64,000 bases of DNA, from NCBI GenBank assembly GCA_934565415.1, contig CAKTHQ010000007.1:1-64000 (forward strand), written 5' to 3'. Shown one piece after another: positions 1-64,000 of the stretch; the stretch's first letter is position 1; each line of letters starts with the position of its first letter. The translations under genes were made by a program, and so were the position numbers. This DNA is from an uncultured Oscillospiraceae bacterium. Its GTDB lineage: Bacteria > Bacillota > Clostridia > Oscillospirales > Oscillospiraceae. A model generated the notes under the pieces. That model was not told the origin of the DNA. It made no database searches and worked only from the letters and a program-made list of their open reading frames with translations.

Positions 1-3
1 ATG

Positions 4-70
4 CCCCTTTAGGGGTGAAGCCTGTAATGACCCTTCTAGGGTCTGTGCAAACCACCACTTTAGTGGTGGT
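4..70. repeat. three consecutive short perfect hairpins at the left edge
   Basis: Three small palindromes follow each other: 4-15 (cccc/gggg), 30-42 (accct/agggt) and 51-70 (accaccact/agtggtggt). The last lies just past the stop of the minus-strand nucleotidyltransferase and could be a weak terminator for it, although the T-run after it on that strand is only three bases. Tandem small hairpins are also typical of the subterminal ends of IS200/IS605-type elements, so the edge of such an element may lie to the left. The left flank is not visible. Confidence 0.4.
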
Positions 71-76
71 TATGAT

Positions 77-979
77 TTACAGGTCGCTGTATAGGTCCTC
101 TTTGTACATTCCGGCGGCAATCAGCTGGCGGAAGCTTTCGGTGACGGCTGCCTTATCGGCAGCGTAGGTTACACCGAACCACTTATCGTGGGTGGGCAGC
201 ACCTGAACCGTCAGAGCATTCTTTTGCAGAAGCTGACCGATGAGGATGGGCAGCAGATACTCGGATTTCAGGGGATCGGCGGGGACATCGGTTTCGAAGA
301 AGACTTTGAAGTTTTCCTCCAGAGTATCCAGGAAGGCGGGGGACAGGCCCCACAGGTTCATGGAAACAAAGCTGTCCGGGTCCAGCTGCACACCGTTGGC
401 CGTGGCATCGCTTTGGATGTTTTTGGTTTCCACCACATTGGTAAGGTAACCGTCTTTTACTTGGCAGATGCCCCGGGTTACGCCGCCGTTGTCGGACAGG
501 GTATTCTTGAGGATAAAACCCGCCATACAGAAGGCGTTGTCCGCATGGTCCTGGCACAGGTAGTCGTGAATATCCTTGTAGATGCTCTTGCCGTAGTAGT
601 CATCGGCATTGATGACGGCAAAGGGGGAATCGATGAGCTCTTTGGCGGCCAGAACAGCCTGACCGGTGCCCCAGGGCTTGGTGCGGCCTTCGGGGAGAAC
701 GCCGGGAATGTCGGCCAGGGACTGGAAGCAGTAGCCCACCTCCACGCCGTGGGCAGAGCACATGGCTTCGATTCGGTTGCCGATGATTTCCCGGAAATCG
801 TCCTCAATATCTTTGCGGATGATAAAAAGAATTTTATTGAAACCTGCCTCGATGGCATCGTGGATGGAATAGTCCATGATGATGTGACCGGAAGCATCCA
901 CACTGGCCAGCTGCTTGACACCGCTGCCGTATCGGCTGCCGATACCTGCGGCCATAATGACTAGGGTCGTCTTTTTCAA
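77..979 (-). CDS. sugar-phosphate nucleotidyltransferase (NTP_transferase fold)
   Basis: The 300-residue protein opens with the nucleotide-binding loop MAAGIGSRYGSGVKQL (residues 9-24), the signature of enzymes that join an NTP to a sugar 1-phosphate. An INADDYYG stretch (123-130) supplies the acidic metal-binding pair. The family makes activated sugars for cell-envelope polysaccharide. The loop has the relaxed GSRYG form seen in many uncharacterised clostridial relatives rather than a clear GalU, RmlA or GlmU signature, so the sugar is unknown. The start is TTG at 979, eight bases after AGGAGG. The gene appears monocistronic with its own promoter. Confidence 0.8.
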   Translation of the reverse strand: MKKTTLVIMAAGIGSRYGSGVKQLASVDASGHIIMDYSIHDAIEAGFNKILFIIRKDIEDDFREIIGNRIEAMCSAHGVEVGYCFQSLADIPGVLPEGRTKPWGTGQAVLAAKELIDSPFAVINADDYYGKSIYKDIHDYLCQDHADNAFCMAGFILKNTLSDNGGVTRGICQVKDGYLTNVVETKNIQSDATANGVQLDPDSFVSMNLWGLSPAFLDTLEENFKVFFETDVPADPLKSEYLLPILIGQLLQKNALTVQVLPTHDKWFGVTYAADKAAVTESFRQLIAAGMYKEDLYSDL

Positions 980-1022
980 AAGTGCGTCCTCCTTGTATGT
1001 GTTTGTTTGGACTGTCCCCTAT

Positions 1023-1051
1023 AGAATACCATGTTATGAGACAAATTGCAA
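1023..1051 (-). promoter_or_regulatory. candidate sigma-A promoter of the nucleotidyltransferase gene
   Basis: On the minus strand TTGCAA (1051-1046) is followed after 17 bases by TATTCT (1028-1023), about 45 bp upstream of the TTG start. Match to consensus is moderate. Confidence 0.4.
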
Positions 1052-1104
1052 GCGAAAACGGAGACTTTTTACGTAAGCCGGTGGAATATCTGCACCAATC
1101 CGGC

Positions 1105-2445
1105 TTAGAAATATCCGTACTTTTTCCGGTTTTTCAGAAGGAAGAAAACATCTACAATTAGGGCGCAGCTTTCCGTGGCAAAGGCCGCCAGCCACAGTCC
1201 GTTTGGACCGACCAGGCCGGGCAGCAGCAGGACCATACCGATTTGCAGCACCAGGGCCCGGCAGAAGGAGACGATGGCGGAGACGGTGCCGTTGTTCAGG
1301 GCCGTAAACAGGGAGGATACAAAGATATTGAAGCCGGCGAACAAAAAGGCCAGGCTGTAGAGCTTCATGGCGTTCCGGGTCAGAAGGAACAGAGCTTCAT
1401 CGTAGCCCACAAAGAGCTTTGCCAGGGGTCCGGCCATCAGGAATGCGGCCAGGGCCATAAGAATGCCCCAAATGCCCACCAGGAAGGTGCTTTTGCGGAA
1501 CATATTCCGGAGCTCCTTTTGGTTTTCGGCGCCGTAGTGGAAGCTGATGATGGGCGCTGAGCCGATGGAATAGCCCACAAAGATGGCTACAAAGATAAAG
1601 CCCACATACATAATGACGCCGTAGGCAGAGACACCGTCTTCCCCCAGAAAGTGCAGAAGCTGGAAGTTGTAAACCATGGCAGCCAGGGAGCCGGAAATAT
1701 TGCTCATGAGCTCCGAAGCGCCGTTGCCGCAGGCCTGCAGCAGAGGCTGGGCTTCCATGGGGGTGAAAAACAGATGCAGGGCGCTGCCGTTATCTTTATT
1801 CAGGAAGAATACCAGAGGGATGAGGCCACCCACTGTCTGGCTCAGGCCCGTTGCCAGAGCCGCACCGGCAAGCCCCCAGCGGAAAACGCCCACAAACAGG
1901 GCATCCAGCACCATATTGGTCAGGCCTGCCCCTACCGTGGCAATGAGCCCCAGCCGGGGCTGTTCGGCGGCAATCAGGAAGCTCTGGAACACATTCTGGA
2001 ACATAAAGGCCACGTTAAAGGAAATGACGATGTGTCCGTAGAGCACGCAGTCCGGCACCATTTCCTCGGTGGCACCCAAAAGCCTTGCGATGGGCTCCAT
2101 GAATACAAGCCCGACAACGGTCAGAAGCAGGCCCAGAATGGCGGTAAACTCGATGAGCTGGGAAAAATACCGCCTTGCCTGGTTCTTGTCGCCTGCTCCC
2201 AGGCACCGGGAGACAAGTGCCGTGCCGCCGGTGCCCACCATAAAGCCCATGCCGCCCAAAATCAGCAAAAAGGGCCAGATGAGGTTCAGGGCCGCAAAGG
2301 CGGTCTTGCCCGCAAAGTTAGAGATAAAAAAGCCGTCCACCACACTGTAGATGGAGGTAAATACCATCATGGCAATGGAAGGAAGGGTAAAACGGATCAG
2401 CCGCCCATAGGTAAAATGATCCGATAGCTGAATTTGGGGTTTCAT
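1105..2445 (-). CDS. MATE family multidrug/toxin efflux transporter
   Basis: A 446-residue, very hydrophobic protein with the two-repeat layout of the MATE family. The N-terminal part carries the usual VDGFFISNFAG and GGTALVSRCLGAGD motifs and the second half a matching copy (YSIGSAPIISFHYGAENQ). The family exports cationic drugs or toxic metabolites in exchange for Na+ or H+. The frame stays open upstream to 2766, but the real start is the ATG at 2445: it has an AAGGAG site and overlaps the marR stop as ATGA, which implies translational coupling. Co-transcription with a MarR repressor suggests ligand-induced efflux. Confidence 0.85.
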   Translation of the reverse strand: MKPQIQLSDHFTYGRLIRFTLPSIAMMVFTSIYSVVDGFFISNFAGKTAFAALNLIWPFLLILGGMGFMVGTGGTALVSRCLGAGDKNQARRYFSQLIEFTAILGLLLTVVGLVFMEPIARLLGATEEMVPDCVLYGHIVISFNVAFMFQNVFQSFLIAAEQPRLGLIATVGAGLTNMVLDALFVGVFRWGLAGAALATGLSQTVGGLIPLVFFLNKDNGSALHLFFTPMEAQPLLQACGNGASELMSNISGSLAAMVYNFQLLHFLGEDGVSAYGVIMYVGFIFVAIFVGYSIGSAPIISFHYGAENQKELRNMFRKSTFLVGIWGILMALAAFLMAGPLAKLFVGYDEALFLLTRNAMKLYSLAFLFAGFNIFVSSLFTALNNGTVSAIVSFCRALVLQIGMVLLLPGLVGPNGLWLAAFATESCALIVDVFFLLKNRKKYGYF

Positions 2446-2894
2446 AATTGCTCCTTTTCTTTGAGTTGCTCCAGGCCCTGGCGCAGGCCCTGCAAATAGC
2501 GTTCGTTGAGGAGGAGAAAGGTTTCCGCTTCTTCCGGGCCCCAGCTGTCCAGGATAGAGGTTTCCATATCCAATTCCACCACGGCGGTACGGGAAGCCAA
2601 TTTTTTTCCCGCAGGTGTCAGGCAGACCTTTTTCTGCTTCCCGCCCATGGCCTGAAGGGAGAGAAGCCCTTCCGCCTCCATTTTCCGCAAAGCGGAATTC
2701 AGGGTTTGCTTGCTCATACCGGTCAGCAGGCAGATCTGCCGCAGGCTGCAGCTTCCACCCTGGCACTGGGCGGTGTACAGGATGCCCAAAACACTGTCCG
2801 ATACCCCCAGATGCTGGGCCAGGTCGTGATATAAGCCGTTGATCTCACTGAGTACATTGTTCAGGCGGCTGACTTGGCGGTAATCCTTTTCCAT
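2442..2894 (-). CDS. MarR family transcriptional regulator
   Basis: A 150-residue winged-helix protein. The DNA-reading helix lies in residues 50-70 (SLRQICLLTGMSKQTLNSAL) and is followed by the wing (GGKQKKVCLTPAGKKL, about 83-98), as in MarR proteins that sense phenolic or other small ligands as dimers. It is the first gene of a two-gene operon with the MATE pump and shares ATGA with it, so it most likely represses its own operon. An inverted repeat overlapping its promoter supports autoregulation. Confidence 0.85.
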   Translation of the reverse strand: MEKDYRQVSRLNNVLSEINGLYHDLAQHLGVSDSVLGILYTAQCQGGSCSLRQICLLTGMSKQTLNSALRKMEAEGLLSLQAMGGKQKKVCLTPAGKKLASRTAVVELDMETSILDSWGPEEAETFLLLNERYLQGLRQGLEQLKEKEQL

Positions 2895-2907
2895 AGACGC
2901 TCCTTTG

Positions 2908-2955
2908 TCCGAAATCGTACTATCGGATATTATACAAATTGCTAAGAAATGTCAA
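2908..2955 (-). promoter_or_regulatory. marR-MATE promoter with inverted-repeat operator
   Basis: Minus-strand TTGACA (2955-2950) and TATAAT (2934-2929), spacing 15. Just downstream, TCCGA (2908-2912) and TCGGA (2923-2927) form an inverted repeat over the start-site region, the usual place for an autoregulatory MarR operator. That MarR binds here is inferred. Confidence 0.55.
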
Positions 2956-3011
2956 GGGGGAAATTTACAACCAGATCCGGGGCGTAAGCTGCGAGCCTAT
3001 GAATACTTCGG

Positions 3012-3289
3012 CAAATGGGGAGTTAACGGGGTAAACGGTAGGTACCGAAGGCAAGCTCTTCCCCCCCTCCTGCATGGAGGGGGTGGCCCGCAGGCCGGGG
3101 GTGGAGGGGACACCTAACGAAAGCCGGTAGGTTCGTTGAAAAAATCAGCCTAAATTCAGAAAATGCAACTCATCCAACTGCAAGAAAATATAGTTCCTGG
3201 TCCCCTCCACCCCCGCCCACTGCGGTGGGCACCCCCTCCATGCAGGAGGGGGAAGGAGTTTCTCTGTCAACCCCACAAATCCTTATTTG
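3012..3289. repeat. MITE-like palindromic element, copy A (278 bp)
   Basis: The element starts CAAATGGGGAG and ends, inverted, with ATCCTTATTTG. Internally it carries two arms with the sequence family GGTCCCCTCCACCCCC...CTCCATGCAGGAGGGGG facing each other, so most of it can fold into a long hairpin. Related copies are at 25500-25606 and 27855-28152. There is no coding capacity. It fills most of the gap between marR and the PTS operon; the remaining bases 2956-3011 show nothing recognisable. Confidence 0.7.
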
Positions 3290-3309
3290 CCAAACGCCTC
3301 GGTTTGCGC

Positions 3310-3343
3310 AAAAAAATCCCCCCAAGCGGACTGCTTGGGGGGA
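3310..3343 (-). terminator. rho-independent terminator of the PTS operon
   Basis: A GC-rich stem (CCCCCCAAG/CTTGGGGGG, 3318-3342) is followed on the minus strand by seven T, about 40 bp past the EIICB stop. Confidence 0.85.
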
Positions 3344-3381
3344 CGGACTCTATCTGTGTGGGCCACAGGAAGGTCGATGGC

Positions 3382-4875
3382 TTACTTTACGAGCTTCTTG
3401 AACTCGTCGTAAACGAACTGGACCTTGGGTCCGATGATGACCTGCACGGAGGTCTTGCCCGGACGGATGACGCCGGCGGCGCCGGAGGCCTTGATCTTAG
3501 CCTCGTTGACCAGCAGACGGTCCTTTACTTCCAGACGCAGACGGGTGATGCAGTGATCGACACTAGCAACGTTGTCCTTGCCGCCCAGGCCTTCCAGAAT
3601 GACGGAAGCCATAGCGGTGTAGTCGTTGTTGGCCAGCTCGATCTTCAGCTCGCCCTCCTGGTCGTCCTCACGGCCGGGGGTCTTCAGATCCCACTTCTTG
3701 ATGGCGAAGTAGAACACGGCGAAGAATACCACGAAGGCAGCGATGCCCATGGGGATGATCAGCCAGGTCTTGGCAGCGGCGGGCAGGCTAGCGGAGAACA
3801 GCAGGTCGGTAGCACCGGCGGAGAAGCAGAAGCCGGCGCGGAAGCCCAGAGCCACAGTGATGGCGGCGAAGATGCCGTACAGAGCGGCGTAGACAACGTA
3901 CAGGGGGAATGCCAGGAACATGAAAGCGAACTCGAAGGGCTCGGTAACGCCGCACAGGAAAGCACAGACAGCAGCCGCGCCAACCAGGCCGATGGCGGCC
4001 TTCTTCTTGTTGGACTTGGCGGTGGCGATCATAGCGCAGGCAGCGCCGGGGATACCGAACATCATGCAGGGGAAGAAGCCGGCCATGTAGGAGCCCACGG
4101 ACCAGTTGATCACGGTGCCGTTGGCCATGGTGTCGCCCTCAACCAGAGCGCCCCAGTAAGCAGTCAGGTCGCCCAGGCCGATGGTGTCGAACCAGAACAC
4201 GTTGTTCAGAGCGTGATGCAGGCCGGTGGGGATCAGCAGACGGTTCAGGAAGGCATACAGGCCAACACCGACAACGCCCAGACCCTTGATGCCGTTGCCC
4301 ACGGCGACCAGAGCGCCGAAGACCACGGGCCACACGAACAGCAGGATGGCGGAAACAACGATGGACACGAGGCCGGTGACGATAGCAACGGAGTGCTTGC
4401 CGCCGAAGAAGGCCAGCACGTCAGGCAGCTTGGTGTTCTTGAACTTGTTGTAGCAGGTAGCGCCGATGATACCGGACAGGATGCCGGTGAAGGGGTTGGC
4501 GATCTTGGAGAAAGCCACGGCGTTGACTTCGGAAGCCATCATGCCGGGGGCGATGACGCTGACCACGCCGGTGGACAGCAGATTGGTGATCATCAGCCAG
4601 GAAACCAGACCGGCCAGACCAGCGGTGCCGTCGCTCTCCTCGGCCAGGCCTACGGCCACGCCGATGGCGAACAGGATAGCCATGTTGTCGATCAGGGCGC
4701 CGCCTGCTTTGATCAGGAAGAAGCCCAGTACGTAAGCGAAGCCTTCAGTAGCGCCGGTAGCGCCCATGACGGCGGGAGCCAGGGCGTAGCCCAGACCCAT
4801 CAGAATGCCGCAGATAGGAAGCACAGCCACAGGCAGCATAAGCGCCTTGCCAAGCTTCTGCAGAGATTTCATCAT
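3382..4875 (-). CDS. nagE: PTS system glucose/N-acetylglucosamine-type EIICB
   Basis: A 497-residue membrane permease of the PTS glucose superfamily. Residues 1 to about 400 form the EIIC channel, including GLHHALNNVFWF and GFFPCMMFGIPGAA, and the C-terminal 80 residues are an EIIB domain with HCITRLRLEV, whose Cys takes the phosphate from EIIA. It imports and phosphorylates a hexose. The loop after LHHALN resembles NagE/NagP more than PtsG, so GlcNAc is the better guess, but glucose is possible. No EIIA is fused; it is encoded immediately upstream. I take the ATG at 4875 (AGGAGG nine bases before it) rather than the longer frame to 4941. Confidence 0.8.
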   Translation of the reverse strand: MMKSLQKLGKALMLPVAVLPICGILMGLGYALAPAVMGATGATEGFAYVLGFFLIKAGGALIDNMAILFAIGVAVGLAEESDGTAGLAGLVSWLMITNLLSTGVVSVIAPGMMASEVNAVAFSKIANPFTGILSGIIGATCYNKFKNTKLPDVLAFFGGKHSVAIVTGLVSIVVSAILLFVWPVVFGALVAVGNGIKGLGVVGVGLYAFLNRLLIPTGLHHALNNVFWFDTIGLGDLTAYWGALVEGDTMANGTVINWSVGSYMAGFFPCMMFGIPGAACAMIATAKSNKKKAAIGLVGAAAVCAFLCGVTEPFEFAFMFLAFPLYVVYAALYGIFAAITVALGFRAGFCFSAGATDLLFSASLPAAAKTWLIIPMGIAAFVVFFAVFYFAIKKWDLKTPGREDDQEGELKIELANNDYTAMASVILEGLGGKDNVASVDHCITRLRLEVKDRLLVNEAKIKASGAAGVIRPGKTSVQVIIGPKVQFVYDEFKKLVK

Positions 4876-4977
4876 AAAGAAAATCCTCCTTCGATTCTTC
4901 TTTTCGCCTCCGGAAAATCCGGAAGCATGCCTATCATTCAAGACCGTCGGCCCACAACGGTCTTTATGGCCTAAAAT

Positions 4978-5478
4978 TTACTTACCCAGCTTGATGACCA
5001 CATCACCGGCAGCCACATCCTGGCCGGTAACGGTTTCAAACCTGGTGTACTCGTCGCTGTTGCAGATGAGTACGGGGGTGATGGGGTTCAGACCCTTTGC
5101 CTTCAGAACCTCCAGGTCTACCTCGATGAGCAGGTCACCCTTTTTGACCTTCTGCTCATTCTGGGCGTGGATGGTAAAGCCTTCGCCCTTCAGGCCTACG
5201 GTTTCCAGGCCCACATGGACCAGGACCTCGGCTCCATTGTCTGCGGTCAGGCTTACGGCATGGCCGGTATCGAACATGACGCTGACGGTGCCGTCGCAGG
5301 GGGCGTAGATTTTCCCGTCGCTGGGGAGAATGGCAATGCCCTTGCCCAGCATTCCGGAGGAGAAGGTGGGGTCCGGAACTTCGGTTACATCCACAGCCTT
5401 ACCGGCTACCGGTGCATAAATCTCATTGGCAGGGGCTTCCGCCTTTGCGCCGCCAAAAAGCTTGGAAAAAAATCCCAT
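4978..5478 (-). CDS. crr: PTS EIIA, glucose family (Crr-like)
   Basis: A 166-residue cytoplasmic phosphocarrier. The fold-defining stretches are YAPVAGKAVDVTEVPDPTFS, GHAVSLTADNGAEVL and VLVHVGLETV, the last holding the histidine that is phosphorylated by HPr; the HAVSL histidine is the usual partner. It passes phosphate to the EIIB cysteine of the permease encoded 100 bp downstream. In low-GC Gram-positives carbon control runs mainly through CcpA/HPr-Ser-P, so a regulatory role like the enterobacterial one is not implied. First gene of the two-gene operon; ATG start with a modest AAAGGAA site. Confidence 0.88.
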   Translation of the reverse strand: MGFFSKLFGGAKAEAPANEIYAPVAGKAVDVTEVPDPTFSSGMLGKGIAILPSDGKIYAPCDGTVSVMFDTGHAVSLTADNGAEVLVHVGLETVGLKGEGFTIHAQNEQKVKKGDLLIEVDLEVLKAKGLNPITPVLICNSDEYTRFETVTGQDVAAGDVVIKLGK

Positions 5479-5907
5479 TGCAAATCATTCCTTTCTCTCC
5501 GCCGGAGATTCCCACGAAAAAAGCACCTATCTGGCATATGCTTCAGATCGGCGCTGGCCTCCTTGCCTTCCTTTCCCGGGGGAAGTCGATATGCGGCGGA
5601 ATTATCAATTTCACCACTAAGGTATCACACTGTTCATAATAAGTCAATAATTATAAAAGCATAATTTAACTTTTTGGAGACTCCTCTAAATTTTTATCAA
5701 ATTTTTTGCTATTTTGTCCATGTCTTTGAAAAGGAGACTTCGTGCACCCTGCTGTGTTTCTTTCGCTTTTCTTCGATTCCTTTGTCTCTTTTTTCCATAA
5801 TCCCTGGCTCTTTTACATCCGTCCATCAGCTGCGGTCAAATGGATGCGTATTGTTTTCAAAACTGTATTTATCATTTTGTCTTCTTTTTCCGGCTTTTTA
5901 CCGCTGC
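5479..5907. other. AT-rich intergenic region between crr and mutY, no gene
   Basis: About 430 bp, T-rich on the plus strand and without a credible reading frame. It should hold the crr promoter: TTGACT lies on the minus strand at 5650-5645, but the -10 candidate 17 bases on (TACCTT) is poor. I see no convincing antiterminator (RAT) or cre palindrome. Confidence 0.5.
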
Positions 5908-5937
5908 TTGACAGGGCTTTCCGGGATGGTGTAAAAT
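5908..5937 (+). promoter_or_regulatory. sigma-A promoter of mutY-PHP
   Basis: TTGACA (5908-5913) and TAAAAT (5932-5937) with 18-bp spacing, 24 bp before the mutY ATG. Confidence 0.7.
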
Positions 5938-5960
5938 AGGGAAAAAGATTGGAGGTCCCC

Positions 5961-7004
5961 ATGGACGATATACTATCTGCCCTGCCCCGGGTATTGCCGG
6001 GGTGGTACGAAGAAAATAAGCGCATTCTCCCCTGGCGGCAGACCCGGGATCCCTACAGAATCTGGGTGTCGGAGATCATGCTCCAGCAGACCCGGGTGGA
6101 GGCGGTAAAGGGCTACTACAGCCGCTTTTTAAATGCTCTGCCCAGGGTAGAGGCCCTGGCTGCCTGTGACGACGATACCCTGCACAAGCTATGGGAGGGC
6201 CTGGGCTACTACAGCCGGGTGCGGAACCTGAAAAAATGCGCCCAGGTGCTGTGCCAGGAATATAACGGCGTGTTTCCCAAGGACCATGACCGGATCCTGG
6301 CTCTGCCCGGCATCGGCCCTTATACCGCCGGAGCAATTTGCTCCATTGCCTTTGACCTGCCCACCCCGGCGGTGGACGGAAATGTGCTGCGGCTTCTCTC
6401 CCGGCTTCGGGATGACGACCGTCCCATTGACGATCCAAAGGTCCGGGTAGAGGTCACGGAGGCGCTGGAAAAGGTCTATCCCGAGGAGGCCGGGACCTTT
6501 ACCCAGGCCCTTATGGAGCTGGGGGCTACCCTCTGCGGGCCCAATCGGGAGCCTCAGTGCGACGGGTGCCCCTGCAGGGACTTCTGCCTGGGGAATTTGC
6601 ACGGCACTGCCGCCGGGCTGCCCAAAAAGTCCCCCCAAAAGCCCAAGCGGCTGGAAGAAAAGACCGTATTTATTCTCCGCTGCGGGAACCGGTATGCTTT
6701 GCGGAAGCGGGAAAACAAGGGACTTCTGGCAGGCCTGTGGGAATTTCCAAACATCCGGGGCATTTTAGAGCCCCAGCAGGCCCTGGAGAAGCTGGAAGAA
6801 GTGGGCCTTGTTCCCAGGCAGCTGGAAAAGGCTGTCCGCCGGAAACACATTTTTACCCACATCATCTGGGATATGCAGGGTATTTATGCCGAAGTGGAAA
6901 ATACCGCCCCGAACCTTGTATGGATGACGGCAGAGGAAATAGACGCTGCCGCCGCATTGCCCACTGCCTTTAGACTCTTTTGGGAGGAGGAACATCATGT
7001 TTGA
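5961..7004 (+). CDS. mutY: A/G-specific adenine DNA glycosylase
   Basis: A 347-residue base-excision enzyme that removes adenine mispaired with 8-oxoguanine. Visible elements are the catalytic Glu38 in SEIMLQQT, the helix-hairpin-helix LPGIGPYTAGA (115-125), the catalytic Asp139 in VDGNV, the 4Fe-4S cysteines 192, 200, 203 and 209, and a C-terminal MutT-like domain (from about 225, with LLAGLWEFPN) that recognises the oxidised base. The first Cys spacing is seven residues rather than the E. coli six; I believe this occurs in other clostridial MutYs. ATG at 5961 follows GGAGGT; an upstream in-frame TTG overlaps the ribosome site. The next gene overlaps the end by eight bases. Confidence 0.92.
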   Translation: MDDILSALPRVLPGWYEENKRILPWRQTRDPYRIWVSEIMLQQTRVEAVKGYYSRFLNALPRVEALAACDDDTLHKLWEGLGYYSRVRNLKKCAQVLCQEYNGVFPKDHDRILALPGIGPYTAGAICSIAFDLPTPAVDGNVLRLLSRLRDDDRPIDDPKVRVEVTEALEKVYPEEAGTFTQALMELGATLCGPNREPQCDGCPCRDFCLGNLHGTAAGLPKKSPQKPKRLEEKTVFILRCGNRYALRKRENKGLLAGLWEFPNIRGILEPQQALEKLEEVGLVPRQLEKAVRRKHIFTHIIWDMQGIYAEVENTAPNLVWMTAEEIDAAAALPTAFRLFWEEEHHV

Positions 7005-7785
7005 CTATCACATTCACTCCGCCGTCTCCTTCGACGGCCACGACTCCGGCCTGGCCCTGGCCACCGCTGCCAAGGAAAAGGGCCTGCAGGAAATCTGTTT
7101 TACGGACCATGTGGACTTTGACCCCCTGGCCGTGACCCAGACCATGGTTTTCGATGTCAACGCCTATAACAGGGAATATGACCGTCTGGAGGTCCCGGGC
7201 CTGAAAATCCGCCGGGGCATGGAGTTTGGCCTGCTGGAAAACAACCAGTCCCTGCTTTTGCAGCGGCTGAGCCAGCGGCACTACGATTTCGTATTGGGCA
7301 GCGTCCACTTTGTCCATGGCCTGGATGTATATTTCCAGGAATACTGGCAGGGGAAGATCCCCGGGGATGCCCAGCGGGACTTTTTGGAGGAGACCTTAAA
7401 GCGGGTTAAGGTCCACGAGGACTATGATGTGCTGGCCCACCTGACCTTTTTAATGAAGTCTCCCTTCAATCCCACCCGGTCGCCTCTGGAATATGCTGCC
7501 CACCGGGAGGTACTGGACGAAATTCTAAAAACCCTGGCAGACAAGGGCAAGGGGCTGGAAATGAACACCAGCGGCGTGGACCGGAGCGTAGGTTATCTTC
7601 CTACGGTGGACTTTTTCAAGCGCTTCAAGGAGCTGGGCGGCGAGATTGTCACCGTCGGCAGTGATGCCCACCGGTGCGATCGGGTGGGGCAGTATTGCTT
7701 TGATGCCGCTTCGATGCTGGGGGATATTTTCGGCTATGTCTGTACCTTCGAAAACCGGCAGCCCATATTCCACAAATTAAAGTAA
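6997..7785 (+). CDS. PHP-domain phosphatase, histidinol-phosphatase (HisJ/HisK) family
   Basis: A 262-residue PHP-fold metallo-phosphoesterase. The metal ligands are evident: DYHIHS (His5, His7), FTDHVDF (near 35-41), VLGSVHFVHG, and SDAHRCDR near the C-terminus. Family members hydrolyse L-histidinol phosphate in histidine synthesis. Here the gene is translationally coupled to mutY, not to his genes, so the physiological substrate is less certain. Length is normal for the family. Confidence 0.75.
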   Translation: MFDYHIHSAVSFDGHDSGLALATAAKEKGLQEICFTDHVDFDPLAVTQTMVFDVNAYNREYDRLEVPGLKIRRGMEFGLLENNQSLLLQRLSQRHYDFVLGSVHFVHGLDVYFQEYWQGKIPGDAQRDFLEETLKRVKVHEDYDVLAHLTFLMKSPFNPTRSPLEYAAHREVLDEILKTLADKGKGLEMNTSGVDRSVGYLPTVDFFKRFKELGGEIVTVGSDAHRCDRVGQYCFDAASMLGDIFGYVCTFENRQPIFHKLK

Positions 7786-7855
7786 ATTTTCTTGTTGGAA
7801 ATACACAGTTTGTTCGCCTTCTGCGGCTGTTTGCATTCATCACACATACAGATTT

Positions 7856-7895
7856 CCCCGGGATTCTTGACAAAGAACCCCGGGGATACTATACT
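7856..7895 (+). promoter_or_regulatory. promoter with a 30-bp palindrome over the -35 box
   Basis: TTGACA (7867-7872) and TATACT (7890-7895), spacing 17, lie upstream of the hydrolase/ATP-grasp/ABC operon. A near-perfect inverted repeat (CCCCGGG-A-TTCTT, four-base loop, AAGAA-C-CCCGGGG; 7856-7885) is centred on the -35 element. It could be a repressor operator or the terminator of the PHP gene, but no T-run follows. Confidence 0.6.
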
Positions 7896-7931
7896 ATTCT
7901 GGTCTATTTTACAGGATAAGGAATTGATGCC

Positions 7932-8687
7932 ATGATTATCAAGTGGGATATCACCATTCCGCAGCTTTCCGGGGATCAAGTCCGGCGGGCCTATGTGTAT
8001 CTGCCCAAAAGCTACGAGGAGGACCCGGACCGGCGCTACCCTGTTATGTATCTCTTCGACGGACATAACGTGTTCTTTGATGAGGATGCCACCTTCGGTA
8101 CCTCCTGGGGAATGTACGACTATATGGAGAAAAGCGGCAAGGACCTGATTCTGGTTGGCATCGAGTGCAACCGGGAGGGGGACGGCCGCCTGCGGGAATA
8201 TTCTCCCGTGACCTTTGAAAATTCCGAGCTCGGGAGAATCAAGGGCGAGGGCAAGCGCTATATGCACTGGCTCATCAAGGACCTGAAGCCCTATATTGAC
8301 GAAACCTACCGGACCCTGCCGGACCGGGAGAATACCATCATCTGCGGCTCCAGCATGGGCGGGCTTATGGCCCTGTATGCCGTAACCACCTTTAACCATA
8401 TTTTCCAGCGGGCCGCCTGCCTGAGCCCCAGCCTCTGGGCAGCTCCCGGGAAGATGCTGGAGCTCATTGCCCGGGCCCATGTCCGCCGGGACACCTGCGT
8501 ATACCTGGACTACGGCGCCAAGGAAATGTTCAACCACGCCGCCAACGCCGAGGCCCTGTTTTCTACCAGCCATTTGCTTATGACCAAACGGGTCAATCTG
8601 GCCCTGCGCATTGTCCCCGAGGGCACCCACTGCGAAGCCTCCTGGGCCAAGCAGGTGCCGATTTTTATGGAGTGTCTGGGCGTTTAA
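7932..8687 (+). CDS. alpha/beta-hydrolase, esterase family (first copy)
   Basis: A 251-residue protein of the esterase D/enterochelin-esterase-like group. It shows YPVMYLFDGHNVFFD near 36-50, the nucleophile elbow CGSSMGG (Ser141), and a late EGTHCEASW that should supply the catalytic His. There is no signal peptide, so it acts in the cytoplasm. The family cleaves esters or amides of small molecules. First gene of a tight operon with a second hydrolase, an ATP-grasp ligase and an amino-acid importer, which suggests it hydrolyses an amino-acid conjugate that is imported or made by this operon. The substrate is unknown. Confidence 0.8.
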   Translation: MIIKWDITIPQLSGDQVRRAYVYLPKSYEEDPDRRYPVMYLFDGHNVFFDEDATFGTSWGMYDYMEKSGKDLILVGIECNREGDGRLREYSPVTFENSELGRIKGEGKRYMHWLIKDLKPYIDETYRTLPDRENTIICGSSMGGLMALYAVTTFNHIFQRAACLSPSLWAAPGKMLELIARAHVRRDTCVYLDYGAKEMFNHAANAEALFSTSHLLMTKRVNLALRIVPEGTHCEASWAKQVPIFMECLGV

Positions 8688-8712
8688 TTTATTTGGAAAG
8701 GTTCTGATACCA

Positions 8713-9465
8713 ATGGAGATTCGTTATTTCAAGCATTACAGCAGCAACCTGAACCGGGATATGGAGTTCAAGGTCTACGGTTCCTACGGCAAGCCCGTTC
8801 TGTTTTTCCCCTGCCAGGGGGGGCGGTTCTTTGACTTTGAGGGCAATAATATGCCGGAAACCTGGTCTCCTTGGATTGAGTCCGGCAAGTGCACCGTATA
8901 CTGCGCCGACTCCATCGACAATGAGGCCTGGGCGGCCATTGGCGCCGACAACCGCTGGCGCATTGAAAACCACGAAAAGTGGTACCACTACATTGTGGAC
9001 GAGCTGGTGCCCTACATCAAGCACCTGAGCGGAGAGCGGAACGGCTTTGACCAGGGCATCATGACCTTCGGCTGCTCCATGGGGGCCATGCACGCCGCCA
9101 ACCTCTACTACCGCCGCCCGGACCTGTTCGACAGCTGTTTTGCCATTTCCGGCCTGTACGATAACAAGGAATTCTTTGGTGACTATTGCGATGACCTGGT
9201 ATACAATAACTGCCCGGTGCTGTACCTGAACAATATGCCCTGGGATCACCCCTATATGCAGATGTACAACAGCCAGAAGTCCCTGATCGTGGTAGGCCAG
9301 GGCGCCTGGGAGGATGTGCTTCTGGAATCCACCCGCCGCCTGGATGAGGTGTGCTGCCGGAAGGGCATCCACACCCGGTTTGAATACTGGGGCAAGGATG
9401 TGAACCACGACTGGCCCTGGTGGCACATGATGGTCAAGGTCTATCTGCCTTGGCTGCTGGGATAA
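8713..9465 (+). CDS. alpha/beta-hydrolase, esterase family (second copy)
   Basis: A 250-residue hydrolase whose nucleophile elbow is FGCSMGAM (Ser122); the late VNHDWPWW is a candidate for the catalytic His. It differs strongly from its neighbour: it begins with an antiparallel segment KHYSSNLNRDMEFKVYG and has an unusually aromatic C-terminus. The start is the ATG at 8713 after a GGAAAGG site; the frame is open further upstream into the first hydrolase gene but without a ribosome site. Two different hydrolases in one operon suggest two bonds of one substrate, or two related substrates. Confidence 0.75.
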   Translation: MEIRYFKHYSSNLNRDMEFKVYGSYGKPVLFFPCQGGRFFDFEGNNMPETWSPWIESGKCTVYCADSIDNEAWAAIGADNRWRIENHEKWYHYIVDELVPYIKHLSGERNGFDQGIMTFGCSMGAMHAANLYYRRPDLFDSCFAISGLYDNKEFFGDYCDDLVYNNCPVLYLNNMPWDHPYMQMYNSQKSLIVVGQGAWEDVLLESTRRLDEVCCRKGIHTRFEYWGKDVNHDWPWWHMMVKVYLPWLLG

Positions 9466-9486
9466 AATATAGAAAGAGAGCGTCAT

Positions 9487-10677
9487 ATGAAAAACTTTGT
9501 GTTTATCTCCCCGAATTTCCCCATGACCTACTGGAAATTCTGCGCGGAGCTGAAAAAGAACGGTATGCGGGTTTTGGGCATCGGCGACAGCCCCTACGAA
9601 AACCTTTTGCAGCAGCTGCGGGACAGCCTGGACGAATATTACAAGGTGTCCAGCCTGGAAAACTACGACGAGGTCTTTAAGGCTGTGGCCTTCTTCTCCT
9701 TTAAGTACGGCAAGATCGACTGGCTGGAATCCAACAACGAATACTGGCTGATGCAGGATGCCAGGCTCCGCACGGAGTTCAACATCACCACCGGCCCCAA
9801 GCTCAGCGATATGCGGAAAATCAAGTATAAGTCCGCCATGAAGGAGTACTATGCCAAAGCGGGCATCCCTACCGCCCGGTACCACATTGTGGAGGGGCTG
9901 GAGGACTGCCTGGACTTTGCCCATACCGTGGGCTATCCCGTAGTGGTGAAGCCCGACAACGGCGTGGGAGCCAACCACACCTATAAGCTGAAAAGCGACG
10001 AGGAGCTGGAATTCTTCCTGGACACCAAGAGCGACGAGGTGTATATCATGGAGGAGTACGTCAACGGCTATGTCCAGACCTACGATGCCATTGTGGACTC
10101 CCAGGGCCAGCCCCTCTTTGAGTCCGGCAACATTTCCCCCATGTCCATTATGGACATCGTCAACGACAACACGGATTCCGTCTATTACCTGGTGAAGGAC
10201 CTGCCGGATAAGATCCGGGAGTACGGCCTGAAAACCGTCAAGTCCTTCGGGGTGAAGAGCCGGTTCATCCATCTGGAATTCTTCGTCCTGACCCAGGACC
10301 AGGAGGGCCTGGGCAAGAAAGGTGATGTGCTGGGGCTGGAAGTGAATATGCGCCCCGCCGGCGGCTACACCCCGGATATGTACAACTACAGCCAGGAGAC
10401 CGACGTTTATAAGATCTGGGCCGACATGGTCTGCTTCAATAAGAACACCAAGCCCATTGGGGCCCACCACTTCTGCGCCTTCTACGGCCGCCGGGACGGC
10501 GTCCACTACAAGCTGGACGACTACGAGGTCATGATGAAGTACCGGGACCATATGGTCATGAACGGCCGGATTCCCGATGCCCTGTCCGGTGCCATGGCCA
10601 ACCAGATGTACGTTGCCAACTTCGATACCCAGGAGGAGCTGGACCGGTTCTACCGGGATCTGTCGGAGAAGTTCTAA
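9487..10677 (+). CDS. ATP-grasp domain carboxylate-amine/thiol ligase
   Basis: A 396-residue protein with a Rossmann-like pre-ATP-grasp domain (1 to about 105) and an ATP-grasp core. PVVVKPDNGVGA (151-162) is the ATP-binding strand and loop; Glu254 in IHLEFF and Glu275/Asn277 in LEVNMRPAG are the Mg-binding residues. Such enzymes form acyl-phosphates and then amide or similar bonds. It does not match the PurK, Ddl or CarB consensus, so no product is assigned. A GAAAGAGAG site precedes the ATG. It sits between two hydrolases and an amino-acid ABC importer, which suggests ligation of an imported amino acid. Confidence 0.8.
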   Translation: MKNFVFISPNFPMTYWKFCAELKKNGMRVLGIGDSPYENLLQQLRDSLDEYYKVSSLENYDEVFKAVAFFSFKYGKIDWLESNNEYWLMQDARLRTEFNITTGPKLSDMRKIKYKSAMKEYYAKAGIPTARYHIVEGLEDCLDFAHTVGYPVVVKPDNGVGANHTYKLKSDEELEFFLDTKSDEVYIMEEYVNGYVQTYDAIVDSQGQPLFESGNISPMSIMDIVNDNTDSVYYLVKDLPDKIREYGLKTVKSFGVKSRFIHLEFFVLTQDQEGLGKKGDVLGLEVNMRPAGGYTPDMYNYSQETDVYKIWADMVCFNKNTKPIGAHHFCAFYGRRDGVHYKLDDYEVMMKYRDHMVMNGRIPDALSGAMANQMYVANFDTQEELDRFYRDLSEKF

Positions 10678-10693
10678 CCAAAGGAGAATTTAT

Positions 10694-11362
10694 TTGTCTC
10701 AACGCTTATTGCGGATTCTTCTGGAATCCTTTCCCAAAATCCTGCTGCCGGGGCTCACCATGACCATTCCGCTGACGGTGATTTCCTTTTCACTGGCGCT
10801 GGTGATAGCCGTCATCGCCGCCATGGTACAGTTTGCCAATGTAAAGGTTTTAAAGCAGCTGGCCCGGTTTTATATCTGGGTGGTTCGGGGTACGCCCTTG
10901 CTTGTGCAGCTGTATGTGATTTTTTATGGCCTGCCCAACCTGGGGATCATGCTGGAGCCCTTCCCCTCGGCAGTGCTGGTGTTTTCCATCAACGAGGGGG
11001 CCTACTGCGCCGAGACCATCCGGGCCGCCCTGGAATCCGTACCCAAGGGGCAGCTGGAGGCCGGCTACTGTGTAGGCATGAGCTATATGCAGATCATGCG
11101 CCGGATCGTTCTGCCCCAGGCTATGCGTACCGCATTTCCCTCCCTGTCCAACAATCTGATTTCCATGGTGAAGGACACCTCCCTGGCCGCCAATATCACC
11201 GTTATGGAAATGTTTATGGTTACCCAGCGGATTGCCTCCCGGTACTATGAGCACCTGGCCCTGTACATTGAGGTGGCCCTTATCTATCTTTTGTTCTGCA
11301 CGGTGCTGACCAAGCTCCAGGCCATGGGTGAAAAGAAACTGAATTCCTACGGAGCGATGTAA
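10694..11362 (+). CDS. polar amino acid ABC transporter, permease
   Basis: A 222-residue membrane protein of the HisM/GlnP class, with the EAA loop seen as EAGYCVGMSYMQIMRRIVLPQAM near 130-155 and the conserved VVRGTPLLVQLY (about 56-67). The start is TTG at 10694, seven bases after AAGGAG; the frame is open upstream inside the ATP-grasp gene. A single permease gene implies a homodimeric channel. The gene ends one base before the ATPase start. Confidence 0.88.
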   Translation: MSQRLLRILLESFPKILLPGLTMTIPLTVISFSLALVIAVIAAMVQFANVKVLKQLARFYIWVVRGTPLLVQLYVIFYGLPNLGIMLEPFPSAVLVFSINEGAYCAETIRAALESVPKGQLEAGYCVGMSYMQIMRRIVLPQAMRTAFPSLSNNLISMVKDTSLAANITVMEMFMVTQRIASRYYEHLALYIEVALIYLLFCTVLTKLQAMGEKKLNSYGAM

Positions 11363-11363
11363 T

Positions 11364-12122
11364 ATGGCTATGCTGGAAATCAAAAATTTGCACAAATCCT
11401 TCGATAACCTGGAGGTCCTGAAGGGCGTCAGTCTGGATGTGGACAAGGGAGATGTGGTGGCCATTCTGGGCCCCAGCGGCTCCGGCAAGACGACCTTTTT
11501 GCGGTGCGTCAACTTCCTGGAAACCGCCGATCAGGGGGAGATGGTTTTCGATGGGGAGGTATTTCCCCTGCACGGCGCCTCCAAAAAGGACATTGCCCGA
11601 TTCCGGAAGAAAACCGCCTTCGTTTTTCAGAACTACAACCTGTTCCGCAACAAGACCGCCCTGCAAAACGTGACGGAGGGCCTGATTACCGCCCGGAAAA
11701 TGCCAAAGCAGCAGGCAAACGAAATCGGAATGCGGATGCTGGAGAAAGTGGGCCTTGCTGATCGGGCGGACTACTACCCCAGCCAGCTTTCCGGCGGACA
11801 GCAGCAGCGCATCGCCATTGCCCGGGGGTTGGCCACCGAGCCGGAAATTATCCTCTTTGACGAGCCTACCTCCGCCCTGGACCCGGAGCTGACGGGGGAG
11901 GTGCTGGCCGTTATGCGCGGCCTTGCCCAGGAGGGCATGACCATGCTGGTGGTGACCCACGAAATGAACTTTGCAAAAAATGTCTCCTCCAAGGTGGTGT
12001 TTATGGAGGGCGGCGTGGTGGTGGAGGAATCCACCGATCCTAAGGCCTTCTTCCAGAATCCCACCCAGGAGCGATCCAGGGAATTTTTGAAAACCATCCT
12101 CGGAGAAAATGAAAAGGAGTAA
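11364..12122 (+). CDS. polar amino acid ABC transporter, ATP-binding protein
   Basis: A 252-residue ATPase of the GlnQ/HisP type, with Walker A GPSGSGKT (36-43), Q-loop VFQNYNLF, signature LSGGQQQR and Walker B IILFDEPT followed by SALDPEL, and the switch His in VVTHEM. It powers the permease encoded just upstream; the binding protein follows four bases downstream. Nothing is missing from the nucleotide-binding site. Confidence 0.92.
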   Translation: MAMLEIKNLHKSFDNLEVLKGVSLDVDKGDVVAILGPSGSGKTTFLRCVNFLETADQGEMVFDGEVFPLHGASKKDIARFRKKTAFVFQNYNLFRNKTALQNVTEGLITARKMPKQQANEIGMRMLEKVGLADRADYYPSQLSGGQQQRIAIARGLATEPEIILFDEPTSALDPELTGEVLAVMRGLAQEGMTMLVVTHEMNFAKNVSSKVVFMEGGVVVEESTDPKAFFQNPTQERSREFLKTILGENEKE

Positions 12123-12125
12123 GTC

Positions 12126-12923
12126 ATGAAAAAGTATGTATCCGTTTTATTGACTTTGTGCCTGAGCCTGTCTGTTCTGGCCGGCTGCGGCAAGAAGACC
12201 GATGCTTCTGCCGACCGCCTGGCACAGATTCAGGAAAAGGGGGAGCTGGTGATTGCTCTGGAGGGCAACTGGGCCCCCTGGTCCTTCCACGATGATTCCG
12301 ATGCTCTGGTGGGCTACGATGTGGAAGTGGGCAAGGCCATTGCCGAAAAACTAGGCGTGAAGGCAACCTTCGTAGAAGGCGAATGGGACGGCCTTTTGGC
12401 CGGTGTAGAGGCCGGACGCTACGATATGGTTATCAACGGCGTGGATGTGACTCCCAGCCGCCAGGAGACCTACGACTTCAGTGAGCCCTATGCCTACATC
12501 CGCACCGCTCTGGTGGTCAAGGAGGACAACGACAGCATCCAGTCCTTTGACGATCTGGAGGGTAAGACCACTGCCAACTCCATCGGCAGCACCTATATGG
12601 AGCTGGCGGAACAGTACGGCGCTACCTGCTCCGGCGTGGACACCCTGGACGAGACCATCCAGATGGTGCTGCAGGGCCGGGCTGACGCCACCCTGAATGC
12701 CGACGTTTCCTTCTACGATTACCTGAGCCAGCATCCCGACGCCGCTATTAAAATCGTGGCTGAGGCCGATGATGCCAACGATGTAGCCATCCCCATGCAG
12801 AAGGGTGAAGCCTCCGCTTCCCTCCGGAAGGCCGTGAACAAGGCCATTGAGGAGCTGCGGGCCGACGGAACCCTCAGCACGCTTTCCAACAAGTACTTTG
12901 GAGCGGACATCAGCAGCAAGTAA
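12126..12923 (+). CDS. amino acid ABC transporter substrate-binding lipoprotein (cystine/polar type)
   Basis: A 265-residue lipoprotein: signal peptide 1-20 with lipobox LAGC (Cys21), then a type II periplasmic-binding fold of the SBP_bac_3 family. Typical segments are GYDVEVGKAIAEKLG, VEGEWDGLLAGVEAGRYDMVINGV and SEPYAYIRTALVV. The WDGLL and INGVD wording is close to cystine- and polar amino-acid-binding proteins, but specificity cannot be fixed from sequence. Last gene of the operon that starts at 7932, followed by a terminator. Confidence 0.88.
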   Translation: MKKYVSVLLTLCLSLSVLAGCGKKTDASADRLAQIQEKGELVIALEGNWAPWSFHDDSDALVGYDVEVGKAIAEKLGVKATFVEGEWDGLLAGVEAGRYDMVINGVDVTPSRQETYDFSEPYAYIRTALVVKEDNDSIQSFDDLEGKTTANSIGSTYMELAEQYGATCSGVDTLDETIQMVLQGRADATLNADVSFYDYLSQHPDAAIKIVAEADDANDVAIPMQKGEASASLRKAVNKAIEELRADGTLSTLSNKYFGADISSK

Positions 12924-12935
12924 ATTTAAAAAGCA

Positions 12936-12971
12936 AAGCACCGCATCCGGAAAAGAATGCGGTGCTTTTTT
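12936..12971 (+). terminator. terminator of the hydrolase/ATP-grasp/ABC operon
   Basis: Stem AAGCACCGCAT/ATGCGGTGCTT with a ten-base loop, then six T. The A-rich left flank would also let it serve the convergent putP gene. Confidence 0.85.
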
Positions 12972-12998
12972 ATGCTTTTAATAGCCCGAAAACGATTT

Positions 12999-14534
12999 TC
13001 AGTTCAGCTCTTCCTTGCTTCTTGCAAGCTCGAACTCCTTCATGACCTCTTCCCCGGGGGCCTTGGTCAAAAGGCTGACGATGATGATGGCGAGAAGGCC
13101 TACCAGGAAGGCGGGCAGCAGCTCATAGATGCCGAAGACGCCGCCCAAAGGTTTTACCAGGTACTTCCATACGAAGACGGCCACACCGCCGGAGACGAGG
13201 CCTGCAATGGCACCGGCGAAGGTGGTGCGCTTCCAGAACAGGGCGCAGATGACCAAGGGGCCGAAGCCGGCGCCGAAACCGGCCCAGGCGAAGGAAACGA
13301 TGCCGAAAATGGAGCTGTTGGGGTCCCGGGCGATGATGATGCCCAAAATGGCAATGAGCACTACGGTAAGCCGGGCGGCCAGCATACTGGCGCTCTGGCT
13401 CATTTTCAGGCCGAAGGTATCCTGCAGCAAGTTCTGGGAGACGCTGGAGGAGGCGGCCAGCAGCTGGGAGTCTGCGGTGGACATGGTGCTGGCCAGAATA
13501 CCGGCCAGAATCAGGCCGGCCATCAGGGCGGGCACTACACCGTGGGTGGACAGCAGGGTGGCGATTTTGATGATGATGGTTTCGCTGTTGGAGCCGGTCA
13601 GGGTTTCGATGGAGCCCTTGGCAGTCAGAGTGTTGCCCACGACGCCGATCATAATGGCCAGCGCCATGGCAATAACCACCCAGATGGAGCCAACCCGGCG
13701 GGAGAGCTTCAGCTTCTTCTCATCCTCAATGGCCATAAACCGGAGCAGAATATGGGGCATTCCAAAATAGCCCAGGCCCCAGGCCAGGGTGGAGAGAATG
13801 GTCAGGGGGGTATAGGCGGCGGCGCCGCTGCCGGTATAAGTCTCTGTAAAGGACAGGTAGCCGGGCAGAGCCTTGGCGTTCTCCATCACGGCTCCTACGC
13901 CACCGGCCTGAACCGTGGCATAAATGAGCACAAAGAGAATGGCAATGGTCATAATAATACTCTGCACCAGGTCCGTAATGGAGGCGGCCAGGAAGCCGCC
14001 GGCGGCGGTATAGCCCACGATGACAACGGCGGAGACGATCATGGCGGGCATATAGTCCACGCCGAACAGGTTGGAAAACAGCTTGCCGCAGGCGGAGAAG
14101 CCGGAAGCGGTATAGGGGATAAAGAAAATGATGATGATGACCGCAGAAATGGCGGCCAGGATGTTCTTGTGATCGTGGAACCGGTGGGAAAAGAACTGGG
14201 GCAGGGTAAAGGCACCGGTAATCTGGGTGTACCGACGGATTCGGCGGGCGGTGAAGAGCCAGTTGAAGTATGTACCGAGCCCCAAGCCAATGGCGGTCCA
14301 GCCCACGTCAGCCATACCGCTGAGGTAAGCCAGGCCCGGCAGGCCCATGAGCAGATAGCTGGACATATCAGAAGCCTCGGCACTCATGGCGGTGACCAGA
14401 GGGCCCAGCTTCCGGCCGCCCAGATAGAAATCGGAGCTGGAGGAATTTTCCTTGGCGTAGTGGGCGCCGATCCACAGCATCCCGACCAGGTACAGGACAA
14501 TGGTGATGGTTACACAAATGGTCGATGTGGTCAT
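12999..14534 (-). CDS. putP: sodium/proline symporter
   Basis: A 511-residue sodium:solute symporter (SSS family) with about 13 membrane segments. Typical PutP stretches are FYLGGRKLGPLVTAMSAEASDMSSYLLMG in the first third, TITDLVQSIIM-like ASITDLVQSIIMTIA in the middle, and STADSQLLAASSSVSQ near 330-345 around the Na+ sites. It imports proline with Na+. The frame extends to 14624, but GAGAGGACG precedes the ATG at 14534 and the mature family start (a short N-terminus before TM1) fits. Divergent from the LysR gene, which is a likely regulator. Confidence 0.9.
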   Translation of the reverse strand: MTTSTICVTITIVLYLVGMLWIGAHYAKENSSSSDFYLGGRKLGPLVTAMSAEASDMSSYLLMGLPGLAYLSGMADVGWTAIGLGLGTYFNWLFTARRIRRYTQITGAFTLPQFFSHRFHDHKNILAAISAVIIIIFFIPYTASGFSACGKLFSNLFGVDYMPAMIVSAVVIVGYTAAGGFLAASITDLVQSIIMTIAILFVLIYATVQAGGVGAVMENAKALPGYLSFTETYTGSGAAAYTPLTILSTLAWGLGYFGMPHILLRFMAIEDEKKLKLSRRVGSIWVVIAMALAIMIGVVGNTLTAKGSIETLTGSNSETIIIKIATLLSTHGVVPALMAGLILAGILASTMSTADSQLLAASSSVSQNLLQDTFGLKMSQSASMLAARLTVVLIAILGIIIARDPNSSIFGIVSFAWAGFGAGFGPLVICALFWKRTTFAGAIAGLVSGGVAVFVWKYLVKPLGGVFGIYELLPAFLVGLLAIIIVSLLTKAPGEEVMKEFELARSKEELN

Positions 14535-14600
14535 GTTTTCTCGTCCTCTCTCTTGCAATTTGGATGAAGGCATTGTATCATAGGGAAAAGCATTTGAAAA

Positions 14601-14613
14601 GCGAATGTTTCGC
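14601..14613. promoter_or_regulatory. palindrome in the putP-lysR divergent region
   Basis: GCGAATGTTTCGC is a perfect five-base-arm inverted repeat between the two divergent genes, with a further TGCAT-N8-TGCAT direct repeat about 17 bases on. A LysR-type regulator binding here is an inference from position. Confidence 0.35.
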
Positions 14614-14656
14614 ATGGAGTGCATGAGAAAACTGCATACATAAGGGGGACAAGCCT

Positions 14657-15523
14657 ATGGATATGAACATCCTGAAATATATGGCCTTTATCAAGGCGGT
14701 GGAGTACGGCTCCTTTACAAGGGCGGCGGAGGTACTGAATTACTCCCAGAGTGGCGTCAGCCGGATGATTCACGACCTGGAAAAGGAGTGGAACATTACG
14801 CTTTTGGAGCGGAACCGATCCGGCATCCGGCTGACCTCCGACGGCTCCCGGCTGCTGCCCTATGCCCAGAGCCTGTGTACGGAGTATCAGAAGCTCCAGA
14901 TGGAGGTAGACGACCTCCACGGGGTCCAGTCCGGCTTTATCCGCATCGGTACCTTTTCCAGCGGCGCTATCCACTGGGTGCCCAATATCATCAAGGCCTT
15001 CCAGAAGGACTATCCCGGGGTGGACTATGAGCTCCTTTTGGGGGATTATACGGAAATTGAGGACTGGATCGCCCAGGGAAGAGTGGACTGCGGCTTTCTG
15101 CGGCTGCCCACCCGGCCGGATTTTGAAACCATCCCCCTGGGCCGGGACCGGCTGCTGGCCATCCTCCCAAAGGACCATCCTCTGACTCAATACGACAAGG
15201 TCCCCATTGCCGCCCTGGCGGAGGAGCCCTTTATGTTGCTGGAAAAGGGAGCCCAGGCGGAGGTCTCCGAGGTGTTCCAGCGCAATGGGCTAAAGCCCCG
15301 GGTTCACTTTACCACCTGGGACGACTACGCCATTATGGCTATGGTGGAAAGCGGCTTAGGGGTAAGTATGCTGACGGAGATGATTTTAAAAAGGACTCCC
15401 TACGACATTGTTGCCAAGGAGCTGGATGTCCCCGCCTACCGGGAGACGGCGCTGGCATTAAGAGAAACGGAAACGGCGTCCCTGGCCGTGAAGAAGTTTA
15501 TCGGATATTTGCAATATCGGTGA
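14657..15523 (+). CDS. LysR family transcriptional regulator
   Basis: A 288-residue regulator with the LysR winged helix-turn-helix in residues 1-62 (GSFTRAAEVLNYSQSGVSRMIHDLE), followed by the periplasmic-binding-like effector domain (about 90-285). RBS AAGGGGGA lies eight bases before ATG. It faces putP across 122 bp, the classic arrangement in which a LysR protein controls the divergent gene. Effector unknown; proline or a related compound is plausible only from context. Confidence 0.88.
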   Translation: MDMNILKYMAFIKAVEYGSFTRAAEVLNYSQSGVSRMIHDLEKEWNITLLERNRSGIRLTSDGSRLLPYAQSLCTEYQKLQMEVDDLHGVQSGFIRIGTFSSGAIHWVPNIIKAFQKDYPGVDYELLLGDYTEIEDWIAQGRVDCGFLRLPTRPDFETIPLGRDRLLAILPKDHPLTQYDKVPIAALAEEPFMLLEKGAQAEVSEVFQRNGLKPRVHFTTWDDYAIMAMVESGLGVSMLTEMILKRTPYDIVAKELDVPAYRETALALRETETASLAVKKFIGYLQYR

Positions 15524-15564
15524 GATTGTGGTAAGATGTGAGGAAAAAAACGAAAGGTTTCAAC

Positions 15565-17388
15565 ATGGACAAATACGAGACCCTGCAAAAATATTTTGGA
15601 TATACCGCCTTCCGGCCGGGGCAGGAAAAGCTCATCGATGCCCAGCTTTCCGGCCGGGACGCGTTGGGCATCATGCCCACCGGCGGCGGCAAGAGCCTTT
15701 GCTACCAGGTGCCGGGGCTGATGCTGCCGGGAGTGACGCTGGTTATTTCTCCCCTGATTTCCCTGATGAAGGACCAGGTCATGGCCCTGAAGGATGCCGG
15801 TGTGGCGGGGGCCTATATCAATTCCTCCCTGACCCCGGCGCAGATTCGGCTGGTGTATCGGAATATCCAGAGCGGGATGTACAAGATCATCTATGTGGCC
15901 CCGGAGCGGCTGCTGACGGATGGCTTTCTGGAGGCCATTCAGGCTCGAACCGTATCCATTGTTACGGTGGACGAGGCCCATTGCATTTCCCAGTGGGGCC
16001 AGGATTTCCGGCCCAGCTATTTAAAGATTGTGGATTTTTTGCGGCTCCTGCCCCGGCGGCCGGTGGTTTCCGCCTTTACGGCCACGGCCACCCAGCGGGT
16101 CCGGGAGGATATTGAGGCGATTCTGGGCCTGCAAAACCCGGAACGGGTGGTGACGGGCTTCGACCGGCCCAACCTCCGCTTTGAGGTCCGCAGGCCAAAG
16201 GACAAGGACGGGGAGCTATTAAAGCTCATCTGGGACCGCCGGGAGAAGACCGGCATTATTTACTGCTCTACCCGGAAGGATGTGGAGTCCGTATGCCAAC
16301 TGCTCCGGTCCCGGGACATCGGGGCTACCCGCTACCACGCGGGCCTGGAGGAGGCTGAGCGCCACGAAAACCAGGAGGACTTTATCTTCGACCGGGCCAA
16401 CGTGATGGTGGCCACCAACGCCTTTGGCATGGGCATCGACAAATCCAATGTGTCCTTTGTGATCCACTACAGTATGCCCCAGAGCCTGGAGGCCTACTAT
16501 CAGGAAGCGGGCCGGGCCGGGCGGGATGGCTCCGAGGCGGAGTGCATCCTGCTGTTTGCCCCAAAGGATGTACATACCGCCAAATGGCTGATTGAGCACT
16601 CCTCGGAAAAGAGTGAATTGACAGAGGAGCAGGAGCAGCAGCGGATCCGCCAGGATCTGATCCGGCTGGATAAAATGGTGGACTACTGCAAAACGGACCA
16701 GTGCCTCCGGGGAAAGATATTGGACTATTTCGGCCAGGCCCATGCTCCCCGCTGCGGAAACTGCGGCAACTGTGACGAGGGCCTTACCCGGGTGGACATC
16801 ACCAATGAGGCAAGGATTATTCTCTCCTGTGTGGAGAACCTGTTTACCCGCCTGGGCTACAGCCTGGGCCAGAGCATGGTGGCGGCGGTGCTTCGGGGCA
16901 GCGCCAGCCAAAGGGTTTTGCAGCTGAAGCTGGAGCATTTATCCGACTACGGCGCCCTGCAAAGAAGAAAAGAAGCCGATGTGCGGATGTACATCGATAC
17001 TCTGATCGGCCAGGGCTGCCTGAAGGTGGACCCGGAGCATGGGGGACTGCTGCTGACGGCCAAGGCGGATCAGGTTTTGTCCGGGGAACAGGTATTTATG
17101 CTGACCCGGGAGAAGAAGGAACGGAAGGCACCTGCACCCAAGCCGGTGGCGCCGTCCGGACTGCTGGAAGAGCTGAAAAAGCTCCGCTGGGACATTGCCA
17201 AGCGCACCGGCCAGCCGGCCTATATCATCTTCACCAACGCCTCTTTGGAGGATATGGCAAGGAAGATGCCAACGACCCGGGAAAAATTTTTAGAGGTCAG
17301 CGGTGTGGGCAGCAGCAAGGCGGAGCGCTACGGCGAAGAATTTTTGGACTGCATCCAGGCATATCTGGAAGAGCACGGGGGAAACTAA
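15565..17388 (+). CDS. recQ: ATP-dependent DNA helicase RecQ
   Basis: A 607-residue 3'-5' DNA helicase used in recombination and repair. Order of parts: helicase core with IMPTGGGKSLCYQ, VDEAHCISQWGQDFRP and the motif VI arginines (EAGRAGRDG), then the RecQ-C-terminal zinc module (cysteines in DYCKTDQCLRG and CGNCGNCDEG), a winged helix, and an HRDC domain in the last 80 residues. The length is standard. ATG at 15565 follows GAAAGG; a GTG 27 bases earlier has no ribosome site. It follows lysR by 41 bp and is followed after four bases by the NusG-II gene. Confidence 0.93.
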   Translation: MDKYETLQKYFGYTAFRPGQEKLIDAQLSGRDALGIMPTGGGKSLCYQVPGLMLPGVTLVISPLISLMKDQVMALKDAGVAGAYINSSLTPAQIRLVYRNIQSGMYKIIYVAPERLLTDGFLEAIQARTVSIVTVDEAHCISQWGQDFRPSYLKIVDFLRLLPRRPVVSAFTATATQRVREDIEAILGLQNPERVVTGFDRPNLRFEVRRPKDKDGELLKLIWDRREKTGIIYCSTRKDVESVCQLLRSRDIGATRYHAGLEEAERHENQEDFIFDRANVMVATNAFGMGIDKSNVSFVIHYSMPQSLEAYYQEAGRAGRDGSEAECILLFAPKDVHTAKWLIEHSSEKSELTEEQEQQRIRQDLIRLDKMVDYCKTDQCLRGKILDYFGQAHAPRCGNCGNCDEGLTRVDITNEARIILSCVENLFTRLGYSLGQSMVAAVLRGSASQRVLQLKLEHLSDYGALQRRKEADVRMYIDTLIGQGCLKVDPEHGGLLLTAKADQVLSGEQVFMLTREKKERKAPAPKPVAPSGLLEELKKLRWDIAKRTGQPAYIIFTNASLEDMARKMPTTREKFLEVSGVGSSKAERYGEEFLDCIQAYLEEHGGN

Positions 17389-17392
17389 GTAC

Positions 17393-17752
17393 ATGAAAAC
17401 AAAACATTGGATCATTCTTATTGCAATCGTTTTGGTCCTGTCCCTGGGACTGGGCCTGTGGCTTCTGAAAGGCCAGCCGGAAAAGAAATATGTCACCGTC
17501 ATCCAGGACGGCAGGGTGACCATGACCCTGGATTTGTCCAAGAACCAGGTGCTGACGGTACAGGGGGCCAATGGCGGCACCAACACCATTGAGGTAAAGG
17601 ACAATAAAGTGGCCGTCACCCAGGCCAGCTGCCCGGACCATGTATGTATGGCCATGGGCTGGTGCGACAGCGGGATGCCCATCGCCTGCCTGCCAAACGG
17701 CCTGATTCTGACCTTCACGGAGGATGCCGGCATCGACGGCGCCGCCGGGTAA
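17393..17752 (+). CDS. membrane-anchored NusG domain II-like protein
   Basis: A 119-residue protein with a single N-terminal membrane segment (about 6-26), then a small beta domain matching the NusG_II pattern: YVTVIQDGRVTMTLDL, NTIEVKDNKVAVTQASCPDHVCMAMGWC and PIACLPNGLILTF. Proteins of this kind occur widely in Clostridia, often near quinone/electron-transport or Gx-type transporter genes, and their function is not established. The CPDHVC pair could be a redox or metal site. Here it lies directly after recQ, probably in the same transcript. Confidence 0.7.
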   Translation: MKTKHWIILIAIVLVLSLGLGLWLLKGQPEKKYVTVIQDGRVTMTLDLSKNQVLTVQGANGGTNTIEVKDNKVAVTQASCPDHVCMAMGWCDSGMPIACLPNGLILTFTEDAGIDGAAG

Positions 17753-17770
17753 TTTACCAATATTTACAGC

Positions 17771-17799
17771 TTGAAAAATGATTACATTTCGGTTACAAT
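17771..17799 (+). promoter_or_regulatory. sigma-A promoter of the three-Cys micro-gene
   Basis: TTGAAA (17771-17776) and TACAAT (17794-17799) with the ideal 17-bp spacing, about 40 bp before the short ORF. Confidence 0.65.
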
Positions 17800-17841
17800 T
17801 CATCCTGTCCTCGCGAGACGAAATCCAATAAGGAGGCCAAG

Positions 17842-17907
17842 ATGATGCGTTTTAATTTCTGCGGAATCTGGCAGATTCTGTGCCAGATGGCTGGTTTCGG
17901 CTGCTAA
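17842..17907 (+). CDS. 21-residue peptide with three evenly spaced cysteines
   Basis: A short ORF starting at an ATG after AAGGAGG (17830-17836) and encoding a hydrophobic peptide with Cys7, Cys14 and Cys21, the last being the C-terminal residue. It has its own promoter and its own terminator, so it is a self-contained transcription unit of about 140 nt. I do not recognise the peptide. It could be a small secreted or modified peptide, a regulatory leader, or an mRNA-like small RNA. The birA promoter lies after its terminator, which argues against a simple attenuator of birA. Confidence 0.5.
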   Translation: MMRFNFCGIWQILCQMAGFGC

Positions 17908-17919
17908 AAAGAGACACAC

Positions 17920-17945
17920 GCTCCCCGGAAAACCGGGGAGCTTTT
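17920..17945 (+). terminator. terminator of the three-Cys micro-gene
   Basis: Perfect stem GCTCCCCGG/CCGGGGAGC with an AAAA loop, followed by TTTT. Confidence 0.75.
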
Positions 17946-17955
17946 GACGCTCTGA

Positions 17956-18008
17956 TTGTAAACCGAAATTAAAATATGGTTGACAAGAATAGAATCCCAT
18001 GGTACGAT
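17956..18008 (+). promoter_or_regulatory. BirA operator and birA-bioY promoter
   Basis: TTGTAAACC (17956-17964), 13 bases, GGTTGACAA (17978-17986) match the Firmicute BirA operator layout. The right half-site contains TTGACA (17980-17985) of a promoter whose -10 is TACGAT (18003-18008), spacing 17. Biotinyl-AMP-loaded BirA would block RNA polymerase, giving biotin-repressed, autoregulated expression. Confidence 0.8.
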
Positions 18009-18032
18009 GCCGGGGATGAAGAAGGTGATACT

Positions 18033-18995
18033 TTGACAACGAAAGACCGGGTGGTGACCTTGCTCTCTGCCTGCCGGGGGACCTACCTTTCCGGAGAAGA
18101 GCTGGCCCAGAGTCTGCAGGTTTCCCGGGCGGCGGTGTGGAAGGCAATTCAGGCGCTGCGGGAGGCGGGGTACCCCATCGAGGGAATTCCCAGCCGGGGC
18201 TATCGGCTGGTGTCTGCGGGAGATATTCTCTCCCTGGGCGGCATTGAAAGCCGGCTGTGCTTCCCGGACCACTGGCACCTGGAGGTCCTGGGGGAGGTCA
18301 GCTCCACAAACGCCCTGCTGCGGGCCCGGGCGGAAGCAGGGGCGCCGGACAGCACCGTGCTGGTGGCGGCCAGCCAGACCCTGGGCCGGGGACGGATGGG
18401 CCGGAAGTTTTATTCTCCGGCGGACACGGGGGTGTATCTCAGTGTCCTCATTCGCCGGGATTGGCCGCCAACGGCGGCAAGAGATCTGACCGTTTTGGCG
18501 GCAGTGGCAGCGGCAAGGGCGGCGGAAGCCCTCTCCTGCAGGGAGACCAAAATCAAATGGGTCAACGATATTTTCCTGGACGGGAAAAAGGTCTGCGGCA
18601 TTCTGACGGAGGCTGCCTTCCGGATGGAGGAAGGAACCCTGGACTATGCCGTGCTGGGGGTGGGCTTTAATGCCTATCGCCCCCCGGAGGGCTTCCCGGA
18701 GACGCTTGCCCAGGTGGCGGGATCGGTTTATGAATCTGCCCGGGAAGAGGGCAGGAACGCTCTGACGGCGGTATTTTTGAATGAACTGGAAAACTGCCTG
18801 CTGTTCCCGGTGGAGGCCAGGCAGGAGTACCGCAGGCGGAGTATGGTTTTGGGCAGGAAAGTTCAAGTCCTGTCTCCCCAAGGAAGCCGCAGAGCCCAAG
18901 CCCTGGATCTGGACGAGCACTGCGGGCTCATTGTGGAGTATCCGGACGGTACCCGGGAGACATTGCGCTCCGGGGAGATCAGCCTGCGCCTGTAG
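18033..18995 (+). CDS. birA: biotin-[acetyl-CoA-carboxylase] ligase and biotin repressor
   Basis: A 320-residue bifunctional BirA. An N-terminal helix-turn-helix (about 3-60, GEELAQSLQVSRAAVWKAIQAL) is joined to the ligase domain, with GRGRMGR near 120 that binds biotin/ATP and KWVNDIFLDGKKVCGIL for catalysis, and an SH3-like C-terminal cap (QVLSPQGSRRAQALD). I place the start at TTG 18033 after AAGGTG: the open frame from 17976 runs through the promoter and operator and so cannot all be translated. It biotinylates carboxylase carrier proteins and represses biotin genes. bioY follows 103 bp downstream. Confidence 0.9.
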   Translation: MTTKDRVVTLLSACRGTYLSGEELAQSLQVSRAAVWKAIQALREAGYPIEGIPSRGYRLVSAGDILSLGGIESRLCFPDHWHLEVLGEVSSTNALLRARAEAGAPDSTVLVAASQTLGRGRMGRKFYSPADTGVYLSVLIRRDWPPTAARDLTVLAAVAAARAAEALSCRETKIKWVNDIFLDGKKVCGILTEAAFRMEEGTLDYAVLGVGFNAYRPPEGFPETLAQVAGSVYESAREEGRNALTAVFLNELENCLLFPVEARQEYRRRSMVLGRKVQVLSPQGSRRAQALDLDEHCGLIVEYPDGTRETLRSGEISLRL

Positions 18996-19098
18996 GGAAG
19001 GCTTTTGCTGCGGAAGCGTCCCCCCCAAAAAGGATCCCTTAGGAAATTGGTTCGCAGCGATATTTTATAACGCGGAAAAGAGAAAAGGAGAAAAGAGT

Positions 19099-19641
19099 AT
19101 GAACAAGAAAAAACTGACCACCCTGGATATGGCCTATATCGGCCTCTTCGCTTGCATTATGGCCATCTGCGCCTGGATTTCCGTTCCCGGCGAAATTCCC
19201 TTCACCCTGCAGACCATGGGTGTTTTCCTGGCGGTGGGACTGCTGGGGGGCAAACGGGGGACGCTGGCGGTCCTTGTATATGTGCTTCTCGGTGCGGTAG
19301 GCCTGCCGGTGTTCTCCGGGTTTACCGGCGGCATCGGACGGCTCATGGGCGCTACCGGCGGCTATATCCTGGGCTTTTTGGCCTCTGCCCTGATTATGTG
19401 GGCGGTAGAGAAGCTGCTGCCCAAGCAGCTGTGGGCGCTGGTGCTGGGCATGGTTCTGGGTCTCGCTGTCTGCTATGCCTTTGGCACCGTCTGGTTCCTG
19501 GTGGTGTATACCAAGGCCAAGGGGGCGATTTCCCTGATGTCCGTGCTGGGAATGTGTGTCATTCCCTATATCATTCCGGATCTGCTCAAGATTGCCCTGG
19601 CTCTGGTGCTGACCAAAACTCTGAAGCGGTTTGTGAAGTAA
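19099..19641 (+). CDS. bioY: biotin transporter S-component BioY
   Basis: A 180-residue membrane protein with about six helices and the BioY stretches PFTLQTMGVFLAVGLLGG, YVLLGAVGLPVFSGF and GATGGYILGF. It is the substrate-binding subunit of an ECF importer; the energising ATPases and EcfT are not in the window. AAGGAG precedes the ATG. Placement behind birA under the BirA operator fits uptake of biotin when it is scarce. No biotin-synthesis genes are seen, so the cell may depend on external biotin. Confidence 0.92.
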   Translation: MNKKKLTTLDMAYIGLFACIMAICAWISVPGEIPFTLQTMGVFLAVGLLGGKRGTLAVLVYVLLGAVGLPVFSGFTGGIGRLMGATGGYILGFLASALIMWAVEKLLPKQLWALVLGMVLGLAVCYAFGTVWFLVVYTKAKGAISLMSVLGMCVIPYIIPDLLKIALALVLTKTLKRFVK

Positions 19642-19684
19642 GGTGCCGTAAGGCAGCCTTAAAGCTCCGTTCATAGTTTCTCTC

Positions 19685-19713
19685 TTGTTTGCGCCTCAAA
19701 AATATGGTATACT
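19685..19713 (+). promoter_or_regulatory. promoter of the surface-protein gene
   Basis: TTGTTT (19685-19690), 17 bases, TATACT (19708-19713), with AAGGAGGA and the ATG shortly after. Confidence 0.6.
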
Positions 19714-19734
19714 GGGGGCAAAGGAGGAGATATT

Positions 19735-21102
19735 ATGCGTTTACGCAGGATGCTTCCCGCCTTGCTGGCGGTGCTGTTGACGGTCACCCTTGGGGTGTCG
19801 GCCTCATCCTGGGACAGCTCATGGGCACAGTCCGCTCCTACGGTGGAGGTGGAGTCCGTCGGCAGAACCCAGGTGGTGCTGAAAAAGATTACCGGGGGCT
19901 ATGGCGATGCGGAATACGCCTGGGGCTATACGGAGGCGGAACCGGATACCCAGTGGACCACCAAGCGGGTATTTATGGATTTGAAGCCCGGGGAAACCTA
20001 CTACTTTTTTGCCAGATTTGCCGGGGATGGGGAGTACGCCCCCTCTGAGCAAAGTGACCCGGTGCGGGTGGTAACGGAGTCGGAAAGCCAGGAACCGGAG
20101 GATATGGAAAATGTGTCCGTCCGGGATGTGACCAAGGTTTACGACGGCGAACCGGCAGAGGTTCAGGTGACCGTTCCCGGCGGGGCGTACATCTACTACC
20201 GGGAGGGGACTTCCGGGGACTATGACCTGGAGGAATTCCCGGAGTACACCGATGTGGGTACCTACAAGGTGGGCTACCGGGTGGAGATGTACGGCTATGG
20301 AGATGTAACCGGTACCGTCACCGTCAAAATCACCCCGGTTACGCCGACGGTTACTTTGGAAGACAAAACCCTGGGCTATACCGGCAAAAGCCAGAGTATG
20401 TACGGGGCCAAGGTTACCGGCATTGAAGGGGAGGCCTACAGCGGAACCGTTACCTATACATATTATTCGGACAGTGCCTGTACCCAGGGGGAGACCACCA
20501 CGGCCCCCAAGGACCCGGGAACCTATTATGTGATTGCCACTGCGGGGGCCAAGGGGAACTACGGAACGGCCAGCAGTGAGCCTGCCAAGCTGGTAATCCG
20601 GGAGGGCAGCGGCCTTACCGGGGACGCTGCAGCTTCCACCGGCTCCGGCGGCAGCAGCTATACCATTACGGCAACCTGCGGCGCAGGCGGCACACTGGAG
20701 CCATCCGGGGCGGTACCGGCCCCCAAGGGGAAGAATGTCAGCTTTACCGCCAAGCCGGAAAAGGGCTATGTGGTGGATGATGTTCTGGTAGACGGAAAAA
20801 GCATAGGCTCCGTAGGTGTATACACCTTCCGGAACATCCAGGGGGACCATACCATGGAGGTTACCTTCCGCCGGACTGTGGCGGAGACCACCGCACCTAC
20901 GGAAACCGCGACCGAGGAGCCGACGACGGCTCCAACAACTGAGGCGGCCGTGGAAACCACCCTGCCGCAACCCCAGGAGAAGCCCGCCAAAAAGGGAATG
21001 CCCATCATGATTCCCATTCTGCTGACGGTCCTGGCCTTCGGAGCCATCGGCGCCGGAATATATGTGTATAAAAAATACGGAGACGAAGAAGATATCTTCT
21101 AA
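19735..21102 (+). CDS. secreted, membrane-anchored surface protein with Ig-like repeats
   Basis: 455 residues: signal peptide 1-24, an FN3-like segment (about 35-115, ending QSDPVRVV), two MBG-type beta modules with VTKVYDGEPAEVQV and LEDKTLGYTGKSQSM (about 130-290), a module related to internalin B/Listeria-Bacteroides repeats (AKPEKGYVVDDVLVDGK, 325-385), a Thr/Glu/Pro-rich stalk (385-420) and a C-terminal membrane helix (about 424-447) before a charged tail. It lacks an LPXTG motif. This domain mix is common in clostridial cell-surface proteins of unknown role; a ligand cannot be named. Monocistronic, with its own terminator. Confidence 0.75.
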   Translation: MRLRRMLPALLAVLLTVTLGVSASSWDSSWAQSAPTVEVESVGRTQVVLKKITGGYGDAEYAWGYTEAEPDTQWTTKRVFMDLKPGETYYFFARFAGDGEYAPSEQSDPVRVVTESESQEPEDMENVSVRDVTKVYDGEPAEVQVTVPGGAYIYYREGTSGDYDLEEFPEYTDVGTYKVGYRVEMYGYGDVTGTVTVKITPVTPTVTLEDKTLGYTGKSQSMYGAKVTGIEGEAYSGTVTYTYYSDSACTQGETTTAPKDPGTYYVIATAGAKGNYGTASSEPAKLVIREGSGLTGDAAASTGSGGSSYTITATCGAGGTLEPSGAVPAPKGKNVSFTAKPEKGYVVDDVLVDGKSIGSVGVYTFRNIQGDHTMEVTFRRTVAETTAPTETATEEPTTAPTTEAAVETTLPQPQEKPAKKGMPIMIPILLTVLAFGAIGAGIYVYKKYGDEEDIF

Positions 21103-21110
21103 AACAACAA

Positions 21111-21142
21111 GGGAGACGCCCATTTGCCGGGCGTCTCCCTTT
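21111..21142 (+). terminator. terminator after the surface-protein gene
   Basis: Stem GGGAGACGCC/GGCGTCTCCC then TTT; lies between this gene and the convergent capA. Confidence 0.8.
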
Positions 21143-21159
21143 CAAAATTGTAGGGCCGA

Positions 21160-22311
21160 TCAGAACGGATATTCCTGGGCGTTTTTTCCGAAGGTATAGT
21201 CGTCGTAAAGCTTCTGGCCCACCCGGCTGTAGGCCTTGCTGTCTTCCGGGTAGAGGGTGGGCTGGTAGATGTTCTGGGGGGTGGAGCTGGACATACAGGC
21301 GGGCATGGGGGTCCGCTCGCCCAGAGTGACGGTGCCGTCCTCGTTCAGGGTTACGGTTTGCTGCATGATAAGGGTATCCATGTCGGAGGGGAAATCACTG
21401 GTGCCGGAGCAGAAGGAACCCAGGCTGTAGTAGATCAGGCCGTCGTGGTACTCTTCAACCTTCTGGACATGGTGGGGATGGGTACCGGCCACAATGTGGA
21501 AGCCTGCGTCAATCAGCTTCCGGCCCAGCTTTTTCTGGTCCGGGTTGACGACATAAGTATCCTCTCCGCCCCAGTGGGGCATGGCGATGAGAAGCTGGGC
21601 GCCCTCATCCTTCAGGGCCTGGACGGCGGCGTCAATATCATCCGTGGCGGCCTGGGAGCCGATGGCGTAGATACCCACTTTCAGACCGCGGCTTGTTGAA
21701 ATAACGGCGGTCTGGTCCTGGCAGACATAGGAGATGTTCTCGGCATCCAGGGCGCTTTCCGTCTGGTTCAGTCCCTCTTCGCCGTAGTCCATAATGTGGT
21801 TGTTGGCAAGACTTACCAGATCCACGCCGCCCAGACTTAAAATCTGAGCGTATTCCGGCTCCCCCTTATAGAGCCGGGCGCCGCCCTTGGTGGAAAAGTC
21901 TCCGGTTTTTAAGACGCATTCCAGATTGCCAAGAGTCAGGTCGTCGTTTTGCAGGACAGAGGCTACGTTTTTCAGGGGATAGCTGTAGTCATCGCCTACG
22001 ATGGCGGAAAAGGCGGAGGAGGCGGTGGCCATAAAGCCGTCGGAACCCAGGGTCAGGTTGCCAATAAAGCTCAGGGTATAGGTGCCGTAAAGGCTGGGCT
22101 CTGTTTCCGCAGGGGCTTCCGTGCCGGTGGGGGCCTCGGTGGCCTCCGTTTCTTCGGCGGCTGTTGGAGCGGCAGGGGCTTCCGTGGGTTTGGCTTGCAG
22201 GCTGGGGCCTTTCCCGGACGAACCCAGCTGCAGACCGATAAAGAAGCCCACACTTACCAGCACCGCGGCGGAGACGATGCCGATGAGCGCTTTTTTCAGA
22301 AAATCAAACAT
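21160..22311 (-). CDS. CapA family protein (PGA_cap metallophosphatase fold), membrane anchored
   Basis: 383 residues: an N-terminal membrane helix (7-29), a Thr/Glu/Ala/Pro linker (about 38-72), then the CapA domain with SFIGNLTLG, GNLECVL, SLANNHIMDYG, MPHWGGED and GTHPHHVQ, the metal-ligand motifs of this calcineurin-like fold. CapA of Bacillus takes part in poly-gamma-glutamate capsule export. No capB, capC or capE is nearby, so an envelope function in a different pathway is as likely. GGAGG lies ten bases before ATG; convergent with the surface protein. Confidence 0.82.
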   Translation of the reverse strand: MFDFLKKALIGIVSAAVLVSVGFFIGLQLGSSGKGPSLQAKPTEAPAAPTAAEETEATEAPTGTEAPAETEPSLYGTYTLSFIGNLTLGSDGFMATASSAFSAIVGDDYSYPLKNVASVLQNDDLTLGNLECVLKTGDFSTKGGARLYKGEPEYAQILSLGGVDLVSLANNHIMDYGEEGLNQTESALDAENISYVCQDQTAVISTSRGLKVGIYAIGSQAATDDIDAAVQALKDEGAQLLIAMPHWGGEDTYVVNPDQKKLGRKLIDAGFHIVAGTHPHHVQKVEEYHDGLIYYSLGSFCSGTSDFPSDMDTLIMQQTVTLNEDGTVTLGERTPMPACMSSSTPQNIYQPTLYPEDSKAYSRVGQKLYDDYTFGKNAQEYPF

Positions 22312-22418
22312 GGGGAGAACCTCCTTGACAGGTAAAATAAAAACCGCAGTCTGCGTGTAGTGGGGTGAGATACACCCCTATCCTATCACACAGGCTGCGT
22401 GAAATCAAGTATTCGGCT

Positions 22419-24248
22419 TTACTTCTGGGCCCGCTTCTTCATCAGGTTCCGCATACGCAGGGCGTGATCCAGCTCCCGCTTGCGGATACGCAGGCTCTTG
22501 GGGGTGCATTCCAGCAGCTCATCGTCTGCAAGGAACTCCAGGCACTGCTCCAGGGACATAATCTTGGGAGGCGTCAGCCGCAGAGCCTCGTCGGAACCGG
22601 CGGCACGCATATTTGTCAGCTGCTTTTTCTTGCACACGTTGACGGTCATGTCCTCATTCCGGCTGCACACGCCAACCACCATACCGGCATACACCGGGGT
22701 ACCGGCGCCAATGAACAGAGTGCCCCGCTCCTGGGCATTGAACAGGCCGTAGGAGCAGGCCTCACCGGACTCAAAGGCAATGAGGGAGCCCACCTGACGG
22801 CGCTCAATCTCACCCTTCATGGGGGCGTAGGAATCCAGCACGGAGGACATGATGCCCTCGCCCCGGGTATCGGTCAGGAACTCGTTCCGGTAGCCGAAGA
22901 GGCCCCGGGATGGAACCAGGAACTCCAGACGGTAGCGGCTGCCTACGGGGGTCATGCCCAAAAGGTCACCCTTCCGCTTGCCCATTTTTTCGATGACGGC
23001 GCCCATGCACTCTTCGGGCACATCAGCCACCATCCGCTCGATGGGCTCGCAGATTTTGCCGTCGATCTCTTTGGTCAGCACGCGGGGGGTGGATACGGAG
23101 AACTCGTAGCCCTCCCGGCGCATGGTCTCCATCAGAATGGACAGATGCATTTCGCCGCGGCCGGCCACGTTGAAGGCATCGGTGCCCTGCTCGGTAACGT
23201 GGAGGGAGACATCCTTCAGCAGTTCCTTCTCCAGCCGGTCCCGCAGGTTCCGGGAGGTGACGAACTTGCCTTCCTTACCGGCAAAGGGAGAATCGTTGAC
23301 GGCAAAGGTCATTTCGATGGTGGGGTCGGAAATCTTTACAAAGGGCAGGGGCTCTACCACTGCGGGGTCGCACAGGGTGCGGCCGATGGTAATATCCGCC
23401 ATGCCGGACAGGGCCACAATCTCGCCGGCGCTGGCCTCCTGAACGGGGACCTTCGCCAGGCCGTCGAAGGTGTACAGAGCAACCACCTTGCCCTTGGCCT
23501 TGTGGTCCGGGTCGTGATAGTCGCAGATGGCAACCTCCTGGTTCACCTTGATGGTGCCCCGCTCAATCCGGCCCACGGCAATCCGGCCCACATACTCGTT
23601 GTAGTCGATGGAGGACACCAGCAGCTGCAAGGGAGCGGCGGGGTCGCCCGTGGGAGGATCGATATAGTTGATGATGGTCTCAAACAGGGGAGTCAGGTCC
23701 TTGCCTACCTCATCGGGGCCGTAGGAAGCGGTGCCCTGGCGGCCGGAGCAGAAGATGGTGGGGGAATTGAACTGCTCATCGGTGGCGTCCAGGTCCAGCA
23801 GCAGCTCCAGCACCTCGTCCATGACCTCATGGACCCGGGCGTCGGGCTTATCCACCTTATTGACGGCCACGATGACCTTATGGCCCAGTTCCAGGGCCTT
23901 CTGCAGCACGAAGCGGGTCTGGGGCATGGGGCCCTCGGCGGCGTCTACCAGCAGGATAACGCCGTTGACCATCTTCAGAATTCGCTCCACCTCGCCGCCA
24001 AAGTCGGCGTGGCCCGGGGTATCCACGATGTTGATTTTGTAGTCTTTATAGTGTACGGAAGTATTCTTGGCCAGAATGGTAATGCCCCGCTCCCGCTCCA
24101 GGTCGCCGGAGTCCATGACCCGGTCCACAGTGGCCTGATTTTCCCGATAGATGCCGCCCTGCTTCAGCATTTCGTCAACCAGGGTGGTTTTGCCGTGGTC
24201 AACGTGGGCGATGATGGCAATGTTTCTGATCTTGTCCTGAGATGCCAT
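22419..24248 (-). CDS. typA: ribosome-associated GTPase TypA/BipA
   Basis: A 609-residue translational GTPase of standard length. The G motifs are AHVDHGKTTL (G1, near residue 15), RERGITI (G2), DTPGHADFGG (G3) and NKVDKP (G4), followed by elongation-factor-like domain II, an EF-G-like domain (GRGEMHLSILMETMRREGYEF) and the TypA-specific C-terminal domain. It binds ribosomes and supports growth under stress or low temperature. Monocistronic, ATG after GAAGGAG. Confidence 0.95.
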   Translation of the reverse strand: MASQDKIRNIAIIAHVDHGKTTLVDEMLKQGGIYRENQATVDRVMDSGDLERERGITILAKNTSVHYKDYKINIVDTPGHADFGGEVERILKMVNGVILLVDAAEGPMPQTRFVLQKALELGHKVIVAVNKVDKPDARVHEVMDEVLELLLDLDATDEQFNSPTIFCSGRQGTASYGPDEVGKDLTPLFETIINYIDPPTGDPAAPLQLLVSSIDYNEYVGRIAVGRIERGTIKVNQEVAICDYHDPDHKAKGKVVALYTFDGLAKVPVQEASAGEIVALSGMADITIGRTLCDPAVVEPLPFVKISDPTIEMTFAVNDSPFAGKEGKFVTSRNLRDRLEKELLKDVSLHVTEQGTDAFNVAGRGEMHLSILMETMRREGYEFSVSTPRVLTKEIDGKICEPIERMVADVPEECMGAVIEKMGKRKGDLLGMTPVGSRYRLEFLVPSRGLFGYRNEFLTDTRGEGIMSSVLDSYAPMKGEIERRQVGSLIAFESGEACSYGLFNAQERGTLFIGAGTPVYAGMVVGVCSRNEDMTVNVCKKKQLTNMRAAGSDEALRLTPPKIMSLEQCLEFLADDELLECTPKSLRIRKRELDHALRMRNLMKKRAQK

Positions 24249-24398
24249 AAAAAAGCTCCTTCGTATTTGTGTATATTATCAATTCTCAACAAAGAAATAT
24301 ACCACAATTCCTGCCCCATTGCAATCTTTTTCTCGTTTTGCAGATACAAAAGTTCACGAAATGCCTGGAAGGTTTTCGTGCATTTTGACACGGGGTAC

Positions 24399-25481
24399 TT
24401 ATTTTAGTGTTTCGCTGTGGTTGAGGACCAGGGTGCTGTACAAAAACAGCACATCGGCGTTTTCAAAGTCGATGACCCTTCCCAGGCGGTTGACGGGGAG
24501 ATATCGGATGTCCACCAGGGTAACCTCTTTGTAGCAGTCCAGAAAGTAGGGGGACAGGCTACTGCCAAAGGAATCCCGGAAGAGGATGAGTTTGCCTTCC
24601 CTGGCGGCGTTTTCGTTCGTCAGGGTGATGAGGGACAGGGAGCCGGAGAGGTAAAATTCGTAGGGGTCCCGGCTATCCAGCTTCCCGAAATCGTAGATAC
24701 CCATGGCCCGACTGTTTTCTCCGTCCCATACGGCGGCGGACTGAATGGCTGGAGAGATGACATAATACATCTTTTCCCCATCCTCCGGGAGGGCCGACTG
24801 CCCGGTGTAGACCCCTCGGAAGGAAATGCCGGTGTCCTCTACGGTAAAGTCGTCCCCGATTTCCTTTCCCATAGCCTTTGCCAAAGCCTGGGCGGTAGGC
24901 AGCAGCTGTTCCTGCCGCCAATGGGTATCCGTGCGATAGTAGCTATCCAAAGACAGGGTGGGGAAGATGTTTACATAATTTGCGGAATCGGCCTGCTCGA
25001 TCAGCCGGTTTACAAAGGCATCATAGTCCATCTTTGGGATGCCCTCTAAAAAGTATCCCTTATCGGGGATCACGGAGAGGTAAACCCGGTTGCTGCCGTC
25101 CAGATAGCGGCTGACTACCTCCTGGAATTTCCCGGCGGCATAGTCGGCAGAACTCAGGTTTTCCGGATATTCCAGCTGGGCCATAGTATCATTATTTACA
25201 TAAATATTATTATTGTCACTCCTGCCAAGGACCTTGGTCTGGAATACCGCTTTCAGGGTCCGAAAGCCCTCCCGCAGGGGAAACTGGTCCTGGGTGTAGC
25301 TTTCAAAGCCGGATGCAAAGCGCCCGGATAGGAAGCTCTGTGCCGTCAATTCCGGCCTCTGGGCCAGCTTCCGCCGCTCGGTCAGGGATTCGGCGTTGGG
25401 CGTATGGACCCAGCAGGCAATGGTGAGGGCAATAAAAAAGGCGGCGAACAGGAGGAAATATCGATTTTTGAATTGCTTCAT
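24399..25481 (-). CDS. DHHW family protein (AlgJ/AlgX-like SGNH acyltransferase partner)
   Basis: 360 residues with one N-terminal membrane helix (about 8-25) and an extracellular SGNH-like domain. The family motif is TDTHWRQ (Asp185, His187, Trp188), and FRDSFGSSLSPY near 305 gives the serine; together they resemble the AlgJ/AlgX active site. In such systems a membrane MBOAT protein passes acetyl groups across the membrane and the DHHW protein places them on an extracellular polymer. The MBOAT gene lies just upstream, separated only by a MITE-like repeat. The acceptor polymer is unknown. Confidence 0.8.
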   Translation of the reverse strand: MKQFKNRYFLLFAAFFIALTIACWVHTPNAESLTERRKLAQRPELTAQSFLSGRFASGFESYTQDQFPLREGFRTLKAVFQTKVLGRSDNNNIYVNNDTMAQLEYPENLSSADYAAGKFQEVVSRYLDGSNRVYLSVIPDKGYFLEGIPKMDYDAFVNRLIEQADSANYVNIFPTLSLDSYYRTDTHWRQEQLLPTAQALAKAMGKEIGDDFTVEDTGISFRGVYTGQSALPEDGEKMYYVISPAIQSAAVWDGENSRAMGIYDFGKLDSRDPYEFYLSGSLSLITLTNENAAREGKLILFRDSFGSSLSPYFLDCYKEVTLVDIRYLPVNRLGRVIDFENADVLFLYSTLVLNHSETLK

Positions 25482-25499
25482 GGGATACCTCCAATTGGT

Positions 25500-25606
25500 A
25501 AATAAGGATTTGAGGGGTTGATAGAGAAACTCCTTCCCCCCTCCTGCAGGAGGGGGGAAGAGCTTGCCTTCGGTACCTACCGTTTACCCCGTCAAATCCC
25601 CATTTG
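25500..25606. repeat. MITE-like palindromic element, copy B (107 bp, compact)
   Basis: This copy holds just the two outer arms joined at CCCCCCTCCTGCAGGAGGGGGG, without the large centre of copies A and C. Ends are AAATAAGGATTTG and TCCCCATTTG. It lies inside the AlgI-DHHW operon, between two co-directional genes, so it is transcribed as a strong hairpin there. Confidence 0.7.
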
Positions 25607-25629
25607 TCGAAGTGAATCTTTTCAGAAAA

Positions 25630-27015
25630 TCAGAACCGGAAATACAAAAAGGGATTATAGGACCCATCCACCAAACAGGCGGTGGCCAGGGCCAGGAGCA
25701 TGATCTCTCCAATGGGGACGAGCACCGCAGCGGCCTTCGGGAACCGGCTTTCGCATTTCTGCAAAGCAATCTTTGGCAGCGGCGTTGCCCCCAAAATGGC
25801 GATACACAAAAGAACCGCATTGCTCTTTAAAAGGTATAGCCCCTCTGCCGATTCCCCGGGGATACCGGCAAGGCCGAATAGACTCCCCATGCAGGAAATG
25901 GCCCCGGAAAGGGAGGAGGCATCAAACAGCACAAAGCCCAGCATGACCGCCAGAAGCACATAAACCCGCCCCAAAACTCTGGAGGAATCCAGCGTTTTCA
26001 GCAGGAAGCTTTTTTCGACGATCAGCAGCAGCGCAAACCACAGCCCCCAGAATACAAAATTCCAGGAGGCCCCGTGCCAGAAGCCGGTGAGCATCCATAC
26101 GACCAGAATGTTGAAAATCTGCCGTGCCTTCCCTTTCCGGTTGCCCCCAAGGGGGATATATACATAGTCCCGGAACCAGGAGCTCAGGGACATATGCCAC
26201 CGCCGCCAGAACTCCGTAATACTGCGGGAGATATAGGGATAATTAAAGTTTTCCGGGAAGGAAAAGCCAAACATCCGCCCCAGGCCAATGGCCATATCGC
26301 TATAGCCGGAGAAATCAAAATAGATGTGCAGAGTGTAACTGACGGCATAGAGCCAGGAAAACAGCACGCTGGGGTCCTGGGTCACCCGCCAGGCGGCGCA
26401 GATTTCCCCCAAGAGGTTCGCAAGCAATACCTTTTTGCCCAGCCCTGCCAAAAATCGCCCGGTGCCCTGGCGCAGATTGTCCCAATTGTGGACTCTGGTT
26501 TTCAGCTGCTGGGCAATATCCGTATACCGGACGATGGGGCCTGCGATGAGCTGGGGGAAGAACGTAACATAGCAGGCAAGATCGATGGGATTCCTTTGGG
26601 CCCGGGTATCCCCCCGGTACACATCCACCGTATAGCTAAGAATCTGGAAGGTATAAAAACTGATACCTACGGGCAGGGTCAGCTTCAACAAGGTAAAATG
26701 GGCGCCCAGGGCGTTCATGTTTTCCAGAAAGAAGTTTGCATACTTAAAGTAGATGAGAAAGCTCAGGCTGGAAGCCACACTCAAAAAAAGAAGCAGCTTC
26801 CGCTGTTTCGGAAACCGCTCCAGGCATAAGCCAAAACCGTAGCCCAGGAGCGTGGCAAACAGCATCACTGCCAGATACTTCGGTTCCCCCCAGGCATAAA
26901 ACACCAGGCTGAAAAATAGCAGCACGGCGTTTTTTCCTATTCTGGGTGTGAGATAATAAAAGATCAACACCAGGGGGAGAAAATAATAGAGAAAAGGAAT
27001 ACTGGAAAAAATCAT
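25630..27015 (-). CDS. MBOAT family O-acyltransferase (AlgI-like)
   Basis: 461 residues with roughly ten membrane helices. The MBOAT signature is complete: RRWHMSLSSWFRDYVYIPLGG around 270-290 and the active-site His in GFWHGASWNFVFWG about 40 residues later. Such proteins move acetyl groups from cytoplasmic acetyl-CoA to an extracytoplasmic carrier or partner. With the DHHW gene downstream it forms an alginate-type O-acetylation pair, likely acting on cell-wall or exopolysaccharide. AAAGGA precedes the ATG. Confidence 0.9.
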   Translation of the reverse strand: MIFSSIPFLYYFLPLVLIFYYLTPRIGKNAVLLFFSLVFYAWGEPKYLAVMLFATLLGYGFGLCLERFPKQRKLLLFLSVASSLSFLIYFKYANFFLENMNALGAHFTLLKLTLPVGISFYTFQILSYTVDVYRGDTRAQRNPIDLACYVTFFPQLIAGPIVRYTDIAQQLKTRVHNWDNLRQGTGRFLAGLGKKVLLANLLGEICAAWRVTQDPSVLFSWLYAVSYTLHIYFDFSGYSDMAIGLGRMFGFSFPENFNYPYISRSITEFWRRWHMSLSSWFRDYVYIPLGGNRKGKARQIFNILVVWMLTGFWHGASWNFVFWGLWFALLLIVEKSFLLKTLDSSRVLGRVYVLLAVMLGFVLFDASSLSGAISCMGSLFGLAGIPGESAEGLYLLKSNAVLLCIAILGATPLPKIALQKCESRFPKAAAVLVPIGEIMLLALATACLVDGSYNPFLYFRF

Positions 27016-27058
27016 TCGGGGGTATCCTTTCTAGTATATTCAAACCACGGCCTGTATC

Positions 27059-27089
27059 GTAGGGGCGGCTGGTAACCGCCCCTACAGTG
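27059..27089. repeat. short palindromic repeat, copy 1
   Basis: GTAGGGGCGG/CCGCCCCTAC stem around CTGGTAA, between the lipoprotein and MBOAT genes. The block ggcggctggta-ccgcccctacagtg recurs at 50910-50934 with one difference. It could act as an intra-operon hairpin, but no T-run follows on either strand. Confidence 0.55.
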
Positions 27090-27100
27090 AACGGGGGGAT

Positions 27101-27691
27101 TTATGCTTCCGCCGGGGCCTCTACCAGGAGGGTAGCGCCCAGGGAGACGGCACCGTCCTTGAACTGCTGAATGAGGTCGTCGGCACCGTAGGCGGTGAGA
27201 ACGTAATTATCCAGGCTCAGCACCACTACGGTATCCGGGAAGCCGCACATCCACTGGTTGCCCTGGACGATCTCCTTGTAGATTTCGGCAAAGGAGGAAG
27301 CATCCCCGGCATTCTTCAGCTGCATAGCGGCAGAGCAGAAGGTGTTGGTGTTCATCATGTGGATCAGGGTGGCAGCGTCGCCGGTGAGCTTGTCCGTCAG
27401 ATTCTCGTCTACCAAAATCTGATACTGGAAGGTATCGCTGTAGGCGGTTACATCAAAAGCGCCGGGGCCGTCCATGGTGTCGTGGGCTTCGTCCCCACCG
27501 GCGGCGGGGAAACGGTCATCCTCCGGGAAGGTGGCCCAGACGGCCTCCATCAGCTCCAGGGAGGAGGCGTAGGCGGGGGCAGTGGTCTCCGTAGCCTCCG
27601 TAGTGGCGGCAGGAGTCTCCTGCTTGCCGCAGCCGGCAAATACAGCGGCGCACAGGGCGGCGCAGAGAATGAGAGAAATCAGTTTTTTCAT
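27101..27691 (-). CDS. lipoprotein of unknown function in the AlgI/DHHW locus
   Basis: 196 residues; signal peptide 1-20 with lipobox FAGC (Cys21), a short Thr/Ala/Glu linker to about 42, then a compact domain starting SSLELMEAVWATFPEDDRF and containing a regular alpha/beta pattern (VVVLSLDNYVLTAYG near the end). I do not recognise the domain. It is first in the same direction as the MBOAT and DHHW genes, with an 85-bp gap, so it may belong to the same extracellular acylation system. ATG follows GAAAGGAAACC. Confidence 0.6.
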   Translation of the reverse strand: MKKLISLILCAALCAAVFAGCGKQETPAATTEATETTAPAYASSLELMEAVWATFPEDDRFPAAGGDEAHDTMDGPGAFDVTAYSDTFQYQILVDENLTDKLTGDAATLIHMMNTNTFCSAAMQLKNAGDASSFAEIYKEIVQGNQWMCGFPDTVVVLSLDNYVLTAYGADDLIQQFKDGAVSLGATLLVEAPAEA

Positions 27692-27854
27692 GGTTTCGGT
27701 TTCCTTTCAGGTTTATATACGGTAGTATACCCGGTGAAAATGAATAAGGCATCAGATCCTTGTAAACGAATTGAAAATATCCGCCGGGTTAGGAGATTAT
27801 ACCATATTTATGAGAAAATACTAGACCCAATATTTTCCGGGAAGAACAGTTTGG

Positions 27855-28152
27855 CAAATGGGGAGCTGACGGGGTAAACGGTAGGTACCGGCGGCAAGCT
27901 CTTCCCCCCTCCTGCATGGAGGGGGCGCCCACCGCAGTGGGCGGGGGTGGAGGGGACCCGGTACGATGACTTTCTGCATTTGGATGAATGGTATTCCCTA
28001 AATATGCCCCTATTTTCTCAATATACCTATCTGTTTTCGGTAGGGGTCCCCTCCACCCCCGGCCTGCGGGCCACCCCCTCCATGCAGGAGGGGGAATGGG
28101 GATTTTTCCCGCAGGCGGACACCATTCAACTAACCCCACAAATCCTTATTTT
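27855..28152. repeat. MITE-like palindromic element, copy C (about 298 bp)
   Basis: Begins CAAATGGGGAGCTGACGG and ends ACCCCACAAATCCTTATTT, with inward-facing GC-rich arms (CTCCTGCATGGAGGGGG...GGGTGGAGGGGACC and its inverted partner near 28047-28093) around a non-palindromic AT-rich centre. It lies in the divergent gap between the lipoprotein gene and the beta-CASP nuclease gene. Confidence 0.7.
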
Positions 28153-28217
28153 CGGGCATCCGCCCCAAAGTGCGCAGATTCCTTTTGAGCGTTTTCCTGG
28201 GCGGGAAGGAAAGACCG

Positions 28218-28226
28218 TGCTATAAT
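28218..28226 (+). promoter_or_regulatory. extended -10 promoter of the beta-CASP nuclease gene
   Basis: TGCTATAAT is an extended -10 (TGn-TATAAT) with no good -35 box, 21 bp before the ATG. Confidence 0.55.
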
Positions 28227-28247
28227 AGTATCATAAGGAGGTGCGCC

Positions 28248-29846
28248 ATGAAACTGACATTTTTGGGAGCTACCCATGAGGTGACGGGTTCCTGTACCGT
28301 GATCGAGTGCGGCGGGGTGCTGGGCTTGGTGGACTGCGGCATGGAGCAGGGGAAGGACTGCTTTGAAAACCAGAGCCTGCCGGTAAGCTCTGGCCAGCTG
28401 GACTTTGTGCTGCTGACCCATGCCCACATCGACCACTCGGGGCTATTGCCGCTGCTGACCAAAAACGGATTCCGGGGGAGAATTTATTCCACGGATGAGA
28501 CCATGAACCTCAGCGCCATTATGCTGAAGGACTGCGCCCACATCCAGATGCAGGAGGCTCAGTGGAAAACCAGAAAGGCCGCCCGGGCCGGCCAGGAGCC
28601 GGTGGAGGCTATTTACGACCTGGCGGATGCCGATGCCTGTATGAAACGCTTCCGTCCCTGCCCCCTGGGGGAGAAAATCTCCATCGCACAGGGGATCGAC
28701 ATCCGGTTTGTAAACGCCGGGCATCTGCTGGGCTCTGCCTCCATTGAAATATGGCTATCCGAGCCGGGCGTCAGCCGGAAGCTTGTGTTCTCCGGGGACC
28801 TGGGCAATGTGGACCTGCCCATTTTAAGAGGGAAGGACTATGTAGAAGAGGCAGACTACGCCGTCATCGAATCCACCTACGGGGACCGGCTTCACGAAAG
28901 CTGCCCGGAGCCTGCCCAATTTCTGGCGGACTGCATCCGGCAGACCCTGGGCAAAGGCGGCAACCTGGTGATTCCTGCCTTTGCCGTAGGCCGGACTCAG
29001 GAGATGCTGTACCTGCTGCGGGAAATCAAGGAAAAGAATCTGGTGGGGATGGACTTCCCGGTGTATGTGGACAGTCCTTTGGCCATCGAGGCAACGGCGG
29101 TATTTTTGCAATGCGCTCCCGGCTGCTTGGACGACCGGACCCTGGACATGATCCACCGGGGCATCAATCCTCTGATGTTTCCGGGGCTCCATCTGGCGGT
29201 GACCAGCGAGGAGTCCAAGGCCATCAATATGGATCCTACGCCAAAGATCATTCTCTCTGCCAGCGGTATGTGTGAAGCCGGCCGTATTCGCCATCACCTA
29301 AAGCACAACCTGTGGAGAAGCAATTGTACCGTTCTCTTCGTTGGCTATCAGGCCGCGGGAACCCTGGGGCGGAGCCTGATGGAGGGGGTTAAAACCGTGA
29401 AGCTCTTTAATGAAGAGGTTGCGGTGTGCGCCAGGATTGAATCCATGCCCGGAAAGAGCGGTCATGCGGACCAAAAGGAGCTGCTGCACTGGCTGGAAAT
29501 GTTCCGGGAAAAGCCCAGAAAGGTCTTTGTGAACCATGGCGAGGATAACGTAGCCACATTCTTTGCGGGGCTCATCCAGGAAAAGCTGGGCATCCATGCT
29601 GCGGCCCCCTTCTCCGGAGCCATATTCAATTTGGCCTCCGGCCGGTTTGAATATGAACCGGAGGGTATCCCGGTGGTTAAGAAGACGGAAAGCCCTGCTA
29701 CAGCCCGGAAGAACAGTATTTATGGCAAACTGACGGCGGCTTTGACTCGTTTGACGGCGCTTGTGGGGGACTTCAGGGGCCGGACAAACAAGGATGCGGC
29801 CAAGTTCGCCGATCAGATCAACGCGCTATGCGATAAATGGCAGTGA
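28248..29846 (+). CDS. beta-CASP metallo-beta-lactamase family RNA nuclease
   Basis: 532 residues. The metallo-beta-lactamase core holds THAHIDHSG (58-63 is HAHIDH), GHLLGSASIEIW and the beta-CASP insert with VDSPLA, ILSASGMCEAGRIRHHL and a late KSGHADQKELLHW, the arrangement of bacterial CPSF73/YciF-type ribonucleases. These cleave or trim RNA using two zinc ions. A C-terminal tail of about 80 residues (from 455) is extra. ATAAGGAGGTG gives the start at 28248; the frame extends further upstream over the promoter. Monocistronic, ended by the hairpin at 29908. Confidence 0.85.
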   Translation: MKLTFLGATHEVTGSCTVIECGGVLGLVDCGMEQGKDCFENQSLPVSSGQLDFVLLTHAHIDHSGLLPLLTKNGFRGRIYSTDETMNLSAIMLKDCAHIQMQEAQWKTRKAARAGQEPVEAIYDLADADACMKRFRPCPLGEKISIAQGIDIRFVNAGHLLGSASIEIWLSEPGVSRKLVFSGDLGNVDLPILRGKDYVEEADYAVIESTYGDRLHESCPEPAQFLADCIRQTLGKGGNLVIPAFAVGRTQEMLYLLREIKEKNLVGMDFPVYVDSPLAIEATAVFLQCAPGCLDDRTLDMIHRGINPLMFPGLHLAVTSEESKAINMDPTPKIILSASGMCEAGRIRHHLKHNLWRSNCTVLFVGYQAAGTLGRSLMEGVKTVKLFNEEVAVCARIESMPGKSGHADQKELLHWLEMFREKPRKVFVNHGEDNVATFFAGLIQEKLGIHAAAPFSGAIFNLASGRFEYEPEGIPVVKKTESPATARKNSIYGKLTAALTRLTALVGDFRGRTNKDAAKFADQINALCDKWQ

Positions 29847-29907
29847 ATCCTGCAAAATAAAATTACCAATATACGGTGTATAAATGAATAATATACATAA
29901 ATAAGCG

Positions 29908-29944
29908 ATTGTCCCCGGCGGAACATCAGCCGGGGACAATTTCT
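29908..29944 (+). terminator. terminator of the beta-CASP nuclease gene
   Basis: Twelve-base perfect stem ATTGTCCCCGGC/GCCGGGGACAAT with a nine-base loop, then TTCT. The next 200 bp (29945-30153) are AT-rich with no gene. Confidence 0.75.
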
Positions 29945-30153
29945 GTCCGGTTGCGGCGTGGACAAATGTAGACGGCCTGCGGAAAGTGTGCTCCCATGAC
30001 GGATTCTTGTTTCTGTTTAGAAAATGAATGGGGCCGGGAAAAGATTAAAAAAAAATTTATATAAAAACAGGAAACAAATAAAGCATACGTTTGTGAAAAC
30101 ATACAAAAGCTGGTAGACCGGTGGATTATTACGCATTTTATTGCAATTTAAGG

Positions 30154-30207
30154 TTGACAAACCCTGCAATTTTGACTATAGTATGAACATCCTGCAAACG
30201 CAGGATG
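30154..30207 (+). promoter_or_regulatory. promoter and 5' hairpin of the DUF3798 ABC operon
   Basis: TTGACA (30154-30159), 17 bases, TATAGT (30177-30182). The transcript would begin with the hairpin CATCCTGC-AAAC-GCAGGATG (30188-30207), which could stabilise the mRNA 5' end. Confidence 0.7.
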
Positions 30208-30238
30208 AATCTTTTGAGGAAAAGATGGAGGTCTAATA

Positions 30239-31474
30239 ATGAAAAAGATCATGAGCGTCCTGCTGGTCCTGGCTATGGCTCTTGCCCTGGTAGCCTGCGG
30301 CGGCAGCAACACCCCCGCCACCACCGCTCCCGCTGACAACGCCCTGCTGGATGCCGACGGCAATCCCTTCCACATCGGTATTGTTACCGGTTCCGTTTCT
30401 CAGTCCGAGGACGACCGCCGCGGTGCCGAGGCCTTCCAGGCTATGTACGGCGAGGAGAACGTCACCCTGGCGATCTACCCCGACAACTTCACCGAAGAGC
30501 TGGAGACCACCATTCAGACCATCGTCAACCTGTCCGATGATCCCGAGATGAAGGCCATCATTGTTAACCAGGCTGTTCCCGGCACCACCGAGGCTTTCCG
30601 TCAGATCAAGGAGCATCGCCCCGACATCATCTGTGTCGCCGGTGAGTCCCACGAGGACCTGCCCGAGATCGGCTCCGCCGCTGACCTGACCTGCAACAAC
30701 GACTTTGTGGCCCGTGGCTACCTGATCATCCGTACCGCCCATGAGCTGGGCTGCGACACCTTCGTGCACATCTCCTTCCCCCGTCACATGGCCTATGAAA
30801 CCATGTCCCGCCGCGTGGCCATCATGCAGGCTGCCTGCGAAGAGTTCGGCATGAAGTTCGTTCTGGAGACCGCTCCCGACCCCACCTCTGACGTCGGCGT
30901 TGCCGGTGCTCAGGCTTACATCCTTGAGAAGGTTCCCGAGTGGGTCGAGAAGTACGGCAAGAATGCCGCCTACTTCTGCACCAACGACGCCCACACCGAG
31001 CCCCTGCTGAAGCAGCTGCTGGAGTATGGCGGATACTTCATCGAGGCCGACCTGCCCTCTCCTCTGATGGGCTACCCCGGCGCTCTGGGCCTGGACCTGA
31101 CCGAGGAGGCCGGCGACTTTGAGAAGATCCTGGCCAAGGTTGAGGCCGCTATCAACGAAAAGGGCGGCGCCGATCACTTCGGCACCTGGGCTTACTCCTA
31201 CGGCTACACCGTGTCCGCAGGCCTTGCCGAGCACTGCAAGAACGTCCTGCAGGGCAACAGCGAGCTGTGCGATGTGGACGACATTGCCAAGGCTTACCAG
31301 GTGTTCTCCCCCAAGGCCCAGTGGAACGGCTCCAACTACACCAATGCTGACACCGGTGTAAAGCTGGACAACGTGTTCCTGGTCTATCAGGATACCTACA
31401 TCATGGGCAATCCCGGCCACTTCATGGGTTCCACCTCTGTGGAAGTTCCCGAGAAGTACTTCACGCTGAAGTAA
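30239..31474 (+). CDS. DUF3798 family substrate-binding lipoprotein
   Basis: 411 residues; signal peptide with lipobox LVAC (Cys20), then a periplasmic-binding-protein-like fold starting FHIGIVTGSVSQSEDDRRGAE, which I recognise as the DUF3798 family. Other landmarks are LAIYPDNFTEELETTIQ, KAIIVNQAVPGTTEAF and the C-terminal QDTYIMGNPGHFMGST. It is the likely ligand-binding subunit of the ABC importer encoded next. The ligand is unknown; the sugar-type transport genes suggest a nucleoside, sugar or similar compound. The start is fixed by GGAGG ten bases before ATG. Codon use is strongly biased, as in highly expressed genes. Confidence 0.8.
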   Translation: MKKIMSVLLVLAMALALVACGGSNTPATTAPADNALLDADGNPFHIGIVTGSVSQSEDDRRGAEAFQAMYGEENVTLAIYPDNFTEELETTIQTIVNLSDDPEMKAIIVNQAVPGTTEAFRQIKEHRPDIICVAGESHEDLPEIGSAADLTCNNDFVARGYLIIRTAHELGCDTFVHISFPRHMAYETMSRRVAIMQAACEEFGMKFVLETAPDPTSDVGVAGAQAYILEKVPEWVEKYGKNAAYFCTNDAHTEPLLKQLLEYGGYFIEADLPSPLMGYPGALGLDLTEEAGDFEKILAKVEAAINEKGGADHFGTWAYSYGYTVSAGLAEHCKNVLQGNSELCDVDDIAKAYQVFSPKAQWNGSNYTNADTGVKLDNVFLVYQDTYIMGNPGHFMGSTSVEVPEKYFTLK

Positions 31475-31498
31475 CAAGCGAACGAAATAAAATACGAG

Positions 31499-31529
31499 GC
31501 AGGGGAGAGGTTATCTCTCCCCTGCTTTT
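31499..31529 (+). terminator. intercistronic terminator/attenuator
   Basis: Stem GCAGGGGAGAG/CTCTCCCCTGC, loop TTAT plus flanks, then TTTT. Between the binding-protein gene and the ATPase gene; probably makes the binding protein more abundant than the membrane complex. Confidence 0.7.
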
Positions 31530-31547
31530 ACAGGTAAGGAACTGCTT

Positions 31548-33137
31548 ATGGAAAAAAATACTGCTCCTTTGCTGGAGATGCGAAATATCAAGAAGGATTT
31601 CTTCGGGAACCAGGTTCTCGAAGACATTAACTTTACTCTGAAAGCCGGCGAGGTCCTGGGCCTGGTTGGTGAAAACGGTGCCGGTAAGTCCACTCTTATG
31701 AAGATCCTGTTCGGTATGGACGTCATTCGGGAAACCGGCGGCTACGGCGGCGATGTGCTGCTGAACGGCGAAAAAGTGAATTTCGCCACCCCCTTCGATG
31801 CCCTGGCAGCCGGTATCGGCATGGTGCATCAGGAGTTCTCTCTGATTCCCGGCTTTTCTGCCACAGAGAATATTCTGCTCAATCGTGAGCCTCAAAAGAA
31901 GACAATTCTGTCCGAGGTTTTTGGCGACCGGCTGAATACCCTGGATTATAAAGAAATGGATAAGCGCGCCGAGGCGGCCATCGAAAAGATGGGCGTCCGT
32001 ATTGACGCGGATATGCGCATCAGCGATATGCCCGTCGGTCATAAGCAGTTCACCGAGATTGCCAGAGAGCTGAGCAAGGACCAGCTGAAGCTGCTGATCC
32101 TGGACGAACCCACCGCCGTTCTGACGGAGAAGGAGGCTGATGCGCTGCTGGACTCCATTCGCAGTATGTCCAAGCGGGGCATTTCCGTGATTTTCATCAC
32201 CCATCGGCTCCACGAGATCCTGTCCGTGTGCAATAAGGTGGTCATCATGCGTGACGGCCATGTGGTCAAGGACGTTCCCGCCCAGGAAACCAATGTGGAT
32301 GACATTACTCGCGCCATGGTCGGCCGGAAGGTGGATACCGCCGTTGCCCAGGATGTGGTGGACCACAGTGACGCCAAGACCATCATGTCCATCCGCAAGC
32401 TGTGGGTGGATATGCCCGGCGAGATCGTCCGCAACGTGAACCTGGACATTAAGGAAGGGGAGATCCTGGGCATCGGCGGTCTGGCCGGCCAGGGTAAGCT
32501 GGGCATCCCCAACGGCGTCATGGGCCTGTATGAGGCCGGCGGCACCGTGGAGTTCGACGGCAAGCCCATCCCTCTGAACAACCCTCGGCGGTGCCTGGAC
32601 GAGCAGCTGGCTTTCGTGTCTGAGGACCGCAGAGGCGTTGGCCTGTTGCTGGACGAGAGCCTGGAATGGAATGTGGCCTTCCCCGCTATGCAGATCCACA
32701 ACAAGTTCCTGAAGAAATATCTGGGCGGCCTTATTAAGTGGCGTGACGAAAAGGCCATCCACGAAATCACGGAGCAATACATCGACGAGCTGAAGATCAA
32801 GTGCACCTCCTCCAAGCAGAAGGCCCGGGAGCTTTCCGGCGGCAACCAGCAGAAGGTGTGCCTGGCCAAGGCTTTCGCGCTGGAGCCCAAGTTCCTCTTC
32901 GTTTCCGAGCCGACCCGTGGTATCGACGTAGGTGCCAAGGCCCTGGTTCTGGAAGCGCTGAAGAAATTCAACCGGGAAAGCGGCGTCACCGTGGTGATGA
33001 TCTCCTCCGAGCTGGAGGAGCTGCGGACCACCTGCGACCGCATTGCCATCGTCTCCGGCGGACGCATCGCCGGGATCCTGCCGGCGACCGAATCCAGCGA
33101 GGCCTTTGGCGCGCTGATGGTCAGTCAGGTCAAGTAA
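31548..33137 (+). CDS. sugar/nucleoside-type ABC transporter, duplicated ATPase
   Basis: 529 residues with two fused ABC domains, as in RbsA/MglA/YufO. The first has Walker A GENGAGKS (41-48), Walker B LLILDEPT and a weak signature (MPVGHKQ). The second has a degenerate P-loop (GGLAGQGK), the full signature LSGGNQQK and Walker B FLFVSEPT, the asymmetric pattern usual for the family. It energises the two permeases that follow. Start after AGGTAAGGA. Confidence 0.9.
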   Translation: MEKNTAPLLEMRNIKKDFFGNQVLEDINFTLKAGEVLGLVGENGAGKSTLMKILFGMDVIRETGGYGGDVLLNGEKVNFATPFDALAAGIGMVHQEFSLIPGFSATENILLNREPQKKTILSEVFGDRLNTLDYKEMDKRAEAAIEKMGVRIDADMRISDMPVGHKQFTEIARELSKDQLKLLILDEPTAVLTEKEADALLDSIRSMSKRGISVIFITHRLHEILSVCNKVVIMRDGHVVKDVPAQETNVDDITRAMVGRKVDTAVAQDVVDHSDAKTIMSIRKLWVDMPGEIVRNVNLDIKEGEILGIGGLAGQGKLGIPNGVMGLYEAGGTVEFDGKPIPLNNPRRCLDEQLAFVSEDRRGVGLLLDESLEWNVAFPAMQIHNKFLKKYLGGLIKWRDEKAIHEITEQYIDELKIKCTSSKQKARELSGGNQQKVCLAKAFALEPKFLFVSEPTRGIDVGAKALVLEALKKFNRESGVTVVMISSELEELRTTCDRIAIVSGGRIAGILPATESSEAFGALMVSQVK

Positions 33138-33149
33138 GGAGGGCGAAAC

Positions 33150-34220
33150 ATGGAAAAGAAAGAAAAAGGACTGCTTCGCCGTGCCGTGGACAGCTACGGC
33201 GTTCCCAGATTGATCATCACGGGCTTTTTGCTGCTGATGTTCCTGCTGGCACCCTTTGCCCAGGTCAATCTGTGGACCCAGTTCACCAATGTATTTAACC
33301 GCTTCAGCTGGAACGCCATCATGGTTCTTGCCATGGTGCCAATGATTCACTCTGGCTGCGGCCTGAACATGGGTCTGCCCCTGGCCATCATCTCTGGTCT
33401 GCTGGGTTCCACCCTGTCCATCGAGTTCGGCTTCACCGGGGCTATGAGCTTTGTCATGGCGATCGTGCTGGCAACTCCCTTCGCCGTGATTCTGGGCGCT
33501 GCCTATGGCTTCCTGCTGAACAAGATCAAGGGCGGCGAAATGATGGTCGCCACCTATGTGGGCTACTCTGCCGTATCCTTTATGTGCATGATGTGGCTGC
33601 TGTTGCCCTACAAGAGCCCTACCATGGTTTGGGGCTTCGCCGGTAAGGGCCTGCGTACCACCATCTCCCTGGAAGGCTTCTACGATAAGGTCCTGGCGAA
33701 CTTTTTGCCCATTGACCTCAATAAGTTCGGCATCAATCTGGTGATCCCCACCGGTACGCTGCTGTTCTTTGCCCTGCTGGCCTTTGCCATGTGGGCGTTC
33801 CTGCACACCAAGACCGGCACGGCCATGACCGCCGTAGGATCCAACCCCGCCTTTGCCAAGGCCGCCGGCATCAACATCGACAAGATGCGTATGCTCTCCG
33901 TGGTGCTGTCCACCTGGCTGGGTGCCATCGGCATCCTGGTCTATGAGCAGGGCTTCGGCTTTACCCAGCTGTATATGGCCCCCTTTAATATGGCCTTCCC
34001 CGCGGTAGCGGCCATCCTCATTGGCGGCGCCACCGTGAACAAGGCCTCCATTGCCAACGTGATTATCGGAACCTTCCTGTATCAGGGCATGGTGACAATG
34101 ACCCCCACCGTGATGAACGGCCTGTTCCATATGGATATGAGCGAGGTTATTCGAATCATCGTGTCCAACGGTATGATCGTCTACGCACTGACCCGTAAGA
34201 CGGAAGGAGGCAAGAACTGA
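33150..34220 (+). CDS. ABC transporter permease 1 (BPD_transp_2 type)
   Basis: 356 residues and about ten membrane helices, of the RbsC/BmpC-like permease family (NPAFAKAAGINIDKMRMLSVVLSTWLGAIGG-type loop near 228-257). It pairs with the next permease to make a heterodimeric channel. Start after GGAGGGCGAAAC; stop followed by a two-base gap to the next gene. Confidence 0.87.
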   Translation: MEKKEKGLLRRAVDSYGVPRLIITGFLLLMFLLAPFAQVNLWTQFTNVFNRFSWNAIMVLAMVPMIHSGCGLNMGLPLAIISGLLGSTLSIEFGFTGAMSFVMAIVLATPFAVILGAAYGFLLNKIKGGEMMVATYVGYSAVSFMCMMWLLLPYKSPTMVWGFAGKGLRTTISLEGFYDKVLANFLPIDLNKFGINLVIPTGTLLFFALLAFAMWAFLHTKTGTAMTAVGSNPAFAKAAGINIDKMRMLSVVLSTWLGAIGILVYEQGFGFTQLYMAPFNMAFPAVAAILIGGATVNKASIANVIIGTFLYQGMVTMTPTVMNGLFHMDMSEVIRIIVSNGMIVYALTRKTEGGKN

Positions 34221-34221
34221 T

Positions 34222-35367
34222 ATGGCAAACAAATCCAATGCCCCCCGTCTGGGCGAAAAGACCATGGGCCAGAAGGTGATGAGCTTCATCGGCAACAATA
34301 CCGTGCCCATTATGTTCATCCTGATCTGCGTCTACTGCATCCCTATGTCCGGCTTCTCCGCCAGCTACCTCCTCAACGAGGTCATGACCCGTCTGGGCCG
34401 GAACGCGTTCCTGATTCTGAGCCTGCTCATTCCCATCATGGCCGGTATGGGCCTGAACTTCGGTATGACCCTGGGCGCTATGGCCGGTGAGATCGGCCTG
34501 ATCTTCGTGGCCGACTGGCAGGTATGGGGTATCCCCGGTCTGGTGCTGGCCGCCATCATCTCCATTCCCATTTCCATCGGCCTGGGCGTGTTCATCGGCA
34601 AGATCCTGAATAAGGCCAAGGGCCGTGAGATGATTACCTCCTACATGATCGCATTCTTCATGACCGGCATCTATCAGCTGGTGGTGCTGTATATGATGGG
34701 CCCCGTCATCCCCATCAAGCACTCCTCCATCAAGCTGCCCCGGGGCTACGGCATCCGCAACACCGTTTCTCTGCTGAATATGCGCCAGAGTCTGGACAAT
34801 CTGATTCCCCTGAAGATCGGCGGCGTGAAGATTCCGGTGCTGACCCTGATCCTCATTGTACTGGCCTGCCTGTTCATTGTCTGGTTCCGCAGAACCAAGC
34901 TGGGCCAGGATATGCGGGCCGTGGGCCAGGATATGGAAGTGGCCCGGGATGCCGGTATCAACGTGGAGCGGACCCGCGTCATCGCCATGGTCATGTCCAC
35001 TGTGTTCGCCGGCTTCGGTATGATTATCTATCTGCAGAACGTGGGCAACTTCCCCACCTACACCGCCCATTCCCAGATCGGTATGTTCGCCATTGCCGCA
35101 TTGCTTGTTGGCGGCGCGTCCGTTGACAAGGCCGGCATCGGCAACGTGTTCCTGGGTGTCATCCTGTTCCACACCATGTTCATCGTGGCGCCTAAGACCG
35201 GCGCTGCCATCACCGGCGACTCCATGATTGGTGAGTATTTCCGTGTGTTCGTATCCTACGCCGTTATCACCGTGGCACTTGTAATGTACGAGGCCAAGAA
35301 GCGGAAGGCGAAGATCGCCGCCGGCGCCCAGCTTGCCGCCGAGCAGGCCGCGGAAGAGGAGGGCTGA
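34222..35367 (+). CDS. ABC transporter permease 2 (BPD_transp_2 type)
   Basis: 381 residues with the same family features (DMRAVGQDMEVARDAGINVERTR-type coupling loop, near 230-252) and an alanine/glutamate-rich tail. It is longer than permease 1 because of a loop around 145-180 (IKHSSIKLPRGYG). RBS GGAGGCAAG overlaps the end of the previous gene. Confidence 0.87.
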   Translation: MANKSNAPRLGEKTMGQKVMSFIGNNTVPIMFILICVYCIPMSGFSASYLLNEVMTRLGRNAFLILSLLIPIMAGMGLNFGMTLGAMAGEIGLIFVADWQVWGIPGLVLAAIISIPISIGLGVFIGKILNKAKGREMITSYMIAFFMTGIYQLVVLYMMGPVIPIKHSSIKLPRGYGIRNTVSLLNMRQSLDNLIPLKIGGVKIPVLTLILIVLACLFIVWFRRTKLGQDMRAVGQDMEVARDAGINVERTRVIAMVMSTVFAGFGMIIYLQNVGNFPTYTAHSQIGMFAIAALLVGGASVDKAGIGNVFLGVILFHTMFIVAPKTGAAITGDSMIGEYFRVFVSYAVITVALVMYEAKKRKAKIAAGAQLAAEQAAEEEG

Positions 35368-35370
35368 TCC

Positions 35371-35865
35371 ATGAAGAACAAGAAGACCACTATCATTCAG
35401 GTCATTGCCGTGGTGCTGCTGGTTGCCCTGGGCTATACCATGACCGTCATCGGCCGTGGCCACACGGTGTACCTGGATGCCAAGAAGATCGAGTACAATG
35501 GCACCGAGTACAAGCCCGCCTACAAGACCGAGGTCTATGTCAAGGGCGAGCGGATTGCCAAGCTCTACGATAAGGAGCGGGGCATGTCCACCTGCATCGG
35601 CAACAAGTTCACCATGACCCTGAAGATCACCGACGTCAAGGGCGGTGACGAGCGTGAGGAGACCTACACCATCTCCCTGCCCCAGAGCATGGACGGCGTT
35701 ATCATCAACCTGCCCGCGTATCTGGCCGGCCTTCCTGAGGACGTGTACATGAGCGAGTTCATCCCCGCTCCCGACACCGAGGAGACCGCCGACGAATCCG
35801 CCGCCGAAGGCGACGAGTTCGGCCTGGAGGGCATGGACATGGTGGATGAGCCTGCCGCGGAATAA
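35371..35865 (+). CDS. small membrane-anchored protein, DUF6672-like, of the DUF3798 operon
   Basis: 164 residues: one N-terminal membrane helix (about 7-27), then a small beta-rich domain (VYLDAKKIEYNGTEYKPAYKTEVYVKGERIAKL) and an acidic Glu/Asp/Ala tail from about 130. It resembles the DUF6672 proteins that accompany DUF3798 transporters; that name is from memory and unverified. It follows permease 2 by three bases, so it is probably an accessory part of the transport complex. No catalytic motif is visible. Confidence 0.6.
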   Translation: MKNKKTTIIQVIAVVLLVALGYTMTVIGRGHTVYLDAKKIEYNGTEYKPAYKTEVYVKGERIAKLYDKERGMSTCIGNKFTMTLKITDVKGGDEREETYTISLPQSMDGVIINLPAYLAGLPEDVYMSEFIPAPDTEETADESAAEGDEFGLEGMDMVDEPAAE

Positions 35866-35876
35866 ACAAAACCAAG

Positions 35877-35905
35877 GCCCTTTCCCCCACCGGGAGAGGG
35901 CTTTT
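35877..35905 (+). terminator. terminator of the DUF3798 ABC operon
   Basis: Stem GCCCTTTCCC/GGGAGAGGGC (one G-T pair) then TTTT. The following 300 bp (35906-36209) hold no supported gene; small ORFs there lack ribosome sites. Confidence 0.75.
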
Positions 35906-36209
35906 CTCTGCCCCGTCAGCCTATACGTTCATCCGGGGGCAATCGAGGAGAGGAATACATCGACCGGGTAAATTTTTATGCACCCCAATTCGTATAATTC
36001 CCGCGCTTTATCCCGATAAATCCCCAAAGCGGGCCCTGTGCATAATGCCGAAAAATGTGCCGCGATGTGGGACCGCCTTGGAAAAAAACAGGATGTGTGC
36101 ATGGGATACGGATGGGTGTATGTGGGCGAAATGTGTATTTTCTGTGAAATCCGGGCAAAACTGCCCAAAGGGAAAATGAAAAGCGGGGATACTTTGGGAG
36201 ATTAAACAA

Positions 36210-36238
36210 TTGCATTGAATTTTGAACTTTGGTATAAT
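36210..36238 (+). promoter_or_regulatory. promoter of the opp operon
   Basis: TTGCAT (36210-36215), 17 bases, TATAAT (36233-36238); about 65 bp of leader before oppB. Confidence 0.7.
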
Positions 36239-36302
36239 AAAAACTGATTTATTGTGCATATTTTTCTGCACTTTACTAGAAAAAACCGAAAGGAAGAGCC
36301 GG

Positions 36303-37232
36303 ATGAACACCAAGACGCTTATGTATATTCTCAAGCGTATCCTCCTGGCGCTGCTGACGGTGTGGGTGGTTATCACTGTAACCTTCTTCGTCATGCACGC
36401 TGTCCCCGGCGGCCCGTTCCTCAGCGAAAAGGCCGTCTCCGAAGCTACCCAGAAGGCATTGGAGGCCAAGTATGGTCTCGACAAGCCTGTCATGGAGCAG
36501 TATGTCAACTACCTGAAAGATATTGTGACCAAGTTTGACTTTGGTCCCTCCATTAAGCTCCGTGGCCGTCAGGTCGTCGATGTCATTGCCGACGGCATGA
36601 AGACCTCTATCAGGCTGGGCCTCATCGCCGCCGCCATCGCCTTGGGCACCGGCATTGTCCTGGGCTGTGTGGCCGCTCTGACCCGGAATTCCATTCTGGA
36701 TAAGATCATCATGGTCATCACCACTGCCTTTGTTTCTATGCCCTCCTTCATTATGGGCACACTGCTATTGCTGATCTTCTCGGTGAAGCTGGGCCTGGTG
36801 CCCGCCAACGGCGAGAGCGCCAAGGGCCTGCTGCTGCCCATCATCACCCTGAGCCTCTATCCCATGGCCTATATCACCCGTCTGACCCGCTCCTCCATGC
36901 TGGACGTGCTGGGCCAGGACTATATCCGCACCGCCAAGGCCAAGGGCGTAGCTCCCGTGAAGATCATCTTCGGTCATGCCCTGAAGAACTCTCTGATCCC
37001 CGTCATCACCTACTTTGGACCCATGCTGGCCTATATTGTCACCGGTTCTCTGGTGGTGGAGCAGATTTTCGCCGTGCCCGGCATCGGCCGTGCCTTCGTC
37101 AGTTCCATTACGGGCCGTGACTACCCCATGGTCATGGGCACCACCATTGTACTGGCCATTCTGATCGTGGTTATGAACCTGGTCAGCGACATTCTCTACA
37201 CCGTGGTAGATCCGCGGATCAAGCTGGATTAA
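36303..37232 (+). CDS. oppB: oligopeptide ABC transporter permease OppB
   Basis: 309 residues, six membrane helices of the DppB/OppB family: KRILLALLTVWVVITVTFFVMHAVPGGPF at the start and the EAA loop DYIRTAKAKGVAPVKIIFGHALKNSLIPV around 200-228. It forms the peptide channel with OppC. The ATG at 36303 follows AAGGAAGAG; the frame from 36222 runs over the promoter and is not used. Confidence 0.92.
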   Translation: MNTKTLMYILKRILLALLTVWVVITVTFFVMHAVPGGPFLSEKAVSEATQKALEAKYGLDKPVMEQYVNYLKDIVTKFDFGPSIKLRGRQVVDVIADGMKTSIRLGLIAAAIALGTGIVLGCVAALTRNSILDKIIMVITTAFVSMPSFIMGTLLLLIFSVKLGLVPANGESAKGLLLPIITLSLYPMAYITRLTRSSMLDVLGQDYIRTAKAKGVAPVKIIFGHALKNSLIPVITYFGPMLAYIVTGSLVVEQIFAVPGIGRAFVSSITGRDYPMVMGTTIVLAILIVVMNLVSDILYTVVDPRIKLD

Positions 37233-37248
37233 GGAGGCTGCTCAATCA

Positions 37249-38313
37249 ATGGATATGAAAAAGAACCCCTTCAGCCTCCACGTGAATGTGGATGACTTCA
37301 TCCCCGCTACCGACGCGGAGAAGGAATATATGGTCCAGATGCGGCCCTCTACCACCTTCTTCAAGGATGGCATGAAGCGTCTGGTGAAAAACAAGATCGC
37401 CTTTATCAGCATGATCCTGATCATTGTCATCACCCTGGCATCCATTATTATTCCGTTCTTCTGGCCTTACAAATACGATACCATGCTGGGCGTGCGCCCC
37501 GGCAAGCCTGTAGACAGCTCCTACAACAATCTGGCACCCTTTGAGTATGGCAAAACAGAACTAAAGAAAATCGCCGCCGGTGAGAAAGTCTTCCCCCATG
37601 TGTTCGGCACCGACTCCGGCGGACGGGATTACTTTATCCGTGTGGTTTACGGCACTCGTATTTCCCTGGCCGTTGGCTTCTTCGCCAGTATCATTGTTTT
37701 GATCATCGGCATGACCATCGGCTCCATCGCGGGCTACTGCGGCGGAAAAGTGGATATCATCATCATGCGAATTGTGGATATCATTTACTCCCTGCCGGAT
37801 ACCCTGATGGTCATCCTGCTGGCCACCGTCATGAAGCAGACCCTGGGAGCCGTCATTGAGGGCACGGTCCTGGCGAAACTGGGCTCCAACATCATTTCCC
37901 TGTTCATCGTCTTTGCTCTGCTGTACTGGGTGTCCATGTCCCGGCTGATCCGGGGCCAGATCCTGTCCCTGCGGGAGCAGGAGTACGTCCTGGCTGCTCA
38001 GGCCACCGGCGCCAAGGCCGGCTGGGTCATCCGCAAGCACCTGCTGCCCAACTGCATCAGCGTGGTCATTATCTCCACCGCCCTGCAGATCCCCAGCGCT
38101 ATCTTCACCGAGAGCTACCTGTCCTTCCTGGGCCTGGGTGTCAACGCCCCCATGCCTTCCCTGGGCAGCCTGGCCTCCGACGCGCTGAACGGCGTTACCT
38201 CCTACCCCTACCGACTGGTCATTCCCGCCATTGTCATTTCTCTGATCGTTCTGTCTCTGAACCTCTTCGGTGATGGCCTGCGGGATGCCTTTGACCCCAA
38301 GCTGAAGAAATAA
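37249..38313 (+). CDS. oppC: oligopeptide ABC transporter permease OppC
   Basis: 354 residues, longer than most OppC owing to an N-terminal cytoplasmic stretch and an extra loop (IIPFFWPYKYDTMLGVRPGKPVDSSYNNL region, 65-95) before the channel domain. The EAA loop is EYVLAAQATGAKAGWVIRKHLLPN (near 245-268). AAGGAGG stands eleven bases before ATG. Confidence 0.92.
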   Translation: MDMKKNPFSLHVNVDDFIPATDAEKEYMVQMRPSTTFFKDGMKRLVKNKIAFISMILIIVITLASIIIPFFWPYKYDTMLGVRPGKPVDSSYNNLAPFEYGKTELKKIAAGEKVFPHVFGTDSGGRDYFIRVVYGTRISLAVGFFASIIVLIIGMTIGSIAGYCGGKVDIIIMRIVDIIYSLPDTLMVILLATVMKQTLGAVIEGTVLAKLGSNIISLFIVFALLYWVSMSRLIRGQILSLREQEYVLAAQATGAKAGWVIRKHLLPNCISVVIISTALQIPSAIFTESYLSFLGLGVNAPMPSLGSLASDALNGVTSYPYRLVIPAIVISLIVLSLNLFGDGLRDAFDPKLKK

Positions 38314-38333
38314 GGAAAGGAGACAGATAAAGA

Positions 38334-39329
38334 ATGGCATTGCTAGAAGTAAACGATTTGCATACCTCCTTCTTCACCCCTGCGGGCGAAGTGAAAGCCG
38401 TCAACGGAGTCTCCTTCAACCTGGACCGGGGCAAGGTCCTGGGCATTGTGGGAGAGTCCGGTTCCGGCAAGTCCGTCACCGCCTACTCCGTCATGCAGAT
38501 CCTGGAGAAGACCGGCAAGATCGTCTCCGGCTCCATCAAGCTGGACGGCGAGGAGCTGGTAGGCTGCGGCGAAAAGAGAATGAAGACCGTCCGGGGAAAC
38601 CGGGTGTCCATCATTTTCCAGGACCCCATGACCTCCCTGAACCCCACCTATACCATCGGCCACCAGCTGATGGAGGCCATCCTGCTGCATACCAACCGGA
38701 ACAAGCAGCAGGCCCGTGAGCGGGCCATTGAGATGCTTCGCCTGGTCAACGTCAACGAGCCTGAGAAGCGGATGAACCAGTATCCCTTCGAGTTTTCCGG
38801 CGGTATGCGCCAGAGAGTCATGATTGCCATGGCCCTGGCCTGCGAGCCTGATATCCTGATTGCCGACGAGCCCACCACCGCTCTGGACGTGACCATCCAG
38901 GCCCAGATCCTGGAGCTGATGCAGTCCCTCCAGAGAGAGCTGGGCATGGCCATCATTATGATCACTCACGACCTGGGCGTTGTTGCCCAGATGTGTGACG
39001 AGGTCATCGTCATGTACGCCGGCTCCATCTGCGAGCAGGGCACTGCCGACGAGATCTTCTACAACCCCAAGCACGAATACACCAAGGGCCTGATGCGCTC
39101 CATCCCCACGGTCGCCAACGACGGGGAGAAGCTTCAGCCCATCACCGGCACCCCCATCGACCTGCTGAATATGCCCGCCGGGTGCCCCTTCGCTCCCCGC
39201 TGTGACAACGCTATGAAGATCTGCCTGAGAGAGCCCTGCGGTCGGATGCAGATCAACGCCGATCATCAGGCAGCCTGCTGGATGAACGTGAAAGAAGAAA
39301 TGGAAAAGGAGGAAAAGACCAATGGCTGA
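38334..39329 (+). CDS. oppD: oligopeptide ABC transporter ATPase OppD
   Basis: 331 residues; Walker A GESGSGKS (near 40), Q-loop IIFQDPMTSLNP, signature FSGGMRQR, Walker B ILIADEPT and ALDVTIQ, then the C-terminal cysteine motif CPFAPRC...C typical of Opp/Dpp ATPases, which in some members binds an Fe-S cluster. Its end overlaps oppF by eight bases. Confidence 0.93.
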   Translation: MALLEVNDLHTSFFTPAGEVKAVNGVSFNLDRGKVLGIVGESGSGKSVTAYSVMQILEKTGKIVSGSIKLDGEELVGCGEKRMKTVRGNRVSIIFQDPMTSLNPTYTIGHQLMEAILLHTNRNKQQARERAIEMLRLVNVNEPEKRMNQYPFEFSGGMRQRVMIAMALACEPDILIADEPTTALDVTIQAQILELMQSLQRELGMAIIMITHDLGVVAQMCDEVIVMYAGSICEQGTADEIFYNPKHEYTKGLMRSIPTVANDGEKLQPITGTPIDLLNMPAGCPFAPRCDNAMKICLREPCGRMQINADHQAACWMNVKEEMEKEEKTNG

Positions 39330-40296
39330 TACGCTGGTTGAAGTCAAGCACCTGAAGGAGTACTTCGATATTTCCACCGGTGCCTTTTCCACCAAGCCTC
39401 TGAAGGCTGTGGACGATGTGTCCTTCTCCATCCACCGGGGAGAGACCCTGGGCCTGGTAGGTGAGTCCGGCTGCGGCAAAACCACCGTTGGCCGTACGCT
39501 CCTGCACCTGTATAAGCCCACCTCCGGCGAAATCTTCTTCGACGGCAAAAAGATCGAAACCAAGAAGGACATTCTGGACTACCGGAAAAAGTCCGCCATG
39601 GTTTTCCAGGATCCCTATTCCTCCCTGAATCCCCGTATGACCGTCTCCGATATCATTGCCGAGCCTCTGGACGTACACAAGATGTACGCCACCAAGAAGG
39701 AGCGGGAGGAGCGGGTGCTGGAGCTGATGGCCAAGGTGGGCCTGAACTCCGAGCACGCCAACCGCTACGCCCACGAGTTCTCCGGCGGCCAGCGGCAGCG
39801 TATCGGCATTGCCCGGGCTATGGCCATGAACCCCCAGTTTGTGGTCTGCGACGAGCCTGTGTCCGCCCTGGATGTGTCCATCCAGGCCCAGGTCATCAAT
39901 ATGTTTGACGAGCTCCAGGACCAGATGGGCCTGACCTATCTGTTCATCGCCCACGATCTTCTGGTGGTCCGTCATATTTCCGACAGAATCGCCGTTATGT
40001 ATCTTGGTAAAATGGTAGAGCTGGCGGACGCGAAGGAAATTTACGACCACCCCCTGCATCCCTACACCAAGTGCCTCATGTCTGCCGTTCCTCTGCCGGA
40101 CCCCAAGGCCGCCAGAGAGAATAAGCGCATCGTCCTTACCGGCGACATCCCCAGCCCCCTGAATGCCCCCTCCGGCTGCCCCTTCCGCACCCGCTGCCCC
40201 TACGCGAAAGAAGAGTGCGCCGCCTCCATGCCGGAATTCAAGGAGGTCCAGTCCGGGCACTTTGTGGCCTGCCACCGGCTGAACGAAATCGGCTAA
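39322..40296 (+). CDS. oppF: oligopeptide ABC transporter ATPase OppF
   Basis: 324 residues; Walker A GESGCGKT, Q-loop VFQDPYSSLNPR, signature FSGGQRQR, Walker B FVVCDEPV with SALDVSIQ, and the C-terminal CPFRTRCPYAKEEC motif. Partner of OppD. AAAAGGAGG lies inside the end of oppD before the ATG. All ATPase motifs are intact. Confidence 0.93.
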   Translation: MADTLVEVKHLKEYFDISTGAFSTKPLKAVDDVSFSIHRGETLGLVGESGCGKTTVGRTLLHLYKPTSGEIFFDGKKIETKKDILDYRKKSAMVFQDPYSSLNPRMTVSDIIAEPLDVHKMYATKKEREERVLELMAKVGLNSEHANRYAHEFSGGQRQRIGIARAMAMNPQFVVCDEPVSALDVSIQAQVINMFDELQDQMGLTYLFIAHDLLVVRHISDRIAVMYLGKMVELADAKEIYDHPLHPYTKCLMSAVPLPDPKAARENKRIVLTGDIPSPLNAPSGCPFRTRCPYAKEECAASMPEFKEVQSGHFVACHRLNEIG

Positions 40297-40300
40297 AAAA

Positions 40301-40320
40301 ACCTTCCCCTGGGGGAAGGT
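40301..40320. promoter_or_regulatory. intercistronic hairpin between oppF and oppA
   Basis: ACCTTCCCC-TG-GGGGAAGGT. On the plus strand no T-run follows, so it is more likely an mRNA-stabilising or processing hairpin than a full terminator. Confidence 0.5.
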
Positions 40321-40400
40321 CAGGGGACAATCTTCCTTTGAATTCAGATCCCAACCGGGATTTGAAGATAAAAATCACTATTGAGAAAGGAAAATGAAAA

Positions 40401-42215
40401 ATGAAAAAACGCATTGCTCTGCTCCTGGCTGCCGTCATGGTTCTGGGCATGGCTGCTTGCGGTTCCAAGACGGAAACCCCTGCTACCACTGCCGCTGCCA
40501 CCGAAGCCCCTGCCGACACCGGCAAGGTTGACACCAGCAACATGACTCCTGAAGAGAAGGCTGCTGCTGAGGCTGAGATCCGCTACGCCATCTCCCTGCT
40601 GTACGATCGTAACTACATCGTCGAGAAGATCACCCAGGCCGGTCAGGTCCCCGCTTCCTCCTTCGTGGCCATGGGCATGACCGACGCTGACGGCTCCGAG
40701 TTCTACAAGAACGCCGGCCACAACGACGGTTTCGACGGCTACTGGAATGTGGCTGAGGATGCCCACGAGGACAACTACTCCCAGGCCATCGAGATCCTGA
40801 GAAAGTACTACGACTACGACGAGACCACCTACCAGTTCACCAACTTCCCCACCCTGACCTACCTGTACAATACCTCCGATGCCCACAAGGCCATCGGTGA
40901 GTACCTGGCTGCTACTCTGGCTTCCGTGGGCATCACCATGAACCTGGAGAACCAGGAGTGGAACACCTTCCTGAACACCCGGAAGAACGGCGACTACTCC
41001 GTGGCCCGTAACGGCTGGGTGGCCGACTACAACGACCCCATCTGCTTCCTGGATATGTGGATTTCCTCGTCCGGCAACAACGATGTCCAGTTCGGCAAGG
41101 GCGACCACGCCGCTGTCAAGGCCTACAGCCTGGACCTGACCCCCTACGGCCTGGATACCAAGGTTGAAAACGGCACCTGGGCTGAGACCTACGATGTGCT
41201 GATCTCCGCCATCAAGTCCTGCACCGACAAGGACAACCGCTACGCCATGATGCACATTGCCGAGGATATGCTGATGGATACCGGCTGCATCGTGCCTCTG
41301 TACTACTACACCGACATCTATATGCTGGATGATACCGTTCACGGCTTCTTCAGCAACCCCCTGGGCTACAAGTACTTCTACAAGTGCGACGTGGACGGGA
41401 AGACCGACTCCATCAATGTCTGCATCGCCTCCGAGCCTGATGTTCTCGATCCCGCTCTGAACTCCGCTGTGGACGGCGCTACCCTGGACAGCCACCTGTT
41501 CGCGGGCCTTGCTAAGTGGGACACCGATGCTGACGGCAAGCTGGAGATCGTTGCCGACTGCGCCGAGTCTCTGCCCGAGGGCGTTGTCAACGAGGACGGC
41601 ACTGTGACCTACACCTACACCCTGCGTGACGGCCTGAAGTGGTCTGACGGCCAGGATCTGAAGGCTTCCGATTTCGTCTTTGCCTGGAAGCGGGCCGCTT
41701 CTGAGGAGCTGGGCGCTGACTACGGCTACATGTTCGAGAACGTGAAGGGCTATCCCAACGATCTGGCTGTGGAGGCTACCGACGACAAGACCATTGTTGT
41801 CACCCTGAACAACGCCGTTGCCTACTGGGATGAGCTGCTGGCCTTCCCCGCCTACTTCCCTGTCCGTGAGGACGTGGTTGCCAACGAGGGCTGGTGCACC
41901 GATGCTTCCACCTTTGTCTCCAACGGCGCTTACAAGATGACCGGCTGGGATCACAACTCCGTCATCACCCTGACCAAGAACGACAACTACTGGGATGCCG
42001 AGAACGTCACCATGAAGGAGATCAAGTTCTACCTGTCTGATGACACCAACAACATGCTCACCAACTTCAAGAACGGTGACTGGCTGCTCATCGACGATGT
42101 GCCCACCAACGAGATCGCTACCCTGAAGACCGAGTACCCCACCGAGTTCGTGGTGGCCGGCCAGATCGGTACCTACTACGTCTGCTGGAACATCAACGAG
42201 AACCTGCTGCCGTAA
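40401..42215 (+). CDS. oppA: oligopeptide-binding lipoprotein OppA, apparently circularly permuted
   Basis: 604 residues with a lipoprotein signal (Cys20) and an Ala/Thr linker to about 48. What follows is the half that normally ends the family: residues 49-328 begin with AEAEIRYAISLLYDRNYIVEKI (the ALSLAIDRE-type helix after the hinge) and finish with FFSNPLGYKYF, a usual C-terminus. Only then comes the usual start of the mature protein, SINVCIASEPDVLDPALN (337 on), with GLKWSDGQDLKASDFVFAW, and the protein stops at TYYVCWNINENLLP, just where the hinge normally leads into the C-terminal half. Both halves look complete and undamaged, so I read it as a functional permutant rather than a broken gene. 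Last gene of the opp operon. A fusion or assembly artefact is the alternative. Confidence 0.8.
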   Translation: MKKRIALLLAAVMVLGMAACGSKTETPATTAAATEAPADTGKVDTSNMTPEEKAAAEAEIRYAISLLYDRNYIVEKITQAGQVPASSFVAMGMTDADGSEFYKNAGHNDGFDGYWNVAEDAHEDNYSQAIEILRKYYDYDETTYQFTNFPTLTYLYNTSDAHKAIGEYLAATLASVGITMNLENQEWNTFLNTRKNGDYSVARNGWVADYNDPICFLDMWISSSGNNDVQFGKGDHAAVKAYSLDLTPYGLDTKVENGTWAETYDVLISAIKSCTDKDNRYAMMHIAEDMLMDTGCIVPLYYYTDIYMLDDTVHGFFSNPLGYKYFYKCDVDGKTDSINVCIASEPDVLDPALNSAVDGATLDSHLFAGLAKWDTDADGKLEIVADCAESLPEGVVNEDGTVTYTYTLRDGLKWSDGQDLKASDFVFAWKRAASEELGADYGYMFENVKGYPNDLAVEATDDKTIVVTLNNAVAYWDELLAFPAYFPVREDVVANEGWCTDASTFVSNGAYKMTGWDHNSVITLTKNDNYWDAENVTMKEIKFYLSDDTNNMLTNFKNGDWLLIDDVPTNEIATLKTEYPTEFVVAGQIGTYYVCWNINENLLP

Positions 42216-42246
42216 GGCACTGCGGGTGACCGCATAGAAATTCCTG

Positions 42247-42276
42247 CCTCCCCGGAAAATTCCGGGGAGGTTTTTT
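42247..42276 (+). terminator. terminator of the opp operon
   Basis: Stem CCTCCCCGGA/TCCGGGGAGG with an A-rich loop, then six T. Confidence 0.88.
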
Positions 42277-42277
42277 G

Positions 42278-42307
42278 TTGACAAATAAGGAACGTATGTT
42301 CTATAAT
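42278..42307 (+). promoter_or_regulatory. promoter with LexA (SOS) box for the Y-family polymerase
   Basis: TTGACA (42278-42283) and TATAAT (42302-42307), spacing 18. Between them GAAC-GTAT-GTTC (42290-42301) is a perfect Firmicute LexA/DinR operator core. DNA damage should derepress the gene. Confidence 0.82.
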
Positions 42308-42328
42308 AAACAAAAAGGAGGCGCAGCC

Positions 42329-43825
42329 ATGGAAAAGCAATATATTGCCATCGACTTAAAATCCTTCTACGCCTCCGTGGAGTGCGTGGAGCGAGGCCTG
42401 GACCCTATGACCACCAACCTGGTGGTGGCCGACGAGAGCCGGACGGAAAAGACCATCTGCCTGGCGGTGTCTCCATCCTTAAAAGCACACGGCATCCCCG
42501 GCCGGGCCCGGCTGTTTGAAGTGATCCAGCGGGTAGGGGAGGTAAATGCCCTGCGCAGAGAGAGGGCCCCTGGCCGGTGCTTTTCCGGAAAAAGCCAGGA
42601 CAGCATCGAGTTGAAGCGTCATCCGGAAAAGGAGCTGAGCTACATTGTCGCTCCCCCCAGAATGAGCCTTTATATGGAGTACAGCGCATATATCTACGGA
42701 ATCTATCTCAACTATGTAGCTCCGGAGGACATCCAGGTGTACTCCATCGACGAGGTGTTTATTGATGCCGCGGCTTACCTGAAGCTCTACAAAACGGATG
42801 CCAAAACCTTTGCCAAAACGCTGATTCTGAAGATCCTGGAGGAAACCGGCATTACGGCTACGGCAGGGGTTGGCACCAACCTGTACCTGTGCAAGGTTGC
42901 CATGGACATTGAAGCCAAGCACGTTGCGCCGGATCAGAACGGGGTGCGCATTGCCTGCCTGGATGAAAGGAGCTACCGGGAAAAGCTATGGGACCACAAG
43001 CCTATTACGGACTTCTGGCGGGTGGGGCCGGGGATTGCCAGAAGGCTTGCCCACAGGGGGATCAATACCATGGGGGATATTGCTCTGGTATCTCTGCAGG
43101 AGGGGTCCTTCGGGAGAAAGAGCCTGTACGATCTTTTTGGGGTCAATGCGGAGCTGCTGATTGACCACGCCTGGGGTTACGAGCCCTGCACCATCGGGGA
43201 CATCAAGGCCTATAAGCCCCAATCCCGGTCCGTAAGCTCCGGCCAGGTGCTGTCCTGCCCCTACGCTTACGACAAGGCCAGGTTGGTGGTCAGGGAAATG
43301 GCGGACCAGCTGGCCATGGATCTGGTGGCAAAAAAGCAGGTAACCCAAAAGCTGACCCTGACCTTGGGCTACGATCGGGAAAGCCTGGCAGACCCTGCAG
43401 TCCGCTATCAGGGGCCGACCACGACGGACCGCTACGGCCGCCGGGTCCCCAAAAGTGCCCACGGCACCATCGATCTGCCGGAAAAAAGTGCCTCCCAAAG
43501 GCTCATCTGCCAGGCTTACCTGGAGCTTTACGACCGAATTGCCGATAAGCGCCTGCTGCAGCGCCGCCTGACCTTGGGAGCGGACCTGTATACGCGGCAG
43601 GAGGCGCAGGAAGAAAAAGGGGCCATGAACCAGATGAGCCTTTTTGATGACCCCAATCAGACAAAGGCCCGGGAGGAAAACCTGGCCCGGGAACAGGCCA
43701 GAATTGAGGCCATGCTGAAAATCAAGGAGCGTTTCGGCAAAAACGCCATCTTCCGGGGCATGAATCTGCAGGAAGGGGCCACGGCCAGAGAGCGCAATGG
43801 CCAGATCGGCGGGCACAAAGCGTAA
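42329..43825 (+). CDS. Y-family translesion DNA polymerase (UvrX/YqjW-UmuC type)
   Basis: 498 residues. Catalytic acids are Asp9 in AIDLKSFYASVE and Asp141-Glu142 in YSIDEVFID; GVGTNLYLCKVAMD and the HhH segment WRVGPGIARRL follow, then the little-finger domain. An insertion at about 70-115 and a long C-terminal tail (from about 440) set it apart from the short DinB. QMSLFDD near 445 fits the QLxLF-type beta-clamp binding motif. It copies damaged DNA in the SOS response. AAGGAGG stands before ATG 42329. Such genes are also common on mobile elements. Confidence 0.9.
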   Translation: MEKQYIAIDLKSFYASVECVERGLDPMTTNLVVADESRTEKTICLAVSPSLKAHGIPGRARLFEVIQRVGEVNALRRERAPGRCFSGKSQDSIELKRHPEKELSYIVAPPRMSLYMEYSAYIYGIYLNYVAPEDIQVYSIDEVFIDAAAYLKLYKTDAKTFAKTLILKILEETGITATAGVGTNLYLCKVAMDIEAKHVAPDQNGVRIACLDERSYREKLWDHKPITDFWRVGPGIARRLAHRGINTMGDIALVSLQEGSFGRKSLYDLFGVNAELLIDHAWGYEPCTIGDIKAYKPQSRSVSSGQVLSCPYAYDKARLVVREMADQLAMDLVAKKQVTQKLTLTLGYDRESLADPAVRYQGPTTTDRYGRRVPKSAHGTIDLPEKSASQRLICQAYLELYDRIADKRLLQRRLTLGADLYTRQEAQEEKGAMNQMSLFDDPNQTKAREENLAREQARIEAMLKIKERFGKNAIFRGMNLQEGATARERNGQIGGHKA

Positions 43826-43852
43826 GACTGCCGGTACAGGCGGCAAGTGAAG

Positions 43853-43907
43853 AATTCCACAGGATTCTTCACAGCCTGTCCACAAGCGGTTGAAAAGCTG
43901 TGGAGAA
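43853..43907. other. cluster of DnaA-box-like 9-mers upstream of rpmH
   Basis: Against TTATCCACA: TTCTTCACA (43865-43873, 7/9), CTGTCCACA (43876-43884, 7/9) and, inverted, TGTGGAGAA (43899-43907, 8/9). A weaker site starts at 43853. In many Firmicutes the dnaA-rpmH gap holds the origin; here dnaA is absent. Low-stringency matches, so the call is tentative. Confidence 0.35.
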
Positions 43908-43938
43908 AAATCGCTTCCGAAAAAATGCGAAATAACAG

Positions 43939-43967
43939 TTGACCAATTGGGGAATTTAGGGTATAAT
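43939..43967 (+). promoter_or_regulatory. promoter of rpmH
   Basis: TTGACC (43939-43944), 17 bases, TATAAT (43962-43967). About 95 bp of leader precede the gene. Confidence 0.75.
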
Positions 43968-44066
43968 GAGCAGGCATGACCGTGAAAGTCTGCCCAAAAA
44001 GCGTTGCTGCGGCCCTTTGTGGGGCTGTCGAGCATATGATATTTGAGTACAGGAGGTGTATCCCGA

Positions 44067-44201
44067 ATGAAGCGTACCTACCAGCCCAGCAACCGTCACC
44101 GTTCCAAGGTTCACGGTTTCCGCCAGAGAATGGCTACCGCCAATGGCCGTAAGGTCCTGGCCCGCCGCCGTGCAAGAGGCCGCAAGGTTCTGTCCGCCTG
44201 A
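44067..44201 (+). CDS. rpmH: 50S ribosomal protein L34
   Basis: A 44-residue, strongly basic protein beginning [20 protein letters not shown] and ending in the Arg-rich tail [13 protein letters not shown], a full match to L34, including length. It is part of the large ribosomal subunit. AGGAGGTG lies ten bases upstream. It heads the conserved rpmH-rnpA-yidD-yidC-jag block but here is cut off from rnpA by a terminator and a long hairpin. Confidence 0.97.
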
Positions 44202-44254
44202 TGAGCTTCCTTGTGCGGAACAGGAAATAAGCTCGCTCGCGAAACGGGAGCTAC

Positions 44255-44292
44255 AGCGGGGTGAATGGATTATTCGCCCCGCTCCCTTTTTT
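44255..44292 (+). terminator. terminator after rpmH
   Basis: Stem AGCGGGGTGAA/TTCGCCCCGCT, seven-base loop, then CCCTTTTTT. It separates rpmH transcription from rnpA, or gives partial read-through. Confidence 0.85.
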
Positions 44293-44469
44293 ATGTGCGC
44301 ATTTAAAAACGGCCCTTTCACGCTTTGGACCGGATTTTTCGCCCTGGTACTGCACATCGAAAGGTCCGAAATACACAAAGTATTCCGAACCTTCCGATGC
44401 TTGTCCCAGAACAAAATCTCTCGGCCCAAAACGCAAAAAACCGTTTTCAAAAGCGCTTGATGTGCGCAT
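44293..44469. repeat. 177-bp imperfect inverted repeat between rpmH and rnpA
   Basis: The two arms (44293-44374 and 44380-44469) face each other around a five-base loop; the apex stem is GGTCCGAAATAC/GTATTCCGAACC. Both ends carry ATGTGCGCAT. Arms are roughly 70 percent complementary by eye. Short ORFs on both strands across it are by-products of the palindrome. It may be a MITE remnant or a structured RNA. Confidence 0.65.
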
Positions 44470-44519
44470 TTTTGTATACATCGAAAAGCCTCCCAAATGT
44501 TCAATTAGGAGAATCCACC

Positions 44520-44867
44520 ATGAAGTTTTCCGGAAGTCTCAAATTCAATCATATCTTCCAGCGGCTCTACCACAGCCGGGGTGTTTCTGATGGGTACCTT
44601 TGCCTGTATGCCCGGAAAAACCGGACGGACAAAAACCGGATCGGCTTTACCGTCAGCAAAAAACTGGGCCACGCGGTGGTCCGGAACCGGACCCGGCGGC
44701 GCCTGCGGGAAGTATACCGGCTGAACGAAGAGAAGTTTCTGCCGGGGTACGACATTGTGGTGGTGGCCCGGTCCAAGGCTGTGGATACAACCTTTCCGCA
44801 GCTGACCCACAGCTTTTTAAAGCTTGCAGGGAAGGCCGGGATCCTGGAGGAGACAATTGACGCATGA
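44520..44867 (+). CDS. rnpA: ribonuclease P protein component
   Basis: 115 residues, the normal size. It has the basic RNR motif helix KKLGHAVVRNRTRRRLREVYR (about 48-68) and the FxxGYDIVVVAR strand that follow the family pattern. With the RnpB RNA it matures tRNA 5' ends. The start is the ATG at 44520 after AGGAG; the longer frame reaches back into the inverted repeat and is not credible. yidD overlaps by four bases. Confidence 0.93.
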   Translation: MKFSGSLKFNHIFQRLYHSRGVSDGYLCLYARKNRTDKNRIGFTVSKKLGHAVVRNRTRRRLREVYRLNEEKFLPGYDIVVVARSKAVDTTFPQLTHSFLKLAGKAGILEETIDA

Positions 44868-45076
44868 AGCGGGTTTTACTGGCGCTGATTTCCTTTTATC
44901 AGTCGAGCATATCTCCTTGGTTCCCTGCCAGGTGCCGGTTTCGCCCCACCTGCTCCGCCTATGCCTACGAGGCCATTTCCAAGTACGGCCCCTGGAAGGG
45001 CGGCTACCTCGCCATCCGGCGGCTGCTGCGCTGCCATCCATTTTCCCACCGGGATATCTATGATCCCGTGCCTTAA
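44864..45076 (+). CDS. yidD: membrane protein insertion efficiency factor YidD
   Basis: A 70-residue protein with the YidD core YQSSISPWFPARCRFRPTCSAYAYEAI, including both conserved cysteines, and a C-terminal CHPFSHRDIYDPVP. It sits at the inner face of the membrane and helps YidC-dependent insertion. ATGA overlap with rnpA implies coupling. Confidence 0.95.
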   Translation: MKRVLLALISFYQSSISPWFPARCRFRPTCSAYAYEAISKYGPWKGGYLAIRRLLRCHPFSHRDIYDPVP

Positions 45077-45093
45077 CACAAGGAGGAAAACCA

Positions 45094-46338
45094 ATGATTC
45101 TAGCATTTCATCTCGCGGATATCATTCAGGTGCCCTTCGGCTACCTGATGGAAGCCCTGTATAAGCTTACCGGCAACTACGGCTTCGCCCTGATTCTGTT
45201 TTCCGTCATTGTTCAGCTGGTGCTGCTGCCCATCACTGCCAAGTCCAAGCAGAGCATGATGAAGATGTCCCGGCTGACCCCTCTGGTCCAGGATATCCAG
45301 CGCCGGTATGCCGATGACCCCGCCCGCCAGAACCAGGCCCTCCAGGACCTGTACCAGAAGGAGGGCGTTTCCATGGGCGGCGGCTGCCTGTGGAGCTTTG
45401 TGCCCATGCTGCTGCTGATCCCCCTGTATACCGTGGTCCGTCAGCCTATTGTATATATGCTCCACGAGAACCTGGATGTTGCCAACCAGATTGTAGAGAT
45501 CATTAAGCAGGCCCAGCCCGCCCTCTTTAGCGGCAATGCCTACTATAACCAGATGATCGCCGCCCCCTACATTCCCCAGTATGCCGAGGCCATTAAGGCC
45601 GCCATCCCCACCATCAGTGAGACCGCCCTCCAGGGTATCAACTTTGGCTTTGTGGGCATCGACCTGGGCGCCGTACCTCAATTTAACATCTTCGCCTCTA
45701 CCTGGGCCTGGAACTGGGCCCACATTGGCGCGCTGCTCATCGCCCTGGCTTCTGCCGGTTATCAGGTAGTTAGCATGCTCATCATGCAGAAGATGAACGA
45801 CTCCCTGGTAACGAATTCCGACGGCATCCAGGATAAGGAGACCGCCGAGAATTCCGCCACCGCCCAGACCAACAAGGTCATGATGTGGACCATGCCTCTC
45901 ATGATGCTGTGGATCGGCTTTACCGTGCCCTGCGCCCTGTCCCTGTACTGGTTCGTCAGCGGCGTGGTGCGGACCATTGAGGATGTGATTCTCAATAAGA
46001 AGTACCGCAAGATCTACGACGCTGAGGATGCCGAGCGGCTGAAGCGCCGCCTGGAGCAGGACCGGATTGAAGCCGAAAAGGAAAAGATCCGTGCCCAGCG
46101 CCGGGCTGAGAATCCCGACGGCATTACCGAAAACACCAGCAAAAAGCGCCTGCAGAAGAAGCAGAAAGATCAGGAGACCGCCGAGAAGGCCGCCGCCGCC
46201 AAGGAATACGCACTGAAAAAGGGCAAACTCGCAACTGAGGACGAGGAAGAAGACAAGCCTCTGTCCGGCATTGCCGAGCGCCCCTACTGCAAGGGCCGGG
46301 CCTACGACCCCGACCGCTACGCCAAGAAGGAGGATTGA
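45094..46338 (+). CDS. yidC: membrane protein insertase YidC/OxaI
   Basis: 414 residues. The membrane core opens early with YGFALILFSVIVQLVLLPITAKSKQSMMKMSRLTPLVQDIQRRY (about 29-70), with the KSxxSM cytoplasmic loop and helical hairpin; later helices are at about 205-225, 268-292 and 295-310. It lacks the large periplasmic domain of Gram-negative YidC, as expected. An extended, highly charged tail (315-414) is likely to bind ribosomes. AAGGAGG precedes the ATG. Confidence 0.94.
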   Translation: MILAFHLADIIQVPFGYLMEALYKLTGNYGFALILFSVIVQLVLLPITAKSKQSMMKMSRLTPLVQDIQRRYADDPARQNQALQDLYQKEGVSMGGGCLWSFVPMLLLIPLYTVVRQPIVYMLHENLDVANQIVEIIKQAQPALFSGNAYYNQMIAAPYIPQYAEAIKAAIPTISETALQGINFGFVGIDLGAVPQFNIFASTWAWNWAHIGALLIALASAGYQVVSMLIMQKMNDSLVTNSDGIQDKETAENSATAQTNKVMMWTMPLMMLWIGFTVPCALSLYWFVSGVVRTIEDVILNKKYRKIYDAEDAERLKRRLEQDRIEAEKEKIRAQRRAENPDGITENTSKKRLQKKQKDQETAEKAAAAKEYALKKGKLATEDEEEDKPLSGIAERPYCKGRAYDPDRYAKKED

Positions 46339-46341
46339 CCT

Positions 46342-47283
46342 ATGGAAAAGACCCTTGTTGCCACCGGCAAAACCATTGATCAGGCCATTGAATCCGCCCT
46401 TACCAAGCTGGGCCTGGACCGGGACAGCGTGTCCGTCCAGGTGCTGCAGCAGGCCAAGACCGGCTTTTTGGGCTTCGGCGCCCAGCCTGCCAAGGTCCAG
46501 GTGACCTACGAAGCCCCCGACGAGGTCCCCGAAAAGCCCAAGGTGGCCCTGTCCTCCGCCTCCCGGAAGCCCGCCCCCGCAGCCCCCAAGGCCCCGGTGG
46601 TCCCTGCCGTGCCCAAGGCACCGGAAGCGCCCAAGCCTGTAGAGAAGGCCCCGGAGGCTCCCAAAGCGGAGGAGCCCAAGCCCGTAGAAGCAGAGAAGGC
46701 TGATGCCCTCAAGGCCCCCCGGCCTGAGCGTACCGAGCGCCCCAAGGGACCCAAGCCCCCCCGGGCTCCCAGAGAGCCCCGGGAGCCGAGAGAACCCAAG
46801 GAGCCCAAGGTCTATGCCCCCGCCCCGGAAGGCTCCGTGGAGGAGAAAATCGAAAAGTTCCTCAAGGGACTTTTGGAGCACATGGATTCCCAGGCCGTGC
46901 CCCACTGCTGGAAAGAAGACGGTAACACCTACCAGGTGGACCTGGTGGGCGATGACCTGGGCTACCTGATCGGCCGCCGGGGCGATACCCTGGATGCCAT
47001 CCAGCACCTGTGCAACTACGCCGTGAACCGGGATGTGGAGGGCCACATCCGGGTGAACGTAGATGCCGAGTCCTACCGGGAGAAGCGGGAGGAGAGCCTC
47101 CGCCGCTACGCCCGCAAGAAGGCCCAGCAGGTCCTGAAAGCCCGCCGCCGCACCACCCTGGAACCCATGAATGCCTACGAGCGCCATGTGATCCACGCGG
47201 CCCTGCAGGACATGGACAACATCACCACCCACTCCACCGGCGTAGAACCCAACCGCTGCGTGGTCATCGAATACCTTCGGTAA
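46342..47283 (+). CDS. jag: RNA-binding protein Jag/KhpB
   Basis: 313 residues: Jag N-terminal domain (about 1-52, KTLVATGKTIDQAIESAL), a long Pro/Ala/Lys/Glu-rich linker (about 56-160), a KH domain with YLIGRRGDTLDAIQHLC, and an R3H domain ending ARRRTTLEPMNAYERHVIHAAL. It binds RNA, with KhpA in other Firmicutes, and affects cell division and elongation. The proline-rich linker is longer than usual. It follows yidC by three bases; mnmE, the usual next gene, is missing here. Confidence 0.93.
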   Translation: MEKTLVATGKTIDQAIESALTKLGLDRDSVSVQVLQQAKTGFLGFGAQPAKVQVTYEAPDEVPEKPKVALSSASRKPAPAAPKAPVVPAVPKAPEAPKPVEKAPEAPKAEEPKPVEAEKADALKAPRPERTERPKGPKPPRAPREPREPREPKEPKVYAPAPEGSVEEKIEKFLKGLLEHMDSQAVPHCWKEDGNTYQVDLVGDDLGYLIGRRGDTLDAIQHLCNYAVNRDVEGHIRVNVDAESYREKREESLRRYARKKAQQVLKARRRTTLEPMNAYERHVIHAALQDMDNITTHSTGVEPNRCVVIEYLR

Positions 47284-47290
47284 AACAACA

Positions 47291-47317
47291 GCGCCCCCTC
47301 GAAAGAGGGGGCGTTTT
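47291..47317 (+). terminator. terminator of the rnpA-jag operon
   Basis: Stem CGCCCCCTC/GAGGGGGCG with a GAAA loop, then TTTT. Confidence 0.88.
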
Positions 47318-47339
47318 GCTGTAAAAAGGGAAAATTTGT

Positions 47340-47367
47340 TTGACAATTCTGGCCTTTTATGTATAAT
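47340..47367 (+). promoter_or_regulatory. promoter of the toxin-like micro-gene
   Basis: TTGACA (47340-47345), 16 bases, TATAAT (47362-47367). A leader of about 125 nt follows that can form two hairpins: CACCGTC...GACGGTG (47381-47404) and CCCGCGGGAG...TTCTCGCGGG (about 47440-47473). Confidence 0.75.
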
Positions 47368-47497
47368 GTTTTTCGTGAAGACCCACCGTCCACATATAGA
47401 CGGTGTACGGTAAAAGACGGTTGCCTGACTACCCGCGGGAGCGGAAGGGAAGGCGAGTATCGGTTCTCGCGGGAATCTATTCCAGGAGGTAGCCGAT

Positions 47498-47593
47498 ATG
47501 GACACTTTGAATGTGCTTGGCAGTATCTGCAGCATCGTCGGGTTGGCGTTTGCTGTGTATACTTACATAAAGTCCAGGAACAACGAAAAGTGA
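47498..47593 (+). CDS. 31-residue single-helix membrane peptide, type I toxin-like
   Basis: Starts after AGGAGGT (47484-47490). The peptide is a short polar head (MDTLNV), one hydrophobic helix (about 7-24) and a charged tail (KSRNNEK), the plan of small type I toxins such as TxpA, Fst and putative holin-like peptides. I do not recognise it by sequence. The stop lies at the base of a bidirectional terminator, and a strong promoter on the opposite strand fires towards it, which is the layout of a type I module. A plain small membrane protein is the alternative. Confidence 0.6.
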   Translation: MDTLNVLGSICSIVGLAFAVYTYIKSRNNEK

Positions 47594-47721
47594 GCCGTCT
47601 GCCCCACAGATAGCTCACTTGTTCTTGGACCTTTGTCTATAACAGGTTTGTAATTTGACTGTGGCAACCGTCGGGTTTCCACCGCAGGGGGGTGCTTGGT
47701 TCCAACAGGCACTTCCCTGCG
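47585..47721 (-). ncRNA. predicted structured convergent RNA, candidate antitoxin
   Basis: From a promoter at 47756-47728 (see next entry) the minus-strand RNA would start near 47721 and end at the hairpin 47619-47589 followed by TTTT. It folds well: hairpin 1 GCAGGG-GTGC-TTGG with matching partners, hairpin 2 GTGG-AACC/GGTT-CCAC, then the terminator stem. Its 3' end is complementary to the 3' end of the toxin-like mRNA over about 35-40 nt. Existence is inferred from promoter, fold and terminator only. Confidence 0.5.
47589..47619. terminator. bidirectional terminator shared by the toxin-like gene and the convergent RNA
   Basis: AGTGAGC...GCTCACT with inner TCTG/CAGA. T-rich sequence follows on both strands (TTGTTCTT on plus, TTTTCG on minus). 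Confidence 0.7.
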
Positions 47722-47727
47722 TTTTTA

Positions 47728-47756
47728 TTATAGCCCGCCTTGGCGAAAATGTCAAG
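47728..47756 (-). promoter_or_regulatory. strong minus-strand promoter facing the toxin-like gene
   Basis: Minus-strand TTGACA (47756-47751), 17 bases, TATAAT (47733-47728): a perfect consensus promoter with no protein gene downstream. Confidence 0.75.
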
Positions 47757-47772
47757 GCGGGCTATCACACAT

Positions 47773-49575
47773 TTATCCTCTGGGAATATCGGAGCTTCCC
47801 TCGTGGGTGTTGAGCCATTGGAAGGTGTGGGTGCTTTCCGGGAGCAGGTTGACCCAGACATAGAAGTATTCGTCCGCATCTCCCTGGTTGGAAATATTTA
47901 CGCTTCCGATGGCTCGGTAGGTGTAGCTGTCCATCCAGGATTCCCGGCTGTTGAAATTCTGGAAGTTGCCCTCCCGGCAGTCGGCAAGGATGGCATCGGC
48001 CAGGCCGGTGGTGTCGGCATACCAAAGGTTTTTGCCCTCAATACCCTGCTCCGGGTCCTCGTAGAGGTAATAGGTAGCCCCTTGGGCTGTGGAGACCAGC
48101 TCCCGGAAGCGGTCTTCCGTGCAGCCGAAGGCGATCTCCGGACGGCACAGCAGCTTTTTAAAGTCATCCATGGCGGGATTGCTCATGTGAACGGCATACC
48201 GGCGGGCCAGGGTGCGGCCGTTTCGCAGCCGGTAAAACAGGCGGACATTGTAGTAGTCCCCAGCCTTCCAGCAGTTGTCTGCTTGCCGGAGTGCGCTCTT
48301 TACCTGGAGCTTCCAATCGGAAAGCTCTTCCTTCTGATAGCGCAGGACGGTTTCAACATCCCTGGAGTCCGTCAGGGTCAAGCCCTGCTCTCTGGATGCA
48401 TAGGATTCGCCAAGGCCGTAATTGCTGACAAGATTGACATTTACAGACTCAATGTCCTCCATTTCCGGCACATACCGAATGAGCCCAAAGAGGTCTATGT
48501 AAATAGCACCCACGGCAAGAACGCAGATGCACAGGATCCCAAGCAGCGGGATCAGCAGCCGCTTGCGGAAGACCCGGCTGGTTCGCCGCAGGAGCATCAG
48601 GCCTGACACATAGCCTGCCAGCAGCCCCAAAGGCAGGAACCAATACTGGGAAATGCTGCCTTGGGCGAACCGCTGGACCCCCAAGTGCACAAAGGCGGCC
48701 ACCATCAGGGTATACAGCACCAGGAAAACAGGGGAGAGAAACCGGTAGGCTAACAGGTCCCCGGCTACCTCCAGCTTCCGCTTGCGGTACAGCAGCTGGG
48801 CGATGCCGATGAGCACAATGCCGGCAATGGCGTAGAGAATGGCATGAGGGAACAGGTCGCCCATTTCCATGCCCAGATAGCGGTAGCTGCCGGAGTTGTC
48901 CCAAACGCTGTTTGAGGTAAAGTAGCTGCCCTTGTACATGGCCACGGTGGGGCAGATCTTGGCCACCCAGCTTACATCCAGCTCCACGCCGTAGAGCAGG
49001 GGGGCGAAGACCTGGGCGCAGAACCAGTACACCAGGATGGTGCAGAAGTTCAGCATTCCGTAGGTCAGTACGGTGCCAATCCGGTTTCCCGCCAGCTGGA
49101 CGGCAACCAGTGCCATGCCCAGATAGAAAATATATTGCAGGCTGGCAGCCCCCAGGGCCAGCAGGGGCGCGGAGACCACGGTGGACTTGACGGCCAGGGC
49201 TGAAGCGCCGAATACCAGTGTGTTGGGAACCAATGCAAAAAGCAGGGCAGCCACCAGATGGGCCCCAAAGTAGCCGTCCCGGGTCACGGGCATGGCATGG
49301 AGGGAATTGCACATCCGGGGGTTGAGTAAGTCGCTCCAAAGGATACCCACCACGCCCAACGCATAGAGCCCGTTGATAGGGGTCATCTTTCCTGCCCAGG
49401 CGGAGAAGTTTCGGACCACTGCGTCATAATAATCATCCATGCTTAGCCCGGGCCGGGTCATGGACATCATCACTGCGGCGGCAAGTAATAGGGTGTAGCC
49501 TCCCCACAGGGGGGCGAATCGGGTAATGTCTGTTCTCAGAACGGTTTTGTTACAGAAGCAGACCTTCAGTTTCAT
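47773..49575 (-). CDS. ABC transporter membrane protein of a GntR-ABC (Ytr-like) operon
   Basis: 600 residues. The first 350 have about ten membrane helices (for example GGYTLLLAAAVMMSM and GMALVAVQLAGNRIGTVLTYGML); after one more helix near 358-378 the remaining 220 residues form a soluble extracellular domain. It pairs with the ATPase encoded upstream, as in YtrC/YtrD-like exporters that respond to cell-wall antibiotics. The start is ATG 49575, after GGAGG inside the end of the ATPase gene; the frame is open a little further up. Substrate unknown. Confidence 0.75.
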   Translation of the reverse strand: MKLKVCFCNKTVLRTDITRFAPLWGGYTLLLAAAVMMSMTRPGLSMDDYYDAVVRNFSAWAGKMTPINGLYALGVVGILWSDLLNPRMCNSLHAMPVTRDGYFGAHLVAALLFALVPNTLVFGASALAVKSTVVSAPLLALGAASLQYIFYLGMALVAVQLAGNRIGTVLTYGMLNFCTILVYWFCAQVFAPLLYGVELDVSWVAKICPTVAMYKGSYFTSNSVWDNSGSYRYLGMEMGDLFPHAILYAIAGIVLIGIAQLLYRKRKLEVAGDLLAYRFLSPVFLVLYTLMVAAFVHLGVQRFAQGSISQYWFLPLGLLAGYVSGLMLLRRTSRVFRKRLLIPLLGILCICVLAVGAIYIDLFGLIRYVPEMEDIESVNVNLVSNYGLGESYASREQGLTLTDSRDVETVLRYQKEELSDWKLQVKSALRQADNCWKAGDYYNVRLFYRLRNGRTLARRYAVHMSNPAMDDFKKLLCRPEIAFGCTEDRFRELVSTAQGATYYLYEDPEQGIEGKNLWYADTTGLADAILADCREGNFQNFNSRESWMDSYTYRAIGSVNISNQGDADEYFYVWVNLLPESTHTFQWLNTHEGSSDIPRG

Positions 49576-50431
49576 GCTCCGTACCTCCCAACTCATAAAT
49601 GAAAATCTCTTCTAGGGACAAGGGTAAAATATCAAAGTAGGCGGGGTTCAGTCGTTCTACCGCCGCCTGGACCTTCGGAATGGTGCCCCGGACGATAAAG
49701 GTATTGAGCCGACCGGAGGAGGCCTTGTGAAGGATTTCCAGCCCCGCCGGGGCCTCGCCTACCATCTGGAGCTTTACCGTGCTGCCCTGCATATCCGCAA
49801 GGCTTCGCTCCACCAGCATTTTTCCCTTTTTCATAATGCCCACATGGTCGCAGATGTCCTCCAGCTCCCGCAGGTTGTGGGAGGATACCAGAACCGTGGT
49901 GCCGTGGCGGGCCACATCGTCTAAAATGAGGCTCCATACCTGCCGCCGCATGACCGGGTCCAGGCCGTCCACCGGCTCATCCAGAATGAGGTATTCCGCG
50001 TGGGTACACAGGGTCAGGTGAAAGGCCGCCTGCTTCTGCATCCCCTTGCTGAACCGGCGGATGGGATTTTTCCGGGGCAGCTGAAAAATATCCTGCAGGG
50101 CCTCGAACCGCTCGTTATCAAATTCCGGATAGATCCCGGCGTAAAAGGTCTTCATATCCTGCAGACTGGAGGCCGGAAAATAGAAGGGCTCGTCTGCCAC
50201 GCAGCAGATCTTCTCCTTAATGGGAAGGTTCTCGTCGATAGGCTGCCCGTCCAGGGTGACGGTGCCGCTATTTGGCCGGTAGACCCCGGTTATGTGCCGG
50301 ATGGCCGTGGTTTTGCCGGCGCCGTTGGGCCCCACAAGGCCGTAGATGGCGCCCTTGGGCACCGTCAGTGTCAAGTCGTCCAAAGCCTTAAAGTCTCCGA
50401 AGGTTTTGGTCACATTCTTCATTTCAAGCAT
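49550..50431 (-). CDS. ABC transporter ATPase (YtrB-like)
   Basis: 293 residues; Walker A GPNGAGKT (near 35-42), a Q-loop without the standard Gln (CCVADEPFYF), signature FSKGMQKQ, Walker B LILDEPVDGLDP and switch His in SSHNL. The KGMQ signature and the C-terminal domain ending ...EIFIYELGG place it with bacitracin/lantibiotic-type exporter ATPases. It overlaps gntR by eight bases upstream and the membrane gene by 26 downstream. Confidence 0.88.
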   Translation of the reverse strand: MLEMKNVTKTFGDFKALDDLTLTVPKGAIYGLVGPNGAGKTTAIRHITGVYRPNSGTVTLDGQPIDENLPIKEKICCVADEPFYFPASSLQDMKTFYAGIYPEFDNERFEALQDIFQLPRKNPIRRFSKGMQKQAAFHLTLCTHAEYLILDEPVDGLDPVMRRQVWSLILDDVARHGTTVLVSSHNLRELEDICDHVGIMKKGKMLVERSLADMQGSTVKLQMVGEAPAGLEILHKASSGRLNTFIVRGTIPKVQAAVERLNPAYFDILPLSLEEIFIYELGGTEHETEGLLL

Positions 50432-50786
50432 GAGTTCCCGCCTCCGTCAATTTTTGCTGCAGCTCCTCCATGGTGTAGCCCATGGCCAGGAGCTTTTTCA
50501 CCGTATCGTCCAGTAGGTTCAGTAGCCGCAGCTCCTCGTGGGGGTCCGTGGGCTGGCCGGATACAAAGCAGCCTTTCCCGGGCACCGTGGCGATCCACCC
50601 TTCCATTTCCAGCTGCCGGTAGGCCCGCTGGATGGTATTGGGGTTGATGGACAGCTCCACCGCCAGCTCCCGCACGCTTGGCAGCTTGTCCCCCTGCAGG
50701 AGCACCCCAGCCGCGATCTGCTGCCGAACGCCGTCGGTGATCTGCGCGTAAATGGGACGGACATCCCGATAATCCAAATGCAGCAT
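50424..50786 (-). CDS. GntR family regulator, YtrA subfamily
   Basis: 120 residues: a winged helix-turn-helix (about 8-78, YAQITDGVRQQIAAGVLLQGDKLPSVRELAVELSINPNTIQRAY) and a short dimerising tail, the YtrA plan that lacks a ligand domain. Such proteins repress their own ABC operon until cell-wall stress. ATG 50786 after AGGAGG; longer frames run over the promoter. Confidence 0.88.
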   Translation of the reverse strand: MLHLDYRDVRPIYAQITDGVRQQIAAGVLLQGDKLPSVRELAVELSINPNTIQRAYRQLEMEGWIATVPGKGCFVSGQPTDPHEELRLLNLLDDTVKKLLAMGYTMEELQQKLTEAGTHA

Positions 50787-50805
50787 AGCATCCTCCTCCT
50801 TAAAT

Positions 50806-50858
50806 CGTATGAAGCGTACTAATACGGATATAATAGCACCGTGGATGCCCAGGGTCAA
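50806..50858 (-). promoter_or_regulatory. promoter and operator of the GntR-ABC operon
   Basis: Minus-strand TTGACC (50858-50853), 17 bases, TATTAT (50835-50830). Just downstream CGTAT (50806-50810) and ATACG (50822-50826) form an inverted repeat, a candidate GntR operator. Confidence 0.6.
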
Positions 50859-50909
50859 TAGAGAGAGGGGAATCTTTAGGAAATCTTAAAATATAACCTC
50901 CGTCTTTCT

Positions 50910-50934
50910 GGCGGCTGGTAGCCGCCCCTACAGT
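50910..50934. repeat. short palindromic repeat, copy 2
   Basis: GGCGGCTGGTAGCCGCC followed by CCTACAGTG; matches the copy at 27065-27089 except for one base. It lies in the gap between the GntR operon promoter and the prsA terminator, where no gene is seen. Confidence 0.55.
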
Positions 50935-50956
50935 GTAAATTACCTGGGTGGGTAGA

Positions 50957-51032
50957 AAAAGTGTAGTATTAACATCAAAAGTCGTTTTGAAAAGTGTAGT
51001 CATAGGGCCAAAAGTCGTTCCGAAAAATGTGG
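50957..51032. repeat. two-and-a-half tandem repeats of about 33 bp
   Basis: AAAAGTGTAGT (50957, 50990; degenerate AAAAATGTGG at 51023) alternates with CAAAAGTCGTT (50976 and 51009). Too short for CRISPR; could be iterated protein-binding sites. Confidence 0.5.
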
Positions 51033-51071
51033 CCTGCCGCTGTACGCCATCGGAATGCTGTAAAAAGAACG

Positions 51072-51109
51072 CAAAAATCCCGGACCCTTCCAGGTGGAAA
51101 GGCCCGGGA
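51072..51109 (-). terminator. terminator of the PrsA-type foldase gene
   Basis: Stem TCCCGG-CCTTTCC/GGAAGG-CCGGGA (51078-51109) with T on the minus strand at 51077-51072, 17 bp past the stop. Confidence 0.8.
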
Positions 51110-51125
51110 AAATTCTTATCGGGGG

Positions 51126-52655
51126 TTAACCCAGGTTGATGAGGCCCAGCCGGATGGCGCTGTAGTCGATGGTCACCGGGGCGGCGGCCATGGCTTCCTC
51201 TACAAAGGTGTTGGCCTTGGAGCTTAACAGGGCGCTTTTGGCCTGGTCCTGCCAGACAGTCTGGCTGCCGCAGTAGAGCATCACATGGTAGCCGTAGCTG
51301 GTCTGCACAATGCCGGTATCGCCAACCTGCCGACTGCTGTCGAAGCACCAGTCGTTAAAGGTCTGCACCATCTGGCCTTCGGTTACGCCGGTGTACAGGC
51401 CGCCGTTGGTGTTGGAGCCCGGGTCCTGGGAGTTTTCGTTGGCCAGGGCAGCAAAGCTGTCCTCGGTTTTGTCGCCGGCCAGGTACTGGTCCAGCAGCTT
51501 CTGGGCGGTTTCCTGGGCGGTGGCCCAGGCATCGTCGGAAATGGTGGTTTCACCGGTCTCGGAACCGTCCACGGGGGTGGATTCCGGGGTGATGAGGATG
51601 TGCCGTACATCTACGGTTTTGGTCTCCTTGGTTACGCCCTGCTCGGCAAATTCGGCCTCGTGGGCGTTCCAGTACTCGGCGATTTCTTCATCGGAGGAGG
51701 TAAAGCTGCCGGTGGCCTCGCTGTAGTAGCCGTTGGAACGGAAGTACAGCTCCCAGAAGGCCTGATAGTCTGCCACAGTGGCGCTGGCACCAAAGTTGGT
51801 GGCAATCATATCCGCGGCGGTGCCGTAGCCGTTTTCCTGGGCCAGGGTTTCCAGCCGGTCCAGCATCCCGTCCAGCTCCTGCTGGTTTTCTTCACTGAGC
51901 TGGAAGCCGTTCTCATCGGCGGCCTGGGCCACGGCCTCATAGGTCTCCCAGGAGGACAGAGCCTGGCTCAGGAAGTACTGCTGCCAGGTCAGGTCGCCTG
52001 CCATGGTGCAAATCTGGGTATCCAGGGGCTGGGTGACATCCAGACCAAAGTAGGCGGCATAGGAGCCGTACTGGCTCAAGAAGTTCTGAACGGTGAGCCA
52101 GTAGTGGACCTGCAGCTGCCCTACGGTCAGGGTGTGGTCCCCGGCGGTGGCAACTACCGTGTCGGCGGCGGCCTTTACGGTCTCGTCGTCGGCGGTATAG
52201 CTGCCCTTGCAGGTTACATCCTCGGGATTCCCGTCGGCGGGTACGGTGGCCTCAGTGGTCTCGGCGGCTGCGGTGGTTTCTCCGGCGGACAGGGTGCTGT
52301 CGTCCTGCTTCTTTCCGTTCATCACCAGTACGGCCACAATCGCGGCAAGGAGAATTACGGCGGCAGCGGCCAGGGCCACGGCGGAGGTGCCGCTGAGGCC
52401 CTTCTTCATTTCTACAGGGGGCTCCTCCTGGGCGGATGGTTCCTCTTCGGCGGATGCATCCTCGTCAGCAGGTGCTTCCTCTTCGGCGGGGGCCTCTTCG
52501 GCAGGTGCTTCCGCTTCACCGTCAGCAGCTTCGGCAGGGGCAACTTCCTTGGCCGGAGCGGTGCTTTCAGCGGCGGTTTCCCCGGGGGCAGGAGTCAGGA
52601 CGGTTTCCGCTTCCTGCTCTTCGCCGGGGACGGCGTTGTTTTCCAAATTTTCCAT
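51126..52655 (-). CDS. membrane-anchored peptidyl-prolyl isomerase (PrsA/SurA-type, PpiC domain)
   Basis: 509 residues. An acidic Ala/Glu/Pro-rich cytoplasmic N-terminus (about 1-82), one membrane helix (about 90-112), a SurA/PrsA-like alpha-helical region (about 150-330) and a PpiC rotamase segment (TVDVRHILITPES, then SQDPGSNTNGGLYTGVTEGQMVQTFNDW and TSYGYHVMLYCG). It should fold exported proteins outside the membrane. Unlike PrsA it is not a lipoprotein. ATG 52655 is preferred over the TTG six bases earlier because AGAGGA is ten bases away. Confidence 0.8.
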   Translation of the reverse strand: MENLENNAVPGEEQEAETVLTPAPGETAAESTAPAKEVAPAEAADGEAEAPAEEAPAEEEAPADEDASAEEEPSAQEEPPVEMKKGLSGTSAVALAAAAVILLAAIVAVLVMNGKKQDDSTLSAGETTAAAETTEATVPADGNPEDVTCKGSYTADDETVKAAADTVVATAGDHTLTVGQLQVHYWLTVQNFLSQYGSYAAYFGLDVTQPLDTQICTMAGDLTWQQYFLSQALSSWETYEAVAQAADENGFQLSEENQQELDGMLDRLETLAQENGYGTAADMIATNFGASATVADYQAFWELYFRSNGYYSEATGSFTSSDEEIAEYWNAHEAEFAEQGVTKETKTVDVRHILITPESTPVDGSETGETTISDDAWATAQETAQKLLDQYLAGDKTEDSFAALANENSQDPGSNTNGGLYTGVTEGQMVQTFNDWCFDSSRQVGDTGIVQTSYGYHVMLYCGSQTVWQDQAKSALLSSKANTFVEEAMAAAPVTIDYSAIRLGLINLG

Positions 52656-52830
52656 TCTCAAAAAATCCTCTTTCTTCCCGGAAATCCCAGGAGTCGATAA
52701 TCCTGCTCAGTTTACCACCTTTTGAATGGAATTGCAAGGGGAATAAAGAATGTTTACATTTTTAATGCAACAGTAGCAAAATGCGAAAAGAATCCCCGCT
52801 TTCTTCCGGAAACTTTTGTCCTTGTGCCCG

Positions 52831-52859
52831 TTGACAAAAGGTGCGGACTATTGTAAAAT
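52831..52859 (+). promoter_or_regulatory. promoter of purC
   Basis: TTGACA (52831-52836), 17 bases, TAAAAT (52854-52859). Confidence 0.75.
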
Positions 52860-52860
52860 T

Positions 52861-52921
52861 TGGAGGTAGAGACGGAGGGTGTCTACGGGTGAAAGCCCCG
52901 GGCGGCTTTGTCTCTTTTTTT
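52861..52921 (+). promoter_or_regulatory. structured leader with terminator upstream of purC
   Basis: An outer stem AGAGAC (52868-52873)/GTCTCT (52910-52915) encloses AAAGCC/GGCTTT and is followed by eight T. Transcription starting at the promoter just upstream would meet this terminator before purC, so it is a candidate attenuator or small riboswitch. I could not match it to the ykkC/PRPP, ZTP or purine consensus. Confidence 0.5.
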
Positions 52922-52969
52922 GTTGTGTAAAATATTCACTTTTTGACCGGAAAAGGAGCGCATTTACTT

Positions 52970-53686
52970 ATGGAGAAACTGGAACAGCTGTACGAAGGCA
53001 AAGCCAAAAAGGTATTTAAGACCGACGACCCCGAACTCCTCATCGTGGAGTACAAGGACGATGCCACCGCATTCAACGGACTGAAAAAGGGTACCATCGT
53101 CGGTAAGGGCGTAATCAACAACGAGATGAGCAACCGCCTGATGGCCATGCTGGAGAAGCAGGGCATCCCCACCCACTTCGTAAAGGAACTGAACGAGCGT
53201 GAGACCCTGGTCAAGAAGGTTTCCATTGTACCGCTGGAGGTCATTGTCCGCAACATCTCCGCCGGATCCTTTGCCAAGCACTACGGCGTGGAGGAGGGCA
53301 TTGTGTTCGACCACCCCACCATCGAGTTCTCCTACAAAAATGACGCCCTGGGCGACCCCCTGCTGAACACCTACCACGCCCTGGCCCTGAAGTTGGCCAC
53401 CCCTGAGGAGATCAGGACCATCGAGGATTATTCCTTCAAGATCAATGACGCTCTGAAGGCCTTCTGGGCTACCTGCGGCGTGACCCTGGTAGACTTCAAG
53501 CTGGAGTTTGGCCGCCTGTCCGACGGCACCATCGTATTGGCGGATGAAATCAGCCCGGATACTTCCCGGCTCTGGGACTCCAAGACCCACGAGAAGCTGG
53601 ATAAGGACCGCTTCCGCCGGGACCTGGGCGGCGTGGAGGAAGCCTACGCCGAGATTATGCGCCGCCTGGAAGAACACCTGAAATAA
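52970..53686 (+). CDS. purC: phosphoribosylaminoimidazole-succinocarboxamide synthase
   Basis: 238 residues, standard for bacterial PurC. Visible motifs are YEGKAKKVF (near the N-terminus), [16 protein letters not shown], the SAICAR signature [21 protein letters not shown] and LVDFKLEFG...[10 protein letters not shown]. It joins aspartate to CAIR in purine synthesis. AAAAGGAG stands nine bases before ATG. First of four purine genes in this stretch. Confidence 0.96.
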
Positions 53687-53707
53687 GGGAAAATGGCAAG
53701 GGAAAAA

Positions 53708-53742
53708 CTCCGTTGGGGCCATAAAAACCCCTGCGGAGCTTT
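53708..53742 (+). terminator. weak terminator-like hairpin between purC and purA
   Basis: CTCCG..GGGG/CCCC..CGGAG with a ten-base loop, followed by CTTT. Possibly partial. Confidence 0.45.
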
Positions 53743-53806
53743 CCTGCATTTATAAAAAAGAAATCTTAGACAAATACTTTAAGAAATAAATCGGAGGATC
53801 AACATC

Positions 53807-55081
53807 ATGGGAAACTGCGCAATCGTTGGCATTAACTGGGGCGACGAAGGCAAGGGCCGTATGGTTGACCTGCTGACCCAGGACTACGATATCGTGGTCC
53901 GTTACCAGGGCGGCGGCAACGCGGGCCATACCGTCATCAATGAATATGGCAAATTTGCTCTGCATCTGCTGCCCTCCGGCATCTTCCGCAAGGGCGTTGT
54001 GAATATCCTGGGCAACGGCGTTGCGCTGGATCCGGAGAATCTGTGGAAGGAAATGGAAGAGATCCGGGCCAAGGGCGTTTCCCTGACCCCCGAGAACCTG
54101 AAGATCTCCGACCGGGCCTCTCTGCTGATGCCCTGGCACCGGCTGATGGACGGCCTGGAGGAAGCCAGACTGGCCGATAAGAAGTACGGCTCCACCAAGC
54201 AGGGCATTGCCCCCTTCTATGCCGATAAGTACGCTAAGAAGACCGTCCTGGCCGGCGAGTTGCTGTACCCCAAGCACCTGAAGGAGCATCTGGCCGATTT
54301 GCTGGAGTGGAAGAACCTGACTCTCACCGGTGTCTACGGCGCCAAGCCCGTGACCATGGAAGAGGTCATGGAGTGGGTAGACGACTACTGCGAGAAGATC
54401 AAGCCCTATATCTGTGACACCGGCGTGTTCCTGCGGGACGCCCAGACAGAGGGCAAGAAGATTTTGTTCGAGGCCCAGCTGGGCTCCCTGCGGGACCTGG
54501 ACTACGGCATCCACCCCTACACCACCTCCTCTAACCCCATTGCCGCCTATGCCCCCGTGGGCTCCGGTATGCCCAATGTGAAGATCGAAAAGATCGTGGG
54601 CGTGGTCAAGGCTTATAGCAGCTGCGTAGGCGAAGGCCCCTTCACCTGCGAGATGTTCGGCGACGAAGCCGAAGAGCTGCGGAAAGCCGGCTTTGAGTAC
54701 GGCGCCAAGACCGGCCGTCCCCGCCGGGTAGGCCCTATCGACATCGTGGCTACTCGCTATGGCGTCCGCTGCCAGGGCGCTACCTCCATTGCCTTGACCA
54801 AGATGGATGTCATGGGCTATATGGACAGGATCCCCGTCTGCGCCCGGTACGAGCTGGACGGCAAGATCACCGATGAGTTCCCCTTCCCCGCCATCCTGGC
54901 CGATGCCAAGCCCGTTATGGAGTACCTGCCCGGCTGGAAGTGCGATATTTCCAAGTGCCGCACCTGGGAGGAGCTGCCCGAGAACGCCCGGAAGTATGTA
55001 GAATACATCGAAGAGAGAATTGGCTGCCACATTGGCTACGTTTCCGTAGGCCCCGAGCGTGACAGCATCATCTACCGCTAA
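53807..55081 (+). CDS. purA: adenylosuccinate synthetase
   Basis: 424 residues, full length. GINWGDEGKGRMVD (P-loop-like, 8-21), GGGNAGHTV (near 41), VSLTPENLKISDRA region, and the GTP-binding TRYGVRCQGATSIALTKMD-type segment (about 315-335). It makes adenylosuccinate from IMP and Asp with GTP. CGGAGG lies nine bases before ATG. purB follows after twelve bases. Confidence 0.96.
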   Translation: MGNCAIVGINWGDEGKGRMVDLLTQDYDIVVRYQGGGNAGHTVINEYGKFALHLLPSGIFRKGVVNILGNGVALDPENLWKEMEEIRAKGVSLTPENLKISDRASLLMPWHRLMDGLEEARLADKKYGSTKQGIAPFYADKYAKKTVLAGELLYPKHLKEHLADLLEWKNLTLTGVYGAKPVTMEEVMEWVDDYCEKIKPYICDTGVFLRDAQTEGKKILFEAQLGSLRDLDYGIHPYTTSSNPIAAYAPVGSGMPNVKIEKIVGVVKAYSSCVGEGPFTCEMFGDEAEELRKAGFEYGAKTGRPRRVGPIDIVATRYGVRCQGATSIALTKMDVMGYMDRIPVCARYELDGKITDEFPFPAILADAKPVMEYLPGWKCDISKCRTWEELPENARKYVEYIEERIGCHIGYVSVGPERDSIIYR

Positions 55082-55093
55082 AAGGAGGACGCT

Positions 55094-56509
55094 ATGACCG
55101 ACCGTTACGAATCCCCCCTGTCCAGCCGGTACGCCTCCGAATATATGCTCCACCTGTTTTCCCAGGATGTGCGGTATCAGACCTGGAGAAAGCTCTGGGT
55201 ATCTTTAGCCCGGGCCGAGTACAAGCTGGGCCTGAACATCACCGAGGCCCAGGTGAAGGAGCTGGAAGAACACATTACGGATATTGACTATGCCGTGGCT
55301 GCCCAGCGCGAAAAAGAGGTGCGCCACGATGTCATGGCCCATGTCTACGCCTACGGCCAGGTGGCCCCCGGCGCCGCCGGCATCATCCACCTGGGCGCTA
55401 CCTCCTGCTATGTGACGGACAACGCGGATATCGTCATCTATCGGGACGGCCTGAAGTACCTGCGCCAGGAGCTCTTAAAAGTCCTGGCAAACCTGCGCCA
55501 GTTCGCCCACGCTTATAAGGATATGCCCACCCTGGGCTATACCCACTATCAGCCTGCCCAACTGGTTACCGTCGGCAAGCGGGCGACCCTGTGGATGCAG
55601 GACCTGCTGAGTGATGTGGAGGAGCTGGACTTCGTCATTGACAATATGCGCTTCCTGGGCTGCCGGGGCACCACCGGCACCGAGGCCAGTTTCATGGACC
55701 TCTTCGACGGAGACAGCGCCAAGATCGACGAAATGAACAAAATGATCTCCGCAGACTTTGGCTTTGACAAGTGCTTCGCCGTCTGCGGCCAGACCTATCC
55801 CCGGAAGCTGGACAGCCGGATTCTCAACGTTCTGTCCTCCATCGCCCAGAGCTGCTACCGGATGGCCAACGACATCCGCCTGCTGCAGCACGACCGCCAG
55901 GTGGAAGAGCCCTTCGAAAAGAACCAGATCGGCTCCTCCGCCATGCCCTACAAGCGGAACCCCATGCGCTGCGAGCGTATTTGTTCCCTGTCCCGGTATC
56001 TGATGGCCGATGCCCTGAACGCCCCCATGACCGCCTCCACCCAGTGGCTGGAGCGGACCCTGGACGACTCCGCCAACCGGCGCATCAGCTTGCCCGAAGG
56101 CTTCCTGTGTGCCGACGCCATTCTGCGGCTGGCCCAGAATGTTACCGACGGGCTCCATGTGAACGAGAAGATCGTAGAGCGGACCGTGCGGGAGTACCTG
56201 CCCTTTATGACCTCCGAGAACCTGATGATGGAGGCCGTCAAGCGGGGCGGCAACCGGCAGGAGCTCCACGAGATCATCCGTTCCTGCTCTATGGAGGCCA
56301 CCGCCCGGATGAAGAACGGCGAAAGCTGCAACCTGCTGGAGCTGCTGTCCGCCCGGAAGGAATTCGGCATGACCCCCCAGGAGATCGAGGCCCTGCTGGA
56401 CCCCAAGCTCTACGTGGGCCGCTGCCCCGAACAGGTAGAGCGGTTCCTGGGAAACCTCGCTCCCTTGCTGGAAAACGTAAAGCACGAAACGGCGGAAATC
56501 AACCTGTAA
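55094..56509 (+). CDS. purB: adenylosuccinate lyase
   Basis: 471 residues of the fumarase/aspartase superfamily. The signature loop GSSAMPYKRNPMRCERI (about 290-306) holds the catalytic serine, and GATSCYVTDNADI and GYTHYQPAQLVT mark the other active-site regions. It cleaves SAICAR and adenylosuccinate, so it acts twice in the pathway with PurC and PurA. AAAGGAGG precedes the ATG. Confidence 0.96.
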   Translation: MTDRYESPLSSRYASEYMLHLFSQDVRYQTWRKLWVSLARAEYKLGLNITEAQVKELEEHITDIDYAVAAQREKEVRHDVMAHVYAYGQVAPGAAGIIHLGATSCYVTDNADIVIYRDGLKYLRQELLKVLANLRQFAHAYKDMPTLGYTHYQPAQLVTVGKRATLWMQDLLSDVEELDFVIDNMRFLGCRGTTGTEASFMDLFDGDSAKIDEMNKMISADFGFDKCFAVCGQTYPRKLDSRILNVLSSIAQSCYRMANDIRLLQHDRQVEEPFEKNQIGSSAMPYKRNPMRCERICSLSRYLMADALNAPMTASTQWLERTLDDSANRRISLPEGFLCADAILRLAQNVTDGLHVNEKIVERTVREYLPFMTSENLMMEAVKRGGNRQELHEIIRSCSMEATARMKNGESCNLLELLSARKEFGMTPQEIEALLDPKLYVGRCPEQVERFLGNLAPLLENVKHETAEINL

Positions 56510-56542
56510 AGCGTAATCAACCCCAAAACGGAGGTATTTTGA

Positions 56543-58081
56543 TTGGAAAAAATTCTGGTTTTGGACTTTGGTGGCCAGTATAATCAGCTGATCGCCCGCA
56601 GAGTCCGGGATCTCCATGTGTACGCGGAGATCGAGCAGTACGATGCCATTACTCCCCAGGAAATTCAGGCCCGGGGCTACAAGGGCATTATCTTTACCGG
56701 CGGCCCCAACAGCGTTTATGATATGTCTTCTCCCCACTACGACCCCGTGGTATTGAACCTAGGCATCCCCGTGCTGGGCATCTGCTACGGCTGCCAGCTC
56801 ACTGCCTGGATGGCCGGGGGCACCGTTATCACTGCCGAGACCTCCGAGTACGGCAAAATTCAGCTGAATCTGAAAAAGAAGGCCTCCAAGCTCTTTGAGG
56901 AGGTACCGGAAAGCAGCATCGTGTGGATGAGCCATACCGACCGGGTGGACACCCTGCCGGAGGGCTTCCAGGTCACCGCCTCTACCGACAACTGCCCCGT
57001 GGCGGCTATGGAGAATGAAGAAAAGAAGCTGTACGCCGTCCAGTTCCATCCCGAGGTCACCCACAGCCAGTTCGGCATCCAAATGCTCCGGAACTTCCTG
57101 TACAATGTGTGCCTGTGCAAGGGCGAATGGCAGATGGATTCCTTCATCGAGGATACCGTCAAGGCCCTGAAGGAGCGCATCGGGGATAAGAAGGTCATTC
57201 TGGGCCTCTCCGGCGGCGTAGACTCCTCCGTTGCCGCCGGTCTCATCAGCCGGGCCGTAGGCGATCAGCTGACCTGCGTTTTCGTAGACCAGGGCCTCAT
57301 GCGCAAGGACGAGGGAGACTTCGTGGAGAAGACCTTTACGAGCCTTTTTGATATGCATTTTGTCCGGGTCAACTGCCAGGAGCACTTCCTGGAGTGCCTG
57401 AAGGGCGTTGTAGACCCGGAGCAGAAGCGGAAGATCATCGGCACCGAGTTCTATAAGGTCTTCTGGGACGAAGTCCGGCGCCAGGGCGGCGACGATGCCT
57501 TCTTTGCCCAGGGCACCATCTACCCCGACTGCATCGAATCCGGCAAGGGCAACGCCGACAAGATCAAGACCCACCACAATAAGGTCAAAATGCCCGAGGA
57601 TGTGAAGTTTTTGGACATCATCGAGCCCCTGAGCAGCCTCTTCAAGGACGAGGTCCGCCGGGTAGGCGAGCAGCTGGGCATCCCCCACGAGCTGGTATGG
57701 CGCCAGCCCTTCCCCGGCCCCGGCCTGGGCGTGCGGATCATCGGCGAAATCACCGCCGAAAAGGTGAAAATCCTCCAGGAGGCCGACTGGGTCCTCCGGG
57801 ACGAGATGGCAAAAACCGGCTACGAGACCCAGATGGCCCAGTTCTTCTGTGTCCTCCCCGGCGTCAGCACCGTCGGCGTCATGGGCGACCACCGCACCTA
57901 CGACCACCTCCTGGCCATCCGTGCCGTCACCACCGATGACTTCATGACCGCCGACTGGGCCCGGATCCCCTACGACCTTCTGGCAAAGGTCTCCAACCGG
58001 ATCACCAACGAGGTCAAGCATATTAACCGGGTAGTGTATGACGTGACCAGCAAACCGCCTGCGACGGTGGAGTGGGAATGA
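56543..58081 (+). CDS. guaA: GMP synthase (glutamine-hydrolysing)
   Basis: 512 residues: class I glutamine amidotransferase (1 to about 185, nucleophile Cys in GICYGCQL; His-Glu in QFHPEVTHS), ATP pyrophosphatase ([11 protein letters not shown] near 220) and the C-terminal dimer domain ending PPATVEWE. The start is TTG 56543, eight bases after GGAGG. It converts XMP to GMP. The 3' end is a well-known integration site for mobile elements, and one appears to begin right after it. Confidence 0.96.
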
Positions 58082-58082
58082 T
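58066..58082. other. candidate attL at the guaA 3' end
   Basis: The last codons and stop of guaA (gtggagtgggaatga) abut integrase-type DNA. Elements with tyrosine integrases often recombine here and restore the C-terminal PPATVEWE codons. The matching attR would be right of the window, so the exact core is unproven. Confidence 0.4.
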
Positions 58083-58139
58083 AGGCAAAAACCGAAAAAG
58101 TGTAGACATACCAACGGTTTTTTGAATGCCTCCAGCCAC

Positions 58140-58199
58140 CTCTGATAAGGTTTTGATAAGATTCCACTGCAGTGCGATTATTCTGCATTGCAAGTGGTT
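58140..58199. repeat. direct and inverted repeats near the element's left end
   Basis: TGATAAG occurs twice about ten bases apart (near 58142-58160), followed by an imperfect inverted repeat CCACTGCAGTGC/GCATTGCAAGTGG (about 58165-58199). Such short repeats often are integrase or Xis arm sites; this is inferred from position. Confidence 0.3.
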
Positions 58200-58251
58200 T
58201 GTGGGTAAGGGATAATTTTCCCCGTCTCACAAGGATTCATATTAGCATTTT

Positions 58252-58289
58252 AGCCCGTACTGATCGGATGGTCAGTACGGGCTTTTTTT
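58252..58289 (+). terminator. rho-independent terminator after guaA
   Basis: Perfect stem AGCCCGTACTGA/TCAGTACGGGCT with a seven-to-eight-base loop, then seven T. Confidence 0.85.
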
Positions 58290-58299
58290 GCGTCCTGCT

Positions 58300-58827
58300 T
58301 TAATCGTTAATATACTTTTTCAGCGACTTCACAAATGCATCGCTAAATTCCTGTGAGGGTACTTTGCCCCAAATCTGTGTGGTGTCCTCTGCGGGGAACG
58401 TGTAGCGCCAATGGTCGTACTGCTCTTTGCTGATCTCGCCGTTTCTGAACTTTTCGGACTGTTCAGCCCAGGCAGACAGCATTTCGTAAACAGACGCATC
58501 CATGTTCCGCTTGTTGCCATCAAAAATGATATGAACCTCGTCTCCCTGCTTTTCCGCTCTGGCTCCATGAATATCCTCAATGGCGAAAAGCGTGTGGATA
58601 AAACCGAGATCACTGTCTATGTCAGGGATTTTCAGTGCCAGCGGGGAAACCTCCAAGACATTTGCAAGTGCGTTCACCAGATCCTCTTTGGGAGTTCTGG
58701 TGCCAGACTCATATTGAGCCATACGAATATCTGCGGTTTTTGCAGGAAATCCCACGGCCTGTCCGAGCCAGCGCTGGGTCATGCCCCTAAGATTGCGCAT
58801 AAAACGAATTCTTTCACCGATTGCCAT
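58300..58827 (-). CDS. XRE family repressor of the mobile element
   Basis: 175 residues: a Cro/C1-type helix-turn-helix (about 3-62, MRNLRGMTQRWLGQAVGFPAKTADIRMAQYESGTRTP) and a C-terminal half (about 85-175) of unknown fold. Divergent from the xis-int genes across 250 bp of AT-rich DNA with two promoters, it most likely keeps the element quiet. ATG 58827 is nine bases from AGGAG; an upstream TTG is too close. Confidence 0.8.
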   Translation of the reverse strand: MAIGERIRFMRNLRGMTQRWLGQAVGFPAKTADIRMAQYESGTRTPKEDLVNALANVLEVSPLALKIPDIDSDLGFIHTLFAIEDIHGARAEKQGDEVHIIFDGNKRNMDASVYEMLSAWAEQSEKFRNGEISKEQYDHWRYTFPAEDTTQIWGKVPSQEFSDAFVKSLKKYIND

Positions 58828-58869
58828 AGTCAATCACTCCTATGTAGGTTTGCTTCGCTATCATAGCAT

Positions 58870-58990
58870 ATATGTTTAGGCTATGTCAAGATATATTAAA
58901 TAATTTTGCTTAATATTCTCTCTCAAGCCTCTTGACATAACTGTATTTGTTTAGTATAATGCAGAAGCAATATTAAGCGAATATGTTTAA
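58870..58990. promoter_or_regulatory. divergent promoters and repeated operator motif of the element
   Basis: Plus-strand TTGACA (58932-58937), 17 bases, TATAAT (58955-58960) serves xis-int; a minus-strand TTGACA (58892-58887) with TATGAT serves the repressor. The motif ATATGTTTAG (58870-58879), ATTTGTTTAG (58945-58954) and ATATGTTTAA (58981-58990) recurs over both, a plausible set of repressor sites. Confidence 0.6.
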
Positions 58991-59077
58991 TGTTGTCCGC
59001 CCGGGCAAATCGGATGGCGGCCAGCAAGTATTCCGACACGAAAGAAGACAACTATACGCTGAAAGGAGGTGAGTGCC

Positions 59078-59278
59078 ATGGAAAACAAATTCATACGAGT
59101 AGAGGAAGTCGCAAAGGAACTAGATGTGTCTAAGCCCTACGCCTATAAGATCATTCGCCAGCTGAACGAAGAACTGAAAGCAAAAGGGTTTATTACCATC
59201 GCAGGAAGAGTCAACCGCCAGTATTTCAACGAAAGGCTCTATGGAGCAGAAAGGAAAGAATTGAATGCCAGCCTATAA
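59078..59278 (+). CDS. xis: excisionase-like small DNA-binding protein
   Basis: 66 residues with a helix-turn-helix of the Tn916-like Xis/transposon regulator kind (FIRVEEVAKELDVSKPYAYKIIRQLNEEL), ending in a short basic beta part (AGRVNRQYFNERLYG). It overlaps the integrase start by 14 bases and should direct excision. AGGAGG lies eight bases before ATG 59078. Confidence 0.7.
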   Translation: MENKFIRVEEVAKELDVSKPYAYKIIRQLNEELKAKGFITIAGRVNRQYFNERLYGAERKELNASL

Positions 59279-60341
59279 GAACAAAGAAAACAATTCGTGG
59301 TATGTGGTTACGCAGTACACGGACTGGACAGGAGAACGAAAACAAAAGTGTAAACGAGGGTTTAGTACCCGCCGGGAAGCACTGGAATGGGAGCAGAAGT
59401 TCCAGCAGCAAAGTGCCGGGGACCTGGATATGACGTTTGAGGCATTTGTGGAGATTTACACCACAGACCTCAAGGCAAGGCTGAAAGAAAGTACCTGGCA
59501 GACCAAGGAGCATATCATCAGGACCAAAATACTTCCTTATTTCGGAAAGCGCAAGATCAACGAAATTACTACCAAGGATGTAATTGCCTGGCAGAATGAG
59601 CTGCTTGCTTACCGGGATGAAAAGCGCAAACCCTATTCGCAGACCTACCTCAAATCGCTGCACAATCAGCTCTCTGCTATTTTCAACCATGCAGTTCGGT
59701 ATTATGATCTACATTCCAATCCGGCGGCCAAAGCCGGAAATATGGGAAATGAGGAACGTAAGGAGATGTTGTTCTGGACGAAGGAGGAGTACCAGAAATT
59801 TTCAGAGGTAATGATGGACAAGCCTGTTTCTTACTACGCATTTCAAATGCTTTACTGGACAGGTATCCGGGAGGGTGAGCTGTTGGCGCTGACACCGGCC
59901 GATTTTGATTTTGAACATGGTACGGTTAAAATCAGCAAAACGTATCAGCGCTTCAAGGGCGAAGACATCGTGACTTCACCGAAAACCAAGAAAAGCAACC
60001 GTACGATTCAGATGCCTGAGTTCCTATGTACACAAATCCAGGAGTTCTTCAAAATGCAGTATGGACTAAAAAAGAAGGACCGTATTTTTACCGTGACCAA
60101 GAGCTATCTCCACCACGAAATGGACAGAGGTGCCAAGGCAGCAGGAGTTAAGCGTATTAGAATCCATGATCTGAGACACAGCCATATCAGCCTGTTAATC
60201 GACATGGGATTTTCCGCAGTGGCTATTGCTGATCGGGTAGGACATGAAAGTATTGAAATCACTTACCGGTATGCCCATCTGTTTCCCTCCAAGCAAAAAG
60301 AGATGGCGAGCAAACTGGACGATATTAACAAAGGAGCGTGA
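59265..60341 (+). CDS. int: site-specific tyrosine integrase
   Basis: 358 residues. An arm-binding N-terminal domain (SWYVVTQYTDWTGERKQKCKRGF), a SAM-like core-binding domain (about 57-155), then the catalytic domain with Arg202 (TGIREGELL), His301-Arg304 (HDLRHSH), His327 (VGHES) and the nucleophile Tyr336 (TYRYAH). All catalytic residues are present. It integrates and excises the element, presumably at guaA. Confidence 0.92.
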   Translation: MPAYKNKENNSWYVVTQYTDWTGERKQKCKRGFSTRREALEWEQKFQQQSAGDLDMTFEAFVEIYTTDLKARLKESTWQTKEHIIRTKILPYFGKRKINEITTKDVIAWQNELLAYRDEKRKPYSQTYLKSLHNQLSAIFNHAVRYYDLHSNPAAKAGNMGNEERKEMLFWTKEEYQKFSEVMMDKPVSYYAFQMLYWTGIREGELLALTPADFDFEHGTVKISKTYQRFKGEDIVTSPKTKKSNRTIQMPEFLCTQIQEFFKMQYGLKKKDRIFTVTKSYLHHEMDRGAKAAGVKRIRIHDLRHSHISLLIDMGFSAVAIADRVGHESIEITYRYAHLFPSKQKEMASKLDDINKGA

Positions 60342-60346
60342 TATTG

Positions 60347-60679
60347 ATGTCAGCAAAGAATGTAGACAAGCACAATCGATTCCGCAGTATCACTGTAGGA
60401 TTCCGGGTATCGCCGGAAGAAAACGAGGAGCTGAACAAGGCTGTTGCTTTGTCGGGACTTCCCAAACAGGAATATTGCTATCGCAAGTGTATGGGACGCG
60501 AGGTAGTGGTACAGCCAAATCCCAGGGTTTACAAGGCGCTTAAAAACCAGATGGCAGCAATTCTTTTGGAACTGGAACGAATTGCCGCGGGGGATTGTAT
60601 TGCCGATGAACTGCTTCGTACCATCGACCTCATTGCCGTTACCATGAACGGAATAAAGGGGGACGATGCGGATGATTGA
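60347..60679 (+). CDS. mobilisation accessory protein (MobC/ribbon-helix-helix type)
   Basis: 110 residues; FRSITVGFRVSPEENEELNKAVALSGLPKQEY is a ribbon-helix-helix DNA-binding start as in relaxosome proteins, and the C-terminal half is helical. It likely binds the transfer origin and helps the relaxase further downstream. ATG 60347 is ten bases after GGAG; an earlier GTG overlaps the integrase stop. Confidence 0.65.
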   Translation: MSAKNVDKHNRFRSITVGFRVSPEENEELNKAVALSGLPKQEYCYRKCMGREVVVQPNPRVYKALKNQMAAILLELERIAAGDCIADELLRTIDLIAVTMNGIKGDDADD

Positions 60680-61820
60680 CGAAAAAGAAAAGACCGCCCT
60701 TGACGCATCTGTTGGCGCAGATGCAGGGCAGTCAATCCAATCACAAACTACTCAAATTATAGCAGGTGAAACACCGGAAATCAATGACCTGGAGGACATT
60801 TCTCAAGAAAAATTTTTCCTCCAGATGCAGAGAATGCAGGACCCGGCATATCTGCATACGGTTTCTATGAATGAACTGTACGAGACAGTTTATGAGGGCA
60901 AGCAGGCGGTTATTGACGGTTTGCTCTATGCGGGGACATATCTGTTTGCCGGTGCGCCAAAGGTTGGTAAATCCTTCTTTATGGCGCAGCTGGCCTACCA
61001 TGTCAGTACAGGGCAAAAGCTCTGGGAATATGAGGTCCACCAGGGAACGGTTTTGTATCTGGCTTTGGAAGATGACTACCAGCGATTGCAGGAACGAATG
61101 TCCCGAATGTTTGGTGTGGAGGGAACGGACAAGCTCCACTTTGCCATCTGCGCCAAGCAGCTGGGGGCGGGACTGGACGAACAGTTGGAAAAATTCATCC
61201 GCGAGCATCCTGATACCCGCCTGATTATCATTGATACCTTGCAGAAGATTCGAGAGGTCAGTACGGATGCCTACAGTTATGCCAACGACTATGAGATTGT
61301 GGGGAAGATGAAGCAGTTCGCGGACAGAAACAGAATTTGCCTTCTGCTGGTGCATCACACCAGGAAGCAGCAGGCCGGAGATAAGTTTGAGATGATCTCC
61401 GGTACAACAGGATTGCTTGGGTGTGCGGATGGTGCGTTCCTGCTCCAAAAGGAAAAGCGTACAGACCAGAATGCCACACTGGACATTGTGGGTCGAGATC
61501 AGCCAGATCAGCGGTTGCACTTGACCCGAAATGTGGAGAAGCTTTCCTGGGACTTGGATCACGCAGAAACAGAGCTTTGGAAAAAGCCACCTGACCCGTT
61601 TCTCAAAAAGGTTGCCGGAATTTTGACGGTTGCTGCCCCGGAGTGGAACGGCAGTGCTACCGAGTTGGCAGCGCTGCTCCAAGAGAAAATGCCGCCAAAT
61701 ATCCTAACCCGGCAGCTCAACGTAAAGGCCGGGGAGCTGTTGAGCGAATATGGTGTGGAATACACCGTGAAGCGCACCAGAAACGGAAGTGCCATCCGAC
61801 TGCGAAAGCAGGAGGCGTGA
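60672..61820 (+). CDS. RepA-like AAA ATPase/helicase (RecA fold)
   Basis: 382 residues: variable head (1 to about 65), then a RecA-like ATPase with Walker A GAPKVGKSFF (near 95), Walker B-like TRLIIIDTL and a final LLLVHHTRK, as in the hexameric RepA/AAA_25 helicases of small plasmids and mobile elements. A C-terminal winged-helix-like part follows (ATELAALLQEKMPPNILTRQL). It supports autonomous replication of the excised circle. ATG 60672 has AAGGGGG at nine bases; an ATG six bases earlier is too close. Confidence 0.75.
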   Translation: MIDEKEKTALDASVGADAGQSIQSQTTQIIAGETPEINDLEDISQEKFFLQMQRMQDPAYLHTVSMNELYETVYEGKQAVIDGLLYAGTYLFAGAPKVGKSFFMAQLAYHVSTGQKLWEYEVHQGTVLYLALEDDYQRLQERMSRMFGVEGTDKLHFAICAKQLGAGLDEQLEKFIREHPDTRLIIIDTLQKIREVSTDAYSYANDYEIVGKMKQFADRNRICLLLVHHTRKQQAGDKFEMISGTTGLLGCADGAFLLQKEKRTDQNATLDIVGRDQPDQRLHLTRNVEKLSWDLDHAETELWKKPPDPFLKKVAGILTVAAPEWNGSATELAALLQEKMPPNILTRQLNVKAGELLSEYGVEYTVKRTRNGSAIRLRKQEA

Positions 61821-61825
61821 CGATT

Positions 61826-62175
61826 GGTGACGGTTGTGACGATTAAAACGACAGCGGGGGCGGTATCCAAAATACCGTCACAATCGTCACAATCGTCACA
61901 ACCGTCACATTCTCCCCGCATCCCCCGTCCCCATCGGACGGTCCGCAGACCGGGAGATGGTCAGCCAGGGAGTAGCCACTCCCTGGCTGTGGGCGGCAGC
62001 GGTGCAGCACAGAACGTGCGGAGACGATGGCACCCATGCCGCAGTCGATGATACGGTGTATCGTCGCTGCGGCCAAGGCTCCCGCAGGAGCCGCATCCCC
62101 CTCGGAGAGCCCACGGCACTTTGCAGCCGCAGGATGAAAGTGTCATAGTGGGTTATTACACTTCCGCAGAAGTGT
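61826..62175. other. hairpin- and iteron-rich putative replication/transfer origin
   Basis: Four 9-bp direct repeats CGTCACAAT/C (61876, 61885, 61894, 61903), whose complement GTGACGGTTGTGACGATT lies just upstream (61827-61844), allow a long hairpin. Then follow CAGCCAGGGAGT/ACTCCCTGGCTG (61962-61989, 12-bp perfect stem), CCGCAG..GATAC/GTATC..CTGCGG (62039-62072), GGCTCC/GGAGCC (62077-62092) and ACACTTC/GAAGTGT (62158-62175). It lies between repA and the MobV gene, where oriV and oriT are expected. Confidence 0.65.
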
Positions 62176-62227
62176 CCCCCTGCAACCTACATTCTTCAAA
62201 AATCTAAATTCAGGAGGTATTTTGCCT

Positions 62228-63493
62228 ATGGCAAGAGGCGACGGTATTGACCGTACCAGCGCAAGAAACGCAAAGATGACAGCTGCCAAAGTGGGCAACG
62301 CACAGGCTCACAATGAGCGGCAGAAAGAAAGTTATGTAAATCAAGATATAGTCCCGGAGCGAACGAAAATGAACGTCCACTTCAAATCCCCCACAGGAGA
62401 TTATGCCGCCATGTTTGATGAAATGGTAGCTTCCGGCACTATTTCCACCCGTGGCTTGAAAGCGGATGCGGAGAAGTTCGGGGAGCTGGTGTTCGATGTA
62501 AACTCCGCCTATTTCTATAACCACGACGGCTATGACTTCGCCAAGCAGTTCTACGCAGATGCCTACAAGGCCGCCGTGAGCATCGTAGGCGGTGAACAGT
62601 ATATCCTCTCGGCTGTGATGCACGCCGATGAACGGAATCGTGCCATGTCTGAGAAGCTAGGAGAGGATGTCTACCATTATCATCTCCATGTGGTCTATAT
62701 CCCTGTGGTAGAAAAAGAAGTCCGCTGGACAAAGCGCTGCAAAGACCCGACCCTGGTGGGAACCGTTAAGGAGCGGATTCACCAGGTCAGTATGAGTAAG
62801 AAGTGGGCTTCCCAGCCGGCAATCGGAGAGGATGGACAGCCACTGCTCACCAAGTCTGGCAAGCCTGTTCTGAAAAAGTCCTATTCAGTCCTACAGGACG
62901 ATTTTTTCAACGCCATGCGCAGTGCCGGATACACAGACCTGGAGCGTGGCGAACGTGGCAGCTCTGAGGAACATCTGACTGTGACCCAATTTAAGGTAGA
63001 GCGGGAGCAGGAGCGCTTGGAGGGCCTGACAGAGCAAACAGCCCAAAAAGCCCAGGAGGCTGCTGCTCTGGGGAAGAAACTTGAACGATACCAAAAGCAG
63101 CAGGTGGCCATTCAGAAAGTAGATGCAATCGAAGCCAAACCCGTTCCCCTGTCCTCTACAAAGGTGATCCTGGAACGCAAGGAGTACGAAGCCCTGAAGG
63201 CAACAGCGAAAAAGTACATTGCCCAGGAGAAGCGGGAGGGGGTATTTCAAAAGGCACTGGATGCCGCCAAGGGCCTGATTAACGAGCTGAAAGCGGAGAT
63301 CGCTTCCCTACGAGAAGAATTGTCCTACTATCGCTCTCCCAAATTCCAGATGAAACTCCACAAAATCGAAAAGGAAAATGATGCCCTCCGGGACAAGCTC
63401 CGAGTCTATAATGCCATCATTGATCGGTACGATTTGGGGAGATTCTTCGGTAAAAACAGGGATATGGGCCGTTCAAGGGACGAGGCACGATAA
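62228..63493 (+). CDS. mob: MobV family relaxase (Pre/Mob)
   Basis: 421 residues. N-terminal relaxase domain with NAKMTAAKVGNAQAHNERQ, a central YHYHLHVVYIPV (the HxH metal site) and VRWTKRCKDPTLVGTVK; then a long coiled coil (about 255-400, many Glu/Lys/Gln). It nicks the transfer origin upstream and leads the strand into a recipient using a helper conjugation system. AGGAGG is nine bases before ATG 62228. Confidence 0.88.
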   Translation: MARGDGIDRTSARNAKMTAAKVGNAQAHNERQKESYVNQDIVPERTKMNVHFKSPTGDYAAMFDEMVASGTISTRGLKADAEKFGELVFDVNSAYFYNHDGYDFAKQFYADAYKAAVSIVGGEQYILSAVMHADERNRAMSEKLGEDVYHYHLHVVYIPVVEKEVRWTKRCKDPTLVGTVKERIHQVSMSKKWASQPAIGEDGQPLLTKSGKPVLKKSYSVLQDDFFNAMRSAGYTDLERGERGSSEEHLTVTQFKVEREQERLEGLTEQTAQKAQEAAALGKKLERYQKQQVAIQKVDAIEAKPVPLSSTKVILERKEYEALKATAKKYIAQEKREGVFQKALDAAKGLINELKAEIASLREELSYYRSPKFQMKLHKIEKENDALRDKLRVYNAIIDRYDLGRFFGKNRDMGRSRDEAR

Positions 63494-63639
63494 ATCCCGT
63501 GTAGACCCGGGAAAAGCGGAAATAAACGGATGGGAGCGTCAGAATAGAACAGCGTATCATTCGGGCGCTCCCCATCTGAAAATCAGCAGTTATTTCCGGG
63601 TGTAGAGTCGGAAAAAATTTACAGATTCAGGAGGTACTT

Positions 63640-63939
63640 ATGAAAACAGGACTTACCAAGAAGCAAAAGAGAACCAGCATTTATTTCACAGAAGCAGACG
63701 ACTTTGTGGAAATCTGCACCTACAATACAGACTTCAAAAAGCGGCTGGCGGACTTTGCCGCCATATATCCCGCAGAATGCCGTCAACTGGACGACGATGG
63801 GAACGGCTGCAAAACCTTTGCCGTCAAAAAGGGCCGTTTTGGCATCCGCTTGACGGCACCTTACAGCGAAAAGAGACGGCAAGTAGCCAGTGCGCTGGCA
63901 AAAAAGAACACACAGAATTTAAGGAGGACAGCAAAATGA
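63640..63939 (+). CDS. small conserved mobile-element protein of unknown function
   Basis: 99 residues, basic at both ends, with a central RLADFAAIYPAECRQLDDDGNGCKTFAVKKGRFGIRLTAPYSEKRR. Small proteins like this recur beside MobV genes in clostridial elements; I know of no function. AGGAGG lies before the ATG; the next gene overlaps its stop (ATGA). The preceding 146 bp (63494-63639) hold a possible hairpin (GGGAGCG...CGCTCCC, near 63522-63574) and no gene. Confidence 0.6.
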   Translation: MKTGLTKKQKRTSIYFTEADDFVEICTYNTDFKKRLADFAAIYPAECRQLDDDGNGCKTFAVKKGRFGIRLTAPYSEKRRQVASALAKKNTQNLRRTAK

Positions 63940-64000
63940 AATTTCTATCTTGCAGATTCAATATGGATACCGCCTGCGTGGAGTTGCGGTGTGCGGATAG
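63936..64000 (+). CDS. start of a small conserved gene (DUF6061-like), truncated by the window edge
   Basis: ATG 63936 after AAGGAGG; the visible 21 residues (MKFLSCRFNMDTACVEL...) resemble the small DUF6061-type proteins of clostridial mobile elements as I recall them. It overlaps the preceding stop by ATGA. Too short to be sure. Confidence 0.45.
   Translation, partial: MKFLSCRFNMDTACVELRCAD

What the first reader, a model, noticed from the sequence alone, without database searches (positions are those of the whole stretch)
40401..42215. OppA appears circularly permuted, with the C-terminal half placed before the N-terminal half
Peptide-binding proteins of this family normally run: lipobox, SEPxxLDP, DGxxxTADDFVFxW, GAYKMxxW, YYxxxN, hinge, AIxxxxDRxxIVE, C-terminus. 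Here the order is lipobox, linker, AISLLYDRNYIVE ... NPLGYKYF, then SINVCIASEPDVLDPALN ... YYVCWNINENLLP-stop. Both halves are complete and frame-intact, and the protein ends at the hinge where the other half should begin. The cut sits at the same hinge at both ends, which is what duplication followed by trimming would give. It is the only binding protein in an otherwise ordinary opp operon. A natural permutant of a lipoprotein SBP would move the membrane tether to the other lobe.
Basis: partly seen in the sequence, partly recalled or inferred. Interest (0 to 1): 0.8.

Follow-up and report, generated by a model that had tools for sequence, protein, structure and literature searches.

The report
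Peptide-binding protein with swapped halves
A gut bacterium's peptide-capturing surface protein carries its back half in front of its front half; the rearrangement is real, shared by many related bacteria, and appears to have arisen repeatedly at a few fixed places in the chain, which makes it a natural experiment in how a protein can be cut and rejoined and still work.

Summary
The ORF at 40401-42215 is an OppA-like lipoprotein (SBP_bac_5) whose C-terminal half precedes its N-terminal half. It is no assembly error: of 80 related loci, 21 have this order (CP1), 9 a second permuted order (CP2) and 50 the normal order. A third order (CP3) occurs in a sister subfamily, and permuted genes also sit on contigs of 3.1-3.3 Mb.

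In close relatives, normal and permuted genes occupy the same place after oppF; 9 permuted gene pairs show dN/dS 0.04-0.25. With blocks put back in normal order, two careful trees each need 11 changes of architecture, and AU tests reject a single origin for CP1 and for CP2. All three cuts lie in the C-terminal half; separate lineages reuse the same loops.

AlphaFold2 gives a confident model (pLDDT 92.5, pTM 0.88). Function, the DNA route and any adaptive reason are inferred. A permuted sugar-binding protein, TpMglB-2, is a published precedent (PMC4990184); in my ten paper searches I saw no report of a permuted OppA.

The parts
40401..40460 (+). signal peptide with lipobox (residues 1-20, Cys 20)
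   Evidence: sequence; Cys 20 nearly invariant in 28 CP1 rows
40461..40544 (+). low-complexity linker between lipid anchor and fold (residues 21-48)
   Evidence: sequence; variable; pLDDT under 50 up to residue 34
40545..41378 (+). C-terminal half of OppA (residues 49-326), placed first
   Evidence: aligned to 8are 288-520; block order
41013..41039 (+). GWVADYNDP motif (residues 205-213), recalled to hold the Asp that binds the peptide N-terminus in OppA
   Evidence: GW..D[YF].[DE]P in 68 of 71 distinct permuted and 101 of 106 distinct normal ORFs; invariant positions
41379..41414 (+). new junction joining the old C-terminus to the old mature N-terminus (residues 327-338)
   Evidence: modelled with block pLDDT 95-98
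41415..42215 (+). N-terminal half of OppA (residues 339-604) and stop codon; the chain ends at the hinge
42246..42271 (+). terminator-like stem-loop with T tail after the gene
   Evidence: consensus scan
36303..37232 (+). oppB-like permease (start taken at the inner ATG)
   Evidence: best NCBIfam model Opp3B, 314.8 bits, below its cut-off of 480
37249..38313 (+). oppC-like permease
   Evidence: best model Opp3C, 287 bits, cut-off 450
38334..39329 (+). oppD-like ATPase
   Evidence: best model OppD PRK09473, 417.1 bits, cut-off 575
39322..40296 (+). oppF-like ATPase
   Evidence: best model OppF PRK15079, 426.1 bits, cut-off 540; passes dipeptide ATPase PRK11308, 408.7 of 408

Best explanation
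The gene encodes a working, lipid-anchored oligopeptide-binding protein of an Opp-type ABC importer whose segments have been circularly permuted in place. The old ends are joined by a short linker and new ends are opened just after the first lobe-to-lobe crossing. Shown: the order, the operon position, conservation of the halves and of the peptide-site motif, purifying selection, wide occurrence, three different cuts, and more than one origin of CP1 and of CP2. Inferred: it folds to the usual two-lobe shape, binds peptides and hands them to the permease; the lipid tether now leads into the C-terminal lobe instead of the N-terminal lobe; the chain probably keeps one covalent crossing between lobes instead of two, because the cut lies at one of them. 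How the DNA was rearranged is unresolved; tandem duplication with trimming is the most likely route (about 0.5).
For: Order. Many assemblies: 21 CP1, 9 CP2, 50 normal of 80 loci; 132 CP1, 77 CP2, 29 normal, 1 N-C-N of 239 listed database proteins. Genome searches with a junction query: an uninterrupted junction in 24 of 93 genomes with a match (400 searched), 10 of 98 (391 searched) and at least 11 of 288 (398 searched, list cut off); loci classified. Long contigs: 3.12 and 3.14 Mb, 3.31 Mb. In place: oppF lies within 900 bases upstream in 19 of 19 CP1, 9 of 9 CP2 and 43 of 45 normal loci with room (the other two show oppF upstream). Close pair: L028 (CP1) and L064 (normal) share oppF, signal peptide and both halves, with a 12-base junction. 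Selection: dN/dS 0.04-0.25 in 9 permuted pairs, 0.13-0.21 in 2 normal pairs. Origins: 11 architecture changes in each careful tree; AU tests. Fold: pLDDT 92.5, pTM 0.88.
Against: No protein has been tested for binding or transport. Sequential aligners matched only the N-terminal part of the model (TM 0.36 by query length; residues 328-593); a permutation-aware comparison of the whole model was not possible, and the C-terminal half was not modelled alone. Within the Oscillospiraceae-type subfamily, once L028 and L003 (one MAG each) are left out, one CP1 origin is not rejected (p 0.112). The groups tested were named after trees had been seen. Changes on a tree cannot tell gain from return to normal order. 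Among diverged relatives the permuted gene is not always at the end of the operon: first in L216, L261 and L262, on the other strand in L259 and L260. The neighbours' best NCBIfam models are Opp models but below their curated cut-offs, one dipeptide ATPase model excepted, so the substrate is not settled.
Confidence: 0.9

Rival explanations
1. Assembly or binning artefact: the halves were put in the wrong order by an assembler.
For: The window has no held genome and the related loci are nearly all from MAGs.
Against: The same order recurs in many assemblies with diverged sequences and on contigs of 3.1-3.3 Mb; the gene has no repeat likely to mislead an assembler (longest direct repeat 45 nt at 71%).
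Confidence: 0.01
2. A broken, non-functional rearranged copy beside a working oppA elsewhere.
For: The own genome could not be searched. G048 holds a CP3 gene and also a normal-order gene of the other subfamily, and G816 and G817 hold CP1 genes and less similar normal-order SBPs.
Against: In the 8 permuted genomes the other matches to the junction query are weak (E 3.6e-5 or worse); of the 24 permuted genomes only G048 also shows a half match at E <= 1e-20. dN/dS 0.04-0.25; motif, signal peptide and operon kept.
Confidence: 0.03
3. One ancient permutation per cut, inherited, with normal order regained or mixed by gene transfer, rather than repeated origin.
For: CAN_L158 sits inside the CP3 group (99/88, 97/93), as a return to normal order would; dropping L028 and L003, one CP1 origin inside the subfamily is not rejected (p 0.112).
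Against: One clade rejected for Oscillospiraceae-type CP1 with the G745 clade (p 5.6e-40), the G745 clade with L168 and L208-L210 (3.7e-101), CP2 L019+L023+L150 (1.7e-5) and CP2 L150+L165+L166 (8.2e-4), and for all 19 CP1 of the subfamily tree (2.1e-7).
Confidence: 0.1
4. Fusion of two halves from different SBP genes, not permutation of one gene.
For: FastTrees of N and C halves differ in detail (21 and 16 changes), and for L007, L011, L012, L017 and L106 the nearest normal-order row differs between the halves, at identities of 70-83% where many rows are nearly equal.
Against: The nearest normal relative is the same for both halves in L028 (L064, 0.889 and 0.884), L148 (L181), L164 (L181) and L150 (L175).
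Confidence: 0.03
5. DNA route: fission into two genes and re-fusion, or excision as a circle and re-insertion, instead of tandem duplication and trimming.
For: No clean duplicated intermediate was seen: among the 239 proteins listed only P0001 is N-C-N, and it looks chimeric. Only the best 120 of each search were listed, so others may exist.
Against: No separate half genes were seen, but the searches could not list proteins under about 332 aa, so this was hardly tested.
Confidence: 0.35

Closest known systems
OppA and DppE of Bacillus subtilis (PDB 8are, 8ay0), cluster C / SBP_bac_5 proteins
   Same: Homologous over both halves; same N-half fold.
   Different: Segments in normal order; ends in the N-terminal lobe (recalled domain limits).
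TpMglB-2 (Tp0684) of Treponema pallidum, 'Type Ic / Cluster Bc' (PMC4990184; passages read)
   Same: A natural circularly permuted lipoprotein SBP that still binds its ligand; its authors suggest adaptation to tethering.
   Different: Cluster B sugar-binding fold, one cut, proposed as one sub-class, poor sequence match of the moved part, and a fourth crossing between lobes.
PDZ domains in four circularly permuted forms (CIRPIN preprint, PMC12667903; abstract, outline and one passage)
   Same: Several permuted forms of one fold in nature.
   Different: A small domain found by structure comparison; here orthologous genes at one operon place, up to about 89-90% identical in protein across the change of order.
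Swaposin and permuted DNA methyltransferases (PMC3320104; three passages)
   Same: Published examples of permutation by duplication.
   Different: For the OppA cases no clean intermediate was seen.

Membership tests
SBP_bac_5 (PF00496), cluster C solute-binding proteins | Significant profile match | tested here: met
   211.3 bits, cut-off 32.4, two stretches
SBP_bac_5 (PF00496), cluster C solute-binding proteins | Both halves present, N-half with the expected fold | tested here: met
SBP_bac_5 (PF00496), cluster C solute-binding proteins | Whole two-lobe fold in space | tested here: inconclusive
   pTM 0.88, but only sequential aligners were available
Canonical OppA architecture | N-half before C-half | tested here: not met
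   hence a permuted variant, not a canonical OppA
NCBIfam OppA (PRK15104) | Score over the curated equivalog cut-off | tested here: not met
   204.2 bits against 947, two stretches
Binding protein of a peptide-type ABC importer | Encoded beside two permease and two ATPase genes of the Opp/Dpp kind | tested here: met
   best models Opp3B, Opp3C, OppD, OppF, below curated cut-offs except PRK11308 for the last ATPase
Binding protein of a peptide-type ABC importer | Binds oligopeptides | not testable with these tools
   Motif kept; binding not measured
Bacterial lipoprotein | Signal peptide with lipobox Cys | tested here: met
   LGMAAC ending at residue 20; lipobox-like start in 65 of 71 distinct permuted and 81 of 106 distinct normal ORFs
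TpMglB-2-like Type Ic / Cluster Bc | Cluster B sugar-binding fold with N-lobe strands moved | tested here: not met
   Best matches are family 5 peptide-binding proteins

The most novel reading that the evidence does not exclude
OppA-type binding proteins of Bacillota are a hot spot of circular permutation: the order of the segments in one operon gene has changed about ten times or more, at least once perhaps back again, always opening the chain in the C-terminal half and repeatedly in the same three loops, because those cuts, and the new site of the membrane tether or the loosened hinge, are favoured by selection and not merely tolerated.
Probability: 0.35. Interest if true: 0.88.

Novelty: new variant of a known kind. 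Interest (0 to 1): 0.8.

Why it matters
Circular permutation is often inferred between distant proteins with the history lost. Here normal and permuted orthologues at up to about 89-90% protein identity sit at the same operon position, with three cuts and repeated origins, so the route, the cost and the benefit of permutation become testable. It also bears on how Venus-flytrap proteins work: whether they need both covalent crossings between lobes, and whether it matters which lobe carries the membrane tether. In practice, profile and structure searches that assume one order match such proteins only in pieces.

Tried and rejected
Own-genome search: no genome is held. P0001 as a duplication intermediate: rejected as clean evidence, since its first N and C1 are nearest to normal-order genes (82-84%) and its C2 and second N to CP1 genes (95-97%). 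First AlphaFold model: 28 rows, pLDDT 62.5, not used. Whole-model fold comparison: both aligners are sequential and match the N part only; no other fold family appeared, which shows nothing about the C-half. Tether placement as the general reason: CP2 proteins L229, L230, L232 and L236 show no Cys in the signal-peptide stretch before the fold (by eye), so it cannot be the whole story. Short repeats as cause: none notable in 40300-42400.

Literature: ten searches of open PMC papers. I saw no report of a permuted OppA or family 5 SBP in the listings; some searches listed 25 of 674, 28 and 55 papers. Opened besides those cited: PMC2265533, PMC3688454 and PMC6588880 (passages; permutation is mentioned there for DHFR and for membrane domains) and PMC8416018 (outline, not used). 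Other listed papers were not opened, and subscription papers are mostly missing.

Rows left out: trees used 217 of 448 full five-block rows after redundancy filtering, then chosen subsets of 74 and 52. Some genes lie in two loci: 210 ORF rows are 177 distinct, so counts on ORFs were redone on distinct ones. In one search, G042 (junction 2-127) was not examined. The match list was cut off, so its count is a lower bound. L031 and L052 hold incomplete genes; L031 shows no opp neighbours.

Full report
Observation. The ORF at 40401-42215 (604 aa) starts with a lipoprotein signal peptide, then carries the C-terminal half of an OppA (residues about 49-326), a 12-residue junction, and the N-terminal half (residues about 339-604), ending at YYVCWNINENLLP. 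phmmer aligns residues 328-580 to B. subtilis OppA 8are 13-271, residues 51-229 to 288-450 and 265-327 to 458-520. Pfam gives SBP_bac_5, 211.3 bits, two stretches. It is the last gene after oppB-, oppC-, oppD- and oppF-like genes, whose best NCBIfam models are Opp3B, Opp3C, OppD and OppF, below their curated cut-offs; the last ATPase passes the dipeptide ATPase model PRK11308. A terminator-like stem-loop follows at 42246-42271.

Not an artefact. Of the 120 proteins listed (of 7951 hits), 119 have the same order and one (P0001) is N-C-N; that list is ranked by likeness, so it is not a prevalence. In a genome collection, the best 80 of 205 related loci split into 21 with this order (CP1), 9 with a second permuted order (CP2: later C-half, N-half, earlier C-half) and 50 normal. 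Over the 239 proteins listed by two searches the split is 132 CP1, 77 CP2, 29 normal and 1 N-C-N. Permuted genes also lie on contigs of 3.12 and 3.14 Mb and 3.31 Mb.

A third order and a wider survey. A 170-residue junction query separates permuted genes (one uninterrupted match) from normal ones (two half matches). In the family of the nearest relative, 93 of 400 genomes match at E <= 1e-20, and 24 of these have an uninterrupted junction: 3 CP1 at 72-83% identity and 21 with rows at 47-62%. The loci of these 21 show a third cut (CP3), with the chain opened inside the C-half and ending ...GNNDCQFGK or the like (L122 is cut off by its contig end). In a class-wide sample 98 of 391 genomes match and 10 are permuted: CP1 in G001, G745, G478 and G781, CP2 in G755, G446, G556 and G502, CP3 in G747 and G506. 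In a phylum-wide sample 288 of 398 match at E <= 1e-15 and at least 11 are permuted, 2 CP1 and 9 CP2 (list cut off; L231 has an internal stop and lies in two pieces). In the family of G745, 41 genomes, five have a CP1 gene at 71-100% identity to the query, while G831 has a normal gene at 62-68%.

Place in the operon. Among loci L001-L080 with a complete gene and room upstream, oppF lies within 900 bases upstream of oppA in 19 of 19 CP1, 9 of 9 CP2 and 43 of 45 normal loci. The two misses, L043 and L047, come from taking the frame from stop to stop; one search shows oppF upstream in both. CP3 loci L256, L257 and L263 and their normal relative L258 also have oppC, oppD, oppF, then oppA, as does L215 (CP1). 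Elsewhere the place differs: the permuted gene comes before oppC in L216, L261 and L262 and lies on the other strand in L259 and L260. L028 (CP1) and L064 (normal) are 88-89% identical in both halves. Their DNA is collinear through oppF and the signal peptide; then L028 6012-6851 matches L064 6840-7679 and L028 6864-7676 matches L064 6009-6821, so the junction is 12 bases and little of either half is lost.

Repeated origin. Blocks were put in normal order, aligned and treed. FastTree of 217 rows needs 16 changes of architecture, 13 between normal and any permuted order; N-half and C-half trees alone need 21 and 16. The careful tree of 74 rows needs 11 (8 normal/permuted; bootstrap 8-10; well-supported branches alone force 6). 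The careful tree of 52 diverse rows needs 11 (9 normal/permuted, all 9 forced). AU tests reject one clade for the 19 CP1 of the first tree (p 2.1e-7), for Oscillospiraceae-type CP1 with the G745 clade (5.6e-40), the G745 clade with L168 and L208-L210 (3.7e-101), CP2 L019, L023 and L150 (1.7e-5), and CP2 L150 with L165 and L166 (8.2e-4). Against this: without L028 and L003, one CP1 origin within the first tree is not rejected (p 0.112), and those two rest on one MAG each. The groups were named after trees had been seen, and the trees do not tell gain from loss. CAN_L158 lies inside CP3, which may be a return to normal order. Both halves share the nearest normal relative in L028, L148, L164 and L150, but not in L007, L011, L012, L017 and L106, where identities are 70-83% and many rows are nearly equal.

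The cuts converge. CP1 opens between the strand ending ...YYVCWNIN and the first helix of the C-half; CP2 between the end of a helix (...LKKYY) and the strand at the equivalent of LTYLYN; CP3 after ...GNNDCQFG. The 91 permuted ORF rows there (71 distinct) had been sorted into these three orders, and the other ORFs were normal or incomplete; I saw no cut in the N-half. The junction queries take in about 93-113 residues of the N-half and 65-70 of the C-half, so cuts inside those stretches could be missed. The stretch between the last C block and the first N block has a median of 14 residues in all three types.

How it may work. By recalled domain limits of Salmonella OppA (domain I 1-44, 169-270, 487-517; III 271-486), the CP1 cut lies just after the first crossing from domain I to domain III. 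The permuted chain would then enter domain III from the lipid tether, cross once into domain I, and continue through the old N-half. Peptide binding and docking should be unchanged if the fold is; in E. coli DppABCDF the permease scoop sits between the two lobes of DppA (PMC12136057, passages). Why it recurs is open. Tether placement, proposed for TpMglB-2 (PMC4990184, passages), is one idea, but CP2 proteins such as L229, L230, L232 and L236 show no Cys in the signal-peptide stretch, so it cannot cover all cases. The DNA route is open too: P0001 would fit a duplication intermediate by its order, but its parts have two different parents.

What is known. Permuted SBPs exist in cluster B (TpMglB-2), and several permuted forms of one fold are reported for PDZ domains (PMC12667903, abstract). 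In ten searches of open PMC papers I saw no report of a permuted OppA or family 5 SBP (long listings were seen in part). I therefore file this as a new variant of a known kind: a permuted family 5 binding protein, with three cuts and repeated origin.

Noticed in passing
L208 (G838 contig 13, 46000-62500): Five tandem CP1-order OppA genes, and two more CP1 genes elsewhere in the same genome (L209, L210): a permuted form that has multiplied.
   Followed up: partly
L258:8494 (same gene as L158): A normal-order oppA placed inside the CP3 group on two careful trees; possibly a return from permuted to normal order.
   Followed up: partly
L028:7859-8386: Just after the permuted oppA lies a C-half-like stretch of another SBP without its N-half; a remnant or a false join near the contig end.
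   Followed up: partly
P0001 (879 aa, database protein): N-C-N protein whose first part resembles normal-order genes and whose second part resembles CP1 genes: recombinant or assembly chimera.
   Followed up: yes
L228-L236: A diverged CP2 group; L229, L230, L232 and L236 show no Cys in the signal-peptide stretch, and L231 has an internal stop codon.
   Followed up: no
window 40344-42284, minus strand: A 646-aa open frame on the opposite strand of oppA; taken as a by-product of codon bias, not a gene.
   Followed up: no
window 33150-35367: Two permease-like genes upstream of the opp operon that look like the membrane parts of another ABC importer (by eye).
   Followed up: no
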